Positions 1 through 64,000 of a stretch of 64,000 nt of DNA are shown here, piece by piece; position 1 is the first letter of the stretch; every line of letters begins with the position of its first letter. The stretch comes from Arsukibacterium sp. UBA3155 (GTDB lineage Bacteria; Pseudomonadota; Gammaproteobacteria; Enterobacterales; Alteromonadaceae), in contig DEYP01000023.1 of NCBI GenBank assembly GCA_002364615.1, forward strand, positions 82,408-146,407, written 5' to 3'. The notes below the pieces were generated by a model. The model searched no databases. It was not told the origin of the DNA and saw only the letters and a program-made list of their open reading frames with translations. The translations under genes and the position numbers were made by a program.

Positions 1-33
1 AAACGTTAACCTAAAAAAACGGAGCATCAGCAG

Positions 34-1329
34 ATGAATATTGTCATCTTTACCAATACCTATACCCCGCATGTGGGCGGGGTGGCGCGCTCAGTAGAGG
101 CATTTGTTTCTGAATACCGGAAGTTGGGGCATCGGGTACTGGTGGTAGCGCCGGAGTTTGCCGGGATGCCAGAAGAAGAGCTTGATGTGGTACGAATCGC
201 TGCTATTCAGAACTTTAATGCCAGCGATTTCTCTGTCGCCCTGCCGTTTCATGATAGGTTAAGTGACGTACTCGATGAATTCGAGCCCGACATTATTCAC
301 TCCCAACATCCGTTTTTGCTGGGAATGAGTGCACTTCGTACTGCCCGCTATCGCAACTTGCCATTAGTTTTTACTCACCATACCTTGTACGAACAATATA
401 CCCATTATGTGCCGGGCGATTCGCAAACCATGCAGCATTTTGCTATCGCGCTGGCTACCCGCTATGCCAATCTCTGCGATCAGGTTATTGCGCCAAGCCA
501 GAGCATTGCTGACTTACTGCATCAGCGGGGTGTTACCAGTCCGCTTAAGGTGATCCCGACCGGGGTGTATTTGGAAAATTTTGCCAATGGCGATGGCAAT
601 TTGGTACGCCGACAGCTGGACATTCCAGCAGATGCTATGGTTATCGGTCATCTTGGTCGCTTAGCACCGGAAAAAAACCTTGCCGTACTCAGCCAGGCAG
701 TGGCCGAAGCTATTGGTAGCCATTCAAAAGCACATTTTCTGGTCGTAGGGGCAGGGCCTTCTGAACATGCAATCCGTCAGATATTTGCAGACGCAGGCAT
801 CGCTGACCGGCTGCATCTGGCCGGCGTGCTACAGCGGCAACAACTGACAGATGCGCTGCACGCTATGGATATATTTTCTTTTGCTTCGACCAGTGAAACC
901 CAGGGTATGGTGGTGACAGAAGCGATGGCTGCTGGATTACCCGTCGTGGCCTTTGACGCCCCTGGTGTGCGGGAAGTTGTGATAAATAACAATAATGGGC
1001 TTTTGCTGAGCGAAACCTCAGCGAAAGCCCTGACGGCGGCATTGACTGAGCTGATGAACAGCCCAGAAAAAATTAAGATGCTGGGTCAGGGTGCACTGCG
1101 CACAGCAGGTAACTTTGCGATGTCTTGTTCTGCTGCCAAGGCTTTACTGTGCTTCCGATCGCTTCTGGATACTGTGCCAGTGAACACAAAAACAGAAAGA
1201 GACTGGGAAGACGTGCTGGCCTGGATAAAGGCCGAGTGGGATATTTTAAGTAGCGTTGCTGTGGCGGGTACCACTGCGGTTAGTAGTGGTTTATTTGCAG
1301 ATAACAAATTTGCCGCCAGCAAGAAATGA
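34..1329 (+). CDS. Glycosyltransferase family 4 (GT-B fold)
   Basis: This 431-residue protein is a retaining glycosyltransferase of the GT4 family, which transfers a sugar from a nucleotide-sugar donor, probably to a lipid at the inner face of the membrane. The N-terminal acceptor domain has the glycine-rich loop VGGVARSVE at residues 14-22. The C-terminal donor domain has GHLGRLAPEKN near 204-214 and the EX7E motif ETQGMVVTE near 288-296, followed by AMAAGLPVV. The sequence resembles the 1,2-diacylglycerol 3-glucosyltransferase group, but the acceptor cannot be fixed from sequence. The ATG at 34 has a GGAG about 9 bases upstream. The gene lies 69 bp upstream of a phosphodiesterase/EEP fusion on the same strand, so the two probably act together on a lipid or surface glycan. 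Confidence 0.85.
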   Translation: MNIVIFTNTYTPHVGGVARSVEAFVSEYRKLGHRVLVVAPEFAGMPEEELDVVRIAAIQNFNASDFSVALPFHDRLSDVLDEFEPDIIHSQHPFLLGMSALRTARYRNLPLVFTHHTLYEQYTHYVPGDSQTMQHFAIALATRYANLCDQVIAPSQSIADLLHQRGVTSPLKVIPTGVYLENFANGDGNLVRRQLDIPADAMVIGHLGRLAPEKNLAVLSQAVAEAIGSHSKAHFLVVGAGPSEHAIRQIFADAGIADRLHLAGVLQRQQLTDALHAMDIFSFASTSETQGMVVTEAMAAGLPVVAFDAPGVREVVINNNNGLLLSETSAKALTAALTELMNSPEKIKMLGQGALRTAGNFAMSCSAAKALLCFRSLLDTVPVNTKTERDWEDVLAWIKAEWDILSSVAVAGTTAVSSGLFADNKFAASKK

Positions 1330-1398
1330 ACCCGGGTAGCAGCACACTTTTTTAATTTTTTAATGACCACCATTTGTTAATACTGTCCGGAGAACCTT

Positions 1399-3801
1399 AT
1401 GATCAGTCGGGTCGAAGTGTGGTTTCGTTGGCTAAGGCGCAGCGTTAGCCGCAGTCACTGGTTTACAAAACTGTTGCGGTTGCCGGTGTCAAAAGGTTCG
1501 GGGGTCCGCCCGGGCCTGATTATGGTCCAGATCGATGGTTTGGCACAGCCCCAGTTACAACAGGCACTTAAGCGCGGCAAAATGCCATTTTTACAACGCT
1601 TGCTGCAGCGCGAGCACTACAAACTGCAGGCGCATTACAGTGGTTTGCCAGCAACCACGCCTGCTGTGCAGGCAGAACTGTTTTATGGCGTGAAAACCGC
1701 GGTGCCGGCCTTTTCATTCCGCGACAGGCAAACCGGCGAAATTGTCCGGATGCTGCAACCTGATACTGCCGCAAAGGTCGAGCAGGGCTTACAACAGCAA
1801 AGCGACGCGCCCCTGCTACAGGACGGTAGTGCTTATTCCAATATTTACACCGGTGGTGCGGCCGAATCCCATTTTTGCGCTGCAACAATGGGCTGGGGCA
1901 CAGCGCTGCGAGCAGCCAATCCTATGGTATTGCTGGGGCTTGTTCTGAGTAATTTATACAGCGTACTGAGGATTATCGGTTTGTTTTTTCTGGAACTGGG
2001 GCTGGCAATAGTCGATTTTTGTCGCGGCATTATTAAGGGGCAGGATTTTCTCAGTGAATTAAAGTTCATTCCTGCCAGGGTTGCGGTATCAATTGTGTTG
2101 CGGGAGCTTTGTGTTATCGGTGGCAAGATGGATATTGCCCGGGGCTTGCCGGTGGTGCATATCAATTTACTTGGATACGATGAACAGTCTCACCGTCGTG
2201 GACCCTCATCGCTATTTGCTCACTGGACCTTAAAGGGTATTGATGACAGCGTTGCCCGTCTCTGGCGGGCAGCACATCGCTCGCAATGGCGTAATTATCA
2301 GATTTGGCTTTATTCTGATCACGGTCAGGCCAAAGTGACGCCGTATCACGTGATGCAAGGTTATCCACTGCAGCAGGCAGTAGACGCCTGTTTTGAAACG
2401 CTGAATTTATTGCCGGCGGGCCTGCAGCGTAAAGTTACCGGCAGCGTACAAACCCAGCGGGCACGTTTATTAGGCGGTAATAAAGTACAGCGGATGTTTT
2501 CCGTCAATATTAGCGACGACCAGATGGCAGCGGATAACGAGATTAAGGTGGCGGCGCAGGGGCCGGTGGGTCATATCTACGCCGGTGCGCCATTATCTGA
2601 GGCCGATAGCGCTTCGCTGGCAACAGAACTGGCGGTTAAGCATAAAGTACCGCTGGTGCTGGCAGTGGAGGGGCCTGATCGGGTGCGGGCCACCACGGCA
2701 GAAGGCGATTTTTATCTGCCGCAGGATAAAGCCAAAATTTTTGGTGCGGATCATCCTTTTCTGGACGGTGTCAGTGACGATATTCTGCGGTTGTGCCAGC
2801 ATCCGGATGCCGGCGATTTGGTGATTATGGGATGGCGAAAAGGCGTAAAGGCGCAGTCGTTCGCTGATGAAAACGGGGCCCACGCCGGGGCAACCCCAGC
2901 AGAAACGCATGGCTTTGCTTTGTTGCCGGAAGATGTGACGTTGCCTGATACGCCTTATGGTTATATCAGGCCTTCAGATATCTATCACGCTGCGCTGCAG
3001 CAGCTGGGCAGGAGCTCATCTAAACCGACAAGCCGCAAGGACAGCATCCCCAATAGCTGTGATAGCCTGCGGGTAATGACATACAACGTCCATAGCTGTA
3101 TCGGTCTGGATGGCAAAATTGACGTGGAGCGGATTGCCAGAGTGATTGCCCTGGCTAAGCCAGATGTCGTGGTATTACAGGAACTTGATGTGGGGCGCGA
3201 TCGCACTCAAGGCCTGGATCAGGCGCAGCTGATCGCCAGAGCGCTGGAGATGGAATTTCATTTCCATCCGGCAATGCATCTGGAGGAAGAGAAGTATGGT
3301 GATGCGATACTTACCCATTTGCCAATGACTCTGGTTAAAGCTGGTCCACTACCTGGTTTGGCCGATAAACCAAAACTGGAACCACGCGGAGCAATCTGGG
3401 CAACGGTTGAACTGCATGGCCAGCAGATAAATATTATTAATACCCATCTGGGGCTGCAACCCCGGGAGCGGTTGGCGCAAATTGATGCGCTGCTGAGTGA
3501 AGAATGGCTTGGCCATCCTGACTGCAACGGGCCGGTCATATTCTGTGGTGATTTAAATGCCCAGCCAGGCTCAGAAGTTTGTCGGCGCCTTAACCAGAAA
3601 ATGACCGATGCCCAGACGCTGCTGGAAGGGTATCGGCCCCGGGGGACCTTTCCCAGTCGCTTTGCCGCCATCCGGATAGATCATATTTATGTCAGTGAGT
3701 CAGTAGAAGTAACCGCTGTGGAGATACCCGGCTCAGTGCAGGCAAAAATAGCGTCGGACCATCTGCCACTGCTGATTGCCCTGGCTATTCCACAGCCGTA
3801 A
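1399..3801 (+). CDS. Type I phosphodiesterase / EEP phosphatase fusion protein
   Basis: The 800-residue product joins two hydrolase domains. Residues about 35-530 resemble the alkaline-phosphatase/nucleotide-pyrophosphatase superfamily. They have the metal-binding start MVQIDG, then GYDEQSHRRGP near 256-266 and the SDHGQ motif near 306-310. A hydrophobic stretch near 180-206 may be a membrane anchor. Residues about 557-800 form an endonuclease/exonuclease/phosphatase (EEP) domain, with YNVHSC, LQELDVGRDRT (metal-binding Glu), GDLNAQPGS and the terminal SDHLPLL motif. EEP domains cleave phosphodiesters in DNA, sphingomyelin or phosphoinositides. Together with the upstream glycosyltransferase this suggests phosphoglycolipid turnover, but the substrate is unknown. 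No in-frame stop or frameshift separates the halves, so the fusion looks genuine. Confidence 0.8.
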   Translation: MISRVEVWFRWLRRSVSRSHWFTKLLRLPVSKGSGVRPGLIMVQIDGLAQPQLQQALKRGKMPFLQRLLQREHYKLQAHYSGLPATTPAVQAELFYGVKTAVPAFSFRDRQTGEIVRMLQPDTAAKVEQGLQQQSDAPLLQDGSAYSNIYTGGAAESHFCAATMGWGTALRAANPMVLLGLVLSNLYSVLRIIGLFFLELGLAIVDFCRGIIKGQDFLSELKFIPARVAVSIVLRELCVIGGKMDIARGLPVVHINLLGYDEQSHRRGPSSLFAHWTLKGIDDSVARLWRAAHRSQWRNYQIWLYSDHGQAKVTPYHVMQGYPLQQAVDACFETLNLLPAGLQRKVTGSVQTQRARLLGGNKVQRMFSVNISDDQMAADNEIKVAAQGPVGHIYAGAPLSEADSASLATELAVKHKVPLVLAVEGPDRVRATTAEGDFYLPQDKAKIFGADHPFLDGVSDDILRLCQHPDAGDLVIMGWRKGVKAQSFADENGAHAGATPAETHGFALLPEDVTLPDTPYGYIRPSDIYHAALQQLGRSSSKPTSRKDSIPNSCDSLRVMTYNVHSCIGLDGKIDVERIARVIALAKPDVVVLQELDVGRDRTQGLDQAQLIARALEMEFHFHPAMHLEEEKYGDAILTHLPMTLVKAGPLPGLADKPKLEPRGAIWATVELHGQQINIINTHLGLQPRERLAQIDALLSEEWLGHPDCNGPVIFCGDLNAQPGSEVCRRLNQKMTDAQTLLEGYRPRGTFPSRFAAIRIDHIYVSESVEVTAVEIPGSVQAKIASDHLPLLIALAIPQP

Positions 3802-3827
3802 AGTGCAGCTGAAAAGCCGGCGTGAAA

Positions 3828-5585
<1,758 letters not shown>

Positions 5586-5589
<4 letters not shown>

Positions 5590-6392
5590 GCCTGCAATCC
5601 GCTTAGCCTGAATAACCTGCGGGCATTTTCAGTGGTGCTTCCGGCCAATTGCTGACTACTGATACTTTTTAGACGACAAATTTCAGCAGCAATGGCGGGC
5701 AGCAACGCCGGTTCGTTATTTTTAGGACGGGGTTTAATGGTTCGCGGCAGCAAATAGGGGGCGTCAGTTTCCAGCAGTATCCTATCGAGCGGCAAATATT
5801 GTATCGCCTGCTGTAAGCTCTGGCCGCGGCGTTCGTCACATACCCAACCGGTAACACCTATGTAAAGACCTAAGTCGAGGTAGGCTTTTAGCTGGTTACT
5901 GTCGCCAGTAAAGCAATGGGCAACACCGTGGTTTATCTGCTGCTCTTGTAACATGGCAAACTGGGTAGCAAACGCATCACGCTCATGCAGGTATACCGGC
6001 ATTTGCAGTTGTTTTGCCAGTTGTAACTGACTGGCAAAAACGTGCTGTTGCTCCGATCTGGGGGAAAAGTCTCGGTTAAAGTCAAGGCCACATTCGCCAA
6101 CAGCGACTACGGCTGGCAATGCAAGTAACTGGCGAAGCTGCCCCAACCATTCGGCGGCAACGTTGCCGGCCTGATGGGGATGGACGCCTGCGGTGGTATA
6201 GCAACCGGGATGGCTGCTGCAAAACTGCTGATTCTGCCGGCTCTCTCCAATATCAGAACCAATAAGCAGCATGTTATTGACCCCGGCATGTTGCGCCCGT
6301 TGCCAGATTTGCTGTTCTATTCCGGCAAACTGCTGACTAAACAAATTAACGCCACAGTCAAACCAGCCAGATTGAGTGCCGGCTTCAGTCAT
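5586..6392 (-). CDS. tatD: TatD-family metal-dependent deoxyribonuclease
   Basis: This is a 268-residue TatD family enzyme, a 3'-5' exonuclease with a TIM-barrel amidohydrolase fold used in DNA repair and turnover. Visible family motifs are DCGVNLFSQQF near the N-terminus, STAGVHPH-like TTAGVHPHQAG, GECGLDFNRDFS, PVYLHERDA and LLETDAPYLLPR. The N-terminal HxH pair of other family members is replaced by the Cys-Gly-Val-Asn form, which also occurs in E. coli TatD itself. It overlaps the cyclase start by 4 bp and ends an upstream cluster of tat and ub genes on the same strand. Confidence 0.93.
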
Positions 6393-6393
6393 A

Positions 6394-6942
6394 CTAATCG
6401 ACCCGGCGAACCTTTACGGTACGATTATTCTCGTCGTTGCCAAGACTAAAAGAATTAAACAGCCCGCGTTTAACGTAATGCTTTTCGCCAACCGCTATTT
6501 TATAGTAATCCGTTCCAGATTGACGCCAGACCTGGCCATTATCAAATTCAATAATCAACTCTTTACGCGGGCTAAAGCTGATTTTACTGACTGTCATTAT
6601 CATTTCATCAGCGTTTTTATCTGCCGGTTTTTTGTGCTCTAAGCCAAATTCACTGGTGGTAGGTGCGGTTTTCGCCATTGCCGGGTTGTTGCTGACAGGG
6701 GCAGGGCGAACCGGCGCCTGACTGTGAGCCTGCACCGCATTGCTGCTGGCAGAAGCAGGCATTTCTGATGTGGTAGTAGCAGACAGGGTAATTTCGTCAT
6801 AGCACACCAGGCGTTTTAGTGCATTTTGCTGCTGCCGGCACTCGGCAACCGCCTCCGCCAGAGGGTTAGCATATACCGGGGTGCTTAGCAGAGTCCCGAT
6901 GGCTATAATAAAAGTAGAGACCAGGCAAAGCGTTTTTTTCAT
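6394..6942 (-). CDS. Predicted periplasmic protein of unknown function
   Basis: The protein is 182 residues when started at [11 protein letters not shown]; this ATG overlaps the tatC stop as ATGA. It has a signal peptide (residues 1-24, cleaved after VYA) and a Cys-containing segment [19 protein letters not shown], a pattern seen in several small secreted proteins of Alteromonadales. A low-complexity linker of Ala, Pro and Ser follows, then a C-terminal beta-rich domain ([20 protein letters not shown]). The two cysteines could form a disulfide. Function is unknown; the position between tatC and tatD suggests envelope export. Confidence 0.75.
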
Positions 6943-7697
6943 TGTTGTTCTTCCTCTGCAGTATGTTCCGGTTCGGTCTTCGGTTGATAAAAGCGGCTTA
7001 ACCACAAACCTGCTTCAAACAGCAACCACATTGGCACAGCCAGTAAGGTTTGCGATAACACATCGGGTGGTGTAAGCAGCATTCCCAGTACAAAAGCACC
7101 GACTACGATATAGGGCCGTTTACTGGCAAGTGTGGCCGGGGTTACCGTACCGGTCCAGACCAGCAGCAAAATAGCCACGGGTATTTCAAACGATAAGCCA
7201 AAGGCAAAAAACAGTTTTAATACAAAATCGAGGTAACTACTGATATCAGTGGCAACGGTCACTCCGACCGGGGCTACACTGGTAAAGAAGGCAAAAACCA
7301 GCGGGAATACCACAAAGTAGGCAAAGGCAATGCCGCCATAAAATAACAAGGTGCTGCTGATCACCAGCGGCGCAACCAGTCGCTTCTCTTTGCCGTAGAG
7401 CGCTGGCGCGATAAACTGCCATACCTGCAACAGGATATAAGGAATAGCCAGGCATATTGCAACGATAAAAGTAAGCTTGAAGGGCGCGAAAAAAGGTGCG
7501 GCAACATCAGTGGCAATCATACTGCTGCCTTCTGGTAACACGGCAATAAGTGGTGCAGCAAGTAGCTGATAAATATCTGCAGCGAAGTAAGCCAGGCAGG
7601 CAAAAACGACGATCACCGCAATAACGCATTTCAACAGCCTGTTGCGCAGTTCCAGCAGGTGCCCCAGCAGACTATCGGCTTCCGGTTTAGTTTTCAT
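6939..7697 (-). CDS. tatC: Sec-independent protein translocase subunit TatC
   Basis: TatC is the multi-spanning receptor of the twin-arginine translocase, which binds the RR signal peptide of folded proteins. The 252-residue product has six hydrophobic segments and the conserved [16 protein letters not shown]-terminus, with the family Leu-Glu-Leu-Arg pattern. The central [14 protein letters not shown] and C-terminal [10 protein letters not shown] motifs are also typical. It overlaps tatB by 11 bp and the downstream periplasmic protein gene by 4 bp. Confidence 0.96.
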
Positions 7698-8052
7698 CTT
7701 TTCTATTTTCTACAGACTTAATGTCAGCGTCAGGCGCTGTGGTGTTTTTTGTTGCTGGCTCTGCCAGCGGTGCTGATGGCGGATTTACGGACTTTGCCGC
7801 TGCCCGCAGTTCATCCAGTGCTGCTTGCTCATCGGAGGTTAGGTTAAGCAGGTTTTTAGTTTCGGCATCTTTTAATTTCTGATGCAGCTCGTGCACCCTT
7901 AAATTCTCGCTAAGCTCTGCCTGCATCTGGCTGCCAAACTGCTTAATACTGCGGATGGTTTTTACGGTACTGCGGATGGCGCCGGGCAGCCGTTCAGGCC
8001 CCAGCACCAGTAAGGCAATAACCGCAATAACCAGTAGCTCCCAGAAACCCAT
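7687..8052 (-). CDS. tatB: Sec-independent protein translocase subunit TatB
   Basis: TatB is the 121-residue single-spanning partner of TatC. The start [20 protein letters not shown] contains the membrane helix and the hinge Gly-Pro typical of TatB, and is followed by RLPGAIRS and an amphipathic helix. A long charged tail follows (about residues 55-121). The start codon directly follows the tatA stop codon (TAA-ATG), so translation is coupled. Confidence 0.95.
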
Positions 8053-8301
8053 TTAGCTTTTATCTTTCTCTGTTTGTTTAGCAGAGTCGGTCTGACTATC
8101 GCTGTGGCTGCGTTTTTGCTCTGCCAGTTGTTCTGGCGTATCGTCTTCTGCAGCGGGCTCATCTTTTACAGAGCTGCGAAACCCCTTGATTGCAGAACCT
8201 AAATCGGTGCCAATACCACGTAATTTTTTGGTGCCGAATAACAACACAATAATTGCCAGAACAATCAACAATTGCCAAATACTAATACCGCCAAAACCCA
8301 T
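8053..8301 (-). CDS. tatA: Sec-independent protein translocase subunit TatA
   Basis: TatA forms the oligomeric pore of the twin-arginine system. The 82-residue product begins [20 protein letters not shown] and is followed by the [10 protein letters not shown] hinge and an amphipathic helix ([11 protein letters not shown]). The charged C-terminal tail is usual. It lies 53 bp downstream of ubiB on the same strand, heading the tatABC cluster. Confidence 0.95.
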
Positions 8302-8354
8302 AATAATTACCTCTGTAATCTATGCTGAAGTTGCTCAGTCAGTGTGCAACAACT

Positions 8355-9983
8355 TTATGATAATAGTGCTTTTGCCGCGAAAAAGATAGCCCCGCCCAGC
8401 AACGCACCTGCCAGCCATGACGCTCCGAAACTGAGCACTATAGTACCACTTATCAGCATGCCCGCAGCAAGTGCAGCTGCAACAATTTGTCGGGTGGTTT
8501 TGCCCTGTTGCAGCTGCAGCAACTGCAACTGCTGTAGCAACAACGCTTGTTGTTTAGGCCCCTGCTCCAGATACCGATGTAACAAGGTTGGCATCTGTGG
8601 CAGTTTTTCAGCCCAGAATGGCGCATTGTCTTTAACCTGGCGCCAGAGTGCGGGTAACCCTACCTGTTGTTTTACCCAGCTTTCTAAAAACGGTTTAGCG
8701 GTTTTCCACAGATCCAATTGCGGATAGAGCTGTCGGCCCAGCCCTTCAACATACAGCAGGGTTTTTTGTAACAGCACTAATTGTGGCTGCACTTGCATAT
8801 TGAAACGGCGGGCGGTGCTAAATAAGTTCAGTAGTACATGGCCAAACGAAATGTCAGCCAGTGGTTTTTGAAAAATAGGCTCACAGACTGTTCTGATCGC
8901 GCTTTCAAACTCTTCTACATTGGTATCAAGTGGTACCCAGCCGGAATCAAGATGCAGCTGAGCGACTTTGCGATAGTCGCGGTTAAAGAAGGCGACAAAG
9001 TTCTCCGCGAGGTAACGCTTGTCTTCACTGTTTAAGGTGCCGACAATGCCGCAATCAATACCAATGTACTTCGGGTTGTGCGGATGCTCACGCGACACAA
9101 AAATATTGCCCGGGTGCATATCGGCATGAAAAAAGCTGTCGCGAAATACCTGAGTAAAAAAGACCTCAACTCCCCGTTTTGCCAGCAGCTCCATATCGGT
9201 CTGCTGAGCGTTAAGCGCCGTGATATCAGACACGGGTATGCCATAGATCCGCTCCATCACCATTACATTGGGACGGCTGTAATCACTATATACATAAGGA
9301 ATATATAAAGAATCAGAACCTTCAAAATTACGCCGCAACTGAATAGCATTAGCTGCCTCGCGCTGCAGGTCAAGCTCATCGATAATGGTTTTACGATATT
9401 CAGATACCACTTCGCGTGGTCGCAGACGCTTACCGTCGGGTAAGTAACGGGCAGCAATAGCCGCCAGGCCATCCATTAAATCCAGATCCGCGATAATTTG
9501 TTTAAGAATATCTGGCCGGATAACCTTGATAACGACATCTGCGTCGCTGCCGTCGGGTTGGCGCAGCACTGCGGCATGCACCTGAGCTATTGAGGCTGAA
9601 GCCAGAGGCACGACGCTGAAGCTGCTGAACAACTCACTGATATCTTTTAGTTCCAGCGCTTGTTCAATAAGTTTTTGAGCCTGCTCACCGGGAAAAGGGT
9701 CTACTTTATCCTGCAGCCTGGCAAGTTCGTCAGCAATATCGGCGGGTAATAAATCGCGTCTCGTCGATAACATCTGGCCAAACTTTATCCACACCGGGCC
9801 GAGGCTTTGTAAAGCCAGCCTGAGCCGCTTGCCTACCGGATAATCAGGGTAACGGTTATTTAACCAGAACGCACTTTTACGCATGGTTCGGGCATACCAG
9901 GGTTGCCAGGCTGGCGGTATCAGTTCATCAAGACCGTACTGCAACAACGTTTTCTGAATATGGTAAAAACGGCTGAATCGCAA
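8355..9983 (-). CDS. ubiB: Ubiquinone biosynthesis kinase-like protein UbiB
   Basis: UbiB is an atypical kinase/ATPase of the ABC1/ADCK family needed for ubiquinone biosynthesis. The 542-residue product shows the family signature [14 protein letters not shown] (residues about 70-83), the alanine-rich loop [13 protein letters not shown] in place of a P-loop, and kinase-like DMHPGNIFV and [10 protein letters not shown] motifs. Two hydrophobic segments lie at the C-terminus. It starts only 3 bases after the ubiJ stop, completing the usual ubiE-ubiJ-ubiB operon. Confidence 0.95.
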
Positions 9984-9986
9984 CGG

Positions 9987-10595
9987 TTACTCCTTCTGGC
10001 CTGGCAGGCGGGCCAAAAGCCGGTCAACTCTGGCACTGAGCTCACTGACATGCTGGCTAAATTGCTGTAATTCAAGACTGGTGGGGCTGAGCAGCAGCTC
10101 ATCCTGAGCCAGCATGGTGACACTTTGATCCAGTAAGGTGACTTTTTGCTGGATGTAGCGCTGTAACTGGCCGATACTCAAACCAATTTTATGGGCCATT
10201 GCATCGCCGACATAGCCAGCTAACGCTTCCTGCCAGTCGGGGTTCAGACGTTGCAGAAAATAGCTGTATTGCTGCGCGACCTGAATATCGCCTTCAATGT
10301 GCAGCGCATCGGCTTTAATCAGCCGGGTTAACTGGCTGGCGTCTCGAAGTTGGCGCAAGCTGGCTAAATCGGTACTGATGGCGCAATCCACGGTTTCATT
10401 ATGCTGGTTGAACAATAAACGGTCGCTACCTGCAGTCATCACCAGCCTGACGTTAAATTCACGCAAGGTAAAGGCTAATTGTTTACCCTGCAGCTTGGTT
10501 AAACGCTCACTGGCACCGCTATCCATGCTGATCAGGCTGTGGCACAGGCGCTCGGCACTGGCGCACAGCAATTGAGGCAGCAAGGCTTGCAACAT
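9987..10595 (-). CDS. ubiJ: Ubiquinone biosynthesis accessory factor UbiJ (SCP2 domain)
   Basis: The 202-residue product has an SCP2-type sterol-carrier domain in the first two thirds (LQGKQLAFTLREFNVRLVMTAGSDR and DALHIEGDIQVAQQY) and a helical C-terminus. UbiJ binds hydrophobic ubiquinone intermediates and scaffolds the cytosolic Ubi complex together with UbiK. Its ATG overlaps the ubiE stop (TGATG). Position between ubiE and ubiB is diagnostic. Confidence 0.9.
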   Translation of the reverse strand: MLQALLPQLLCASAERLCHSLISMDSGASERLTKLQGKQLAFTLREFNVRLVMTAGSDRLLFNQHNETVDCAISTDLASLRQLRDASQLTRLIKADALHIEGDIQVAQQYSYFLQRLNPDWQEALAGYVGDAMAHKIGLSIGQLQRYIQQKVTLLDQSVTMLAQDELLLSPTSLELQQFSQHVSELSARVDRLLARLPGQKE

Positions 10596-11350
10596 CAGAA
10601 TTTAAAACCGCGATGCAATGCCACAATACCACCGGTAAGGTTGTGGTAGCTGACCTCTGAAAAGCCGGCTTCGGCCATCATGGTTTTTAATGTTTCCTGA
10701 TCCGGATGCATCCGGATTGACTCTGCCAGATACTGGTAGCTTTCTTTGTCATTGGCGATTAACTGGCCCATGACAGGCAATAACTTAAATGAATACATAT
10801 CGTATACTTTACTTAGCCACTGCTGTTCAGGTTTAGAGAACTCCAGTACCAACAAACGACCACCCGGTTTTAGTACCCGAAACATTGATTTTAACGCAGC
10901 AGCTTTGTCGGTTACGTTTCTCAGGCCAAAGCCGATACTGATAATATCAAAACTATTGTCAGCAAAAGGCAGCGCTTCAGCATTTGCCTGCACAAATTCA
11001 ATATTATTGATCAGGCCTAAATCACGTAATTTATCGCGACCGACGTTAAGCATGGACTCGTTAATATCAGCCAGTACCACTTTACCATTTGCACCTACCC
11101 GACGAGAAAACAATGCAGCAATGTCGCCGGTGCCGCCAGCCAGATCAAGCACGTGCTGGCCAGGCCTGACCCCACTGCAATCAAGGGTAAAACGCTTCCA
11201 CAGCCGGTGAATACCCAGCGACATGACGTCATTCATCATGTCATATTTGGCAGCAACTGAATGGAACACGTTCGCTACCAGCGATACTTTCTCTGCGGCA
11301 GGGACAGTTTTATAGCCGAAATCGGTTGTGTTGTGTGTAGGTTCAGTCAT
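10595..11350 (-). CDS. ubiE: Ubiquinone/menaquinone C-methyltransferase UbiE
   Basis: UbiE is the SAM-dependent methyltransferase acting on demethylmenaquinone and 2-polyprenyl-6-methoxy-1,4-benzoquinol. The 251-residue reading from [17 protein letters not shown] matches family length. The longer in-frame extension to 11413 has no homology-like features and is not used. The SAM-binding motif [14 protein letters not shown] lies near residues 67-80, with [10 protein letters not shown] and [18 protein letters not shown] downstream. The conserved N-terminal FGYKTV and [16 protein letters not shown] are present. Confidence 0.96.
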
Positions 11351-11447
11351 GAAGTTGCCTGTTTCAGCGCTAAAAAGAGTCACTAGTGTAAAAGAATTGA
11401 CCGCACTAGCCAACTGCTGTGTGTATACGTGACAGGTGCTGTCAGGT

Positions 11448-12524
11448 TCAGCCAGCGTGCAACATTAATTCATCAGCCACCTGATTACGGCCCCGTGTTT
11501 TGGCCAGCTTTAACACTTGCGAGCTACGTGCTAAAAACTGATACCAACTTTCTTTAGCCTGAAACAACGAGACTCCCAGCGAAATAGTGACCTTAGGCAG
11601 GCTTTTCTTATCGCGGGATGACACAAAGCGAAGCTTTTCGACGCCTTTACGCACCTGCTCCGCGATTTCATTGGCGGTACGCAGGTCGATATCCGGGAGC
11701 AACAATAAAAACTCTTCACCCCCTGAGCGCACCGGCATACCGCTGGCTTGCACATAACTACCGACTTTTCGCGCTACTTTGCTCAAAATAACATCACCGA
11801 TGGTCTGGCCATAATCCTGATTAAACCGACTGAAATGATCAATATCGACCACGATGGCGGCAATTCGCCGCTCTGGTTGTTCCGATAACCAAATATCAAC
11901 CTGATTTTGCATTGCAATACGATTGTAAAGGCCGGTTAGCGGGTCTTGCATTCGTTGTAACTTCAACTGTTCAAGTTCATGTCGTAACTGATGGCTTTGC
12001 TTGTTCGCCATGGCAAGCTGGCTATGCAACTGCTGTTGCTGTTGTTGGTAAGACTGGGCCTGAGTCATAATAATGCCAGCAATATCCGCTACCTTGGCGG
12101 GCGCAATCGTAAGATCATGCAACTGTTGTTCTAATTGCTGAACAAAATGACCAGTGGCTTCTGCGGCCAAATCAGTATAGCCAGATAATCGGCCAACAAT
12201 ACCGGTTACCTCATGCAGCAGTTGTTCCTGCTGCGCATTTTCATCTGCCAGCCAACGCTGATAAAGCTCGGCCATAATAAAGTCATCAAAAACCGCTTTG
12301 CTGGCCAGCTTTTGCTCAATGGCCTTGCAAAGTCCGGCATTGTTACCGCTGATATAATCGTAGGCCACCGCATAATTGATCGGGTGAATAGCAAGTTGGT
12401 TATGCTGCAGGAAAGCTTTGACTAAGCCCGCTTTTTCCAGCGCTTGTTGCAGCGAGTCCTGATACTTCATAAAAGGGTATTGAGCTCCGGAGCCATTCTT
12501 TTTATTATTTTTTTCAGAACTCAT
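11448..12524 (-). CDS. Soluble diguanylate cyclase (GGDEF)
   Basis: The 358-residue protein has an N-terminal alpha-helical sensor-like region of about 190 residues, including a glutamine-rich coiled coil ([13 protein letters not shown]). A GGDEF domain with GGEEF near residue 266 follows. No RxxD inhibitory site precedes the motif, in contrast to the other cyclase at 4825-5589. No membrane helix is seen, so it should be cytosolic. The N-terminal half resembles the DUF-type domain found in front of many Alteromonadales cyclases, but the input signal is unknown. It is transcribed divergently from the DUF885 lipoprotein gene. Confidence 0.85.
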
Positions 12525-12704
12525 AGTAACCGAATCCGGCTCGCTGGCAACCTGCTATGTAAACAAAATCGTTCAGTCGCTGAAAATAGCGGCAAACCGT
12601 TCTTTAAATCTAGGCTCAGCGACACGATTTGCAAGTTTAAGCGGCTTTATTCGCGGTTAAATCAGGTTACAATCCTTAACAACACAGCTCAAAGGATCAA
12701 CACG

Positions 12705-14438
12705 ATGCGAATTATGCTTACGATGACATGCCTACTGGTGAGTCTGGCCGGATGTGCAACAGGACCCATACAGAAGGATCCTGACCAGCGCTTTACCCAG
12801 TTAGCAGAGCAACTCTGGCAGGCTGAAACGGCGCTGACCGCCAGTGAACCCGACCGGATGCCCGATATGTCGCCGGCAGCATTAAGTGCCCGCCAGCAAC
12901 AACGGTTAAATTGGCAGCAGCAATTACAGCAGGTGAATGTCGCGCAGTTGTCGGAGCAAAACCAGATTAACCATGCCATTCTGATGTACCGTTTGGCAAA
13001 TGATATTGACGAGTACCGGTTTAATGCACATTTAACGCCACTGACCTCAGAATCGGGCTTTCATACGTCGGTGGCGATGATGTTGCAGCGCAGTGCGTTA
13101 CGCCAGCTGGCCGACTATGAAAATTATCTGCAGAAACTGGCGACTGTCCCGGTGTATATGCAACAACAGACAGACTGGATGCGTCAGGGCCTGTTGACCG
13201 GAATCACCCAACCTAAAGCAGTACTGAAAGGCTTTGAGCAGAGTATCAGCTCGTATATTACAGATGATATGACGGCCAGCGTTTTTTACCGGCCATTTTT
13301 GACGAAACCAGACAGCATCAGCGATGCGAAGTGGCAACAGCTGCAGGACAGTGCACAGCAGATTATTATGCAGCATATTAATCCGGCGTATCAGGCATAT
13401 TATGACTTTATGGTACAGGATTATATGCCGGGCGCCCGCGATACGATTGCGGCCAGCGCGTTAGCTGACGGTGCTGCGTTTTACCAGAACAGACTTGAAC
13501 ATTACACCACACTGAAGTTAACCCCGCAGCAAGTTCACGATACCGGACTGGCAGAGGTAAAGCGCATTCGCGGTGAGATGCAGGCCATTATTGCACAATT
13601 GGGCTTTGCCGGTAGTTTTGCCGATTTTATTCAGTTTTTACGTACCGATCCGCAGTTTTATCCGCAATCTGAGCAGGAGTTAATGCGTTACGCTGCCTGG
13701 TTATCCAAGCAGGCTGATGCACAGCTGCCGCGGCTTTTTAAAACCTTACCGCGCACGCCTTATGGGGTGGTGCCGGTTCCGGCTGAAATTGCGCCAAAGT
13801 ATACGACCGGCCGCTATGCGGGGGCTTCACGCGATGATCAGGCAGGATTTTACTGGGTAAATACCTATGCATTAAATCGGCGACCGCTATATGAGATGCC
13901 AGCGCTAACACTGCATGAAGCGGTGCCGGGCCACCATCTGCAAATCTCGCTGGCCCGCGAGCAAGCCAGCTTGCCCGATTACCGGCGTAGTTTTTATACT
14001 TCAGCATTTGGTGAAGGCTGGGGGTTGTATGCGGAATATCTTGGGCTTGAGATGGGTTTTTATGACGACCCATACAGCAATTTTGGCCGTCTGACCTACG
14101 AAATGTGGCGGGCAGCAAGGTTGGTGGTCGATACCGGTATGCATAGCATGGGCTGGAGCCGACAGCAGGCTATCGACTTTCTGGCGGCAAACACGGCGTT
14201 ATCAATGCATAACGTGACTACGGAGATAGACCGCTATATCAGCTGGCCAGCCCAGGCATTGTCATATAAGTTAGGTGAAATCACTATCAGGCGTTTAAGA
14301 GCTGACGCTGAACAGCAACTGGCGGATAAATTTGATATCCGTCGTTTTCATGACGTGGTATTAAGCAATGGCAGTGTCCCCTTAGCCGTTTTAGAGCAGC
14401 AGGTTGCGGCTTACATCACGGCACAACTGGCTGAATAA
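12705..14438 (+). CDS. DUF885 family lipoprotein, putative zinc peptidase
   Basis: The 577-residue product starts at MRIMLTMTCLLVSLAGC, a lipoprotein signal peptide with LAGC lipobox (Cys17), so it should be membrane-anchored. An AAAGGA ribosome-binding site precedes the ATG. The in-frame sequence upstream to 12444 overlaps the divergent cyclase gene and is not used. The DUF885 zinc signature is present as HEAVPGHHLQ near residues 403-412, with the downstream glutamate in GEGWGLYAEYLG near 436. DUF885 proteins are predicted metallopeptidases related to the M1/M32 fold; the substrate is not known. Confidence 0.85.
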   Translation: MRIMLTMTCLLVSLAGCATGPIQKDPDQRFTQLAEQLWQAETALTASEPDRMPDMSPAALSARQQQRLNWQQQLQQVNVAQLSEQNQINHAILMYRLANDIDEYRFNAHLTPLTSESGFHTSVAMMLQRSALRQLADYENYLQKLATVPVYMQQQTDWMRQGLLTGITQPKAVLKGFEQSISSYITDDMTASVFYRPFLTKPDSISDAKWQQLQDSAQQIIMQHINPAYQAYYDFMVQDYMPGARDTIAASALADGAAFYQNRLEHYTTLKLTPQQVHDTGLAEVKRIRGEMQAIIAQLGFAGSFADFIQFLRTDPQFYPQSEQELMRYAAWLSKQADAQLPRLFKTLPRTPYGVVPVPAEIAPKYTTGRYAGASRDDQAGFYWVNTYALNRRPLYEMPALTLHEAVPGHHLQISLAREQASLPDYRRSFYTSAFGEGWGLYAEYLGLEMGFYDDPYSNFGRLTYEMWRAARLVVDTGMHSMGWSRQQAIDFLAANTALSMHNVTTEIDRYISWPAQALSYKLGEITIRRLRADAEQQLADKFDIRRFHDVVLSNGSVPLAVLEQQVAAYITAQLAE

Positions 14439-14484
14439 TGCTGGCTGAAGTACCTTTAAAAAGTACTACTAAGGAGTACTAAAA

Positions 14485-14510
14485 AAACAGCCGGCATTAG
14501 CCGGCTGTTT
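14485..14510. terminator. Bidirectional stem-loop terminator
   Basis: An 11-bp perfect stem, AAACAGCCGGC, is closed by a 4-base loop, with an A-run on the left and a T-run on the right. It can end both the DUF885 gene and the small gene read from the opposite strand. Confidence 0.85.
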
Positions 14511-14592
14511 ACTGTTCGTTAGTTAACTCTGTATGAGTTAAACGTTAGATGTTACGAGTACAGTTTACCTGTCAGACAGAAGCAACGTGACC

Positions 14593-14823
14593 TCAATGTC
14601 TGACGACAACCGTAGGTGAGGTATTAATCTGACCTTCGTTATCTATTGCTGCCATTTTATTGCCAGCAAACAACACGGCTATTTTGTGGTTGTTTTGCTG
14701 GCGTACAAATCGTAATTCATAGCCGAAACGTTGCAACTCTGCTACAGAAAACTTCTGTGCTAAATTCAGTTCTTCCCAGAAATAATGCATATCCTTATCC
14801 GTCTGGCGCCGTTCTTGAATCAT
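14593..14823 (-). CDS. Small conserved hypothetical protein
   Basis: The 76-residue reading starts at MIQERRQTDKDM, with GGAG about 6 bases upstream. A slightly longer TTG start at 14835 is less likely. The product is charged, with a central helix (NLAQKFSVAELQRFGYELRF) and a short beta-hairpin-like stretch (KIAVLFAGNKMAAIDNEG). No known domain is recognised. It lies between a terminator and the EVE-domain gene. Confidence 0.6.
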   Translation of the reverse strand: MIQERRQTDKDMHYFWEELNLAQKFSVAELQRFGYELRFVRQQNNHKIAVLFAGNKMAAIDNEGQINTSPTVVVRH

Positions 14824-14872
14824 ACCTGGCTCCAACTGCAGGGACTTAAATTTTGGGATTCAGTCAGGCCGG

Positions 14873-15331
14873 TTAGGAGAGCGCCATTATGGTTTGCCAT
14901 TGGGCACAAGTAACAGGCATAACAGAAAGTCTGTTGCCTTTGCGTACCAACGGCAACTCCACCAGAGTAGCTACATTTTTTAGTTTGTCCAGTCGGATGA
15001 GTTGGGGCAGTTTACTAACAAACTGTAAATCGACAGCTACCCAACGTGGTTTCTGCCCGGTTGCTTTATTATCAAAATAGTGACTGTTGCTATCAAACTG
15101 ACTGGGGTCCGGATAAGCCGATTTAACCACGCTGGCGATACCAGCAATGCCAATATGTTTGCAACTGGAGTGGTAAATAAAAACCTGGTCACCTGCGGCA
15201 ACCTCATCCCGCAGAAAGTTCCTGGCCTGATAATTGCGAACGCCCTCCCAGACTATCGGTGTGTCGGGGGCGAGGGCAAAGTCATCAATGCTGCATTCGT
15301 CCGGTTCGGTTTTAAATAACCAGTAGTTCAT
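14873..15331 (-). CDS. EVE-domain protein (PUA-like modified-base reader)
   Basis: The 152-residue protein is a single EVE domain. Visible signatures are the start MNYWLFKTEPDECSIDDF, the VWEGVRNYQARNFLRDEV segment, GDQVFIYHSSCKHIGIAGIA and PRWVAVDLQFV. EVE domains are PUA-like folds that bind modified bases in DNA or RNA. This is the widespread stand-alone bacterial form; its ligand cannot be told from sequence. Confidence 0.9.
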   Translation of the reverse strand: MNYWLFKTEPDECSIDDFALAPDTPIVWEGVRNYQARNFLRDEVAAGDQVFIYHSSCKHIGIAGIASVVKSAYPDPSQFDSNSHYFDNKATGQKPRWVAVDLQFVSKLPQLIRLDKLKNVATLVELPLVRKGNRLSVMPVTCAQWQTIMALS

Positions 15332-15395
15332 CTTTGCCAGGCCCCTTGCTTTGCGGCAGAATAGAGACTGCAGAGTGTAGCAAAAGGACCGCTGA

Positions 15396-16265
15396 ATGAG
15401 TCAGGTATTAGAGAATTTGTTATCGTTACTAAAACTGGAAACGATTGAGCTAGGGCTGTATCGGGGCCAAAGTCAGGATTTAGGATTCAAAGCCGTTTTT
15501 GGCGGACAGGTAATGGGGCAGGCATTGTCAGCAGCAAAAGAAACCCTGACCGAAGAGCGAAAGGTGCATTCATTTCACTCTTATTTTTTGCGGCCAGGTG
15601 ATGCCAGTAAACCCATCGTCTATGAGGTTGAAACGATTCGGGACGGTAAAAGTTTCAGCACCCGCCGGGTCAGTGCCATTCAGTATGGTAAGCCTATTTT
15701 CTATATGACCGCCTCATTTCAGACAGAAGAGCAGGGGTTTAACCACTATGATCCCATGCCTGAGGTACCCGAGCCTGATGAGCTGGTATCCGATCTGGCA
15801 TTTTATCAGCAGCATGCGTCATTAATACCCGAAAGCCTGCGCAGTAAATTTATTTGTGAGAAACCGATAGAGATGCGGCCGGTCGATTTTCAAAATCCGT
15901 TTCAGCCGCAAGTCAGCGCGCCCAGGCGTTACGTCTGGTTTAAAGCAAATGGTAATATGCCAGACGATATCCGGGTACATAAATACCTGCTGGCCTATGC
16001 GTCAGATTTTAATTTTCTGCCAACAGCGTTACAGCCACATGGTGCATCCTTTATGGCAGCAAACATGCAAGTGGCGACGATTGATCATGCGATGTGGTTT
16101 CATCAGGACTTTCGTTTTGACGACTGGCTACTGTATGCCGTAGACAGCCCGCGGGCTAGCGGTGGCAGAGGCTTGGTGCGGGGCCAGTTTTTTAACCGTA
16201 ACGGTGAATTGGTCGCATCAACCATGCAGGAAGGGGTTATTCGCCGCTACGCCAGCGCCCGTTAG
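15396..16265 (+). CDS. tesB: Acyl-CoA thioesterase II
   Basis: TesB hydrolyses medium and long acyl-CoA to free fatty acid and CoA. The 289-residue product is a double hotdog protein. It shows [23 protein letters not shown] at the N-terminus, [13 protein letters not shown], then the second hotdog with [16 protein letters not shown] and TIDHAMWFH. An AAAGGA ribosome-binding site precedes the ATG. Its stop overlaps the plsB stop on the opposite strand. Confidence 0.95.
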
Positions 16266-18721
16266 GGCGCAGCATCCTCTGGCATAATGCTTTGCAGCGT
16301 TTGCAGAATGTCGTTTCTCAGCAACGTATTTACGGTTTGTGTCAGCTGCTGTAGCCGTGGACTGCTGCATACCTGATTACTGCTGTTGGTGTGGCTGATC
16401 CCAGCGTCTTTCAGGGCATTGATCAGGGTTGCAAACAACCCTTTGTCATAATACTCCGGTGCAACAATGCCGTGCAAATGCAGCAGCCGCTGAGCCAGTT
16501 GATGCCCCCGATTCTCCAGGTCAGCACGGTTTAGCGGCCCCTGCGCAACGATCAGATTTAAGACGATGGCGTAACGTTGCAAGGTGTCTTCAGCATTATG
16601 TGCCAGCAGGCTAAGCATAAAATAGTGCCTGCTTTGCTGGGCTGGGGCGTAAAAGTTAACGCCATCAGACTCAATTAAGCCTTGTTCGGTCATAAATTGC
16701 AGTAATGCCTGGCAATAGGTACGTAATGAGCTGACGTATAAAAACAGTTCGGCTTTTAGCAATGGATATAGCTGTTCAATATCACTAAGTAACTGCTCAC
16801 TGCTGATGCTGCGCTGATGCAGTACTGATGAGGCCAACAGTGACGGCAGCATAAATAAATGGAGTACATTATTTTTATAGTAGCTGGCTAACACACTATG
16901 CTCAGCATTTAATCCGATTAGCTCGCCAAAGCCGTCGGTGGTACTTTGCACCTTTTGCAGAGTAAGAGCGTGGGCAATAAGGCTGTCTGCATCACCTTCT
17001 GGCAAACTGATCTGAGGGTGATAGGGCACCTGGCGTTGCAAATCCAGATAAAAACTCAGTTGCTGGGCTAGTTCATTACGGGTCAGGACATGCTTGTCAG
17101 TGGCCAGAATGCTTAAGGCAATCAGGTTGGTGGCGTTCAGCGCCGCGGCCTGATTAATGTGCTGCATTACCTGATTCGCCAGTTTAGCGACCAGCGGGTT
17201 TAACCAGGTTGGCTTTTGTACTTCCAGCGGATGAATATGACTTTTCCAGTCACTTACTTGCTGATTGAGATATTGATTAAGTTGAATGGGCTCGCCAAAA
17301 TTAACATAGCCGTAGCCATAATCCCGTAAGTTGCGTATAGCCTTGAGTACGCCGCCGATTGACTCCTTTTTCTTACCTGACCCCTGTAGCTCGTTGACAT
17401 AAGTACTGACTTCCATCACGTGCTCGTAGCCCAGATATACCGGTACTAGGGTGACAGGACGCTCGATACCACGCAGCATCGATTGCACGGTCATGGCCAA
17501 CATGCCGGTTTTCGGTTGCAACAACCTGCCGGTGCGACTGCGGCCGCCTTCTGAATAATATTTTACCGCGTAACCTTTGCTAAACAGCTGGCTAAGATAT
17601 TCCCGAAACACCGCAGAATACAATTTATTGCCGCTAAAGCTGCGCCGGATAAAAAACGCGCCGCCACGACGAAAAATGGTGCCTGCCGGCCAGAAATTTA
17701 AATTGATACCGGCGGCAATGTGCGGTGGTACCAGGCCCTGGTGATAAATAACATAACTTAACAACAAGTAATCCATATGGCTGCGATGACAAGGTACATA
17801 AACAATTTCATGACCTTTTTGTGCCAGATCACGCAGCATATCTGCATTATTTATTTTGATACCGCTATAGAGTTTTTTCCAGAGCCAGCTTAGCACCCGG
17901 TCACCCACCCGCAAGGTCGACTCACGGTAATCGGCAGCAATTTCCTGCAACAGCTTGTGGGCCTGCTGTCGCGCAACTTTAAGTGACACTTTTTTTGAGC
18001 GCGCTTCGTCTTCTATGGCTTGTTTTAACGCGGGTGAAGCCAGTAACGCGTTAAAAAGCTGGCTGCGATTAACAAGTTTAGGTCCGGTAGCCGCCAGTTT
18101 TTGCCGGTAAAAATGAAATCGTGACATGCGCAGCAGTTTGCGGGCGGTATCCGGTTTATCACCAAATTGCGCTGCCATCTGAGTCAGCGAGACTGCCCGG
18201 CTTAACCGCACCAGAGTATGGCGTCCTGACACCAGAACAATCATAAACTTCGCCAGCCAATGTGGCGCGTTGGCTTCGCCAAGCAGCCACTTTATACTAT
18301 TTTCTTTACCCGGCGCCCGGCCCCACAATATTGCAACGGGCACCAGTTGTGCGTCCAGCTCAGGGTTAGCAAGATGAAGTTGCAGCAATTGCTGGCCCTG
18401 ACGTAGTGCCCGGGTTTTACTCCTGCCGCCAATAACACTATGAGGTTTTTCGAGAAATAACGTGCGGGTCAGTTCCGTCCCGGCCAACGGAACCGGTTGC
18501 AGTGGATCCGGCAGGCTAAGCTGCTGGCATACCCGACGCAACGTGGCCAGATCACTGGCTGACTCTGTATGACAGACATAGAAAATGGGCCTGTTAATAT
18601 CCAGCGCCAGTTCATTGACAGGATGGTCAGGAACAATCTTAAACTTAACCAGCAATCGCAATGGCCATTTTAATAACGCGGTACACAACGACAACAAAGA
18701 AAACATACAAATACCGACCAT
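16262..18721 (-). CDS. plsB: Glycerol-3-phosphate 1-O-acyltransferase PlsB
   Basis: PlsB makes 1-acyl-glycerol-3-phosphate, the first step of phospholipid synthesis, at the inner membrane. The 819-residue length and domain order fit the family. Acyltransferase block I is [16 protein letters not shown] with the HX4D motif. Blocks II-IV are [32 protein letters not shown] and [12 protein letters not shown]. The large C-terminal region is typical. An alternative start at [12 protein letters not shown] five codons in is possible. It is divergent from lexA, as in E. coli, so the LexA boxes lie between the two genes. Confidence 0.95.
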
Positions 18722-18803
18722 GAAAACAGACTTGCCAGAATATCACGGAAGCAGAAACTGGCAAATTTGTCGTGCAGACAAAAACTTGGCAATTAGCAAA
18801 AGG

Positions 18804-18841
18804 CTGTATATACTCACAGTAACCACTGTATAGGTAGCCAG
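18804..18841 (+). promoter_or_regulatory. LexA-binding boxes upstream of lexA
   Basis: CTGTATATACTCACAG (18804-18819) matches the gammaproteobacterial SOS box CTGT-N8-ACAG well. A weaker second copy, CTGTATAGGTAGCCAG, lies at 18826-18841, two helical turns downstream and 4 bp before the lexA ATG. Tandem boxes at lexA are normal autoregulation. Confidence 0.85.
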
Positions 18842-18845
18842 CACT

Positions 18846-19466
18846 ATGAGACCACTTACGCCTCGTCAGGCAGAAATTTTGCAACTTATCAAAGATTATC
18901 AGACCGAGACCGGTATGCCACCAACCCGGGCTGAGATCGCCAGCCAGCTGGGTTTTAAATCAGCCAATGCAGCAGAGGAACATTTAAAAGCACTGGCAAA
19001 GAAGGGCGTGCTGGCAATGATGCCGGGAACCTCGCGCGGCATACGTTTACTGGACGATGATAACGAGCCAGAACAGTTAGGTTTACCTTTAATAGGCAAA
19101 GTGGCCGCTGGCCAACCTATTCTGGCGGCAGAAAATGTGCAAAACCATTATAAAATTGACGCCCATTTATTTAAACCCCGTGCCGATTTTTTGTTAAAAG
19201 TTCAGGGGATGAGTATGCAAGATATCGGCATTATGGATGGCGATTTACTGGCCGTGCATAAAACGGCAGATGCCCAGCCTGGTCAGGTTGTTATTGCCAG
19301 GGTTGATGACGATGTCACCGTTAAGCGGTTTCAGCGTGATGGACATCAGGTACTGTTGCACCCCGAGAATAAAGATTTTGAAGTGATTAAAGTCGATTTA
19401 CGCCAGCAGCAATTTGCCATAGAGGGTTTGGCGGTTGGGGTAATTCGCAACGGCAGTTGGTTATAA
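18846..19466 (+). CDS. lexA: SOS repressor LexA
   Basis: The 206-residue LexA has an N-terminal winged helix ([19 protein letters not shown] through SRGIRLL). The Ala-Gly cleavage site is in [11 protein letters not shown]. The catalytic serine is in the [10 protein letters not shown] segment and the catalytic lysine in DDDVTVKRF. RecA filaments stimulate self-cleavage and derepress SOS genes. The tandem LexA boxes immediately upstream show autoregulation. Confidence 0.97.
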
Positions 19467-19793
19467 AAAACTATTAGCTCAATAAGTTAATTGTTAAAAA
19501 AAGCGCTGGTATGACCTGTTGGTTTTACCGGCGCTTTTGCTATTTAGGGGTTTACACTGGCGCTGATTTGGATGATTCTTAGACGAAGGGTGCTGAAAAA
19601 AATATCAGTTACCAAGATGGGTTACTGCAGCGGCAGTTAAAATTAAAAAAACTATAACAATAATAAACTAAAGAAACGTCATACATAGGTTCGGGGGCTA
19701 GCGGTATTCACCGTATATTCTATCGGTATTCGCCGTGTATTACTGTGTACAGGTTTCTGCGGTTTGCTTTGCAAATGACAGAGGAGAAGTACA
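19467..19793 (+). promoter_or_regulatory. lexA-ctaC intergenic region with direct repeats
   Basis: This 327-bp gap first contains the lexA terminator. The rest is AT-rich apart from two near-identical 18-bp direct repeats, CGGTATTCACCGTATATT (19702-19719) and CGGTATTCGCCGTGTATT (19724-19741), with a 22-bp period. Each includes a short CGGT/ACCG-type dyad. They sit 53-92 bp before the ctaC start, so they are a candidate regulator-binding pair for the oxidase operon. GAGGAG precedes the GTG start. I see no other gene. Confidence 0.55.
19499..19538 (+). terminator. Rho-independent terminator of lexA
   Basis: A stem AAAGCGCTGGT / ACCGGCGCTTT with one G-T type mismatch and a 16-base loop is followed by a short T-rich stretch, 33 bp after the lexA stop. 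Confidence 0.75.
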
Positions 19794-20936
19794 GTGGCGA
19801 AGACGAGTAGTATACGTTGGACGCTGCCGACCTTGCTTTTAGCCGCTTCGGCTAATGCAGCAGCCATGCCTTTAAATATGACTAGGGGCGTTACGGAGAT
19901 CAGTCAGGAGGTTTACAGCCTGCACATGCTGATTTTCTGGATTTGCTGCGTTATCGGGGCAGTGGTGTTCGGGATAATGTTTGTTTCTATCCTGTTACAC
20001 CGAAAAGCGCGGGGCGTGCAACCAGCTCAATTTCACGAAAGTACCAAAATAGAAATTCTTTGGACCGCTATTCCGGTGGTAATTTTAATTGGTATGGCTA
20101 TACCCGCTTCCAAAACGCTCATCGCCATGGATGACACCTCTGCAGCGGATGTTACGGTTCAGATAACCGGTTCGCAATGGAAGTGGCATTACAAGTATCT
20201 GGGCAGCGATCTGGAATACTTCTCTGTCCTCGCTACGCCTCGTGAACAAATAACCAACCGCTTTGCCAAAGGTGAAAATTATCTGTTGGAAGTGGACAGA
20301 CCCCTTATTATACCTACAGGCCAGAAGATTCGTTTTCTGATGACCTCGGATGATGTTATTCATTCCTGGTGGGTGCCTGCATTTGCTATTAAGAAAGACG
20401 CCAACCCAGGGTTTATCAACGAAGCCTGGACCCGCGTTGATGAGCCTGGAATTTACCGGGGGCAGTGTGCAGAGCTATGCGGGAAAGATCACGCGTACAT
20501 GCCAATCGTCGTGATAGCGAAAAGCCCTGACGACTATGCGGCGTGGAAGGCTGGCGAAGAAACCCGGATTGCACAAGAGAAAGCCGCAGAGCAGGAGTTA
20601 TTGGCCATGAATATGGATATGTCTGAGCTAATGGCCAACGGCGAGCGAACTTACATTGCATATTGTGCAGCATGTCATCAACCTAATGGTGCTGGCTTAC
20701 CTGGTATTTTCCCTTCTCTGGCAGGTAGTGAACTTATCTTAACGGATAAAACTGCCCACATTGATATCGTATTAAACGGCAAAGCCGGCACTGCAATGCA
20801 GGCGTTTGGCCGCCAGTTAAGCTTAAAAGAATTAGCATCTGTCCTGACTTACACCCGCAATGCCTGGGGTAACGACACCGGAGAGGCCGTGCAGGCCGCC
20901 GACGTTTATAAAGTGCAGCAGGGTGAGGGAGAATAA
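19794..20936 (+). CDS. ctaC: Cytochrome c oxidase subunit II with fused cytochrome c domain
   Basis: This is subunit II of a caa3-type heme-copper oxidase, 380 residues. A signal peptide (about 1-26) and two membrane helices (about 45-70 and 88-110) are followed by the periplasmic CuA cupredoxin domain. CuA ligands are visible as HSWWVPAF and CAELCGKDHAYM. A C-terminal cytochrome c domain has the heme motif CAACH (near 295) and a downstream methionine in GTAMQAFG. The start is GTG at 19794, supported by GAGGAG. First gene of the cta operon. Confidence 0.95.
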   Translation: MAKTSSIRWTLPTLLLAASANAAAMPLNMTRGVTEISQEVYSLHMLIFWICCVIGAVVFGIMFVSILLHRKARGVQPAQFHESTKIEILWTAIPVVILIGMAIPASKTLIAMDDTSAADVTVQITGSQWKWHYKYLGSDLEYFSVLATPREQITNRFAKGENYLLEVDRPLIIPTGQKIRFLMTSDDVIHSWWVPAFAIKKDANPGFINEAWTRVDEPGIYRGQCAELCGKDHAYMPIVVIAKSPDDYAAWKAGEETRIAQEKAAEQELLAMNMDMSELMANGERTYIAYCAACHQPNGAGLPGIFPSLAGSELILTDKTAHIDIVLNGKAGTAMQAFGRQLSLKELASVLTYTRNAWGNDTGEAVQAADVYKVQQGEGE

Positions 20937-20938
20937 TA

Positions 20939-22555
20939 ATGTCTGTAGTAACTACTGAACCACATGATCATGATTCGCAGCACGACCATGAACATGACCA
21001 CGAGCATCATGATCATAAACCGGGTGGTATAAAGCGCTGGCTTTATACCACCAACCACAAAGATATCGGCACCATGTACCTGGTGTTTGCGCTCATCATG
21101 TTTTTTATTGGTGGCACCATGGCGATGATCATCCGGCTGGAACTATTTCAGCCGGGTATGCAATTTGTCGAGCCACATTTCTTTAATCAGATGACTACAG
21201 TACATGGCCTTATTATGGTATTCGGGGCAGTAATGCCTGCCTTTACCGGACTAGCCAACTGGATGATCCCCATGATGATTGGGGCGCCAGATATGGCATT
21301 GCCCAGGATGAATAACTGGAGTTTCTGGATCCTGCCCTTTGCGTTCCTTATCCTGTTATTGTCGTTATTTATGCCAGGCGGCGGCCCCAGCTTCGGCTGG
21401 ACCTTCTATGCCCCACTTTCCACTACATATAGCGGCGACAGCACAGCGCTGTTCGTGTTTTCTGTCCATATAATGGGTATATCGTCCATCATGGGTGCAA
21501 TCAACGTTATTGTGACCATCTGGAATATGCGGGCCCCTGGCATGACCTGGATGAAGATGCCGCTGTTTGTCTGGACCTGGTTTATTACGGCATTCTTGTT
21601 GATTATGGTTATGCCTGTACTGGCGGGTGTGGTCACCATGGTGCTGACAGACAAGTACTTTGGTACCAGCTTCTTTGATGCCGCCGGCGGCGGCGACCCG
21701 GTGCTGTTTCAACACATATTCTGGTTTTTCGGCCATCCCGAAGTGTACATTATGATTTTACCGGCGTTTGGTATTGTCTCGGCTATTATTCCCACCTTTG
21801 CCCGGAAAAAGCTGTTTGGTTATGCCTCTATGGTCTATGCCACAGCCAGTATCGCTATCCTGTCATTCCTGGTGTGGGCACACCATATGTTTACCACGGG
21901 TATGCCGGTATTCGCCACGCTGTTCTTTATGTACGCCACCATGCTGATTGCAGTGCCGACCGGGGTTAAAGTATTTAATTGGGTGGCAACAATGTGGCGC
22001 GGGGCGATGACATTTGAAGTGCCAATGATGTTTGCCCTGGCCTTTATTGTGCTGTTTACCATTGGTGGCTTTTCTGGCCTGATGCTGGCGATAACGCCGG
22101 CAGATTTCCAGTATCACGATACGTACTTTGTGGTAGCACATTTTCACTATGTATTAGTGACGGGCGCCATTTTCTCCATCGTGGCTGCGGTTTATTACTG
22201 GTTGCCAAAATGGACCGGCAATATGTATGACGAAAGCCTCGGCCGCTGGCATTTCTGGTGCTCGTTGATTTCGGTCAACCTGTTGTTCTTTCCAATGCAC
22301 TTTGTTGGCTTAGCCGGAATGCCGCGCCGGATCCCGGATTATGCGCTGCAATTTGCTGACTTTAATGCCTTTATTAGTATTGGTGGCTTCCTGTTCGGTT
22401 TATCGCAGCTAATTTTTGTCTGGGTATTGATTAAATGTGCCCGTGGCGGAGTGAAAGCAACCGATCAGGTATGGGAAGGAGCGGAAGGCCTGGAATGGGA
22501 AGTGCCATCGCCTGCGCCATATCATACCTTTGAAACACCACCGGTAATTAAGTAA
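20939..22555 (+). CDS. ctaD: Cytochrome c oxidase subunit I
   Basis: Subunit I is the catalytic 12-helix core of the aa3/caa3 oxidase and carries heme a, heme a3 and CuB. The 538-residue product shows the HPEVYIMILPAFG motif with the cross-linked His-Tyr, WAHHMFTTGM, and HFHYVLVTG with the heme a and a3 histidines. The proton-channel motif NWMIPMMIGAPDMA is present. The first 30 residues are unusually histidine/aspartate-rich (HDHEHDHEHHDH), which could bind metal. The ATG follows the ctaC stop by two bases. Confidence 0.97.
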   Translation: MSVVTTEPHDHDSQHDHEHDHEHHDHKPGGIKRWLYTTNHKDIGTMYLVFALIMFFIGGTMAMIIRLELFQPGMQFVEPHFFNQMTTVHGLIMVFGAVMPAFTGLANWMIPMMIGAPDMALPRMNNWSFWILPFAFLILLLSLFMPGGGPSFGWTFYAPLSTTYSGDSTALFVFSVHIMGISSIMGAINVIVTIWNMRAPGMTWMKMPLFVWTWFITAFLLIMVMPVLAGVVTMVLTDKYFGTSFFDAAGGGDPVLFQHIFWFFGHPEVYIMILPAFGIVSAIIPTFARKKLFGYASMVYATASIAILSFLVWAHHMFTTGMPVFATLFFMYATMLIAVPTGVKVFNWVATMWRGAMTFEVPMMFALAFIVLFTIGGFSGLMLAITPADFQYHDTYFVVAHFHYVLVTGAIFSIVAAVYYWLPKWTGNMYDESLGRWHFWCSLISVNLLFFPMHFVGLAGMPRRIPDYALQFADFNAFISIGGFLFGLSQLIFVWVLIKCARGGVKATDQVWEGAEGLEWEVPSPAPYHTFETPPVIK

Positions 22556-22565
22556 GGAGTCGACC

Positions 22566-23123
22566 ATGGCGCAGAACAAACCGTTAATTGGCAAGCTGAT
22601 CCTGATAGCTCTGGCAATGTTTGGCTTTGGCTTCGCTCTGGTCCCGCTTTATGACGTGTTTTGCGATTTAACCGGCATTAATGGTAAAACCGCGGCAGTA
22701 GCGGCAACAGGTGACAATGCAATTATTGATACCAGCCGGGTTATTACTATTGAGTTTCTGGCGCGGCCAAACAAAGATATGCCCTGGGTATTTAAACCCG
22801 AAGTTCAGACCATGACGGTACACCCAGGGGAAATTCATATTATGAATTATCTGGCTGAGAACCCGACTGGCCGGCTGATCGTCGGCCAGGCCGTACCGTC
22901 GGTTTCACCGGGCCAGGCAGCGCTGTATTTTAATAAAATTGAATGTTTTTGCTTTAGCCAGCAACAACTGGCTGGCGGTAAAAATATGCTGATGCCGTTA
23001 CAGTTTTATGTCGACCCGGCCCTGCCGGCTCAATTTAATACCATAACCCTGAATTACACCCTGTACGATGTCACTCAGGCCTGGACGGCACAGCAACCAC
23101 AACAAGATATTATTGGGGAATAA
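22566..23123 (+). CDS. ctaG: Cytochrome c oxidase assembly protein CtaG (Cox11)
   Basis: CtaG/Cox11 delivers copper to CuB of subunit I. The 185-residue protein has one N-terminal membrane helix (about 9-29, then PLYDVFCDLTGING) and a periplasmic domain with the copper-binding CFCFSQQQLAGG motif near 120-131. It ends with a beta-strand-rich segment typical of the family. It sits between subunits I and III as in many proteobacteria. Confidence 0.95.
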   Translation: MAQNKPLIGKLILIALAMFGFGFALVPLYDVFCDLTGINGKTAAVAATGDNAIIDTSRVITIEFLARPNKDMPWVFKPEVQTMTVHPGEIHIMNYLAENPTGRLIVGQAVPSVSPGQAALYFNKIECFCFSQQQLAGGKNMLMPLQFYVDPALPAQFNTITLNYTLYDVTQAWTAQQPQQDIIGE

Positions 23124-23124
23124 G

Positions 23125-24006
23125 ATGACAACAAAAACCTACGAAAAATATTATGTTCCCGCTCAGAGTCCGTGGCCCATTGTGGGTGCGGTCGCGCTAT
23201 TTTTTATTGCTTTTGGCGCAGGGCATCTGGTAATCGACATCAGTAATCAGCAAAGTGGTTTTGGTGGTTATTTACTGCTATTAGGCTTTGCCGTGCTGGT
23301 ATTTATGCTGGTGGGTTGGTTTAGAAATGTGATTGACGAGTCGATGAGCGGCTTATACAGCGCCCAGATGGATCGCTCGTTTCGCCAGGGCATGAGCTGG
23401 TTTATCGTCTCTGAAGTGATGTTCTTTATGGCCTTTTTCGGCGCGCTGTTTTACGGCCGGATGATTGCAATGCAATGGCTTGGTGGTTCGAGCAATAATG
23501 CGATGACCTTCGAACTGCTTTGGCCTGACTTCCAACCGGTATGGCCGTTACTTAAAACGCCTGGCGGTATTGAAACTCAGGCGATGCCATGGACCGGATT
23601 ACCGTTAATAAACACCGCGATTCTGGTGGTCTCTTCCATTACCTTACATTTTGCCCATACCGGCCTGGAACAGCAGAAACGCGGTCAGTTAAAGCTGATG
23701 TTATTACTGACGCTATTGTTAGGCGCGACGTTTTTAAGTCTGCAGGTTTATGAATACATTCATGCCTACCGGGACTTAGGGTTAAAACTAGATTCCGGCT
23801 TTTACGGCAATACGTTTTTCTTACTGACCGGCTTTCACGGCCTGCACGTTACCCTGGGTGCTATCATTCTGTTGTTCGTGTTTTTCAGAGTGTTAAAAGG
23901 GCATTTTACCCCAGAGAAGCACTTTGCTTTTCAGGCTGCAGCCTGGTACTGGCACTTCGTTGACGTAGTGTGGATTTGTTTGTTCGTTATTGTTTATATG
24001 CTGTAA
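23125..24006 (+). CDS. ctaE: Cytochrome c oxidase subunit III
   Basis: Subunit III is 293 residues starting at MTTKTYEKYYVPAQSPWP, directly after the ctaG stop. An upstream in-frame extension into ctaG is not used. Seven hydrophobic helices, FVWFxE-like SEVMFFMAFFGALFYG, GFHGLHVTLGAI and the C-terminal WYWHFVDVVWICLF are diagnostic. It stabilises subunit I. Confidence 0.95.
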   Translation: MTTKTYEKYYVPAQSPWPIVGAVALFFIAFGAGHLVIDISNQQSGFGGYLLLLGFAVLVFMLVGWFRNVIDESMSGLYSAQMDRSFRQGMSWFIVSEVMFFMAFFGALFYGRMIAMQWLGGSSNNAMTFELLWPDFQPVWPLLKTPGGIETQAMPWTGLPLINTAILVVSSITLHFAHTGLEQQKRGQLKLMLLLTLLLGATFLSLQVYEYIHAYRDLGLKLDSGFYGNTFFLLTGFHGLHVTLGAIILLFVFFRVLKGHFTPEKHFAFQAAAWYWHFVDVVWICLFVIVYML

Positions 24007-24015
24007 CCAGCGGTT

Positions 24016-24225
24016 TCAGTAAGGCCTGGGGTTGGGCGTTATCCAGCCCAGCGCCATAGCAAGCATAATAATTAATAATACTAACACTGATAAAAATACC
24101 CGACGCCCGAGAAAACGCGACATTTGTTTTTGTTCCGGATCGTTACGCAACATGACAATTCCGGCCCGGAATAAGTTGAAAACAATAAATAGTAGTAGTG
24201 CGATGATAACAAGTTTAAGCAACAT
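24016..24225 (-). CDS. DUF2909-like small two-helix membrane protein
   Basis: The 69-residue protein has two membrane helices (MLLKLVIIALLLFIVFNLF and VFLSVLVLLIIMLAMALG) with a charged loop containing FLGRRV. It fits the DUF2909 twin-helix family that usually sits next to cytochrome oxidase genes. It is encoded against the operon direction, in the gap between subunit III and surf1. ATG at 24225 is preferred over the TTG at 24249. Role in oxidase assembly is inferred only from location. Confidence 0.75.
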   Translation of the reverse strand: MLLKLVIIALLLFIVFNLFRAGIVMLRNDPEQKQMSRFLGRRVFLSVLVLLIIMLAMALGWITPNPRPY

Positions 24226-24251
24226 CCTTTTTAATCTCCGGTTAGCCAATT

Positions 24252-24983
24252 ATGCGGTTTAAACTATTCGGCCGTCATTTTGGCATTCATAAAGTATGGT
24301 TGCTAATTACTGTGACGGCTTTTGTAATATTAAGCAAGCTCGGCTACTGGCAGCTGCAACGGGCAGAAGAAAAAGCAATTCAAATCAGTCAGCTCGAACA
24401 ACTGCAGCAACAAGGCGCGTTAAACTGGCAACAACTTACTGTGCTTGCGGCAAACGAGGCCGACGGCGTTCTGTTTTCCGGTCAGGGACGCTGGCTTGAA
24501 CCCTATGTCTGGTTGCTGGATAACCAGATTGTAGAGGGTAAAGTTGGCTACGATGTGATAATTCCGGTCCAACACACTACTGCCAGCCCATTACTACTGG
24601 TTAATCTGGGCTGGGTAGCCGGCGGCAGCGATCGCTCTGTATTTCCTGAACTGGCGATTCCGCAGCAGCTTGCATTGCACGGACTTATTCGTAGCGAAGT
24701 AGGGGGGTTCAGACTAGGTGCCAACACAGAAAAAGACGGGTGGCCACAACGTATTCAGCAACCTGAGTTGGAGCAAATGGTAGCGCAGTTGCCGCAAAGC
24801 GGATTGCCCTTTATGTTATTTCAGCAGGGTGACAGTCCGTTTCTGCCCCACTACAACGCGGTGGTTATGCCGCCAGAAAAACATCATGGTTACGCCTTTC
24901 AATGGTTTATGCTGGCAATCGCCGTAGTAGCAGTGGCGATTGCTGCTGCGCGGCGCAGCGGGAGTGAAAATGAACAAAAATAA
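24252..24983 (+). CDS. SURF1-family oxidase assembly protein
   Basis: SURF1 helps insert heme a into the oxidase. The 243-residue product has the typical two-helix layout: an N-terminal helix (about 12-33, WLLITVTAFVILSKLGYWQLQRA) and a C-terminal helix (YAFQWFMLAIAVVAVAIAAARR). Between them lies the conserved periplasmic domain with LVNLGWVAGG, LHGLIR and PHYNAVVMPPEKHHGYAFQWF. It lies in the cta operon. Confidence 0.92.
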   Translation: MRFKLFGRHFGIHKVWLLITVTAFVILSKLGYWQLQRAEEKAIQISQLEQLQQQGALNWQQLTVLAANEADGVLFSGQGRWLEPYVWLLDNQIVEGKVGYDVIIPVQHTTASPLLLVNLGWVAGGSDRSVFPELAIPQQLALHGLIRSEVGGFRLGANTEKDGWPQRIQQPELEQMVAQLPQSGLPFMLFQQGDSPFLPHYNAVVMPPEKHHGYAFQWFMLAIAVVAVAIAAARRSGSENEQK

Positions 24984-25485
24984 ATTTATGCTACTTTTTG
25001 TTTTATGTTGTGTTCTGCCTTTGGCGGGCGCAAAACTGGTGCTTGAAATGGGCTGGTTTAATCCGGGTTCATCCAGCAAAGGAGAGTGGTTACAGCAGGA
25101 AATTTTTCTGCTTAATGATATTACTGGCGAGAAAAAGCATTGGCGAATTGTGTTGTTATCCGACTCTCCTTGTCAGCAGCGCTGTCAGAATGCGTTGCAT
25201 ACTGTAAAACAACTTTATATTGGTTTGGGGCGAAAACAGGAGCAGGTTCAGCCGGTGGTTTTAGGATCACTGCATCAACCTGAGCTTTACCCTATGTTCG
25301 ATATTCAACAGGCCATACCCGCAAATACTGAAGCACTGCAGCAGCAAATTTTACTGGTTGACCAAAAAGGCCTGGTGCTTCTGAGCTATCCGATGCCAGA
25401 GCAAGACGAGCAAATGGCGGAAATTGCCCGCAATATCCGCTACGACTTATTAAAACTGTTAAATTATGACAGGACCAGTGTATGA
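24970..25485 (+). CDS. Oxidase-operon thioredoxin-like membrane-anchored protein
   Basis: The 171-residue protein starts at MNKNKFMLLFVLCCVLP; the ATG overlaps the surf1 3' end, with GGGAG upstream. It has an N-terminal membrane helix, then a periplasmic domain with WRIVLLSDSPCQQRCQNALHTVKQL. That segment resembles the CxxxC-containing start of a SCO/thioredoxin fold. Conserved Alteromonadales cta operons have such a protein between surf1 and ctaA. A role in copper or redox chemistry of oxidase assembly is inferred. Confidence 0.75.
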   Translation: MNKNKFMLLFVLCCVLPLAGAKLVLEMGWFNPGSSSKGEWLQQEIFLLNDITGEKKHWRIVLLSDSPCQQRCQNALHTVKQLYIGLGRKQEQVQPVVLGSLHQPELYPMFDIQQAIPANTEALQQQILLVDQKGLVLLSYPMPEQDEQMAEIARNIRYDLLKLLNYDRTSV

Positions 25486-26477
25486 CCAGACATAAATGGT
25501 TAGTATCCGTTACCTTGCTGCTGACGATGGTAGTGATTATTTATGGGGCTTTTACCCGCTTAACGGACGCGGGATTAGGGTGCCCTGATTGGCCGGGCTG
25601 TTATGGTTTCTTAAAGGTACCCGAGAAGCCTGAGAGCATCGCTTTGGCGGCGGAGGCATTTCCTGATCGGCCGTTAGAGCCTCATAAAGCATGGAATGAA
25701 ATGATCCATCGCTATCTGGCTGGCACGCTGGGTTTATTAATTGCGGCTATATTTATTTCCAGCTTTTTCAGTAAAGTTCGTCAACCACGGACACTTCCTA
25801 CCATATTGTTGCTGCTGGTAATTTGTCAGGCGGCATTGGGTGCCTGGACTGTTACCATGAGCTTATTACCGATAGTGGTGCTGGCGCATTTGTTAGGAGG
25901 GTTTACCCTCTATTGCCTGCTGGCGTTATACTGGATGCAGTTGTCACCGGGTTTAAGACGGGCGGAGCCGGTATTAAACACCTTAAAGCCACTGGCCGTA
26001 GGCGCTGCGCTAATAGTGATGATCCAAATAGGGCTTGGTGGCTGGACTGCGGCTAATTATGCCGCCTTAGCCTGCATAGAGTTGCCGGTTTGCGAGGCAG
26101 GCTGGTTAAGCCGGTTGGCGCTAGACGAAGCCTTTGATTTACATCTGGGATATAGTGATTATGAGTATGGGGTGATGTCTGCAGAAGCCCGCCAGACGGT
26201 ACATGTATTTCATCGGATCGGCGCCTTTATTACACTCGGCATTGTTAGCTGGTTTGCAGTACGGTTGTATCAGCGGGCCCGGACAAACGTTATGCAGAAT
26301 TTTGCCCTGGCCATTGGCGTAGTATTGTTGTTGCAATTTATACTGGGTCTGTTAAATGTGGTGTTGCATTTGCCTCTGGTAAACGCCGTGGCACACAATT
26401 TTGTTGGTGCGAACTTACTGATGCTCATGATAGTGGTGGTGTATCAGTTGTACCGCCCGGTTGGGAAGGAGGCATAA
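25482..26477 (+). CDS. ctaA: Heme A synthase (CtaA/COX15)
   Basis: CtaA oxidises the C8 methyl of heme O to a formyl, giving heme A. The 331-residue protein has eight predicted membrane helices. It shows the conserved YGAFTRLTDAGLGCPDWPGCYG N-terminal signature and heme-ligand histidines in MIHRYLAGTLG, LAHLLGGFTLY, VHVFHRIGAF and VNAVAHNFVGANLL. It overlaps the previous gene by 4 bp (ATGA). Confidence 0.95.
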   Translation: MTRHKWLVSVTLLLTMVVIIYGAFTRLTDAGLGCPDWPGCYGFLKVPEKPESIALAAEAFPDRPLEPHKAWNEMIHRYLAGTLGLLIAAIFISSFFSKVRQPRTLPTILLLLVICQAALGAWTVTMSLLPIVVLAHLLGGFTLYCLLALYWMQLSPGLRRAEPVLNTLKPLAVGAALIVMIQIGLGGWTAANYAALACIELPVCEAGWLSRLALDEAFDLHLGYSDYEYGVMSAEARQTVHVFHRIGAFITLGIVSWFAVRLYQRARTNVMQNFALAIGVVLLLQFILGLLNVVLHLPLVNAVAHNFVGANLLMLMIVVVYQLYRPVGKEA

Positions 26478-27389
26478 ATGGCAACGATAACAGCAAGCCG
26501 TCATAGTATTTCACGCTGGCGCGATTACCTGGAACTGACTAAGCCTAAAGTCGTCGCGTTGCTGGTACTGACAGCCTGGGTAGGTATGATGCTAGCCTCC
26601 ACGGGCCTACCTGATATCGCGGTAGTGGTTTTTGCTACCATCGGCATTGGCCTGTTATCCGGCGCTGCGGCTGCGCTTAATCATGTGGTAGACCAGCGTA
26701 TTGATGCCCAGATGGCCAGGACCCATAGCCGGCCTGTAGCGAAAGGGCGGGTAAGTTCTCAGCAAGCGATCGCCTTTGCCTGTGCGCTGGCTGCAACCGG
26801 TTTTGTATTACTTTATCTGGGGGTTAACCCACTCACTGCCTGGCTAACCCTGCTTAGTTTGTTTGGTTACGCGGTGGTCTATACCATGTTTTTAAAACGG
26901 GCCACCCCACAAAATATTGTGATTGGTGGTCTGGCAGGGGCGATGCCTCCGTTATTGGGCTGGACAGCAGTTTCGGGTGAAATACATGGCTATGCATTAC
27001 TGTTAGTGATGATTATTTTTGCCTGGACACCACCGCATTTCTGGGCGCTGGCTATTCATCGCCGGGATGATTACGCTAAAGTAAATATGCCGATGCTGCC
27101 GGTTACGCACGGTATTGAATACACCAAAAGTGCTATTTTGCTTTATACCGTGCTGCTGTGCCTGGTGTGTCTGCTGCCATATATTGTTGGTATGACTGGT
27201 GCGGTATATTTACTGGGTAGTACCCTGCTTAATTTACGGTTTTTACAATATGCCTGGAAATTAAAATTTAATGCTGACGCTAAAACAGCAATGGACACCT
27301 TTAAGTTTTCCATTGTTCATTTAATGGTGCTGTTTTTAGTGTTGCTGCTTGATCATTATTTTAAGGTATCACCTTTTTATGCTTCGTAA
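26478..27389 (+). CDS. ctaB: Protoheme IX farnesyltransferase (heme O synthase)
   Basis: CtaB (CyoE) farnesylates protoheme to heme O, the substrate of CtaA. The 303-residue UbiA-family prenyltransferase has nine hydrophobic helices and both Asp-rich prenyl-diphosphate motifs: [20 protein letters not shown] (first) and [16 protein letters not shown] (second). Its ATG immediately follows the ctaA stop. Confidence 0.96.
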
Positions 27390-28020
27390 TTTAATTGTTT
27401 TAATGTTGTCTGCTGCTGCCGTGGTAGCCGGCGCCATGCTGTATTTGCTGTGGCAGCATCAGCCATTACCGCAGCAGGCACTGGTGTATCCGCAACCTCG
27501 CAATCTGTCGGAATTTACCCTGATAGACCAGAAAAATCAGCGCCGTGGCCGAGAAGATTTAATGGGAAAATGGACCCTGGCGTTTGTCGGCTATACCTAT
27601 TGTCCGGATATTTGCCCGCTAACACTCGCCAAGCTGGCCGGAGTGCAAGCAGAGTTGGCAGCCACTCTGGAGCAGCCACTGCAAATTTGGTTTATTTCGG
27701 TTGACCCACAGCGCGACACCCCAGAGCAGTTGCAGCAATACGTCGAGTATTTTAAACAACCTGCTTTAAGTGGGTTAACGGCGGGCCACGATCAGCTGTT
27801 TCCATTTGTACGTGAGCTGGGGTTAATGTATGCCATGAGTAGCACCACTGCGCAGGACTATCTGGTAGATCACAGTGCTTCAGTCGTATTAATTAACCCG
27901 CAGGGCCAGGTTGCAGCGATGTTTAAACCCGATATGGCACCGGGTGAAGTGCCACTGGTTAACCGTGAACAACTACTGGCTGACTTCCCGTTAGTTCTGA
28001 ATCAGCTGCAACAGCGCTAG
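27379..28020 (+). CDS. SCO1/SenC family copper chaperone
   Basis: SCO proteins supply copper to the CuA site of subunit II. The 213-residue product starts at [18 protein letters not shown], with one N-terminal membrane helix. The thioredoxin-fold domain has the copper-binding CPDICPLTL motif (CxxxC) near residues 75-79, [13 protein letters not shown], and a downstream His in [12 protein letters not shown]. The start overlaps ctaB by 11 bp. It is the last gene of the cta operon. Confidence 0.93.
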
Positions 28021-29033
28021 TTTAGCCAAGGCTGCGAATACCAGTAAAAGTATCCCTTTTTAGTCAGTGACGGTGCGGTGCAATTGTAGCGGCTTCGGCC
28101 GCGATTCAGCGGCTTGCTGGCGGTAACTTCGAAGGTATTTTCATTTAACCATTCAGGTTCAAGTACCTCGGTACCGGCGTAGCAGCGGAACTGGCCGGGC
28201 AGAAAGTCGCTAACTTTTAGTTGCAGGCGTAAGGTGGGTGGGTTATCACTTACTTGCTGATCAGCGGATAGATAGTGAGTGATATTAAAAGCTAAAGTAC
28301 GTAATTTCTGGCCAAGATTGGCTAAATCGGCATACTGCCCCGCCGCGGGATAGCGTGGGATCCTGCTGAGCTTAGTAGCGGCACCGATGGCACCGGACTG
28401 CTGGCCAATACCGATAAAGCCTAATGCTTCAACCAGAGTTTCCAGTTCGCTATTAAATTCGCCATACGGGTATGCCAGCCATTTATGGCTCTGACCGGTT
28501 TCAGTCAGAATTCTGCGCTCAGCCTCTAAAATGTTCTGCTTGATCCGACTATGCCAGTCTACTTTGCTTTCCCCAGGTTGCAGCTGCGTCATATGCTCAT
28601 GGTTCATTGAATGATTAGCAACCAGCACGCCGTCAGCCGCCATTGCTCTTACCTGATCCCAGCTCAGCACCGGACCAACCCGGTTATCGATACTGCCGGG
28701 GCTGATAAAAATAGTATAGGGGAAGCCAAACTCCATCAGGATCGGATGGGCAGTGGTGTAGTTATTTTCAAAGCTGTCATCAAAGGTGATAACCACTGCA
28801 TTATCGGCAATGGGCAGATTGCTCCGCAGCTGGTTAATCAGGACATCCAGAGCGATAACCTGGAAATCATTATCTTTGAAATACTGCAGGTGCTGACGCA
28901 GTTCATCCGCGGTAACACTGCTTACCCGCGGAGTGTCATCGGCAACATGATGATATATGAGCATAACCGCAGCCTTAGCCGGGAGTACGAGAATAAGACT
29001 AAAAACAACCGCAAATAACATAACGATACGCAT
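28017..29033 (-). CDS. Exported polysaccharide deacetylase
   Basis: The 338-residue protein has a signal peptide (1-21, ending PAKA) and an NodB-type deacetylase domain. Metal/catalytic motifs are VVITFDDSFENNY (catalytic Asp-Asp) and VANHSMNHEHM (the HxxxH metal pair). AYPYGEFNSE is motif 3. NodB enzymes remove N- or O-acetyl groups from peptidoglycan, chitin or poly-GlcNAc. The C-terminal 90 residues form a beta-rich domain. The substrate is not clear. It converges on the SCO gene, overlapping by 4 bp. Confidence 0.85.
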   Translation of the reverse strand: MRIVMLFAVVFSLILVLPAKAAVMLIYHHVADDTPRVSSVTADELRQHLQYFKDNDFQVIALDVLINQLRSNLPIADNAVVITFDDSFENNYTTAHPILMEFGFPYTIFISPGSIDNRVGPVLSWDQVRAMAADGVLVANHSMNHEHMTQLQPGESKVDWHSRIKQNILEAERRILTETGQSHKWLAYPYGEFNSELETLVEALGFIGIGQQSGAIGAATKLSRIPRYPAAGQYADLANLGQKLRTLAFNITHYLSADQQVSDNPPTLRLQLKVSDFLPGQFRCYAGTEVLEPEWLNENTFEVTASKPLNRGRSRYNCTAPSLTKKGYFYWYSQPWLN

Positions 29034-29090
29034 AAAAAACCCCGGAAAATAAACTTAACCAGGGTCGTTATATCATAAACCGCTGGTGGC

Positions 29091-29669
29091 TTAGTAGTAA
29101 GAGTGCTCACCACGCTGGTGTTCGGTAATGTCACGAACCCCATTTAACTCACCGCTGAAACGGGTCAGTAGTTCTTTTTCAATACCTTCTTTCAAGGTGA
29201 GATCAACCTGCGAGCAACCATTACATCCACCACCGAATTGCAACACGGCGACGCCGTCGTTAGTTAATTCCATTACGGATACCCGGCCACCATGATTGGC
29301 CAGTTGTGGATTAATCTCAGCGTCAATAACATATTGCACCCGTTCCATTAGTGGCGCGTTGTCGTTTACCTTGCGTACTTTGGCGTTCGGCGCTTTTAAG
29401 GTCAGTTGTGATCCCATTTGATCGGTCACAAAATCAATTTCTGCATCAACTAAAAACGGTTTGCTTTCTGCGTCAACTACCGCATTAAAGCCAGTAAATT
29501 CGATTTGAATGTCGGTATCTTCAACGGCATCAGCCGGACAATAAGATACGCCACACTCCGCCTGAGCCGTGCCAGGGTTAACGACAAACACCCGGATGCT
29601 GGTACCGGCAGCTTGTTTTTCCAGCAGCTTTGCAAAATGGGCTTGCGCCTGTTCTGAAATAGAAATCAT
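29091..29669 (-). CDS. nfuA: Fe-S biogenesis protein NfuA
   Basis: NfuA carries and transfers [4Fe-4S] clusters to target enzymes. The 192-residue product has an N-terminal degenerate A-type domain ([22 protein letters not shown]) and a C-terminal Nfu domain with the cluster-binding CNGC motif in [15 protein letters not shown]. In many gammaproteobacteria it neighbours comF and bioH, which are also nearby here. Confidence 0.96.
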
Positions 29670-29798
29670 CTTAGTACCTGACTAAATTACTAGGTTAATG
29701 GCTATCATACTCTGAGTCTGGCGCTGATGCCAGCCCTGCTTGAGTTTTGCTGTACTTTCTGGCTAACTGGGCGCGCAAAAAAATTAAAGGAAACAGGC

Positions 29799-32339
29799 AT
29801 GAAACTGAGTGTAATGGTGTTTTTCACACTCTGGGCCGCAACGGCGCAGGCGCAATATTTTAATGAGCCGGTAAATACCAGGCTACCTTCCCCACAACAA
29901 ACCTTAGGCCATGCCGTGGGGGACTGGCATGCCCGCCATGATCAGATCCAGCGTTATTTTGAGCAACTGGCCAGCCAGTCAGACAATGCCATGTTAGAGG
30001 TGATTGGTTATAGCCATGAACAGCGGCCGTTACTGCAGTTGGTTATTTCATCGCCTGAAAATTTAGGTCGGCTGGATCAGATCCGTCAGCAACATGTACA
30101 ACAGGCAAAGCAGGGTACAAGCATTGCCGGCGATGCACCCGTTATCATATGGCTGGGTTACGGCGTGCATGGTAATGAAGCGAGTGCAGCCAACGCAGCG
30201 TTGGTGCTGGCGCATTATCTGACAGCAGTTCAGACTGATGAGGTTCAGACCTGGCTGAGCAAGGCGATTATTTTAGTTCAGCCCAGTTTAAATCCGGATG
30301 GAAATGACCGGTTTGCCCATTGGGCCAATATGCATAAAGGCAGTAAGCCGGTTGCAGATCCGCAACATCGTGAACATATCGAACCCTGGCCAAACGGTCG
30401 GCCAAACCATTATTGGTTTGATCTGAACCGTGACTGGCTGTTGTTGCAGCATCCGGAAAGCCGGGCCCGAATTGCTCAGTTTCAGCAATGGCTGCCAAAT
30501 GTGGTTGGTGATTTTCATGAAATGGGTACCAATAGCAGCTATTTTTTCCAGCCTGGGATCCCAAGTCGCAATTACCCACTCACACCACAACGTAATTTCG
30601 AGCTGACTGCGGCAATAGCTGAGTTTCATGCCGCAGCTTTTGATGCACAAGAGAAGCTGTACTATAGCGAAGAAAGTTTTGACGATTTCTATATTGGTAA
30701 AGGCTCAACGTATCCAGATGTTAACGGCAGTGTCGGGATTTTATTTGAACAAGCCAGCAGCCGCGGCCATGTCCAGGAGTCGATAAACGGCTTACTCAGC
30801 TTTAGTGATGCCATTAAGAATCAGTTTACGGCATCATTATCAACCATCCGCGGTGCCGTGGCGAAACGCCAGGAGTTATTAGCCTATCAGCAGCAATTTT
30901 ATCAGGACGCGATAACTGAGGGCAAAGCGGACAAAACCAAGGGTTATATGCTGACCGACGATGGCGATAAAAGCCGCCTTGAAGGATTATTGGACCTGTT
31001 GCAGCGCCATCATATTGCAGTGTATCCCCTGGCACGTGACTGGCAGGATGATGACACTAAATTCCGGGCGGGACAAAGCTATTTTGTGCCACTGCAGCAA
31101 GCTCAGTACCGGTTGATCAAAGCAGCGTTTGCGACCGATAAAGACTTTAAAGATAATACCTTTTATGACGTATCAAGCTGGACGTTGCCTTATGCGTTCA
31201 ATATTGAATTCAAAGCGGTAAACCGCGAGCCAGGCCGGGCGCTGGCCGGCCAGCAGTGGCAAAGTGCTCCTTTGCTTAAGCAGCCGTTAACGGCCGGGGC
31301 TTATGCCTATGCCTTTAGCTGGCAGGACCAGCAGGCCCCACTGTTTTTGCAGGCATTATTAGACGAAGGGGTCGTGGTGCGATCAGCACTTGGCAGTTTC
31401 AGTGCCTTGAGCAGCGATAGCACGGTGCAATTTAAACCGGGCAGCATGGTGATAGCGGCTGGCTTACAACAAAATAAAGAATGGTTTAACCGTTTACAGC
31501 AGTTGCAACAGCAATATCCGGTTAGAGTGCATGCGATCCGCAGTGGTCTGACAGCCGAAGGCAGTGACCTGGGTAGCCATAATTTCGCGGTGATCAAAAA
31601 CCCCGAAGTGTTGCTGATTGCCGGACCTGGCATAAATTCTACTGAAGCAGGCGAAGTGTGGTACAACCTGGAGCGGCTGGCGGGTATCTCTCCGAGTATG
31701 GTGGAGCCCGAGCGGCTTGGCAGAGTTAACTTAAATCGGTATACCCACATTATCCTGGTTGATGGTAACTATCGGCAGTGGCAGGACAGCCACATCAGTC
31801 AGCTAAAACAATGGACCGAGCAAGGCGGCGTGTTATGGGGTCATAAAGACGGCGCGGCATGGCTGGCTAAAGCGGGTTTATTAAAGGCCGGCGTTTGGCA
31901 GGGCAAAGAGATGCAGCAACTGATCCCGCAACAGAACTTAAGCTATGCGGATAGTGAAGCGCTGGGAGCGAAACAACGGATTGCCGGGGCGATATTCAGT
32001 GCTGAGCTGGACTTAAGCCATCCGCTGACGTTTGGTGTGCCGCGTGAGCGCTTACCCATTTTTAAAAATGATATTATGTTACTGCAACCGAGCAGCTCAC
32101 CCTTTGTCAATGTTGCACTATACAGTCAGAATCCGCATTTAGCGGGCTATAGCGCCAGCGAGTATGTTCCAAAAATCGCGCAGGGTGCGGCAATTATTGC
32201 CCATAATCTGGGCCGGGGCCGGGTGATTGCGATGACCGATAACCCGGTGTTTCGCGGTTATTTCTTCGGCTCCAGCCGTATTCTGATCAATGCCCTGTAT
32301 TTGGGAAATAGTTTTAACGCACCAATTCAGGCCGAATAG
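29799..32339 (+). CDS. Exported M14-family zinc carboxypeptidase
   Basis: The 846-residue protein starts at MKLSVMVFFTLWAATAQA, a clear signal peptide, with AAAGGA upstream. The M14 zinc site appears as HGNEAS (HxxE) near residue 123. Substrate-binding segments are NPDGNDRFAHW, LNRDWLLLQHPESRA, and DFHEMGTNSSYFFQPG with the third His. The catalytic Glu probably lies in LFEQASSRGH. The C-terminal half is long and contains a class I glutamine amidotransferase-like segment (VLWGHKDGAAWL). Such large periplasmic M14 enzymes are common in Alteromonadales. Confidence 0.85.
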   Translation: MKLSVMVFFTLWAATAQAQYFNEPVNTRLPSPQQTLGHAVGDWHARHDQIQRYFEQLASQSDNAMLEVIGYSHEQRPLLQLVISSPENLGRLDQIRQQHVQQAKQGTSIAGDAPVIIWLGYGVHGNEASAANAALVLAHYLTAVQTDEVQTWLSKAIILVQPSLNPDGNDRFAHWANMHKGSKPVADPQHREHIEPWPNGRPNHYWFDLNRDWLLLQHPESRARIAQFQQWLPNVVGDFHEMGTNSSYFFQPGIPSRNYPLTPQRNFELTAAIAEFHAAAFDAQEKLYYSEESFDDFYIGKGSTYPDVNGSVGILFEQASSRGHVQESINGLLSFSDAIKNQFTASLSTIRGAVAKRQELLAYQQQFYQDAITEGKADKTKGYMLTDDGDKSRLEGLLDLLQRHHIAVYPLARDWQDDDTKFRAGQSYFVPLQQAQYRLIKAAFATDKDFKDNTFYDVSSWTLPYAFNIEFKAVNREPGRALAGQQWQSAPLLKQPLTAGAYAYAFSWQDQQAPLFLQALLDEGVVVRSALGSFSALSSDSTVQFKPGSMVIAAGLQQNKEWFNRLQQLQQQYPVRVHAIRSGLTAEGSDLGSHNFAVIKNPEVLLIAGPGINSTEAGEVWYNLERLAGISPSMVEPERLGRVNLNRYTHIILVDGNYRQWQDSHISQLKQWTEQGGVLWGHKDGAAWLAKAGLLKAGVWQGKEMQQLIPQQNLSYADSEALGAKQRIAGAIFSAELDLSHPLTFGVPRERLPIFKNDIMLLQPSSSPFVNVALYSQNPHLAGYSASEYVPKIAQGAAIIAHNLGRGRVIAMTDNPVFRGYFFGSSRILINALYLGNSFNAPIQAE

Positions 32340-33052
32340 CCCGGTGGTGGCGTAACGGCCAGGGTCCAGACACTGACGGTATGTACCCCGGCACTGCGCA
32401 GGAGCCGGGTCAGTGCATTTGCGGTGGCACCGGTGGTGATCACATCGTCAATCAACGCAATATGCCGGGGCAGAGGTGCCTCGGCAACGGTTAACGAAAA
32501 GGATCGGCGCAGGTTGCGAAGCCGTTGTTGTCGGTTAAGGCCTCGTTGGCTGTGGCTGGCAGATTTTCTGAATAACCTTACTACCGGGATCTGCAGTTGC
32601 TGCCCCAGCGCCTCGGCCAGCATCTTTGCCTGGTTAAAACCCCGTTGACGTTGTTTTTGCCAATGTAATGGCACATAGGTAAGTGCTTGCGGCATGGGCA
32701 TATTGTTGGCCTTAGCGCGCGCCAGTAACAGGCAAAGTTGTTGTTGCAACAGCTGGCCCGCTGCTAAATCTGCGTAATATTTCCAACGCGGTATCCAGTA
32801 CTGATAAGGTTGTTGGTAATGCGCCAGACAAAGCAGACGATCAAATTTTGCACCTTTAAGACCACGTGCTACTGCTGGCAGCCAGAGTAAATTGTAGTGG
32901 CATTGCTGGTAAGCCAGTGTTGGCAGGGCCTGCTGACAATAGTCGCATAGTTGGCTGACAGGCGTTGCCAGCGGTAAACTGCACCACATGCACTGACCCG
33001 GCAGAATGTGATGCCAGCACCATCGCGCTAGCCTGGCAATAAAATTAATCAT
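32327..33052 (-). CDS. comF: ComF family phosphoribosyltransferase-like protein
   Basis: The 241-residue protein has an N-terminal four-cysteine zinc module (CMWCSLPLATPVSQLCDYC) and a phosphoribosyltransferase fold with the PRPP loop HIALIDDVITTGATANAL. ComF is needed for DNA uptake in competent bacteria. GntX of E. coli is the homologue and also neighbours bioH. It overlaps the M14 gene end by 13 bp and is divergent from bioH. Confidence 0.92.
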   Translation of the reverse strand: MINFIARLARWCWHHILPGQCMWCSLPLATPVSQLCDYCQQALPTLAYQQCHYNLLWLPAVARGLKGAKFDRLLCLAHYQQPYQYWIPRWKYYADLAAGQLLQQQLCLLLARAKANNMPMPQALTYVPLHWQKQRQRGFNQAKMLAEALGQQLQIPVVRLFRKSASHSQRGLNRQQRLRNLRRSFSLTVAEAPLPRHIALIDDVITTGATANALTRLLRSAGVHTVSVWTLAVTPPPGYSA

Positions 33053-33083
33053 AAAATTAACATTAAGGATACCTTAAAGTAGC

Positions 33084-33860
33084 ATGGCAGAGATTAGCAA
33101 GACTGACAAACCTGTTCTGGTACTGCTGCACGGATGGGGGGTTAATCAGGGGGTGTGGCATACCTTATTAAATGAGATTAGCCCAAGGGTTGCAGTGCGA
33201 TGCCTTGATATACCAGGGTTTGGATCGGCCCAGCAATTACCGTCCCCTTACAATTTTGATGCAGTGCTGGCCGCGTTAGCAACCCAGATACCGGATAATA
33301 GTATGGTATGTGGCTGGTCGTTGGGAGGTTTACTGGCGATTGCACTGGCCGAACGCTACCCAAAGAAAGTAATGCAACTGGGGCTGATTGCCGCTACGCC
33401 ATGCTTTTTACAAAAGCCAGATTGGCCGGGTATGAAAGCCGTGGTGCTCGAGCAATTTAGTCAGGCACTGCAGCGCGATCTTAGCCAGACGATTGGCCGC
33501 TTTCTTGCCATTCAGGCGATGGGGTCAAGTACTGCTAAAAGTGATGCTGCTGCATTAAAACTGGCAATTGCCGCGTTTCCGCAGGCAAGGGCAGAAGCGT
33601 TAAGTGCCGGGCTGGGCTTTTTAACTCAAGAGGATTTACGGCACAGCTATGCCAATTTAACGCAGCCAGTAGCCGCCTGTTTTGGCGCGCTTGATTCGTT
33701 AGTCCCGGTAGCAGTTGTTACCGAACTTCAACGCTTAAAGCCGCATGCTAAATTGACTACTCTGGCCAAAGCATCACACGCGCCTTTTATTTCTCACCGT
33801 CAGGAATTTCTGATCTGGCTAAACAACTGGTTGGAGGCTGCTACCACGTCTTGCGACTAA
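33084..33860 (+). CDS. bioH: Pimeloyl-ACP methyl ester carboxylesterase BioH
   Basis: BioH cleaves the methyl ester of pimeloyl-ACP in biotin synthesis. The 258-residue alpha/beta hydrolase has the oxyanion segment LLHGWGVNQGVWHTL, the nucleophile elbow CGWSLGGLLAIALAERYP, an Asp in GALDSLVPV, and the catalytic His in SHAPFISHRQ. Divergence from comF is the normal gammaproteobacterial arrangement. Confidence 0.95.
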   Translation: MAEISKTDKPVLVLLHGWGVNQGVWHTLLNEISPRVAVRCLDIPGFGSAQQLPSPYNFDAVLAALATQIPDNSMVCGWSLGGLLAIALAERYPKKVMQLGLIAATPCFLQKPDWPGMKAVVLEQFSQALQRDLSQTIGRFLAIQAMGSSTAKSDAAALKLAIAAFPQARAEALSAGLGFLTQEDLRHSYANLTQPVAACFGALDSLVPVAVVTELQRLKPHAKLTTLAKASHAPFISHRQEFLIWLNNWLEAATTSCD

Positions 33861-33924
33861 CAGCCTTCCCTTTTTACTCATTTTGGTTAATAATTAAGCA
33901 TTGTACTAATAAGTGGAGGCAGTG

Positions 33925-34230
33925 ATGGAGATTCAATCCGCATTTAATGCTGGTTTGCAGGGATTTCAGCGAGCTGCGGCAGGGGTAACCGAGGCAACCG
34001 TCGATATTAACAGGCAAACCCGCGCCAACCCGGAGCAGGTTACTGCAGCTGAAACTGACGTGCGCCAGGCGGAAGCGCCGGAGCGTAACCGTGCTACCCA
34101 GTCACAGGCACCCTCAGCAGAGCAAAGCTTAGTGCAATTGACCAATGAGTCACGTAACGCTGAAGCGAATGTGCGTTCAATTCAGGCGGCAGATCAAGCG
34201 CTAGGCACTATTATTGACGTCCGGGTGTAG
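33925..34230 (+). CDS. Small conserved hypothetical protein
   Basis: The 101-residue protein starts at MEIQSAFNAGLQGFQRAA, with GGAGG 7-10 bases upstream; an ATG four codons earlier is not preferred. It is Ala/Gln/Glu-rich and mostly helical, with the N-terminal Phe-Asn-Ala-Gly-Leu pattern of flagellar-type or surface hook helices. It lies 6 bp before the SprA-related gene, so the two are co-transcribed. Function is unknown. Confidence 0.7.
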   Translation: MEIQSAFNAGLQGFQRAAAGVTEATVDINRQTRANPEQVTAAETDVRQAEAPERNRATQSQAPSAEQSLVQLTNESRNAEANVRSIQAADQALGTIIDVRV

Positions 34231-34235
34231 GCGCC

Positions 34236-35126
34236 ATGCAGATTACCTCTTATTATCCTAACGTTAGTATTAACACGGCGAACCCACCTACTGAGTTGGC
34301 TCGTCGTGATATGCAACGCCGCGAGCTGGTTGAGCCCGTTCGGGAAATGGATAAAGGTAAATCAGAACGAGCAGTTGTTGCCGAAGACAAACCTCGTAGC
34401 AACGCCGGTACCGTCAACAATTATGATGCCAGCGGTAAAACTACGGAGACGCAGCAAGCAATAGAAGGCCGGCCGGAACAGGCGGACGATAATAACCAGC
34501 AGCAACAAGACCAAAACAGTCAGCAGCAAAAGCAACAACAGCAAGCTGAGCAGAAGGAAATAGCTGAATTACAGGCGAGGGATCAGGAAGTTCGTAGCCA
34601 CGAGCAAGCACACGCCAGTATCGGCGGTCGCTATGCCGGTGCCCCGAGCTATAGTTTTGAGCAAGGCCCAGACGGCCGAAAATATGCGGTTGCCGGAGAG
34701 GTGCAAATTGATATTGCACCGGTGCCGGGCGATCCGCAGGCGACGATTCAGAAGATGCAGCAGGTTAAGGCTGCTGCGCTGGCGCCAGCAGAGCCATCAT
34801 CTGCGGATCGGCGTATTGCTGCTGAGGCAGGTCTGCGTTTATTGCAGGCGCAAACAGAACTGGTGGCTGAAAAAACTGCGTTCGCTGAGCCAAATGCTGC
34901 CAGTAGCACTACTGATATTGCCGGTGCAGGGCAACCGGGCGCTGCTATTAATACCTCGCAAATCCGCTATGACAGCGACAGTAGTGGTGATACCTATCCA
35001 GCAGCAGGTCTGGTATTCCCCGAGTTGGACACCCTGGCGCAAATGCAGCAGCGTTCTCAGGTTATCAGCCAGTTTTATCAACTGGCTACGGAACCTGCTC
35101 AGCGGCCGCTACGACAACAAGCCTGA
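34236..35126 (+). CDS. SprA-related protein, putative metalloprotease domain
   Basis: The 296-residue protein has a disordered Gln/Asn-rich N-terminus (QQQQDQNSQQQKQQQQA near 88-104) and the conserved SprA-related core near 117-192. That core has EVRSHEQAHASIGGRYAGAP with a HExxH-like zinc motif (HEQAH), then PSYSFEQGPDGRKYAVAGEV and the VPGDPQATIQKMQQV tail. The family is described as a putative metalloprotease catalytic domain and is common in gammaproteobacteria. No signal peptide is seen. Confidence 0.8.
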   Translation: MQITSYYPNVSINTANPPTELARRDMQRRELVEPVREMDKGKSERAVVAEDKPRSNAGTVNNYDASGKTTETQQAIEGRPEQADDNNQQQQDQNSQQQKQQQQAEQKEIAELQARDQEVRSHEQAHASIGGRYAGAPSYSFEQGPDGRKYAVAGEVQIDIAPVPGDPQATIQKMQQVKAAALAPAEPSSADRRIAAEAGLRLLQAQTELVAEKTAFAEPNAASSTTDIAGAGQPGAAINTSQIRYDSDSSGDTYPAAGLVFPELDTLAQMQQRSQVISQFYQLATEPAQRPLRQQA

Positions 35127-35140
35127 GCCCAACATCCACG

Positions 35141-37462
35141 TTATTTTTTAAATTTTGCCAGTGCTTCAGCAAAGGCATTGCCCATTGCCGCGTTTGCAGG
35201 CTCTGGTTTCGTTGCTTTAGCTGCCGCTCGGCTGTTTTGAGCCTGTTTAGCATTGGCGGGTTTATTCACCAATGCGTCGGGTGCTTTTGGCTGCACTTGT
35301 TCATCAAGGCGCATGGTCAGAGCAATTCGCTTGCGGTTGATATCAACCTCTAACACCTTCACTTTGACAATATCGCCTGCCTTAACGACCTGATGCGGGT
35401 CGCTGACGAACTTATCCGTCAGCGATGAGATATGTACCAGACCATCCTGGTGGACTCCCACATCGACAAAAGCACCAAAGTTTGTGACGTTAGTGATAAC
35501 GCCCTCAAGTAACATGCCGGGTTTCAGATCCTGCAGTGTTTCCACACCATCTTTAAAGTTAGCCGTTTTGAACTCAGGGCGCGGATCGCGTCCGGGTTTG
35601 TCCAGCTCTTTCAAAATATCGCTGATGGTAGGCAAGCCAAAATGCTCATCTACAAATGCTGCCGGGTCAATACTGCTTAAAAACGAGCTATTGCCAATAA
35701 TAGCGCTAACCGGTTGATTAGCTGTTTTTAGTATTTTCTCTACCAGTGGATAGGCTTCCGGGTGAACGGCGGAGGCATCTAACGGATTATGACCATTGTT
35801 AATTCGTAAAAAACCGGCAGCTTGCTCGTAAGCCTTTGGCCCAAGTCTTGGTACCTTCAATAGTTGCTTGCGCTCGTTAAAACGACCATTTTCATCACGG
35901 TACTGCACAATGTTCTGCGCCAGAGTTTTATTTAAGCCAGCTACCCTGGCCAGTAAGGCGGCAGATGCGGTATTTAAATCAACGCCTACCGCGGTAACAC
36001 AATCCTCTACCACCGCGTCAAGTGAGCGGGTTAGTAGGCTTTGGTTTACGTCATGTTGATACTGCCCTACGCCAATAGCCTTTGGCTCAATTTTCACCAG
36101 CTCCGCTAACGGATCCTGCAGGCGTCGGCCTATCGACACGGCGCCGCGCAGCGACACATCAAGATTTGGAAACTCCAGTGCCGCCAGCTCTGATGCTGAA
36201 TATATGGAAGCGCCTGCTTCAGATACCATAACCTTGCTAAGGACGTCGTTGTTAACGGTTTTTATCACATCTGCGGCCAGTTTGTCGGTTTCACGCGATG
36301 CCGTGCCATTACCAATAGCAATCAACTCTACTTTATGTTGCTGGCACAACTGACTTAGCGTTCTAACCGATTTGTCCCACAGATTTTGCGGCGCATGCGG
36401 GAAAATAGTGGTGTGAGTTAACAGTTTACCGGTTTCATCAATAACGGTACATTTTACCCCGGTACGCAGGCCAGGATCTAAGGCCAACGTGCGACGCATT
36501 CCTGCCGGCGCCGCCATCAGTAAGTCGGCCATATTGCGGGCAAATACTTTAATGGCTTCCAGTTCAGCGCGTTCACGCAGTTCGCTTAACAGATCGTTTT
36601 CCAGATGCAAATGTAGTTTAACTTTCCAGGTCCATTGCACTACGGTGCGCAAAAAAGCATCGGCTGGTTGTTGTTGCTGACGAATATTAAAATGATCGGC
36701 AACCATTTGCTCGCACAGGGTGTGGGCGGTTGCTTCATCGCTGTCTGGCACCAGCTGCAGCTGCAACACGCCTTCATTGCGACCGCGAAACATGGCCAGG
36801 GCGCGATGTGAAGGAATATTCTTCAAAAGCTCAGTATGCGAAAAATAGTCACGGAACTTGCTACCTTCCTGCTCTTTACCTGCCACTACACTACTTTTAA
36901 GTATGGCATCGCGGCTAAGTTTGGTCCGCAAGCGTGCCAGCAGGGTGGCATCTTCTGCGAAGCGTTCCATCAAAATAAACTTAGCGCCGTCCAGCACCGC
37001 TTTACTATCAGTAAAACCGGCGTCCGTATTAATATAGGCAATCGCTTGCTGTTCCGGGTCTTGCTCAGGGTGAGCAAGAATGGCATCGGCCAGCGGAGCC
37101 AGACCTGCTTCAATGGCCATCTGGCCCTTGGTGCGTCGTTTTGCCTTATAAGGCAGGTACAAGTCTTCCAGGCGGGTTTTGTTGTCAGCGGCCAGGATGT
37201 CACGCTCAAGCTCGGTGCTCAGCTTCCCTTGCTCAGTAATGGTTTTTAAAATAACCTGACGACGCTCTTCCAACTCACGCAAATAATTCAGTCGTTGATC
37301 GAGTAAACGTAATTGCGTATCGTCCAGCGCGCCGGTGACTTCTTTGCGGTAACGGGCGATAAAGGGCACGGTGGCGCCTTCATCTAACAGGGCGATGGCG
37401 GCGGCAACCTGCTCTGGCCGGGCGGAAATTTCACTGGCTATTTGTTTAACAATCATTGACAT
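35141..37462 (-). CDS. tex: Tex family transcription accessory protein (S1 RNA-binding)
   Basis: Tex is a nucleic-acid-binding protein, related to eukaryotic Spt6, that affects transcription and toxin expression. The 773-residue product has the N-terminal [14 protein letters not shown] segment, the YqgF-like RNase H fold ([20 protein letters not shown]), helix-hairpin-helix units ([18 protein letters not shown]) and a C-terminal S1 domain ([28 protein letters not shown]). It ends with a low-complexity Ala/Lys tail. It is divergent from the greB remnant, the normal tex-greB arrangement. Confidence 0.95.
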
Positions 37463-37551
37463 AACTATAGAATCCTTCGACTTCGCTGCCCCGGTGGCAG
37501 GCGAAGTATGATACGAAATATAAGAAGCAGGATGAATTGTCTACTTTGTGC

Positions 37552-37728
37552 ATGAAAAAATCCAATCTGATTACACGGGAAGGCTACGATATTCTGGAGC
37601 GGGAGCTGCGTTACCTGTGGAAAGAAGAGCGACCACGGGTGACTACGCAGGTGTCAGAGGCGGCAGCGCTGGGGGATCGCTCTGAAAATGCAGAGTGGTC
37701 AGTAGTTCTACTGTATTCATACTATTAG
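37552..37728 (+). pseudogene. greB: Transcript cleavage factor GreB, truncated by the island
   Basis: GreB stimulates transcript cleavage in backtracked RNA polymerase. The start MKKSNLITREGYDILERELRY, LWKEERPRVT and LGDRSENAEW match the N-terminal coiled-coil domain of GreB, which is normally about 160 residues. Homology stops after the Trp at about codon 49. The frame then runs through ten unrelated codons to a stop at 37728. The C-terminal FKBP-like domain that binds polymerase is missing, so this product should be inactive. The rest of greB may lie past the right end of the island, outside this window. Confidence 0.85.
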
Positions 37729-38081
37729 CGCTGCAGGCATTGAAATTAATAGCTTTAAAATTAGTACTAATACTATTTACATGTACTATTTAATTTATGC
37801 GTGCTACGTAGTAGTTACAGCAATCAGTCTACTTGAAAGTGGTTTAGCGAGTTTTTCCTCGACACCTCATACATCCGAAAGCCTCTGAAAATATTTAACT
37901 ACTAGAATGACGATTGAAGTTTTATGCGAAAGATCTTAAAGGATCGCATTTTCATCCATATTTTTCATAAAATATTAAACTGTCACCTGTAACAGGAAGC
38001 CATTTTAAATATGGTTGAGACTAACGGGGATAGTCATGACCAAGTCATGTCTTTCATCAAAGCATGTCAGCAAGAATATAT
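37700..38081. other. Island left-end non-coding region with TACTATT/TAGTA motifs
   Basis: No gene is seen in this stretch after the greB remnant. It has a perfect 6-bp-arm dyad CAGTAGTTCTACTG (37700-37713), TTAGTACTAA (37761-37770) and CTACGTAG (37804-37811). TACTATT occurs three times, at 37720, 37771 and 37784. Clustered short repeats at a junction are typical of recombinase or transposase binding sites at element ends. A T-rich, structure-poor region follows up to the XRE gene. Confidence 0.45.
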
Positions 38082-38399
38082 TTAATCTTTCACATCAGTT
38101 TTTTGACGAATAGCTGCTAGCAGTTTCTCCTGTTCTGACTCAGGCATATCGACGAAAAGCTTTACTAATTCAGCCATTTTATCAGATGAGCAGAAAAAAT
38201 ATGCAACCGGGACACCAAGTTCTTCGGCAATTTTCTCAAGCGTTCCAAAGTCAGGGACTCTTTTTCCTTTCTCGTATTGGTTCATGCGTGAGCTAGCTAC
38301 TGTTAGCTCAAAACCAACCCGCAGGCCAAGTTGACGCTGAGGAATTTTCTTAGCAACACGAGCTTCTTTAATACGTTTTGGTATTGGTGAATTAGACAC
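38082..38399 (-). CDS. XRE-family HTH transcriptional regulator
   Basis: The 105-residue protein is a Cro/CI-type helix-turn-helix regulator: IPKRIKEARVAKKIPQRQLGLRVGF, then SRMNQYEKGKRVPDFGTLEKIAEEL, spanning about residues 6-66. A short helical tail follows (MPESEQEKLLAAIRQ). The start codon is GTG at 38399. It is divergent from the gene pair at 38544-40393 and probably controls it. Confidence 0.85.
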   Translation of the reverse strand: MSNSPIPKRIKEARVAKKIPQRQLGLRVGFELTVASSRMNQYEKGKRVPDFGTLEKIAEELGVPVAYFFCSSDKMAELVKLFVDMPESEQEKLLAAIRQKTDVKD

Positions 38400-38543
38400 T
38401 TATTAATCATTTGGCAAATCCTACGGTATTTAAGATTGTGGGGGTTTTTCCTTTTATGTAATACTAACGTTTTGTGAGACCTCTGAGAAGTGTGTTTGGT
38501 TTCCTTTTCAGAAATTCATCTTTAGCAAGTTTTGGAGGCAAAT

Positions 38544-39035
38544 GTGGTACGTGCTAAAAGTGTTAGTGTGGATGTGATGCAAATCGTTACTACATATTTT
38601 CAAGACGGTTGTTATGTCTCTCAAGTAGTAGAAAAGTATAAAGAAATTTATCCAGAGTTAACTCAAAAGCAGGCAAGAGTTAAGGTTGATAAGTCTTTAA
38701 GATTTCAAGAGAAGAAAGGGTATTTACAATCAACTCTCGACGAAGGAGAAAAGCGTCGTTACACAATAACCAGTTCTGGTCCTGCTACCTCTCCAGCTTT
38801 AAACAGACCATCTCAGCAAACTATTGATAAGCTTCGGCAGCAATGTAAACAGTTTAAAATAGATGCAATGACTACCCATATCGAATGGCAATATTTGAAA
38901 GAACTCCAGAAAAATCCTGAGCTTAATGTGGAAGCCGATGCACTTGCGAAAGAAGCAGAGGTTAAAACGATGGAGCTCACAGGAAAATACTCGGCACTTG
39001 AAAAAATACTCGGAAAATTTAATTCATGCGTTTAA
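38544..39035 (+). CDS. Hypothetical protein, helicase partner
   Basis: The start is set by GGAGG at 38534-38538, five bases before the GTG at 38544, giving MVRAKSVSVDVMQIV and 163 residues. A TTG four codons earlier lies on the ribosome-binding site itself. The N-terminal 70 residues look like a small winged-helix or DNA-binding fold (YVSQVVEKYKEIYPELTQKQARVKV). The C-terminal third is a coiled coil (SADALAKEAEVKTMELTGKY-like). It overlaps the helicase start by 10 bp, so translation is coupled. I recognise no family. Confidence 0.65.
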   Translation: MVRAKSVSVDVMQIVTTYFQDGCYVSQVVEKYKEIYPELTQKQARVKVDKSLRFQEKKGYLQSTLDEGEKRRYTITSSGPATSPALNRPSQQTIDKLRQQCKQFKIDAMTTHIEWQYLKELQKNPELNVEADALAKEAEVKTMELTGKYSALEKILGKFNSCV

Positions 39036-40393
39036 GAGATTGGCAATCAGAATGTGCGTCAAAAGCGCTTGAGGCCTTTAACAGTGGTAACCGTAATTTC
39101 TTTGTCGTTGCATCACCTGGTAGCGGAAAGACGTTTATGGCAGCAGAGGTTGCGGCCAGACTTCTAAAGCAAGGTGTCGTAGATTTAGTACTTTGTTTAT
39201 CGCCTTCTGCAGAAGTGAGAGACGGTATATTCAGAACTTTTAATCTGCGTATTCCGGACTGTTTCCATAGGGGTATTGGCGCTTCCGGGTATTCATTAAC
39301 ATATCAAAGGCTTTTGGCGTTAGATGACAGCTTTTTAGAACCCGCAAAACGCAAACGTTTGTTAGTCATATGTGATGAAATTCATCATTGCAGTGGCGGT
39401 GGCGCCACGGTTCCGAACGCTTGGGGAAGTAAAATACTTAATCAAATATTGGAGCTGGCAACATTTACACTTTGTATGTCAGGAACGCCATGGCGAACAG
39501 ACCAATTCCCTATCGCTTTAGCCAAATATGACGACAACAATGAACTGATCATAGATTATCAGTATAGTTTGAAGCGGGCCGTCACTGATAAAGTGTGCCG
39601 TCAGCCTGTAATCTGCCTTATTGATAACGATGCATGCAAGATTAAACAGCAAAGCTACAACTCAATACACGAGGCTCTGACAAAAACTGACCTTATGTAC
39701 CAACACATTTTGAATAACGAACATGCTCTAAAACATATCTTGCAAAGCAGTATTGATAAGCTTATGGCTATTAGGCTGGTAACGCGCGATGCCGGCGGTT
39801 TAGTGGTAGCGCATTCAATTGAGCATGCCAGAAAAATCAAAAAAATTCTTGAGAAAGACTTTCAGCAAACTGTTGAGTTGGTGACCTATCGGGAGAAAAA
39901 TCCACAACAGATCATTGAGATTTTTCGACGGAGTGATACGCCTTGGATTGTCAGCGTCGGTATGATTGCAGAAGGTACTGACATACCGCGGTTACAAGTC
40001 TGCTGTCATATTACGACGGTAAGAACAGAGATGTATTTTAGACAAATACTTGGCAGAGTTTTACGAGCACGTCCCACAGACAATGCTTTTGAGGGCTTCT
40101 TATACACTTTTGCTGAACCCCAGTTAAAAATTTATGCAGAACGGATCCAGAGTGAATTGCCGGATTACGAGGTTTTGATGGACGTAATTGCCAAGAGGTA
40201 TTTCGACAATAATACTAAGTGGCTCAATGGATCTGAAAAACAAAGCATACTAGGGATTAATATTGATAGTGAAATTACCGAAGTCAGTGAAGTTGGTATA
40301 AATAGCCGAGGCACAGAGATGTCCTCAAATTTTCACTGGGATTTCACTGGTTCATTCAGAGAGCAGATCATTAAATCCTTCGCTCAAATTTGA
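39026..40393 (+). CDS. DEAD/DEAH-box helicase of the type III restriction (ResIII) type
   Basis: The 455-residue protein is a superfamily 2 helicase or translocase. Walker A is ASPGSGKT (29-36), the Walker B box is DEIHH (near 117-121), motif III is SGTPWR and motif VI is GRVLRARP (near 344-351). No nuclease domain is attached. It is the second gene of a coupled pair with a small putative DNA-binding protein and is divergent from an XRE regulator. Such small regulator-helicase modules are common near the ends of integrative elements and in defence loci, but the function here is not known. Confidence 0.82.
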   Translation: MRLRDWQSECASKALEAFNSGNRNFFVVASPGSGKTFMAAEVAARLLKQGVVDLVLCLSPSAEVRDGIFRTFNLRIPDCFHRGIGASGYSLTYQRLLALDDSFLEPAKRKRLLVICDEIHHCSGGGATVPNAWGSKILNQILELATFTLCMSGTPWRTDQFPIALAKYDDNNELIIDYQYSLKRAVTDKVCRQPVICLIDNDACKIKQQSYNSIHEALTKTDLMYQHILNNEHALKHILQSSIDKLMAIRLVTRDAGGLVVAHSIEHARKIKKILEKDFQQTVELVTYREKNPQQIIEIFRRSDTPWIVSVGMIAEGTDIPRLQVCCHITTVRTEMYFRQILGRVLRARPTDNAFEGFLYTFAEPQLKIYAERIQSELPDYEVLMDVIAKRYFDNNTKWLNGSEKQSILGINIDSEITEVSEVGINSRGTEMSSNFHWDFTGSFREQIIKSFAQI

Positions 40394-40623
40394 AGTTGTG
40401 ATACTGGTATTGCGACAGTATTTAATGAGTTTTTGAGGGCAAAAATAAACATGCTAAGTTCCTATAAAAGGCAAATATGTGTGAGCTGTCACACTTTAAT
40501 CTTTCTATAAAAATCGACAAAAGTACCGGATCAATGAAGATCGTCAAGGATATGATTGTTGCTGAAAATTCATTGCTCGCATTAAAGATTTTTTTAACTT
40601 TAGGATCTGGTCGTCCACGAGTT

Positions 40624-40866
40624 TTAATTATGCGCGTAAATTTTATCAAGCATCTCGCCAACGCAAACCATCGCATCACGATAGGCTGAAAACGGTTGTC
40701 CAAGCTGATACCACTGGTTACATCGATATCCAGGTATCAGCACAATGATGCGATTAGACGTTGTGGTCTTCTTAAGTTTTGCCAATGTTGATAAGTCGTG
40801 GCCTACCTCTCTCCATTCACTCATAAGCGCGACCGCTTGCTTCTCTGATACTGATGAATATTCCAT
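40624..40866 (-). CDS. Small hypothetical protein
   Basis: The 80-residue reading starts with ATG at 40866. The product is MEYSSVSEKQAVALMSEWRE followed by KKTTTSNRIIVLIPGYRCNQWYQ. No family is recognised and the ribosome-binding site is weak. It is the only plausible gene in the 590-bp gap between the helicase and the AHH gene. The remainder of the gap (40394-40623) shows nothing else supportable. Confidence 0.35.
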   Translation of the reverse strand: MEYSSVSEKQAVALMSEWREVGHDLSTLAKLKKTTTSNRIIVLIPGYRCNQWYQLGQPFSAYRDAMVCVGEMLDKIYAHN

Positions 40867-40983
40867 ATTCAGCCCTAAAGGTTAATTTATGGTAAAATTT
40901 AGGTGTTAATATAGTTGATGTAAAGGGTGTTTGAATTTAATATCGCTGTAAATTCAGTAAGAGTCGCAGGAGCAATCATCAGC

Positions 40984-41703
40984 ATGAAGCCGAGCCAACC
41001 AATTCAATATGTGAGTTTTCCACGACCTGTTCGACCTGAGAACCCATCGCCACTTGATATGATCATTTATCAGTACGAGCTCAAAGCCAGTGAGTTTCAT
41101 AACGGCAGAAACAGCCAGGCTGCAGCTAACGAGACAACAAAGCAGAGGGCTGAGCGCATAGCTAAGCGGGATAAAGATTGGCAACACTTGCGTTTGGAGC
41201 GCCGTAAAATTGCTGCTCACATTATGTACCAGGAAAATCTGACGGCTTATCGTAAATCAAACGAGTCGAAGTCTGTACGTGAACTGGCAACCGAAAAACA
41301 TCACCCAACAAAAATGTTGGCCAGAAACTTACTTGCCGTTGGTGAGCCTAAACCAACACCAATTCATGAGGCTCACCATATCATCCCGGGATCCGGCAAA
41401 CATCGAAAAGATCTGATTATTAGGAGTCGCCTGAATCTGCATGCCTTTGGTATTGGTATCAATGACCCGCTAAATGGTATCTGGCTGCGTAACTTTGCTA
41501 AAAACACCGCTGATGACTGGGCTACACCTGAATCGCCGGCACACAGACCAATTCATACCTACAACTATGAAACTTGGATTGCTTCGAAGTTTTCAAACGA
41601 TAATCTGCCGGAGCGAGTATTCTTGTCACGGTTGCAAACCGTAAAGCGTGAACTTCGTACGGGGGAGCATCCAGCTGATATTCTTGAAAGGAAAGCCGGC
41701 TGA
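40984..41703 (+). CDS. AHH-domain (HNH/Endo VII) nuclease, putative toxin
   Basis: The 239-residue protein starts at MKPSQPIQYVSFPRP, with AGGAG about 10 bases upstream; the longer GTG reading at 40927 is not used. The C-terminal half is an AHH nuclease of the HNH/Endonuclease VII superfamily: EAHHIIPGSGKHR (near 127-140) and the conserved GINDPLNGIWLRNF. AHH domains are usually the C-terminal warheads of polymorphic toxins. Here there is only a short helical N-terminus and no secretion domain. It overlaps the downstream gene as TGATG, typical of a toxin-immunity pair. Confidence 0.8.
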   Translation: MKPSQPIQYVSFPRPVRPENPSPLDMIIYQYELKASEFHNGRNSQAAANETTKQRAERIAKRDKDWQHLRLERRKIAAHIMYQENLTAYRKSNESKSVRELATEKHHPTKMLARNLLAVGEPKPTPIHEAHHIIPGSGKHRKDLIIRSRLNLHAFGIGINDPLNGIWLRNFAKNTADDWATPESPAHRPIHTYNYETWIASKFSNDNLPERVFLSRLQTVKRELRTGEHPADILERKAG

Positions 41704-42296
41704 TGGAAGATGAAGTAATGGAAAAGACAATAACAGTGTATCGACTAAAGCCTGTCGCAAATTCTTATGAAGTCCCCGAGCTGGATTTATTTGGGTTCGC
41801 TGACATCCTTGGCGATGATGATTTATCATTAGTACGGCGCCAACCCAGAACCAACGAAAGTTTACTGGATAAATGGACCCCTTCGAGGTGTGAGCTGGCT
41901 CCGGAATACCAGCAAGGTTTAACAGTACCGGATGTGTCCTTTTGGGGCTCATACTTACTGTTGTCGGAAGAGGCCTATAACGCCTTTAAAACCCTACTTG
42001 TTGATGTTGGTGAGTTTCTGGCTCTACAGGTCGGCTATATGCAGATGTACATCTTTGTCCCGCTGCATTTTGCACAAGAGGACACCTCGAAAACCTTACG
42101 TCACTACGAAGACGGGTTTGAGTGTGGTGTTGAAACATTGGTATTTGAGCAGTCATCATTGGCAGACAAGCCAGTATTTAAGTCAGAAATGTATGGCACT
42201 CATGGCCTGTTTGTAACAGATAAATTTAAAGTGATTTACGTTAAACACAACTTTACTGGTGTCGAGTTTGACGAGCATTTAGCTGGTATTTTCTAG
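41703..42296 (+). CDS. Probable immunity protein for the AHH nuclease
   Basis: The 197-residue protein is translated from an ATG overlapping the AHH stop. It is acidic with mixed alpha/beta sequence. It contains a central FWGSYLLLSEEAYNAFKTLL and resembles DUF1629/Imm11-type immunity proteins, which are known partners of AHH toxins. The family call is tentative; the coupling is the strong evidence. It should bind and neutralise the nuclease. Confidence 0.6.
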   Translation: MEDEVMEKTITVYRLKPVANSYEVPELDLFGFADILGDDDLSLVRRQPRTNESLLDKWTPSRCELAPEYQQGLTVPDVSFWGSYLLLSEEAYNAFKTLLVDVGEFLALQVGYMQMYIFVPLHFAQEDTSKTLRHYEDGFECGVETLVFEQSSLADKPVFKSEMYGTHGLFVTDKFKVIYVKHNFTGVEFDEHLAGIF

Positions 42297-42532
42297 CGAT
42301 TAACTTGAACGAGTTGGCAAAGGTGCCCTGTGTACTATTGGGCGCGGCACTTCAACAACCTAACTCGGTTTTAAATCGGCAACTTGGTACTCATAAGTAT
42401 CTGTGCCGGTGCTGGCAAATTACGAACTGCCTTTTGTTGATACTTAGTTGCCCTTACTTCAACGGAAGAGTATGATTTTTCTGAGGGCTTTGGCATATCA
42501 CTGCGATTGCAGACCACCAAAGACATGTGATG

Positions 42533-42559
42533 AACCCAAGCCACAAGCTTGGGTTTTTT
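42533..42559 (+). terminator. Rho-independent terminator
   Basis: The stem AACCCAAGC / GCTTGGGTT with a five-base loop is followed by a T-run. It terminates the AHH/immunity transcript, 237 bp past its stop. Confidence 0.85.
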
Positions 42560-42599
42560 CATTTATCGTTAATAAAAAAATCGATGACACAGCTGCTTT

Positions 42600-42844
42600 G
42601 TGCCAAAAGCGGACATTCCTAATCTTCGTTATGCTTTGATTGCTGAAAAAATGTACTGTTCGCATCTGGACGCCGCCAGCGTTTATTAGACGGATGAACC
42701 TGTACTTGTAGCTTACGCAGATATCAGCTGTACCTATAAGTCATTGTAAGTTTTAAAGAAGCGGTGTAGTGTTCTATACATTAAATTTACAAGGCAGGTT
42801 GACCCATATTTAACTACGGATCGACCCGCCGAATCAGCGTTAAC
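42600..42844 (+). repeat. 245-bp diverged repeat, copy A (attC-like inner part)
   Basis: It matches 51649-51896 along its length, starting GTGCCAAAAGCGGACATTCC and ending GCGTTAAC. The inner 170 bp (42675-42844) has imperfect terminal inverted repeats: GCCAGCGTTTATTAGACG pairs with CGCCGAATCAGCGTTAAC. Long, imperfectly paired ends finishing GCGTTA are the architecture of integron attC sites, but the core GTTRRRY is not exact. A small non-autonomous transposon is an alternative. Confidence 0.7.
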
Positions 42845-42889
42845 TTGAGTCGGCTGCAGTGACGAGAGATAAACCGGAATAAGGGCTAT

Positions 42890-43897
42890 ATGAACTACAT
42901 CTTCCTCGATACATGTGTCTTGCTGGATGTTTCCACGAAGAGGGGTGATCTCCCCCTCGTATCTGCACTAGAGGAATTGGTGGGCTCAAACAGGGTGAAA
43001 CTGGTCTTAGCCGATCTGGTTATTGAAGAGTATGAACGAAATAAAGAGAGTGTGGCGAGGAAAACTGCTCAACGATTGTCTCAAGAGTTCAAACAGGTCA
43101 AAGCTGTGGTATATGAGTTTGCTGGTGAAAAGCAAGCCGAGACCATGGAAGTTCTAAATGATATCAATGCAAGATTGCCGCTTTTGACTGAAGCGAACTA
43201 CGCAACGATCCATAGAGTCGAAAGGTTAATTGAATCCGCAAAGATCCTTCCAATTAGTGACCGTTCTAAAGTCGCCGCCGTTCAACGTGGGATTGAAAAA
43301 AGAGCTCCGTTTCATATCAGCAAAAACTCTGTCGCGGATGCTGTCATCATTGAACAGTTTTTTGAATTTGTGAGCAGCCTCAACAGTAACCATGATACTT
43401 GCAGTTTTGTTACCCATAATCACAGTGACTTTTCCTCGAAAGATCATCGAAAGCCGCATGCGGATTTTGACGAGATCTTCTCAATCTCGAACTCTTTATA
43501 CTTCAACAATCTAGCTTCAGCTATCGATCATATTGATCCAGAATCGCTCGCTGAATTCGAGTTTGAGCACGATTTTACAGAAGAAACCCGGGGTTTGAGA
43601 GAAATGTTGGACGCTATGGATGAGCTGGTTGATAAAGTCTGGTACAACCGCCACCAAAATCGTATGTGGGGTATTGAACATGGTGAAATTGAAGTCATAC
43701 CTGAAGGAACCGAGCGCTATGGCTCAAATGTAATTCATGAGCATATCCTAGAAGGTGCTATCAAGTCCGCCGCATGCGTGGAAGGAAAATATGAAGACAC
43801 AGGTCCATGGAGTGACTTTGAGTGGGGAATGATCAATGGCAAGTTATCGGCACTGCGCTGGGTGTTAGGTGACGAATGGGATATGTTAGACACCTGA
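42890..43897 (+). CDS. PIN-domain protein (putative RNase), single-gene cassette
   Basis: The 335-residue protein has an N-terminal PIN domain: Asp7 in YIFLDTCVLLDVS, acidic residues E46-E47 in VIEEYERN, and VADAVIIEQFFEF. PIN domains are metal-dependent endoribonucleases. The C-terminal 130 residues form an acidic domain not recognised (DFTEETRGLREMLDAMDEL). The gene lies between repeat A and an attC-like site that begins 4 bp after its stop, so it resembles a cassette cargo. A stand-alone PIN with no antitoxin is typical of DUF4935-type defence or stress proteins. Confidence 0.75.
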   Translation: MNYIFLDTCVLLDVSTKRGDLPLVSALEELVGSNRVKLVLADLVIEEYERNKESVARKTAQRLSQEFKQVKAVVYEFAGEKQAETMEVLNDINARLPLLTEANYATIHRVERLIESAKILPISDRSKVAAVQRGIEKRAPFHISKNSVADAVIIEQFFEFVSSLNSNHDTCSFVTHNHSDFSSKDHRKPHADFDEIFSISNSLYFNNLASAIDHIDPESLAEFEFEHDFTEETRGLREMLDAMDELVDKVWYNRHQNRMWGIEHGEIEVIPEGTERYGSNVIHEHILEGAIKSAACVEGKYEDTGPWSDFEWGMINGKLSALRWVLGDEWDMLDT

Positions 43898-43900
43898 AGT

Positions 43901-43942
43901 TAACAAAGCATTCCAACAGACAGGCCGTTGAATGCGGCGTTA
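43901..43942 (+). other. attC-like cassette recombination site 1
   Basis: Imperfect inverted repeat TAACAAAGCATTCCAACAG pairs with CCGTTGAATGCGGCGTTA. One unpaired extra C sits in the left arm, the extrahelical base of an attC site. It begins 4 bp after the PIN stop and the HEPN start follows 18 bp later. The core reads GTTATAA, imperfect to GTTRRRY. No integrase gene is in this window. Confidence 0.6.
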
Positions 43943-43959
43943 TAACTAAGGAAGGTGCG

Positions 43960-45072
43960 ATGACTTTACCTAAAAATAGAACAGATATCACTAAATTATT
44001 AATATCGACACCCTCTCACTTTGTTGGGGAATATGAGAATGATATTTTTCGACTAGTTAGAGCAAACCAAAACATGCGAGTTAGTCGATACGCTCCTCGG
44101 ACTGACGAAAGAATATACAGAGAATATATAGAAATAACTGTAGAAACGCCTGAATGCAAAAAAGAAACAATTGTAATTCCAGATTACAGTCAAATTGGTG
44201 AAAATTTCTGTATAGCTTTATCTGTATTATATGGAAAGCGGTTCGACTTTCATGGGCTAATACAACAACATGGTTGGCCTTATATTCCACTCATTGAATC
44301 AAGCCATCAGATCTGTAATACAAACCTGTCTTTTAATAGTACTGCTGAAAGAGTGGATTATAAGATTGAGCTTAATTTAGAAAATGTTAGGCTTATTGAG
44401 AACGTTCTTTTTCAGCATGACTCTGAAACCACTGATGCTCAATCGACATTTTGGTATGCAGGGCGCTTTTATATCCAAGCAATTAGGGTTGTTGAGGAAA
44501 GTCCTGAAGTAGCTTTCCTCAGCTTAATTACAGCAGGCGAAATTATAGCATCATACTTTGAATATCCAGTGGAAGATTTGCTCGATCAGAGCGCTAAAAA
44601 GCTACTAATTGATCTTAACGAGCTAGGTGAACTTGGGAGAAAATTACACAAGCAAGTTGCGCCGAAGTTAACGGGGATATCTGAAGCGTTTTGTAAGTGC
44701 ATTCTTGATTGTTTAGATAAAGATTTCTTCAGCAGATCAGAAGCTGTTAACGATTTCGAAAAACTTACTGAGTTAGATATAAAACAGAGATTAAAGGCTG
44801 CATATAATTTACGAAGCAAATACGTTCACGCTGGAAAGCTTCCTTCATCTTGGATGGCAGTGAATTATCTAAATGATAACCAAGAGGTAATACATGGGGA
44901 CCCTGTTATAGGCGACAAAGACATGCAGAAATCTATTAAGCGGTCACCAACATTTATCGGTCTGGAAAGGATAGTTAGATATTCGTTGATAAAATTTCTT
45001 ATAAAAACCAAAGTTATAGAAAGTGAAATTGAAATCTATAACAAGTCAGGCCAAGGGATACCGCAAAGCTGA
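43960..45072 (+). CDS. Apea-like HEPN-domain protein (putative RNase)
   Basis: The 370-residue protein starts at MTLPKNRTDITKLL, with AAGGAAGG upstream, just after the attC-like site. The C-terminal part contains YNLRSKYVHAGK with R285 and H290, the Rx4-6H catalytic signature of HEPN ribonucleases. The surrounding helices match the Apea-like HEPN family. HEPN proteins cut RNA, often in defence or toxin-antitoxin settings. The N-terminal half (about 1-160) is mixed alpha/beta and not recognised. It sits between two PIN genes. Confidence 0.7.
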   Translation: MTLPKNRTDITKLLISTPSHFVGEYENDIFRLVRANQNMRVSRYAPRTDERIYREYIEITVETPECKKETIVIPDYSQIGENFCIALSVLYGKRFDFHGLIQQHGWPYIPLIESSHQICNTNLSFNSTAERVDYKIELNLENVRLIENVLFQHDSETTDAQSTFWYAGRFYIQAIRVVEESPEVAFLSLITAGEIIASYFEYPVEDLLDQSAKKLLIDLNELGELGRKLHKQVAPKLTGISEAFCKCILDCLDKDFFSRSEAVNDFEKLTELDIKQRLKAAYNLRSKYVHAGKLPSSWMAVNYLNDNQEVIHGDPVIGDKDMQKSIKRSPTFIGLERIVRYSLIKFLIKTKVIESEIEIYNKSGQGIPQS

Positions 45073-45280
45073 ACTCCTGCTTGATGTGGTAATGTCCGTT
45101 TTTCGCTCTGTACTGACGTCAATCTGGCAACGTTGGGTTGCTTAGTGGCACAAGCAGACATTGGTATGAACTCGTAACTTGCCGGATTTTTTGTAATAAA
45201 TATGACTCTGGCTGGCTAACAAATTGGTTATGCCATTATTCTTGTGGCAAAACTTACACCATGTGTTCAAGGCATTGATT

Positions 45281-46381
45281 ATGGAATTGCAAACAAGGCT
45301 AGTGTTTATCGATACAAACGCTTTTGAAAAGAAAAACTATCAATTTGGGCAACACTCTCTTGGTCGTCTGCAAGAACTAATTGAAGATAAGAAAATCCAT
45401 TTGCTTATTACTGATGTGACAAAGAAAGAGATTGACGCCCATCTCAAACGCAAATCTGAAGAAGCAGCTTTTCTAATAAAGAAGATTCAAAAAGATGCTA
45501 TGTTCCTAAGAAATACACCCGACCTTGATTGCTATGGCATTTTCACAAAGGTTACAAGTGATGATATTTACGCAGTTATCAGTGAAAAATTTGATGATTT
45601 CGTCGAAAACGGATACGTGGAAACTGTTGATGTAAGTACTGTTAACCCTCAAGTTGTATTCGATGCTTATTTCAACAACCGTCCTCCCTTTGGCAAAGAA
45701 TCAAAAAAGCACGAGTTTCCTGATGCATTCGCGCTGGAAGCTATTAAACAGGTGAGTTTGGCGAGAGGGCATTCTGCCTACATCGTTAGTGATGATGGCG
45801 ATATGAGATCAATCTGTGAGCAAGAAGATAACTTCATTCATATTGAAAACGTCGATGACCTAATTGACTTGATTGTTCGAAGCGACAATGTATACGAAGA
45901 GCCAGCAAAATTCGCTGATGAAGTTTTCGAACAGCTCCTAGATCAGATTAAAGCTGTCGCTCTTCAAGCTCTCCAGGAAGGAGAGTTTAATTATGAAAAA
46001 GCAGATCTTTATGATGAGATTATCAACTCTATAGAAATTAACTATGTGAATGTTGAAAAGAAAAATTTACTAAATGTTGACGCCGAGTGGGCTGAGTACG
46101 AAGTTGAGTTTGAGGTAGTGGTTACAGCAGATTATTTAGTATCAGATTATGACCGCTCACCTTGGGACGCAGAGGAAAAAAAGTACGTATTTGTCTTGAA
46201 TAATGAGGTCACCTTAAAGCACAAAGAAAAATATTTTGCTCATCTTATTCTCGACTACGATGGCGGGCTAAAAGCTAAAGCATACATTGAAGAATTAAAC
46301 TTCCAAGATACGTATTTCGAGTTGACTGATGATGGCTCCGAAGTCATTAGCTTCAAAGAACTAGATATCAACGGTGAGTGA
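45281..46381 (+). CDS. PIN-domain protein (DUF4935-like)
   Basis: The 366-residue protein starts at MELQTRLVFIDTNAF, with AAGG eight bases upstream; in-frame starts at 45224 and 45230 are possible but lack support. PIN residues are D11, ITDVTKKEIDAHLKRK, EFPDAFALEAI and IVSDDGDM, spanning about 8-200. The C-terminal 160 residues are acidic beta-rich (EYEVEFEVVVTADYLVSDYD). No antitoxin is adjacent. The PIN gene converges on the ImmA peptidase gene. Confidence 0.75.
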   Translation: MELQTRLVFIDTNAFEKKNYQFGQHSLGRLQELIEDKKIHLLITDVTKKEIDAHLKRKSEEAAFLIKKIQKDAMFLRNTPDLDCYGIFTKVTSDDIYAVISEKFDDFVENGYVETVDVSTVNPQVVFDAYFNNRPPFGKESKKHEFPDAFALEAIKQVSLARGHSAYIVSDDGDMRSICEQEDNFIHIENVDDLIDLIVRSDNVYEEPAKFADEVFEQLLDQIKAVALQALQEGEFNYEKADLYDEIINSIEINYVNVEKKNLLNVDAEWAEYEVEFEVVVTADYLVSDYDRSPWDAEEKKYVFVLNNEVTLKHKEKYFAHLILDYDGGLKAKAYIEELNFQDTYFELTDDGSEVISFKELDINGE

Positions 46382-46400
46382 CACTACTAATAACGTCCAT

Positions 46401-47204
46401 TTAAATACCCTCCTTGCTATTGATACACTGCCAAATAGGCTCTTCATCTTCCCACCAAACCAAACTTATAAACATGTCGTCATGGTACTGGAAGGCGTGT
46501 TCATGAACTGTTGCATCATCCGCCCAATCTTCTCTGCACCACACGCTGCCATCTACTTCACCAGCGCTAGATTTAATACCATTTAATATCAAATCATGAA
46601 TCTTCGATCCTTCTGGCGCGGTATTGGTAGGAAAGAAGCTTCCAGGCAAAGTACTATTTTTGTGGAACAGATACCTGCTTCCATCTTTACGATAGATAAC
46701 AAAGTGGCCCATGTGATGATCGCTGGTAATAACACGACGCATGGTCATCATGAAGCTTGTGTCGAAGGCTGACTTAACTGAACTCATTAAGTCTAAGTCA
46801 AGGCGACTACCAGCCAAATGATCTTTTAACAAGTAACTAGGCACAAGTAGTTCAGACGCATAGCTATTTGCAATGTTTTCACGATGCTTAGATACACCGC
46901 TAGGATTTTCCATATCACTGTGTGAGCACAAGTTGCCGACTTTCCCACGGTCTTTGAACCAATGGCCGAGCTCATGTCCAACAGAAAATCGTTTTCTCGG
47001 TGTATCGCTGGCTGAATTGACAGTGATAGTCGCTTTGTCTCCAGCGCCAATGATCATTGCCTCGCAACCATTCAGAGGTCTTTCTAATACAATTGCCTGA
47101 TGTTCATATGCTATTGCTTCAATATCTATTTCTTTTGGCTCTGAAATAGCAAATTCGTCTATGTATAACGATTCGACAAAATCCTTAATCGCCTTTATCG
47201 TCAA
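46401..47204 (-). CDS. ImmA/IrrE-family metallo-endopeptidase (CapP-like)
   Basis: The 267-residue protein has the zinc-peptidase motif HELGH (H77, E78, H81) in RKRFSVGHELGHWF and a downstream Glu in NSYASELLVP (E118). ImmA/IrrE peptidases cleave transcription regulators after stress. CapP of some CBASS loci is in this superfamily and cuts the repressor CapH. Start is TTG at 47204, with GGGAG nine bases upstream, inside the preceding gene (20-bp overlap). It is the third gene of an operon divergent from the CBASS operon. A regulatory role in CBASS is inferred. Confidence 0.82.
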   Translation of the reverse strand: MTIKAIKDFVESLYIDEFAISEPKEIDIEAIAYEHQAIVLERPLNGCEAMIIGAGDKATITVNSASDTPRKRFSVGHELGHWFKDRGKVGNLCSHSDMENPSGVSKHRENIANSYASELLVPSYLLKDHLAGSRLDLDLMSSVKSAFDTSFMMTMRRVITSDHHMGHFVIYRKDGSRYLFHKNSTLPGSFFPTNTAPEGSKIHDLILNGIKSSAGEVDGSVWCREDWADDATVHEHAFQYHDDMFISLVWWEDEEPIWQCINSKEGI

Positions 47205-47616
47205 CTTTAATCACTCCCATAGCTATCAAGTTTGCAACGATTTGATTTGCATCTTCATCTTTGAATTCTTTGCCTTCTCGAAATGCCAATGTAAGGTTTT
47301 CAGGCAATTTTTGTTGCATTAAAAGTTCAATAAGAACCTCCTTAGCATCTTTTCCTTTTTTCGCCAAATAGCCCATTACATCGACTGTTTCATGTTTTTT
47401 CTTTTCAGCTTCTAACTTTGCTCTGGCTTCCGTAAGTCTCGCTTTTTTGTTTTGCTGTTTGCACTCTTTCACACGATGCAGCAAACGCGCTTGAGTCGTC
47501 TTAATTTCATCAGAAGTTAGCTTGTATTCAGCCATAAGCTCACTAACGTGAGCGTTGGCAATATGCTCGATCATGATATCGTCGAGTAAATTGTTCATCT
47601 CTTTGTTAGCCATCAT
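47185..47616 (-). CDS. Small charged helical protein between sigma-like and peptidase genes
   Basis: The 143-residue protein is helical and Lys/Glu-rich (ARLTEARAKLEAEKKKHETVD near 62-82), with an acidic C-terminus. No domain is recognised. Two overlapping start codons exist at 47616 and 47613; GGAGG is 4 or 7 bases away. The first overlaps the sigma-like stop as ATGA. Because ImmA peptidases usually cut a partner, this protein or the sigma-like one is a candidate substrate, but that is a guess from context only. Confidence 0.6.
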   Translation of the reverse strand: MMANKEMNNLLDDIMIEHIANAHVSELMAEYKLTSDEIKTTQARLLHRVKECKQQNKKARLTEARAKLEAEKKKHETVDVMGYLAKKGKDAKEVLIELLMQQKLPENLTLAFREGKEFKDEDANQIVANLIAMGVIKVDDKGD

Positions 47617-48155
47617 CCAGCCTCCTTTAGGTACTTTTGTCCATTCCTTACAATACGCCTACGAGTCGTGTCGTAGGCAGTTTCATCACCGGCAAAGACT
47701 GACTTCACGATTTCCGATTTATTCTGGCCTTCTTGTGTAGCGGCCAAAAACCTCATAGCACCATCATCCTGACTAAAGATACTCATCAAAATTCCCCATC
47801 TTGGGTCGGTATCGTCTTCATTATCATCAGTGATATCGGCAATTGTTTCGCTGTAACCATCAATTGATTCTGAGTGTTTGAAAATCTTTTCTTGATTTCG
47901 TTCAGCCATTCCGTTGCAGATACTCCGAATCACATTAGCAATTGTGACTGTAAGAGGGATATCTTTCGGCACATGCCTTGTGTCGTCGAGAATGCGTACT
48001 AATGCTTCGTTGAATACTTCTTCAGCTTCAACTGTCAGTCCTGCTTTTCTTATGAGGCACTTAGAAAATATTGTCATTCTTGTAAGTACCTCATCAGTAT
48101 TTGACTCCAGCGCCTGCAAAATCTCATCGACCGTGTAGTAGTCGTAGTCCTTCAT
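47613..48155 (-). CDS. Sigma-70-like (region 2 type) regulatory protein
   Basis: The 180-residue protein resembles the region-2 part of small sigma-70/ECF-like factors. It has helices TVDEILQALESNTDEVLTRM, EVFNEALVRILDDTRHVP, and DIPLTVTIANVIRSICNGMAERN, the pattern of the polymerase-binding helices. The C-terminal DETAYDTTRRRIVRNGQKYL could be a degenerate region-4 or DNA-binding helix. GGGAG precedes its ATG. It is the first gene of an operon with the 143-residue protein and the ImmA peptidase and starts 229 bp from the CBASS operon on the opposite strand. The sigma call is by pattern only. Confidence 0.6.
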   Translation of the reverse strand: MKDYDYYTVDEILQALESNTDEVLTRMTIFSKCLIRKAGLTVEAEEVFNEALVRILDDTRHVPKDIPLTVTIANVIRSICNGMAERNQEKIFKHSESIDGYSETIADITDDNEDDTDPRWGILMSIFSQDDGAMRFLAATQEGQNKSEIVKSVFAGDETAYDTTRRRIVRNGQKYLKEAG

Positions 48156-48172
48156 TTGCTACTCCCTAAGAC

Positions 48173-48380
48173 GGACAAAAATAAATTTCTGGACATTATC
48201 CAGTTTTAAAGCTGAGTTCTGCCTTATTAGATGTAGGGCAAAACTGCACGTTTGGATTTTACCCATTAATTTGGATAAAAATAATTTTCTGAACAATGTC
48301 CAGTTTCTGACCAGCGTTCCGCCTTAATACATAGGACAGAACTGAAAATTTAGATGTTACCGAATTAATAAGGATAAAAA
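48173..48380. repeat. 100-bp tandem direct repeat with palindromes in CBASS control region
   Basis: Copy 1 is 48173-48272, copy 2 is 48273-48371 and a partial third copy is 48372-48380. Each starts GGAYAAAAATAA. Each contains a 15-bp palindrome at the same offset, CTGGACATTATCCAG at 48189-48203 and CTGAACAATGTCCAG at 48289-48303 (consensus CTGGACANTGTCCAG). A second dyad of GTTCYGCC with GGRCARAAC lies about 27 bp further on. Exact 100-bp spacing suggests a duplicated promoter/operator. The only genes on either side are the sigma-like operon and the CBASS operon. Confidence 0.85.
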
Positions 48381-48383
48381 CAT

Positions 48384-48749
48384 ATGCCAAACGCAAAGAC
48401 GCACATGTTGCTTGGTGGGGGAGTGAGCGTAACTGCCGCTTTACTTGATAAGAATAAGCACCCAGTTAGCCATCATATTGCCATTGTTCCTGTTGTTGGA
48501 GCCGTCATGGGAAAATTGCCAGACATTTTAGAGCCTGCATTTCATTCTAATCACAGACAGTTTCTTCATGGTGTGACCGTACTGACGTTACTTTCCGCTG
48601 GATTGCTGAAAGCTTATTGGTGGTCGCCAGAAGAGCCGTCCGAAAAACTTATCAGGGGGTTAATGTTGATAGGTGGGGTAGCTTACCTAAGTCACTTAAT
48701 ATGTGATGCATCAACACCAAAAGGCCTTCCTTTGCTTGGAAAACTTTGA
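48384..48749 (+). CDS. YdjM-like small membrane protein at the head of the CBASS operon
   Basis: The 121-residue protein resembles the YdjM family of membrane-bound, metal-dependent hydrolases: TH at residues 6-7, PDILEPAFHSNHRQFLHG (His-rich, near 46-63), and LICDASTPKGLPLLG at the end. Hydrophobic segments lie at about 32-45, 64-75 and 91-104. It is short for the family, which is usually about 200 residues. AAGGA precedes the ATG and overlaps the third repeat copy. It ends 12 bp before the CD-NTase start and so is probably part of the same transcript. A role in CBASS is not established. Confidence 0.7.
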   Translation: MPNAKTHMLLGGGVSVTAALLDKNKHPVSHHIAIVPVVGAVMGKLPDILEPAFHSNHRQFLHGVTVLTLLSAGLLKAYWWSPEEPSEKLIRGLMLIGGVAYLSHLICDASTPKGLPLLGKL

Positions 48750-48761
48750 TGGAGGTAGGCC

Positions 48762-50009
48762 ATGACCACGCTATTTACTAATGCCCGTGCTCTAAGCGAG
48801 CACAAAAAATCCATGTTGGTGGAGATGTTGGACTCGGTGTTTGACAATCTCGACCTGAATAAAACACAGAGAGAGCGAATTGAGACAGCCTATAAAGCTG
48901 TTGGTAATTATCTGGCGAGCTGCGACCATCCCCTACTGAAAGATGTTCAGATATACCCTCAGGGATCCATGAGGTTGCGAACGACAAATAAGCCGCTATC
49001 TCAGGAAGAGTTTGACGTAGATCTAATTCTGTTTTTGCCACATGCAAGTTACGCGACACGAGACGAAATTGTTGAAGTGGTTAAGCAACATCTATTGGAT
49101 AAGGATGTATACAAAGACCTAGTGGAAGATCTGCCAAGGGGTCTGCGGATTAACTACAAGGGCGATTACCACTTAGACATTACGCCTGCGAAGGAATATA
49201 ACCTACCGAGCTTGCAAGGCCATCCTTTGTGGATTGTTGATAAGCATACTGGCTTCAAAGAGTCCAACCCGGAAGGGATGGCTCAAGGGTTTGATGAAGC
49301 CTGTTCCATGCTGCCGGTAATACGCAGAAGGCACGTGTTTCTTGAGGCTTTGAATAAATCCGTTACGGAATTACCTGATCAGTCAAAGAAGAAGCCGCTT
49401 AATCGGATTATTCAAATTTTGAAACGCCATCGAGACGTTTGGTCTCAGCAGGACGGAAATCTTCACGCTGATTTCAGACCAATCTCTGTGATAATCACGA
49501 TGTTAGCCAGTTTAGCTTATGTCGAAGTCGTGAAGTCTGGAAAAGAATACGACAACGAGTTTGACTTAATCCTGGACGTTATCGAACTGATGCCTCTACA
49601 TATTGAGAGCAATTTTGATGAGATCCTTATTACAAACCCCACAATGAGACCGGAAAATTACGCTGAAAAATGGAATCGTGTCGAAAGGCTAGAGGGACAA
49701 AAATACCGGAAGGCATTTTATACTTGGCACCAGGCCGCAGTCGATACGTTTGAGCGTCTGGCGGGTGCAAACAACCAAGGTATGGATAACGTTTTCGCGG
49801 CACTGTCCGGTGCATTTGGACAAAGGCCGGTACTTGCGGCCAAAGACCAAATTATCAAAGCTGTTAATGCGAATAGAGACAATGGAAATCTGAGCGTTGC
49901 GCTGGGTACAGGAGCGATAACAGCAGCCATCGCTGGGAAGACACATGCAGCTTCGCGAGTTGTTACTCCAGTCGTGCCGGTTAAAAGGAATCAGTTCTAT
50001 GGGGACTGA
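48762..50009 (+). CDS. CBASS CD-NTase (cGAS/DncV-like nucleotidyltransferase)
   Basis: The 415-residue enzyme makes a cyclic di- or trinucleotide second messenger during phage infection. The nucleotidyltransferase motif is YPQGSMRLRT with G68-S69; catalytic acids are D85 and D87 (FDVDLILFL) and D139 (YHLDITPA). A longer C-terminal OAS1-C-like helical region follows. GGAGG precedes the ATG. The last residues (Ala/Val/Gly-rich to NQFYGD) could be the conjugation tail engaged by the E2-like partner. The nucleotide product cannot be told from sequence. Confidence 0.9.
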   Translation: MTTLFTNARALSEHKKSMLVEMLDSVFDNLDLNKTQRERIETAYKAVGNYLASCDHPLLKDVQIYPQGSMRLRTTNKPLSQEEFDVDLILFLPHASYATRDEIVEVVKQHLLDKDVYKDLVEDLPRGLRINYKGDYHLDITPAKEYNLPSLQGHPLWIVDKHTGFKESNPEGMAQGFDEACSMLPVIRRRHVFLEALNKSVTELPDQSKKKPLNRIIQILKRHRDVWSQQDGNLHADFRPISVIITMLASLAYVEVVKSGKEYDNEFDLILDVIELMPLHIESNFDEILITNPTMRPENYAEKWNRVERLEGQKYRKAFYTWHQAAVDTFERLAGANNQGMDNVFAALSGAFGQRPVLAAKDQIIKAVNANRDNGNLSVALGTGAITAAIAGKTHAASRVVTPVVPVKRNQFYGD

Positions 50010-50490
50010 TCCTTCGTTTTTAAGGCGATTGGAGCAGCCAATAATTGGTATACGCGAACAATACTTGGCTCTGAAGCAGTTTTGCCCCGGAACAGTTGTA
50101 ATTTCCGATAATGACAAAACGGTGCAATGGGAGGGCATGCTTCAGCCATTGTCATTTTCTAGGGAGTACCGAGTAGTTATCCGGTATACCCTCAGCCATC
50201 CTCCCGTATGCGTCGTTATAGATCCTGATTTATCAACCTTGGCTCAAGGCCGAAAAATACCTCATATCTATCGGAATCAGACAGGTATTAGGGGCACTCA
50301 ACTCTGTCTCTACTTACCTGTGGTCAAACAAAAAAACAAAGTCAGCGAATGGCAACCAACCATGTTCTTGGCAAACACGATTCTGCCGTGGGCTTCGATG
50401 TGGTTAGTGTACTTTGAGTTTTGGTTATCCAGCGGTGAATGGGACGGCGGTGGTGTTGAACATGATGTGATTGAAGAGAGCGGAAGATGA
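49999..50490 (+). CDS. Stand-alone E2-like protein of type II-short CBASS
   Basis: The 163-residue protein starts at MGTDPSFLRRLEQP, with AAGGA upstream; the ATG overlaps the CD-NTase gene by 11 bp. It has an E2 ubiquitin-conjugase-like fold pattern: HPPVCVVIDPDL, IPHIYRNQ (88-94), GTQLCLYLP with candidate catalytic Cys103, EWQPTMFLANTILPWASMWL and the terminal EFWLSSGEWDGGGVEH. No E1 or JAB gene is present. E2-only CBASS (type II-short) is established, in which the E2 acts on the CD-NTase C-terminus. Confidence 0.88.
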   Translation: MGTDPSFLRRLEQPIIGIREQYLALKQFCPGTVVISDNDKTVQWEGMLQPLSFSREYRVVIRYTLSHPPVCVVIDPDLSTLAQGRKIPHIYRNQTGIRGTQLCLYLPVVKQKNKVSEWQPTMFLANTILPWASMWLVYFEFWLSSGEWDGGGVEHDVIEESGR

Positions 50491-51590
50491 AAATAGCTAT
50501 CAGTTATTTTATTGAAAAAGCCGCAGATTGGTTGTTTAGGAAGCGTTCACCGGCATTGAAGGTTTTCAGGGCCGGGGTCTACTTGTTACCTCTGACGTTG
50601 GCCGGGAGTTGGGCAGTATCGATTATGTACAAAGATGCAGAGAGAACCTTGTCGTTGGGATATCAATCTTCAAGTACTGCGCAGTTTATTATAGGTATTT
50701 GTTTATTCGTTGAAATCGGGTTGATTGTGTTCGGAGCGGCCTGGGAATACCAGCGCTATCGGGACGAAAAAAAGCGGAACGACAAAAAGAAAAGCATAGT
50801 CATCGAACAGCGAGGCTTGGTTGATACATCGGATTCACCATTGAGTGAGTTTATAAAAAACAAATGCTCATGGCAGGTCGAATCAATTGTTAATGACATC
50901 CGGGAAAAGGTTACTGACAACGTAATCACTAGACCTGATGTGGCGTTAGCCAGAGTTAATAACTTGAAAATGAGTCTGTCTGAGAAGACGGCTCAGTCAG
51001 CTGCGTCTGATATTTCAATCGCCTATGGTGGAGTATTTCCAGTTCCGTTTACGTTTTATACCGGTTACCTGCTGGATGATGAAAGCCAAATCTCTGTTTT
51101 TGACTGGGACAGAGATGTTGGGGACTGGCGAGGACTGGATGGCGTTGACGACGGAGAACAGTTCAGTATTGAACCATCATTGATCAAAAGTAGTTCTGTT
51201 GTACTCGCGATCTCAGTTTCTTATCCCGTTGATAGGCAGGCAATTGCTTCTGTTTTCACTGGCTTGCCGGTTCACTACTTATCACTGCCATTGCTTGACA
51301 GAAACAACCACTGGTCGAAAGAAAAGCAAGATCGGCTGAGTGGGGAGTTTTTGGAGTATTGCAAGAAATTGCTTGGGCAAGGGGTCGAGCACATACATTT
51401 AGTGCTGGCTTCACAAAACAGTGTTGCCTTCAGATTTGGACAGGCCTATGACAAGCGTAATCTGCCCAGTGTTTCAGTTTATCAATACGAACATCACCAA
51501 CCAGTGAGATATCCCTGGTGCTTACTTATTCCCCATAAAGTAGGTGAGATACCGGCAGTCGTTCAAACCGAATTCAAACATGTTGCTTGA
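50487..51590 (+). CDS. cap14: 2TM-SAVED CBASS effector (Cap14-like)
   Basis: The 367-residue effector has two N-terminal membrane helices (about 25-46 and 67-89), then a cytosolic linker and a C-terminal SAVED domain (about 195-360). That domain has the characteristic HLVLASQNSVAFRFGQAYDKR and VYQYEHH near the end. In Cap14 proteins SAVED binds the cyclic nucleotide and the membrane part disrupts the inner membrane. The ATG overlaps the E2 stop by 4 bp, so the whole operon is coupled. Confidence 0.88.
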   Translation: MKIAISYFIEKAADWLFRKRSPALKVFRAGVYLLPLTLAGSWAVSIMYKDAERTLSLGYQSSSTAQFIIGICLFVEIGLIVFGAAWEYQRYRDEKKRNDKKKSIVIEQRGLVDTSDSPLSEFIKNKCSWQVESIVNDIREKVTDNVITRPDVALARVNNLKMSLSEKTAQSAASDISIAYGGVFPVPFTFYTGYLLDDESQISVFDWDRDVGDWRGLDGVDDGEQFSIEPSLIKSSSVVLAISVSYPVDRQAIASVFTGLPVHYLSLPLLDRNNHWSKEKQDRLSGEFLEYCKKLLGQGVEHIHLVLASQNSVAFRFGQAYDKRNLPSVSVYQYEHHQPVRYPWCLLIPHKVGEIPAVVQTEFKHVA

Positions 51591-51617
51591 TGTTTAACCG
51601 TGGAAAAGGAGTTAATT

Positions 51618-51641
51618 ATGACTAACAAAAAGCAAAGTTGA
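51618..51641 (+). pseudogene. Seven-codon remnant or minigene
   Basis: ATG ACT AAC AAA AAG CAA AGT TGA encodes MTNKKQS and is preceded by AAAGGAG. It may be the start of a lost gene whose body was replaced by repeat B, or a leader; the length prevents a decision. Confidence 0.35.
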
Positions 51642-51648
51642 CGTCTGT

Positions 51649-51896
51649 GTGCCAATAGCGGTCATTCCGTGCATTGCCCCAGATTATACGCGCTGTGATT
51701 ATCTCCAGTTTCTATCTGGATGTCGCTAATGCTTATTAGACGAGTTAGCCCTTTTTGTAGCTTACTCAAATATTAGCTGTACCCATAAGTTATTGTAACT
51801 TTTAAAGATGCGGTGTAATGTTCTGTACATTAAATTTACAAATATAGGTTAACCCGTGTTTAAGTGCGCGGGTCGAGCCGCCGAATAAGCGTTAGC
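51649..51896 (+). repeat. 245-bp diverged repeat, copy B (attC-like inner part)
   Basis: It matches copy A (42600-42844) from GTGCCAATAGCGGTCATTCC to GCGTTAGC. The inner 172 bp (51725-51896) has terminal inverted repeats GCTAATGCTTATTAGACG and CGCCGAATAAGCGTTAGC. It directly precedes the 195-residue protein gene, like a cassette boundary. Confidence 0.75.
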
Positions 51897-51912
51897 AGTA
51901 CAAGGAGTTCAC

Positions 51913-52500
51913 ATGGATATATTTATGTCCGTTATTAATACTGTAATTTTGGTAGCACTTTTTTGGTATCAAAAGAATAAAAATAAAGTTCTTGTTGACA
52001 GAATTTCAGAGCAATCGAATTTGCTTAATGAGACAAAAGATGTTGTCTTGAATCAAGCTCAGGCTATAGAAAGTCAAAAGAGAGTTGTTGAAACAGCCTT
52101 ACAATACACGAGCAACTTCGATGTAAGTAAAGTGGAGAGTATTATCAAGCGAGAAATAGAGCTTGATTACAAAGAAAAAATTCAAGAGCAGGAAACAAAA
52201 ATCTCTCATCAAGAACAAAAACTTGGAAAAGCGACTGAGGCCATGAAAAAAGTAATAATGGAATCAACTAAAGAACTAACCGCATCTTATATAGTTCCTT
52301 TGTCTTCTGAGATTTATAGCTTAATGTTAACCGCGCCTCGTGAAAAAAGAGAGCAAGTACTTTCAAAACTACCAGAATCTATTGCTGAAACAATGAGGTC
52401 GTCATTAGTTGATTTTGACAAGAATAGCCCTCTGCTTTTGACCGGACTACTTAGTACTAACAATATAATACAACCGACCACTAACGCATCGGCTGATTAA
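51913..52500 (+). CDS. Membrane-anchored coiled-coil protein
   Basis: The 195-residue protein has a short N-terminal membrane helix (about 5-20, VINTVILVALFWY), followed by a long coiled coil (about 25-115, rich in Glu/Lys/Gln) and a small C-terminal domain. AAGGAG precedes the ATG. No family is recognised. It is the first gene of a two-gene cassette with the next gene. The topology (membrane anchor plus coiled coil) resembles sensor or scaffold partners in defence systems, but this is only a resemblance. Confidence 0.65.
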   Translation: MDIFMSVINTVILVALFWYQKNKNKVLVDRISEQSNLLNETKDVVLNQAQAIESQKRVVETALQYTSNFDVSKVESIIKREIELDYKEKIQEQETKISHQEQKLGKATEAMKKVIMESTKELTASYIVPLSSEIYSLMLTAPREKREQVLSKLPESIAETMRSSLVDFDKNSPLLLTGLLSTNNIIQPTTNASAD

Positions 52501-52530
52501 AGCCATACGTGGCATACGGAGGTGTAACCA

Positions 52531-53160
52531 TTGAGTACATATCCTCAGAGAGTTGCAGATAATATACTACCTCTGTCGGTGGCTGGGTCCCTTCCTGAGG
52601 CATTCATTGAGTGGTACTTCACGGAAAACATAGAAGACCACGAAATAGCCGACGAAGATTGTGAGCTATGTGACCAAGAACAACTTCGGTATCACTTCGA
52701 GATAAAGAACAGGCACACCAATCATCGTTTATGGGTCGGTTCAAGCTGTATACTGAAGTTCCACGTTCAGGTGTTCGACAACGGTACTTTGTTGGACGAA
52801 AAAGGCTCAGCTAAGAAGCTGGAAGACCTTAAGAGGAAAATGAGGCTCGACTCGTGCATCAAAGCTCTTAGGAAGCTGGCCGCATCTGAGAATAACGATA
52901 TACTTTCAAACGCACTGGACTTTTACCTTAAAAATAAGTACTTAACCCCAAAGTTTGCTTTCGTGGTGTTTTGGCGCCTCAATAGCAACAAAATTGACCA
53001 TAGTCCTTCATTCTTCAAGGTAAGCTTGAAAAAGGATAAGTACAAAACAGATTTGGCACAGATGCCTCTGGATCGAGTTCATATGATTTGGCCTGCATTA
53101 TCGAGTAGTCAAAGGAAGCTAGCAGTTTCTTATGGACACACACCGCCAATTAGCACGTAA
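52531..53160 (+). CDS. Hypothetical protein with CxxC zinc-like motif
   Basis: The start is TTG at 52531, with GGAGG eight bases upstream, giving 209 residues. The segment CELCDQEQLRYHFEIKNR (C44, C47) plus a Cys in VGSSCILKF (C73) and nearby His suggest a zinc site at about 44-75. The rest is helical and basic (KKLEDLKRKMRLDSC). No family is recognised. The stop TAA is the start of an attC-like site, so the gene has cassette-like placement. Confidence 0.65.
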   Translation: MSTYPQRVADNILPLSVAGSLPEAFIEWYFTENIEDHEIADEDCELCDQEQLRYHFEIKNRHTNHRLWVGSSCILKFHVQVFDNGTLLDEKGSAKKLEDLKRKMRLDSCIKALRKLAASENNDILSNALDFYLKNKYLTPKFAFVVFWRLNSNKIDHSPSFFKVSLKKDKYKTDLAQMPLDRVHMIWPALSSSQRKLAVSYGHTPPIST

Positions 53161-53235
53161 CAAAGCCAATCACGGCGGCGGCTTTTTCGTTGCGGCTTCG
53201 CCTCCACTACAAAGCCGCGCGTGTTGGCTGCGTTA
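53158..53235 (+). other. attC-like cassette recombination site 2
   Basis: TAACAAAGCCAATCACGG at the left pairs with the reverse complement of GTGTTGGCTGCGTTA at the right. Unpaired extra bases are confined to the left arm. A central loop with a further hairpin follows. The left end coincides with the stop codon of the preceding gene, which is common for cassettes. The core reads GTTATTT, imperfect to GTTRRRY. This is the best attC candidate in the window. Confidence 0.7.
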
Positions 53236-53298
53236 TTTCCTCTTAACGCTCAAAGCGGAATTAGAGTTTATCCCAAACGCAACAATATGCTGCCTAAG

Positions 53299-53742
53299 TT
53301 AGGAATGGACACCGAACTCGAGCCGGGTAATTAGATTTAAGACGGCTATGGTGTCTGCGGTTGTTTGAAGCATTTCAATTGGTTGCTTTTGCCCGAGCGC
53401 AGGTACTGATGTTTGCATCCATTGGGCTGCTGATTTTCGGTTACCTTCAAAAAGATCTGTTGCGCGGTCTGTCACTTGGATAAGACAAAAGATACGATCG
53501 CTCTCTTCACGGGTGAAATGACCATGTTTTCGTCGGCGTGCTAGCGTCGTATTGGTAATACCAAGCGACTGTGCTACTAAAGCCGGGCCTAAACCAATAA
53601 TGTTCGCTACATTGGACAGCAACTCAACGTTAAAACCTGACTTTACCATCGCTCTAACCCTGGCATCTTCATTTGGCAGTTTAAGTTCTGCCCAAATATT
53701 CTTAGGAGCGTGAGCTGTTAGGTATTTACGGGGTTCCGTCAT
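53299..53742 (-). CDS. Xre/MbcA/ParS-type antitoxin, no adjacent RES toxin
   Basis: The 147-residue protein matches the Xre antitoxin of RES-Xre systems: a helix-turn-helix-like region (GLGPALVAQSLGITNTTLARRRKHGHFTREESDRI, about 52-86) and the C-terminal toxin-binding DUF2384 (about 88-147). The expected RES toxin (an NAD-degrading enzyme) should follow in the gene's direction. Only about 60 bp lie between its stop and attC-like site 2. The toxin is therefore absent or was replaced during cassette insertion. Confidence 0.7.
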   Translation of the reverse strand: MTEPRKYLTAHAPKNIWAELKLPNEDARVRAMVKSGFNVELLSNVANIIGLGPALVAQSLGITNTTLARRRKHGHFTREESDRIFCLIQVTDRATDLFEGNRKSAAQWMQTSVPALGQKQPIEMLQTTADTIAVLNLITRLEFGVHS

Positions 53743-53868
53743 GCTGTTCCTTTAAAAGTAATTCTCTACCATAGGATTTAATATTCAGTCTTAAGGTGCG
53801 AGAAAACAATATTCGCGACAAACGTTATTTGCAACGTTACATCCGCTATTGGCTCTGAATGCAAAACT

Positions 53869-54078
53869 TTAAGCCATATCCCCAAACTGCATCTCTTGCA
53901 GCACTTTAAACAGTTCTTCGCGTTTTTCGTCTGTAACAAGCAAACTGCGGGGGCATTGGCCGTTTAACCGGGGGATTGGCGTATCGAGCCACTCGTTTAT
54001 CTGAGCTGAGTCGTTATTAAAAATGACTTTTAGCTTATGCTCGAGCTGCAGTTCTGAACAAGTTTGTTTTTTTTGCAT
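53869..54078 (-). CDS. Small DUF2384 (MbcA/ParS) toxin-binding domain protein
   Basis: The 69-residue protein resembles only the C-terminal toxin-binding part of MbcA/ParS antitoxins: INEWLDTPIPRLNGQCPRSLL near 27-47 and a terminal MQFGD. It lacks a DNA-binding domain. It may be a stand-alone small antitoxin or a remnant of a larger one. It lies 126 bp upstream of the other antitoxin gene on the same strand. Confidence 0.5.
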   Translation of the reverse strand: MQKKQTCSELQLEHKLKVIFNNDSAQINEWLDTPIPRLNGQCPRSLLVTDEKREELFKVLQEMQFGDMA

Positions 54079-54528
54079 GTACTTGCCTTAAATACCCGCA
54101 ATGGATTGCTGTTTTGCTGAGTGCCGATCAAAACTATGCCTTGATTGGTATATATCCGGGGAGCCTTTTTATCCCGCTCACGGGCTGGGGGAACGTAGCT
54201 CCGGCATCACCACCCCAGTTACCTGGTCCCGGTCAGTGGTGACGAACGAATTATAAGTTCAAATGAAGACAGTTTAATACCAGTTTTTTGCTATCTTCGA
54301 TTTACGTTGCTATTGGTAAATCGCGCTAGATCTTTGATGATCGGGCTTTTTAAAAGATTTTTTAAGTTCTATTCATCTGTCACAGGTAACAGTTATATCA
54401 GGTTTGCATGTCACTTCGATATGTCGTACCTATTTGATTTTTATTAGGTTACTCACTGACATGAAATGCTGCACAACCCCAGTAATGAGCGTCAATAAGT
54501 TGAGCTTTTCTGGTTTCAGGTGAAATCA
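54079..54528. other. Non-coding region with a structured segment
   Basis: A 450-bp gap between the small antitoxin gene and the CoiA-like gene. The part at 54156-54243 has several nested inverted repeats (see separate entry). The rest is AT-rich with no supportable gene. Confidence 0.5.
54156..54243. ncRNA. Candidate structured RNA
   Basis: Several base-paired arms are visible: CCCGCTCACGGG (hairpin), CTGGGG with CCCCAG, TCACCAC with GTGGTGA (perfect 7 bp), and CCAGTTACCTGG. These overlap, so alternative folds are possible. The GC-rich island sits in AT-rich surroundings. Whether it is an RNA, a regulatory element or an integration-related site cannot be told; strand is unknown. Confidence 0.35.
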
Positions 54529-55833
54529 TCACCTCGACTGGATTTCTTTTAGCTCCCGGTGCAGTTTTGCTATTTCTTGCTGATAAAAGTCTTTATTCTT
54601 CAAAATGCCTGATATTTCTTCTTCCAGGCGCATTTTCTTTTCATTGATTTTACTGAACTCTTCAGTACATATTTGAATTTTTCTTTCATGAAGCTCTTCA
54701 TGCGTTGCCTGATTTATAAGCTTTTCACGTATTGCCTCTACATCGCTAAGCAACAATCCGGCATGACGAAAATCATTGTCTATAATAGCGATGGCATGAA
54801 TGGAATCGACGAGCTCTTGCCATTGCTGCTCTATAAGCTTGTCTTGCTCAACCAGGTGCCTCCGGTTTTTTTTGTCCAATGCAGACAATTCCCGCTCTTG
54901 CTTGAGGAAAGATAACTGTCTGTCGCTGAGGTTCTTCTCTGCTTGCTCCAGCTCTCTTTCACGCCGGAGCAGCTGAGTGTTCACCATGTCAGGATCACGG
55001 TGCATTTCATTAATTTGATGCAATCTTTGCTGCTGATTTACCACTTCGAACCGAACCTCAGCGAGGGAGTCCATTAATCCGACTATTTTCTGGAGTTCCG
55101 ACTTCCTCTTCTCCAAATCTTTATTAGATTTTTCCAGTTTCCTATTGTTGGCAGTGAGCTCCCGCAAGGTTTTTTCAGCTTTCTTTATCTCGCCTTTAAT
55201 CTCAATAGCCTCGGACCTTAGCCTTGCCATAGCTTTCTGACCAATAGGCGTAAGTGGGCTCAATGAAAGCCAGTAAATTGAGGAGTCGCTGTCCGGGTTA
55301 AATAAAACGTTCGCTAATGCGTCATCAAGGTTATCTGATTCCCTGAGCCCAGCCAGGTTAAACTCTGCAGCAGATAAATGGTGCTGCCTGTAATGCTTTA
55401 TTTTTTCATCTTCAGCAAAATGGGTAACCGCTATCTCAATCAGGTATTGTGCACCGTCCATACTTACGATCAAATCCGGCTTTTTTCCCAAATGGAATTT
55501 TTCAACTTTTACATCGGTGATTGAGAACAACTCAAAGGCAGAGCGATCATATTTTGACACGTGCAGTGGCAGGGCAACCTGCAATCGTTCTTCAATTAAA
55601 TGCTTGGCCCGGATATGAAGCTCTGTCTCTAACGCAAACTTGCATATTGCATCACCACTGTTCTGATGAGCAAAGTGGTGAGCCCTTTCATCTCCTATCC
55701 TTGCGATCAGCGATTGGCCACAGCTAGGGCAAGTACAATCGCAAGCAAGGCCTCTTTTGAGCCCGTGAGAATCAATATTTGTCAAAGCACCTTGTGCATT
55801 CAAGGCCCACTGCATTTTTACTACACTGGACAA
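54529..55833 (-). CDS. CoiA-like nuclease with long coiled coil
   Basis: The 434-residue protein has an N-terminal zinc-finger-like module (CTCPSCGQSLIARIGDERAHHFAH, about 33-56) typical of CoiA-family proteins. A PD-(D/E)xK-like nuclease core follows (KKPDLIVSMDGAQYLIEIAVTHF near 116-138). From about residue 195 to the end it is a long coiled coil. CoiA acts in recombination of incoming DNA in competent bacteria; this architecture, with a coiled coil, is different. A defence role is plausible from the location but is inferred. Confidence 0.7.
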   Translation of the reverse strand: MSSVVKMQWALNAQGALTNIDSHGLKRGLACDCTCPSCGQSLIARIGDERAHHFAHQNSGDAICKFALETELHIRAKHLIEERLQVALPLHVSKYDRSAFELFSITDVKVEKFHLGKKPDLIVSMDGAQYLIEIAVTHFAEDEKIKHYRQHHLSAAEFNLAGLRESDNLDDALANVLFNPDSDSSIYWLSLSPLTPIGQKAMARLRSEAIEIKGEIKKAEKTLRELTANNRKLEKSNKDLEKRKSELQKIVGLMDSLAEVRFEVVNQQQRLHQINEMHRDPDMVNTQLLRRERELEQAEKNLSDRQLSFLKQERELSALDKKNRRHLVEQDKLIEQQWQELVDSIHAIAIIDNDFRHAGLLLSDVEAIREKLINQATHEELHERKIQICTEEFSKINEKKMRLEEEISGILKNKDFYQQEIAKLHRELKEIQSR

Positions 55834-56006
55834 GCTAACTTCCTTAAATGATTGATTACATATTGCTACTCAGTCTTGGTGATAGTCGTCACTAGTCTAA
55901 TTCAGACATTACCTGTACAGCCCTAGCGCGATCTCCAACTTAGTCTTGCAAAGCTCACTTTCCCCTCCTGAGACACTATGAAATTCTCTGTGTAGGAGCG
56001 CGTTTA

Positions 56007-58547
56007 CTACCTTTCATACAAATGCCGCTGAAAGCCAATAAATGTCTCGCGTATGGCGGCAGTAGTGCCCAGCTCTTTTACTGCGTCGCCAATGGTATGG
56101 TATTTCAGTTCAATTAAGCTGCGCATTTTGCTGGTGGAAAGCTCTGCTACGCCGTCTTCAACGTACTTGCTAAGGACGAAATCGATAAATTGTTGCTGTT
56201 TATCATTACTAAACGCGGCTTTAATTCCTGGTTTGGCCACCGCAGCACGTTGATCACGGCTCTTGGCTTCACTGGCATAGGCGATATAACGCAGCACATC
56301 GTAAACGTCGCTGTCTTTGGCGTCGATTAGCTCTTTCATGCCATCCAGCTTTTCTTCGTCGTAGCCGGCTTCTGAGAGGCTATAAAGCAGCTTTTCTCTG
56401 GTTGCGGGATCGCTCCAAATCTCGCGTAGCTGATCTTCGTTCTCGAAATACTGTGGTAAGTCTGAAAACAGCCGTTCAACAAATTCTTTCGCGGTAATCG
56501 GTTTATCGCCAAACCAATACATGACCGATGAGATATGTTTTATTTGCCGGGTTTTGCCATCACTAAGTTCTATGGTAATTTTCTCGGTTTTTTGGCAAAT
56601 ACAAGGTGTGCTGTTACATACCTGGCATTCGATCGGCTCACAACTGCATGGCGCGGTACCACAAACAATACAGGCTGGCTTTTCACACTCACAAGGCTCG
56701 CTTTTACATTGTGCACAAGGCTCTTTTGGGCATCCGCATGGGCTAAAGCCACAAATGCTACACGGTACTTTTTCGCAGCTGCAAGGCGTGTTACCACATA
56801 CTTCACACACATTTTCTGGTGGCAGCGGCTCGCCGTCCCATTCTGGATCAGCAAAGTTGTGATGCGCTTTTACAAAATCATAAATAGTGAAGTAGTCTTT
56901 GCCTTCATACATGCGCGTGCCGCGGCCAACAATTTGCTTGAACTCGATCATGTTATTACAGGGGCGCATCAGTACGATATTCCGCACATTGCGGGCATCC
57001 ACGCCGGTAGACAGCTTGCGCGAAGTGGTTAGCACTGTCGGAATGGTCTTTTCGTTATCTTGGAATATTTTCAGGTCATTTTCACCGGCTGCACCGTCTT
57101 TGGCTGTTACGCGTACGCAATAGTTGATGTTGGTTGTCCAGCCTTTCTTTCTTGCATACTGGTTGATGAAATCGCGCACCATGCCGGCATGTTCCTGGGT
57201 GGCACAAAACACCAGAGTTTTTTCATGGGGTTTAAATAAATCCATCCAATACTGCACACGCTTTTGTTCACGCGCCGGGATAGTAATAATGCGGTTAAAG
57301 TCACCTTCTTTGTATAACTTGCCTGGCTCTGGCTCACCTCGCACGACAACACCATCACCCGGGGTATAGACATACTCGTCCATCGTGCCCACAGTAGGGT
57401 AAACCTTAAACGGGGTTAAGAAGCCGTCGTTGATGCCTTGCTTCAGCGTATAGCTGTAAACCGGTTCACCAAAGTAGTTGTAGGTATCAACGTTGTCTGT
57501 GCGCTTGGGTGTGGCGGTTAAACCCAGTTGTACCGCAGGAGAGAAGTGATTAAGAATGTTGCGCCAGTTGCCTTCATCATTTGCGCCGCCGCGGTGACAC
57601 TCGTCAATAATAATCAGGTCAAAGAAATCTGGCGGGTAGTCACCAAAATAAGGCGTTTCATTACCTTCCGCATCTTTGGGGCCACTCATAAAGGTTTGGA
57701 AAATAGTAAAAAACACACTGGCATTTTTAGGCACTGAGCCTTTTTTGCGTATTTCATCCGGATTAATACGCACTAAGGCGTCTTCACCAAAGGGACCAAA
57801 GTCATTAAATGCCTGATTGGCTAATATGTTGCGATCGGCTAAAAACAAAATACGCGGCCGGCGCTTGGCTAACTCCGGGTTTTTCTGCGCAGTTAAGCTC
57901 CAACGGCTTTGGAATAACTTCCAGGCGGTTTGAAAGGCAATACAGGTTTTACCGGTACCAGTAGCCAAGGTAAGTAGTATTTTTTGCTTGCCTTCGGCAA
58001 TGGCTTCCAACGCATTATTAATGGCGTTTTCCTGATAATAACGCGGCTGCCAGTCACCTTTTAACTCAAACGGAATAGTAGCAAAGCGCTCACGCCAAAC
58101 CTTTTTGTAATCGGGTGCGGTTTTATCTTGAGCGGTAAAGGTAAGCGACCATAGCTCATCCGGGGATAAATACCGCTCTACTAATTGCTCTTCACCAGAA
58201 ACCATATCAATCTGATAAATGTCATGGCCGTTAGTGGCATAGGCCAACCGGCATTGCAGGCGCTGGGCATAATCTTTCGCCTGGCGCACACCTTCTGTGT
58301 AACTTAGCGCTTCTTTTTTTGCTTCGATTGCAGCCAGTTTGCGACCTTTATATACCAACACGTAATCGCTGTTCACTGGTTGGCTACGTTTGCCACCAGT
58401 AAGAATACGCCCCGGACAAATCACTTCCCGTCGAATAAAGCTCGCCTCTGCCTGACCCCAACCATCAAGTTTTAACTGCGGATCAATTAAATCAGCACGG
58501 GTATCGGCTTCGTTGCGGCTGGCTTTATTCGTCGGGATAAATGTCAT
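56007..58547 (-). CDS. hsdR: Type I restriction enzyme R subunit with cysteine-rich repeats
   Basis: HsdR is the motor and nuclease of the type I restriction complex. The 846-residue EcoEI-type protein has the PD-ExK nuclease (SDYVLVYKGRKLAAIEAKKE, about 45-64), Walker A LTLATGTGKT (near 191-200), DECH box IIIDECHRGG, and helicase motif VI QIVGRGTRMYEG. An unusual insert at about 580-655 holds five tandem 15-residue units, each C-x2-C-x4-C-x-C (20 cysteines), before the conserved C-terminus. It overlaps hsdS by 4 bp. Confidence 0.93.
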   Translation of the reverse strand: MTFIPTNKASRNEADTRADLIDPQLKLDGWGQAEASFIRREVICPGRILTGGKRSQPVNSDYVLVYKGRKLAAIEAKKEALSYTEGVRQAKDYAQRLQCRLAYATNGHDIYQIDMVSGEEQLVERYLSPDELWSLTFTAQDKTAPDYKKVWRERFATIPFELKGDWQPRYYQENAINNALEAIAEGKQKILLTLATGTGKTCIAFQTAWKLFQSRWSLTAQKNPELAKRRPRILFLADRNILANQAFNDFGPFGEDALVRINPDEIRKKGSVPKNASVFFTIFQTFMSGPKDAEGNETPYFGDYPPDFFDLIIIDECHRGGANDEGNWRNILNHFSPAVQLGLTATPKRTDNVDTYNYFGEPVYSYTLKQGINDGFLTPFKVYPTVGTMDEYVYTPGDGVVVRGEPEPGKLYKEGDFNRIITIPAREQKRVQYWMDLFKPHEKTLVFCATQEHAGMVRDFINQYARKKGWTTNINYCVRVTAKDGAAGENDLKIFQDNEKTIPTVLTTSRKLSTGVDARNVRNIVLMRPCNNMIEFKQIVGRGTRMYEGKDYFTIYDFVKAHHNFADPEWDGEPLPPENVCEVCGNTPCSCEKVPCSICGFSPCGCPKEPCAQCKSEPCECEKPACIVCGTAPCSCEPIECQVCNSTPCICQKTEKITIELSDGKTRQIKHISSVMYWFGDKPITAKEFVERLFSDLPQYFENEDQLREIWSDPATREKLLYSLSEAGYDEEKLDGMKELIDAKDSDVYDVLRYIAYASEAKSRDQRAAVAKPGIKAAFSNDKQQQFIDFVLSKYVEDGVAELSTSKMRSLIELKYHTIGDAVKELGTTAAIRETFIGFQRHLYER

Positions 58548-59746
58548 GCAGCAATTCCTTCACTTTTAGTTAGTTCGCCGGCAAAGGCTTTTTGAAGGAT
58601 GGATTTTTTCAGCTCGTCTAGAGCTTTTATCTTTCGAGTATATAAACTCAGCAGTTGATTTGTTCTTTCTCGTATTAAATAAATATCTTTAGATATCGAT
58701 TCGACAATATCACTCGGAGGAATAGGGATCGGAAAGGCCCTTAAATCTTTGATTGATAAATTTGGTTGCATCAACTCATTGACATTGCTTTTGACATAAT
58801 CAGTCGCAATTCTTGTAGATAAGAAAGCCTGTAAAATTTCCTTGGGAATTACTTTCTCATTAGCCTGAATCACAGCAACTCGCTGGTTTACTAGGGCTCC
58901 ATCGTAACTTGCGGGCACAGTTGCAACTTTTAGACCCGAAGAGATAATTGTACGAGTAAGTGCAATGACTATATCACCTTCATTTGCCCTATAACGACTA
59001 TATTCTTTGCTGAATTCCATTGGTAGAAAATTGTCACTATCTTCAATAAATTCATAGACTCCTACATTTGTTATTTTTATAGATTTTACTTGATGCTGTG
59101 AAGAAAAATCACTACTGCTAAAAGCATATCCATTCACAATGTTTGATACTTTTTCAAGTTCAACTATATTCCACCCCTCACCACGCTGGCTAAACACCTT
59201 CTGCAAGTAACTATCAAGCAACTCACGGGTGTTTTTCAGGTTGGTTTCAGCGGTAGCGCGCGCTTGGTCAATATCGGCAAAGGCTTGGTCGAGAATGGCG
59301 ACGATGCGTTTTTGTTCTGGAATAGACGGCATCCATAAAGGGCAATTTAAAATATTCTCTTTTCTCAGGTTTGTTTGGTTTTCTCCGTTATTGAATGCCA
59401 ATAGATATGGATGGCGATTTAATTGGTAAAATAAAAACTTAAGATCAAAATTGTTCGTCCGTATAACGCATATTCGTTGATTTAGAGAATATGAATTGTC
59501 TCTATCGACTAAGAAGCATTTAGCCAATGTCTTTCCGTTTGGAACATCACTCATTACTAAGCAGATATCGCCTTTGTATAAAGGGAAAATAACTTCATTA
59601 GTTAACTTATACGATGCGCCCTCCGATGAAACAAATTTAGAGTTAATAACCTTTATATTGCCTGATTCAGATATCGCATTTTCATGTGCTTTGCCATTAT
59701 AAAAACTGCAAACTTCGCCAAGAGAAAATGTTTGGGCCTTACTCAT
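58544..59746 (-). CDS. hsdS: Type I restriction specificity subunit HsdS
   Basis: HsdS carries the DNA recognition domains for both methylation and restriction. The 400-residue protein has two target-recognition domains separated by the conserved helical spacer: first unit about 1-140, then PSIPEQKRIVAILDQAFADIDQARATAETNLKNT, and a second unit ending in TRKIKALDELKKSILQKAFAGEL. Both TRDs look intact, so the system should be active. It overlaps hsdM and hsdR by 4 bp each. Confidence 0.92.
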   Translation of the reverse strand: MSKAQTFSLGEVCSFYNGKAHENAISESGNIKVINSKFVSSEGASYKLTNEVIFPLYKGDICLVMSDVPNGKTLAKCFLVDRDNSYSLNQRICVIRTNNFDLKFLFYQLNRHPYLLAFNNGENQTNLRKENILNCPLWMPSIPEQKRIVAILDQAFADIDQARATAETNLKNTRELLDSYLQKVFSQRGEGWNIVELEKVSNIVNGYAFSSSDFSSQHQVKSIKITNVGVYEFIEDSDNFLPMEFSKEYSRYRANEGDIVIALTRTIISSGLKVATVPASYDGALVNQRVAVIQANEKVIPKEILQAFLSTRIATDYVKSNVNELMQPNLSIKDLRAFPIPIPPSDIVESISKDIYLIRERTNQLLSLYTRKIKALDELKKSILQKAFAGELTKSEGIAA

Positions 59747-61209
59747 AAAAGCTCCTTAATATTAGCAAGCAGTGTCTCACTTTCTCTATCCAACGCGATT
59801 ATCTCTTCAATGATATCTTTTGGTTCACGCAGAGAAGTGTCTTCTTTGGCATTAGGGTTTTTAACTGATAAATCCCAGGTGCTGCTATCCAAAGTGCTGA
59901 TGGCTAATGACCAAGAGTTATCAGAGTCAGCAAAGCCGGTCTGAAGTTGAACAAACTCTTTTAAATCATTGTCATTTAGGGGGTTGGTTTTACCCATATT
60001 ACGGCCAACATTTAGCGCGTAACACCATATATTTTGTGTCGGTTCACCTTTGGTAAAAAACAATACAACGGTTTTTACACCTGCCCCAATGAATGTGCCT
60101 GATGGCATATCAAGAATCGTATGCAAGTTACAGTTTTCTAAAAGCTCTTTGCGCAGAGCTATGGATGCATTATCGGTATTGGACAGAAAGGTATTTTTAA
60201 TCACAACGGCTGCGCGGCCACCGGGTTTGAGTGACTTAATAAAATGCTGCAAAAATAGATAAGCAGTTTCACCGGTTTTAATCGGGAAGTTTTGCTGCAC
60301 CTCTGTCCGCTCTTTGCCACCAAAAGGCGGGTTTGCCAGAATGATATCGTGTTGCCTGTTAGGGGTAATGTCCTGCAGGTTTTCCGCCAAGGTGTTGGTG
60401 TGAACAACGTTAGGCGCCTCTATGCCGTGCAAAATCATATTCATGATAGCGATTACATAGGCCAGCGACTTCTTTTCTTTGGCGTAGAAGGTGCTTTCTT
60501 GCAGTATCGTTAAGTCGTTGGATTTAAGTTGGCGTTTTTCTGCGCCGCCTTGACGCAAATAATCAAAAGCTTCACACAAAAAACCGGCCGAACCGGCTGC
60601 GGGGTCGTAGATGGTTTCACCAATTTTTGGTTTAATCACGTCTATCATGGCGCGAATTAAGGGGCGAGGGGTGTAGTATTCGCCACCGTTACGCCCGGCA
60701 TTACCCATGTTTTTAATTTTTACTTCGTACAGATGCGACAGCTCGTGCTTGGCTTCTTGTGAGCGAAATTGCAGTTCATCCACTTTTTCCAGCGCATCAC
60801 GTAGTGAGTAACCGCTCTGGATTTTGTTTTTTATCTCACCAAATATCTCACCAATCTTGTACTCAATAGTGTTAGGGCTTTGGGCCCGTTGTTTAAAGCC
60901 TTTGAGGTAAGGGAATAACTCACCGTCAACATACTCCATTAGATCATCACCGGTTAAGGCGTTGTCATGGTCAAAACTGCCATCAGCCTTTTTAGGCGCT
61001 GCCCATTTGCTCCAGCGGTGCGCTTCGTCAATGATGTAGCTGTATTCCTGCTCCATCAATTCCGCTTCCTGCGATTTAGCAAACTCCAGGTCGTCAAGAT
61101 ACTTTAAAAACAGCATCCAGGAGGTTTGTTCGGTGTAGTCCAGTTCACTGGAGCAGCCAGCGTCTTTATGCAGTATGTCGTCGATATTCTTAAAGGTTTG
61201 TTCAAACAT
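59743..61209 (-). CDS. hsdM: Type I restriction modification methyltransferase HsdM
   Basis: HsdM is the SAM-dependent N6-adenine methyltransferase subunit. The 488-residue product has the N-terminal HsdM helical domain, the SAM motif YDPAAGSAGFLCEAFDYL, and the NPPF catalytic motif in ILANPPFGGKERT. The conserved IGAGVKTVVLFFTKG segment is present. It begins the hsdM-hsdS-hsdR operon. Confidence 0.95.
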   Translation of the reverse strand: MFEQTFKNIDDILHKDAGCSSELDYTEQTSWMLFLKYLDDLEFAKSQEAELMEQEYSYIIDEAHRWSKWAAPKKADGSFDHDNALTGDDLMEYVDGELFPYLKGFKQRAQSPNTIEYKIGEIFGEIKNKIQSGYSLRDALEKVDELQFRSQEAKHELSHLYEVKIKNMGNAGRNGGEYYTPRPLIRAMIDVIKPKIGETIYDPAAGSAGFLCEAFDYLRQGGAEKRQLKSNDLTILQESTFYAKEKKSLAYVIAIMNMILHGIEAPNVVHTNTLAENLQDITPNRQHDIILANPPFGGKERTEVQQNFPIKTGETAYLFLQHFIKSLKPGGRAAVVIKNTFLSNTDNASIALRKELLENCNLHTILDMPSGTFIGAGVKTVVLFFTKGEPTQNIWCYALNVGRNMGKTNPLNDNDLKEFVQLQTGFADSDNSWSLAISTLDSSTWDLSVKNPNAKEDTSLREPKDIIEEIIALDRESETLLANIKELL

Positions 61210-61589
61210 TCGTATTTACTTCCTGATAGGCCGTCGCCTATAAATTCATCTCAAATCTGTAATAGCGTTTGCGCTTTAAGTTTACCGCAGTGCGGTGCAG
61301 CGCATTTGGATAAGCATCATAACTCTTAAACGGAGTTGGATTTTCTATATAAATGAATTTACGGTGTATTAAACATAGGGGCAAGCAGATTTATGGCTGT
61401 GAATTAACATGTGTACATTTAAAGAGAACAATGGTTATTCCAATACATCTTTATACTGAATAAGATGGCTTTTGTTGCGGTGTTTTGAAATTATCTTCAG
61501 ATATCACTGTTTATCACTGAAGTATCAATTGTGAAGTTCTGCTCCGTTGTTAGCATTAACTCTGACATTAACCACCAAGGAGCAACACC
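61210..61589. promoter_or_regulatory. hsd operon upstream region with inverted repeat
   Basis: This 380-bp gap separates hsdM (read leftward) from the small gene (read rightward). An inverted repeat CTTCAG / CTGAAG spans 61495-61522 and includes a 10-bp direct repeat of TATCACTGTT type. It may be a regulator site. No other gene is supportable. Confidence 0.45.
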
Positions 61590-61736
61590 ATGACAAAGAA
61601 AAGTAACCACAACGCTGATATGCCAAACGCCAATAAAGGCACACCAGGCACTAACACCACTAATGCAAAAAATCAGGGAAACAGGGGGTGGCAAATGAAC
61701 CCTCAAAACCCGCAAAATAGTGGTAAGAAGAAATAA
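61590..61736 (+). CDS. Small Asn/Gly/Lys-rich protein
   Basis: A 48-residue protein from the ATG at 61590, preceded by AAGGAG five bases upstream, reading MTKKSNHNADMPNANKGT and ending NPQNSGKKK. It is rich in Asn, Gly, Lys and Pro with no hydrophobic core, so it is likely disordered. A terminator-like stem follows. It may be co-transcribed with the next gene. Function is unknown. Confidence 0.65.
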   Translation: MTKKSNHNADMPNANKGTPGTNTTNAKNQGNRGWQMNPQNPQNSGKKK

Positions 61737-61745
61737 TCGTTAACG

Positions 61746-61772
61746 GGGGGCTTTGGCCCCCTTTCGAAAGGG
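61746..61772 (+). terminator. GC-rich stem-loops after the small gene
   Basis: GGGGG pairs with CCCCC around a short loop, overlapping a second dyad CCCTTTCGAAAGGG. There is no long T-run, so it may be an attenuator rather than a full terminator; it lies 6 bp before the next gene. Confidence 0.4.
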
Positions 61773-61777
61773 AAGCT

Positions 61778-62443
61778 ATGGACTCAGCAGTAAAAAGTAA
61801 AAACGCTAAAAAAAAGCCATTTAAGTGGACCAGGGAGCTGGTAAAAATGGCACTGAACGATGGCTGGACTCAACTCGAGATTGCTGATAAATGTCGCACC
61901 CAGCAATCCATCGTTAGTGCATGGAAAAGAGGCAGTAAACAGGGAACAGAGGAGCAATTGCTACCTTTGCTGAATATTTATGGCCACAAACTGCGGCGCA
62001 ACGCCTACAAAGTGTATTGGTCTTTGAATACTGAAACTTTGGAAAAGACCTTTTACCGGGTTGAAGGTAAGGTAATATTCGCACAGGCATTTTGCGATCC
62101 AAGAAGGGATAAAAGCGGCAAACTTGTAAAAAAAATCCCTGAATACAAGTTGGTTGTTCATCATCAAGGAGCAGACCAGTATCTAGTTGTTCATCAGAGT
62201 AGGATCAAGTTTACTAATTCTAAGCAAGAAATTGAGAACCAGGTTGAAGACGCTATCTGGAGTTCCAAAATTCTTGAAACGCTAACGTCAAACGATCTAA
62301 TACGTTTTGTCGATAACTACGCTGTTGAGAGTTTAAATAACTATCCCAGTGATGCCCAAACGCTTCCTTTTCTTATAAGACAGGCATTAATACATCACGG
62401 CGTGCCAGTTGAGGGTGTGATTGAGTATCCGGCGGCCTGGTAG
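61778..62443 (+). CDS. HTH-domain hypothetical protein
   Basis: The 221-residue protein has an N-terminal helix-turn-helix (KMALNDGWTQLEIADKCRTQQSIVSAWKRG, about 23-52). The following 160 residues are mixed alpha/beta with no recognised family (GADQYLVVHQSRIKF). GGGA precedes the ATG. It is likely a DNA-binding protein of the island. It follows a small disordered-protein gene by 41 bp. Confidence 0.6.
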   Translation: MDSAVKSKNAKKKPFKWTRELVKMALNDGWTQLEIADKCRTQQSIVSAWKRGSKQGTEEQLLPLLNIYGHKLRRNAYKVYWSLNTETLEKTFYRVEGKVIFAQAFCDPRRDKSGKLVKKIPEYKLVVHHQGADQYLVVHQSRIKFTNSKQEIENQVEDAIWSSKILETLTSNDLIRFVDNYAVESLNNYPSDAQTLPFLIRQALIHHGVPVEGVIEYPAAW

Positions 62444-62901
62444 TATTATAATCAGACCCAATATAGGTTTGAGCACCTTTAAGCTCAATGTTGGGCATTA
62501 AGTCCTTAAATTGCGCACCTTAAATCAGGTAGCCCCGTGCTGAGCCAATTGCTCTCACGGCGCAAAGCAATTTCGGTATTCATGGATGCGGCTTTGTAAC
62601 AAGGCTAGGAGAAAAGGCAACTGACTATCCGAAACGCCTTCATGATAAATGGGAATGGGGTGGGATGACACCCAAGCCGTCAGATATGTGGCCGCTTGGG
62701 TGTTTTTAAAATATAACGTTTGCAAACCAGCTTCACTCACGCCAACATGAGCCTACGCTCGACCTCCAGAGGGCTTGCAAGCTAATGGAGCTTAAATAAA
62801 ACACCATCAGCGACCCTGGTCGGGAATTGGGTACGCCAGCACAATTAAGCCAGACCTTTGTTGGTTTTCAAAAGTTTCTGTATGAAAGGTAGTGCAAGAA
62901 A
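62444..62901. other. Non-coding region before the terminal ORF
   Basis: This 458-bp gap contains a terminator at 62668-62707 and a GC-rich inverted segment around 62530-62560. No supportable gene is seen. Confidence 0.5.
62668..62707 (+). terminator. Rho-independent terminator
   Basis: Stem ACACCCAAGC / GCTTGGGTGT with a 16-base loop, followed by a T-run. Confidence 0.8.
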
Positions 62902-64000
62902 ATGAATGGATTACTGGCCATCCTGGCTATCTTAATTTCTGCGTTTGCGATACTTCCTGAGGAAAAAAGGTTAGACCTGACTTTAAGAATTAGTAAGAAA
63001 TATTTATTTTTTTCTAGTTTGCCTGTTTTAACAATTTTAATTGTCGTTTATTCGCCAGTGATACTTAAAACTGGTCTGTTAGAACCTGTGCCGTGGATTT
63101 GGGGATTCAGTGAGGATCTTTTAGTTTCTTTGTGTCTGATATTTGTTTTGATCTTTTGTGGGGTAAAAGTTGCTGGCTCTAAGTTACCGTCATCAAGTTT
63201 TGGCAGATGGGACAGAGTGTCGCTGCAGTATTTACGTAGCAAAAAATTTCATGAGTTAGGTTATGTTTTTGATAAATACCACGTCCAGTTATTCAAGTCT
63301 GTAGAAAATGACAAATGGTATGTTCGCGCTCATAACTGGTTAATGCCTAAGTCGGTAATTTTTTCTGCGTTAGAAAAACCTAACGCTCCTTTTTATAAGC
63401 CCGCAGTAGATAAAATTAGACGCATTTTGGCTCGGCCTTTTCCACATAGCTGCAAGGAACAGGAACTGATTAGAAAATCGGTTTCGCGACTGTTGAAATC
63501 ACGAGCATTTGTGGATTTTTTGGCAGAAACTCACCCTATGGTTGCCACCAAGGCTACTTTATTAAGGCTTAATGACAGCGAGGAGTATATTTCTTCATTT
63601 TTTACATCGCTAATTGCTCACCCTGGTAGCGTCCTATATCGCGAGCTGCGGGACAATCAAAATTGTTCATATACAGGTGAGTACTATCTTGATGAGAGTA
63701 ATGAGCTACTAAACTTCTATCTCTCAGATATTTCAAACGCACAGTATGTTAGGATATGGAAACCAATCGCTGATTACGTTATCGATTATATAAAGCAACA
63801 AGGAGAACCTGATAACTTCTACAACAAGCCTAATGAAGGTTTTTCTGAAAGTGACGCCCGCTGGGATAGCCCCATCTATGTTGGGAGCTTGTTTTTTGAG
63901 GTAATGGTTTCTCGTGCTATTTTTCAGCGAATTGATCACCACATGTGGCTCATGTATGTTGACGATTTCTTAGAGGCAACTCTTGAAAGAATAGAGCGTT
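62902..64000 (+). CDS. Membrane-anchored hypothetical protein (incomplete at window end)
   Basis: The reading begins at ATG 62902 (MNGLLAILAILISAFAIL) and stays open for 366 codons to the end of the window, so the C-terminus is missing. Three hydrophobic segments lie in the first 95 residues (about 3-18, 37-54, 74-92). A cytosolic domain rich in aromatic and basic residues follows. No family is recognised. Membrane-anchored large proteins in defence islands are often effectors, but that is only a contextual guess. Confidence 0.65.
   Translation, partial: MNGLLAILAILISAFAILPEEKRLDLTLRISKKYLFFSSLPVLTILIVVYSPVILKTGLLEPVPWIWGFSEDLLVSLCLIFVLIFCGVKVAGSKLPSSSFGRWDRVSLQYLRSKKFHELGYVFDKYHVQLFKSVENDKWYVRAHNWLMPKSVIFSALEKPNAPFYKPAVDKIRRILARPFPHSCKEQELIRKSVSRLLKSRAFVDFLAETHPMVATKATLLRLNDSEEYISSFFTSLIAHPGSVLYRELRDNQNCSYTGEYYLDESNELLNFYLSDISNAQYVRIWKPIADYVIDYIKQQGEPDNFYNKPNEGFSESDARWDSPIYVGSLFFEVMVSRAIFQRIDHHMWLMYVDDFLEATLERIER

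Follow-up and report, generated by a model that had tools for sequence, protein, structure and literature searches.

The closest described relative of the locus analysed here is the CapH+CapP pair, which consists of an HTH repressor and a metallopeptidase (Lau et al. 2022, as presented in PMC13373217 and PMC10904395). The module found in this locus resembles that pair in having a CapP homologue whose gene lies directly behind that of a small partner and adjoins an immune operon, and more weakly in a CapH-like C-terminal arginine motif in the 143-residue partner. It differs from CapH+CapP in that the partner has no recognisable HTH, the third gene encodes an ECF-like sigma factor, and the control proposed for it is positive, through dedicated promoters, and not derepression. 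PprI/IrrE-DdrO is similar in that an M78-type peptidase (ssDNA-activated in PprI) acts on a regulator with an essential arginine in its cleavage region, although DdrO is an HTH repressor whereas the protein cut in our module would be an anti-sigma factor. ECF sigma/anti-sigma pairs such as SigH of M. tuberculosis and RpoE-NepR share with the module the sigma2-linker-sigma4 architecture, the partner gene right behind and a bipartite promoter-like element before their own operon; unlike in these pairs, the proposed anti-sigma factor matches no fold in the PDB, its cleavage would fall to an ImmA/IrrE-type protease, and many of the targets are immune operons.

The CapK+CapS system, as described in the available portion of PMC13373217, is a further parallel, since its regulator lies beside CBASS, Bub (ubiquitin-like) and YegP-type operons and its target spectrum overlaps with that of our module, but it comprises a kinase and a STAS repressor, and the term 'sigma' there denotes anti-sigma-like domains and not a sigma factor. 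According to the same source, the DNA-damage regulators of immune operons CapW/BrxR, CapH+CapP and CapK+CapS all act via repressors. A WYL-type activator, SiwR, has been reported in mycobacteria (PMC10693628). A literature search that reached a minority of subscription papers and no bioRxiv preprints listed no sigma-containing version and no three-gene module of this kind. As it lacks one defining feature of that pair, the HTH partner, the module appears to be a variant of a CapH+CapP-type switch and not a plain member. From the sequences, the structural models and the analogies above, we consider it probable that this operon is a sigma/anti-sigma form of the CapH+CapP DNA-damage switch, in which a freed putative sigma factor would fire both CBASS and its own operon.

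The window, by which we mean the whole stretch of 64,000 nucleotides from Arsukibacterium sp. UBA3155, contains the following features.

46401..47204, minus strand: CapP-type ImmA/IrrE metallopeptidase, 267 aa, TTG start (Pfam, PADLOC, PDB, conservation)
47185..47616, minus strand: all-helical protein of 143 aa, proposed CapP-cleavable anti-sigma factor (ORF, weak PADLOC capH score, model, R113)
47613..48155, minus strand: ECF-sigma-like protein, 180 aa, sigma2-like at residues ~9-96, linker ~97-117, sigma4-like ~118-179 (ORF, AlphaFold model, family profile, VIA-align)
48156..48383, no strand: shared control region, 228 bp, between the sigma operon and CBASS
48167..48195, minus strand: proposed sigma-operon promoter, -35 TGTCC (48195-48191), N17, -10 CGTCTTA (48173-48167) (sequence)
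48197..48226, plus strand: degenerate CBASS-facing element P1, TATCC (48197-48201), N18, TGCCTTA (48220-48226) (sequence reading)
48297..48326, plus strand: proposed CBASS promoter P2, -35 TGTCC (48297-48301), N18, -10 CGCCTTA (48320-48326) (sequence)
48384..48749, plus strand: YdjM-like membrane protein, gene 1 of the CBASS operon (Pfam PF04307, E 4.2e-11)
48762..50009, plus strand: CD-NTase (oligonucleotide cyclase) (PADLOC Cyclase, E 1.3e-101)
49996..50490, plus strand: E2-like CBASS protein (PADLOC E2, E 3.7e-48)
50487..51590, plus strand: SAVED-2TM effector (Pfam Saf_2TM, E 9e-49; SAVED, E 3.9e-42)

The three minus-strand ORFs overlap (by 4 nt between the 143-residue and sigma-like genes) and lie where an earlier, sequence-only reading of this DNA had placed them. 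Pfam and PADLOC identified the adjoining divergent operon as CBASS. The divergent arrangement around one control region given in that reading is confirmed, and the length of 229 bp stated there is corrected to 228 bp. The YdjM-like gene is also the nearest divergent gene in three other loci (L004, L037 and L038). CBASS sits in a larger stretch (38000-62000) where Pfam also identifies a PIN_12 protein (45224-46381) and inspection by eye suggests a type I restriction system and a helicase. Outside this stretch, at 18846-19466, lies a gene that by eye looks lexA-like. No tRNA was found across the window.

The peptidase matched Pfam Peptidase_M78 (E 1.5e-8), PADLOC capP over residues 8-254 (E 1.3e-54) and CapP in the PDB (7t5t; E 2.4e-5), and the HExxH motif, C93 and E109 of CapP were identical in 81/81 aligned sequences; in CapP, the cysteine is an inhibitory switch. 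By homology it is a relative of CapP, in agreement with the type assigned to it beforehand.

Assignment of the 180-residue protein rests on a family profile and a structural model, because its sequence alone gave nothing significant in Pfam, NCBIfam, PADLOC, PHROGs or the PDB. An NCBIfam STM2766 match (E 0.035) was rejected as noise. The profile, built from 72 family members, matched SigH in the PDB with an E value of 2.7e-7 across regions 2 and 4, and Pfam Sigma70_r2 was recognised in 15/72 members at E up to 0.01. The AlphaFold model (pLDDT 90.1) has sigma2- and sigma4-like domains. When this model was searched with VIA-align, the first 20 rows were all sigma factors or sigma-like domains, as judged by their titles, and the best Foldseek match (E 0.21, probability 0.66) was not significant by itself. 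At the family level, a sigma2-linker-sigma4 architecture of ~180-200 aa that is homologous to ECF sigma factors is present. Judged by the homology of its family and by its modelled fold, the protein is an ECF-type sigma factor of divergent sequence with a predicted role in directing RNA polymerase, which bears out its earlier description as sigma-like; absence of a sigma-like fold had been named as the observation that would overturn that description, and the model contains both domains. The gene is single-copy in its own genome, and no counterpart was found among phage records.

To follow the module beyond the window, a species-genome collection was scanned with the CapP alignment, and the best 80 of 283 confirmed relatives (586 candidates) were used, which represent close relatives and not all CapPs. 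Within these best 80 of 283, both companion genes lie upstream of CapP on the same strand, and since 75/80 loci carry the sigma-like gene (two as fragments, L045 and L066) and 74/80 the middle gene, the three-gene arrangement is evidently not due to chance. Among the five loci without a sigma-like match, two (L063, L096) begin at a contig end and one (L082) has a weak fragment, and the set of 80 includes the near-duplicates L103/L106/L006, L100/L114 and L031/L041. Structure alignments comprised the window plus 71 of the 75 loci for the sigma-like protein (leaving out L045, L066, L106 and L114) and plus 70 of the 74 for the middle protein (leaving out L095, L096, L106 and L114). By record title, the best 80 of 283 belong to Alpha-, Beta- and Gammaproteobacteria, Geobacter-type bacteria and Acidobacteria, with a small remainder from elsewhere. 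A contrast set of 20 loci was fetched with the capH model, of which seven (L131-L137) have an HTH CapH beside CapP, and neither the sigma-like nor the middle gene was detected in any of the 20 at E up to 1.

In genome draws the sigma-like gene was uncommon, occurring in 3/295 genomes of the order with its own genome included. A Pseudoalteromonas plasmid carries a copy of the 180-residue gene that is 77% identical, together with the same CBASS, and a distant copy (28%) faces CBASS on a plasmid of Cereibacter sphaeroides. A contig of a viral collection (L117) holds a complete three-gene module, from which the module may travel on phage or prophage DNA. The promoter arms of the locus labelled 'Bacillus sp. 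2B10' (L100) and of L114, a Sphingomonas locus, are identical, so that L100 is possibly contamination or a mislabelled record.

Control-region DNA provided the strongest new evidence, and its elements are candidate promoters. A nested inverted arrangement was common to the module control regions: a GGACA..TGTCC pair within ~50 bp occurred in 48/81 module regions in comparison to 12/857 clean controls, these being regions upstream of other genes in the same loci. Extension of both arms was possible in 47/48 of these regions and gave TGTCC(G)-N16-18-(C/G)CGC(A/C)TA, with one element directed toward each operon. When one -35 mismatch was allowed, a matrix scan found paired sites in 35/81 module regions at threshold 5 and 43/81 at threshold 4 versus 0/857 clean controls at either threshold, the matrix having been trained on these same module loci. 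Looser control sets, which possibly still hold module regions, gave pairs in 14/849 and matrix sites in 6/878 (threshold 5). Two 'terminator-like' matches were the short palindromes themselves, and an RNA hairpin was ruled out because inspection by eye showed no apparent complementarity in the DNA that separates the inner from the outer arms.

Specific parts of the two elements of a locus mirrored each other. In a mirror test of 46 of the 47 loci (L114 omitted), the -10 parts shared 6.91/9 identical positions against 5.05 (SD 0.17) in shuffled pairings, the spacer length was equal in 42/46 loci against 23, and the bases after TGTCC agreed at 2.28/3 against 1.38, each value being reached in 0/5000 shuffles, whereas the stretch between the elements mirrored much less (3.17/10 against 2.59; 19/5000). 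Co-variation with the sigma-like protein was calculated for 45 loci (L086 and L114 omitted) and then for 43 after two redundant rows were dropped, with CapP similarity partialled out. The -10 part tracked sigma domain 2 (0.130; reached by 59/2000 permutations) but not domain 4 (0.049; 513/2000), while the -35 flank tracked domain 4 (0.191; 1/2000) and not domain 2 (0.035; 503/2000), a double dissociation that was reached by 25/2000 permutations. The middle protein also co-varied with the -35 flank (0.135; 13/2000). These effects are modest and run in the direction that a sigma factor predicts.

In the window, a bipartite -35/-10-like element precedes the sigma-like gene's own operon, and a 73-nt unit occurs twice in 48160-48332, its copies 100 bp apart and 73% identical, which suggests that a promoter unit was duplicated and that one of its copies is degenerate. 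The inner arm reads TATCC, hence the window is among the 33/81 loci that miss an exact GGACA/TGTCC pair. A pattern built from the window's two sites had three matches in the 3.9-Mb genome, namely those two, found by construction, and one inside a katG-like ORF that was taken as chance given its position and the single genome match of a backward control pattern. No more than 11 nt separate the end of the sigma-operon -10 from the start codon, which would leave a very short leader and put the likely ribosome site directly against the -10. The shared control region looks like the switch, in line with the sequence-only reading.

The spacing of these -35/-10-like elements fits ECF promoters, and the gap between the two arms varies from 0 to 49 bp. 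A dimeric repressor should need a fixed gap and promoters should not, which favours two divergent promoters and led us to rule out a palindromic operator bound by a single dimer. Alternatively, the sigma-like protein might have lost its polymerase role and, with the 143-residue protein as co-repressor, block another promoter from the bipartite elements, so that CapP cleavage would derepress CBASS. The known regulators CapH, CapW and CapS are repressors (PMC13373217), the window's 180-residue protein is degenerate when compared with sigma models, and operators could also yield mirrored elements. This alternative would use the same parts as a sigma/anti-sigma switch and is disfavoured solely by element geometry and co-variation: besides the spacing and the variable centre gap, there is the separate co-variation of the -10 with sigma2 and of the -35 part with sigma4, and the one sigma-70-like site that another promoter could offer is weak and not above shuffles (1 versus a mean of 0.7). 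We regard it as unlikely.

The divergent side was surveyed in 83 loci and carried a CD-NTase in 15, E1/JAB-type genes in 30 and ubiquitin/E2-type genes in 13, with a union of 43; of the remaining loci, 21 had small genes alone, one a SAVED-like-cluster gene alone, and 18 nothing assigned by blast. Pfam scanning covered 142 of 145 divergent proteins (three distal L006 genes omitted) from the 62/81 loci where the operon rule gave one, and returned ThiF (25), Multi_ubiq (13), Prok-JAB (13), SMODS (12), Prok-E2_E (10) and SAVED (7). Guanylate-cyclase domains were also found at the related loci L052 and L057, as was a Beta protein at L048, these three loci being counted among the 18 without a blast assignment. 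The small-gene-only loci carry DUF2188, DUF3892, YegP-type DUF1508 and two families whose scanned representatives match no Pfam entry.

Small genes of the DUF2188, DUF3892 and YegP (DUF1508) types recur at L049, L058, L072, L074, L094, L109 and L002, and may be unrecognised immune or stress effectors; DUF2188-like genes were also seen by eye near canonical CapH (L134, L137). One unnamed family of ~90-108 aa is divergent at L005, L056, L070, L071, L089 and L115, and another, Cys-rich and of ~83 aa, at L003/L032, L042 and L054, with one scanned representative of each giving no Pfam match.

On gene content the module is widespread and not special to this CBASS. The sequence-only reading had held that a wide occurrence of the three genes with no defence system beside them would count against it, and this is partly the case: 43/83 loci face a CBASS cyclase or E1/JAB/ubiquitin-type genes, while blast assigned no such neighbours at the small-gene (21), SAVED-like (1) and unassigned (18) loci. 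The module could be a general stress or toxin-antitoxin-like unit that is merely often found beside defence operons, as the 18 unassigned loci and the 21 with DUF2188, DUF3892, YegP-type or unnamed small genes alone would permit. Exact pairs were equally common without recognised immune genes (23/38) as with them (24/43), so the elements themselves do not argue for immunity. Against such a unit stand the 43 immune-facing loci and the mirrored elements that point into the divergent operon, and we judge it quite improbable.

In the sigma/anti-sigma switch that we favour, the partner of the peptidase would be the 143-residue protein. Its model (pLDDT 86.8) is all-helical with a long helix at 35-76. 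Neither sequence nor fold searches of the PDB gave it a significant match, a known anti-sigma fold included, which does not amount to proof of a new fold. An N-terminal XRE HTH as in CapH is not recognisable, since the model arranges its helices differently and HTH families gave no match beyond a weak capH score, and the earlier statement that no HTH repressor is paired with this peptidase therefore holds. That PADLOC capH score (E 1.3e-4) is weak evidence, because the capH model, mostly via its HTH part, matches 96/143 genomes and all 14/14 control genomes; among middle-protein family members it matches 45/71 at E up to 0.01.

Arg113 is invariant in 75/75 aligned middle proteins, with A111 conserved in 71/75 and T109 in 57/75. 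When profiles were compared with six canonical HTH CapH proteins, the C-terminus alone aligned, and this weak alignment (hhalign probability 3.3%, E 0.013) placed Arg113 over Arg83, which is invariant in CapH. PprI needs Arg118 of DdrO, within the cleavage-site loop E116-L117-R118-G119, for ssDNA-stimulated cleavage (PMC10904395). By analogy, we take Arg113 as the mark of the region in the 143-residue protein that CapP would cleave. The usual place of an anti-sigma gene is directly behind its sigma gene. A 4-nt overlap between sigma-like and middle genes was present in 46/71 loci with the starts as chosen and possible in 58/71, some sigma-like start codons having probably been set too far upstream by our home-made gene caller. 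Given this gene position and the CapH/DdrO-like C-terminal arginine motif, the likely CapP target is the 143-residue protein and not the sigma factor itself. The converse, that CapP cuts the sigma-like protein and so switches it off or on with the 143-residue protein as adaptor, would draw on the three overlapping genes and on a flexible linker that could be cut (pLDDT below 50 at residues 107-113), but is very improbable, as this linker is almost without conserved positions in the family alignment and the conserved arginine motif belongs to the 143-residue protein.

The sigma/anti-sigma switch would then operate as follows. In quiet cells the 143-residue protein would bind the ECF-like sigma factor and keep it off RNA polymerase, so that CBASS would hardly be expressed. 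When phage attack or DNA damage produces single-stranded DNA, this signal, suggested by the relatives of CapP, would activate the peptidase, which, again as in its relatives, would cut the 143-residue protein close to its conserved Thr-x-Ala-x-Arg113 motif. Once released, the sigma factor would recognise the divergent TGTCC-N17/18-CGYCTTA promoters and transcribe CBASS along with its own operon, forming a positive loop that would reset once newly made anti-sigma factor outlasts CapP activity. The parts of this scheme that can be read directly from the DNA and its predicted products are the content, order and conservation of the genes, the homology and modelled fold of the sigma-like protein, and the mirrored elements, which co-vary with its domains.

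Extended to the family, and held somewhat less firmly, the more general proposal is that this is a widespread form of immune-operon control, in which a DNA-damage-sensing ImmA/IrrE-type protease would destroy an anti-sigma factor and free a dedicated ECF sigma factor, which would fire mirrored promoters that serve its own operon on one side and a CBASS, ubiquitin-type or other defence operon on the other; we think this fairly likely. The mirrored signature TGTCC-N16-18-SCGCMTA facing both ways could serve as a search pattern for further target operons, among them those of the divergent genes left unassigned in this survey. If the proposal is true, a sigma switch would provide positive control with a built-in amplifying loop, and would represent a new way of holding cell-killing immunity off and then turning it on fast.
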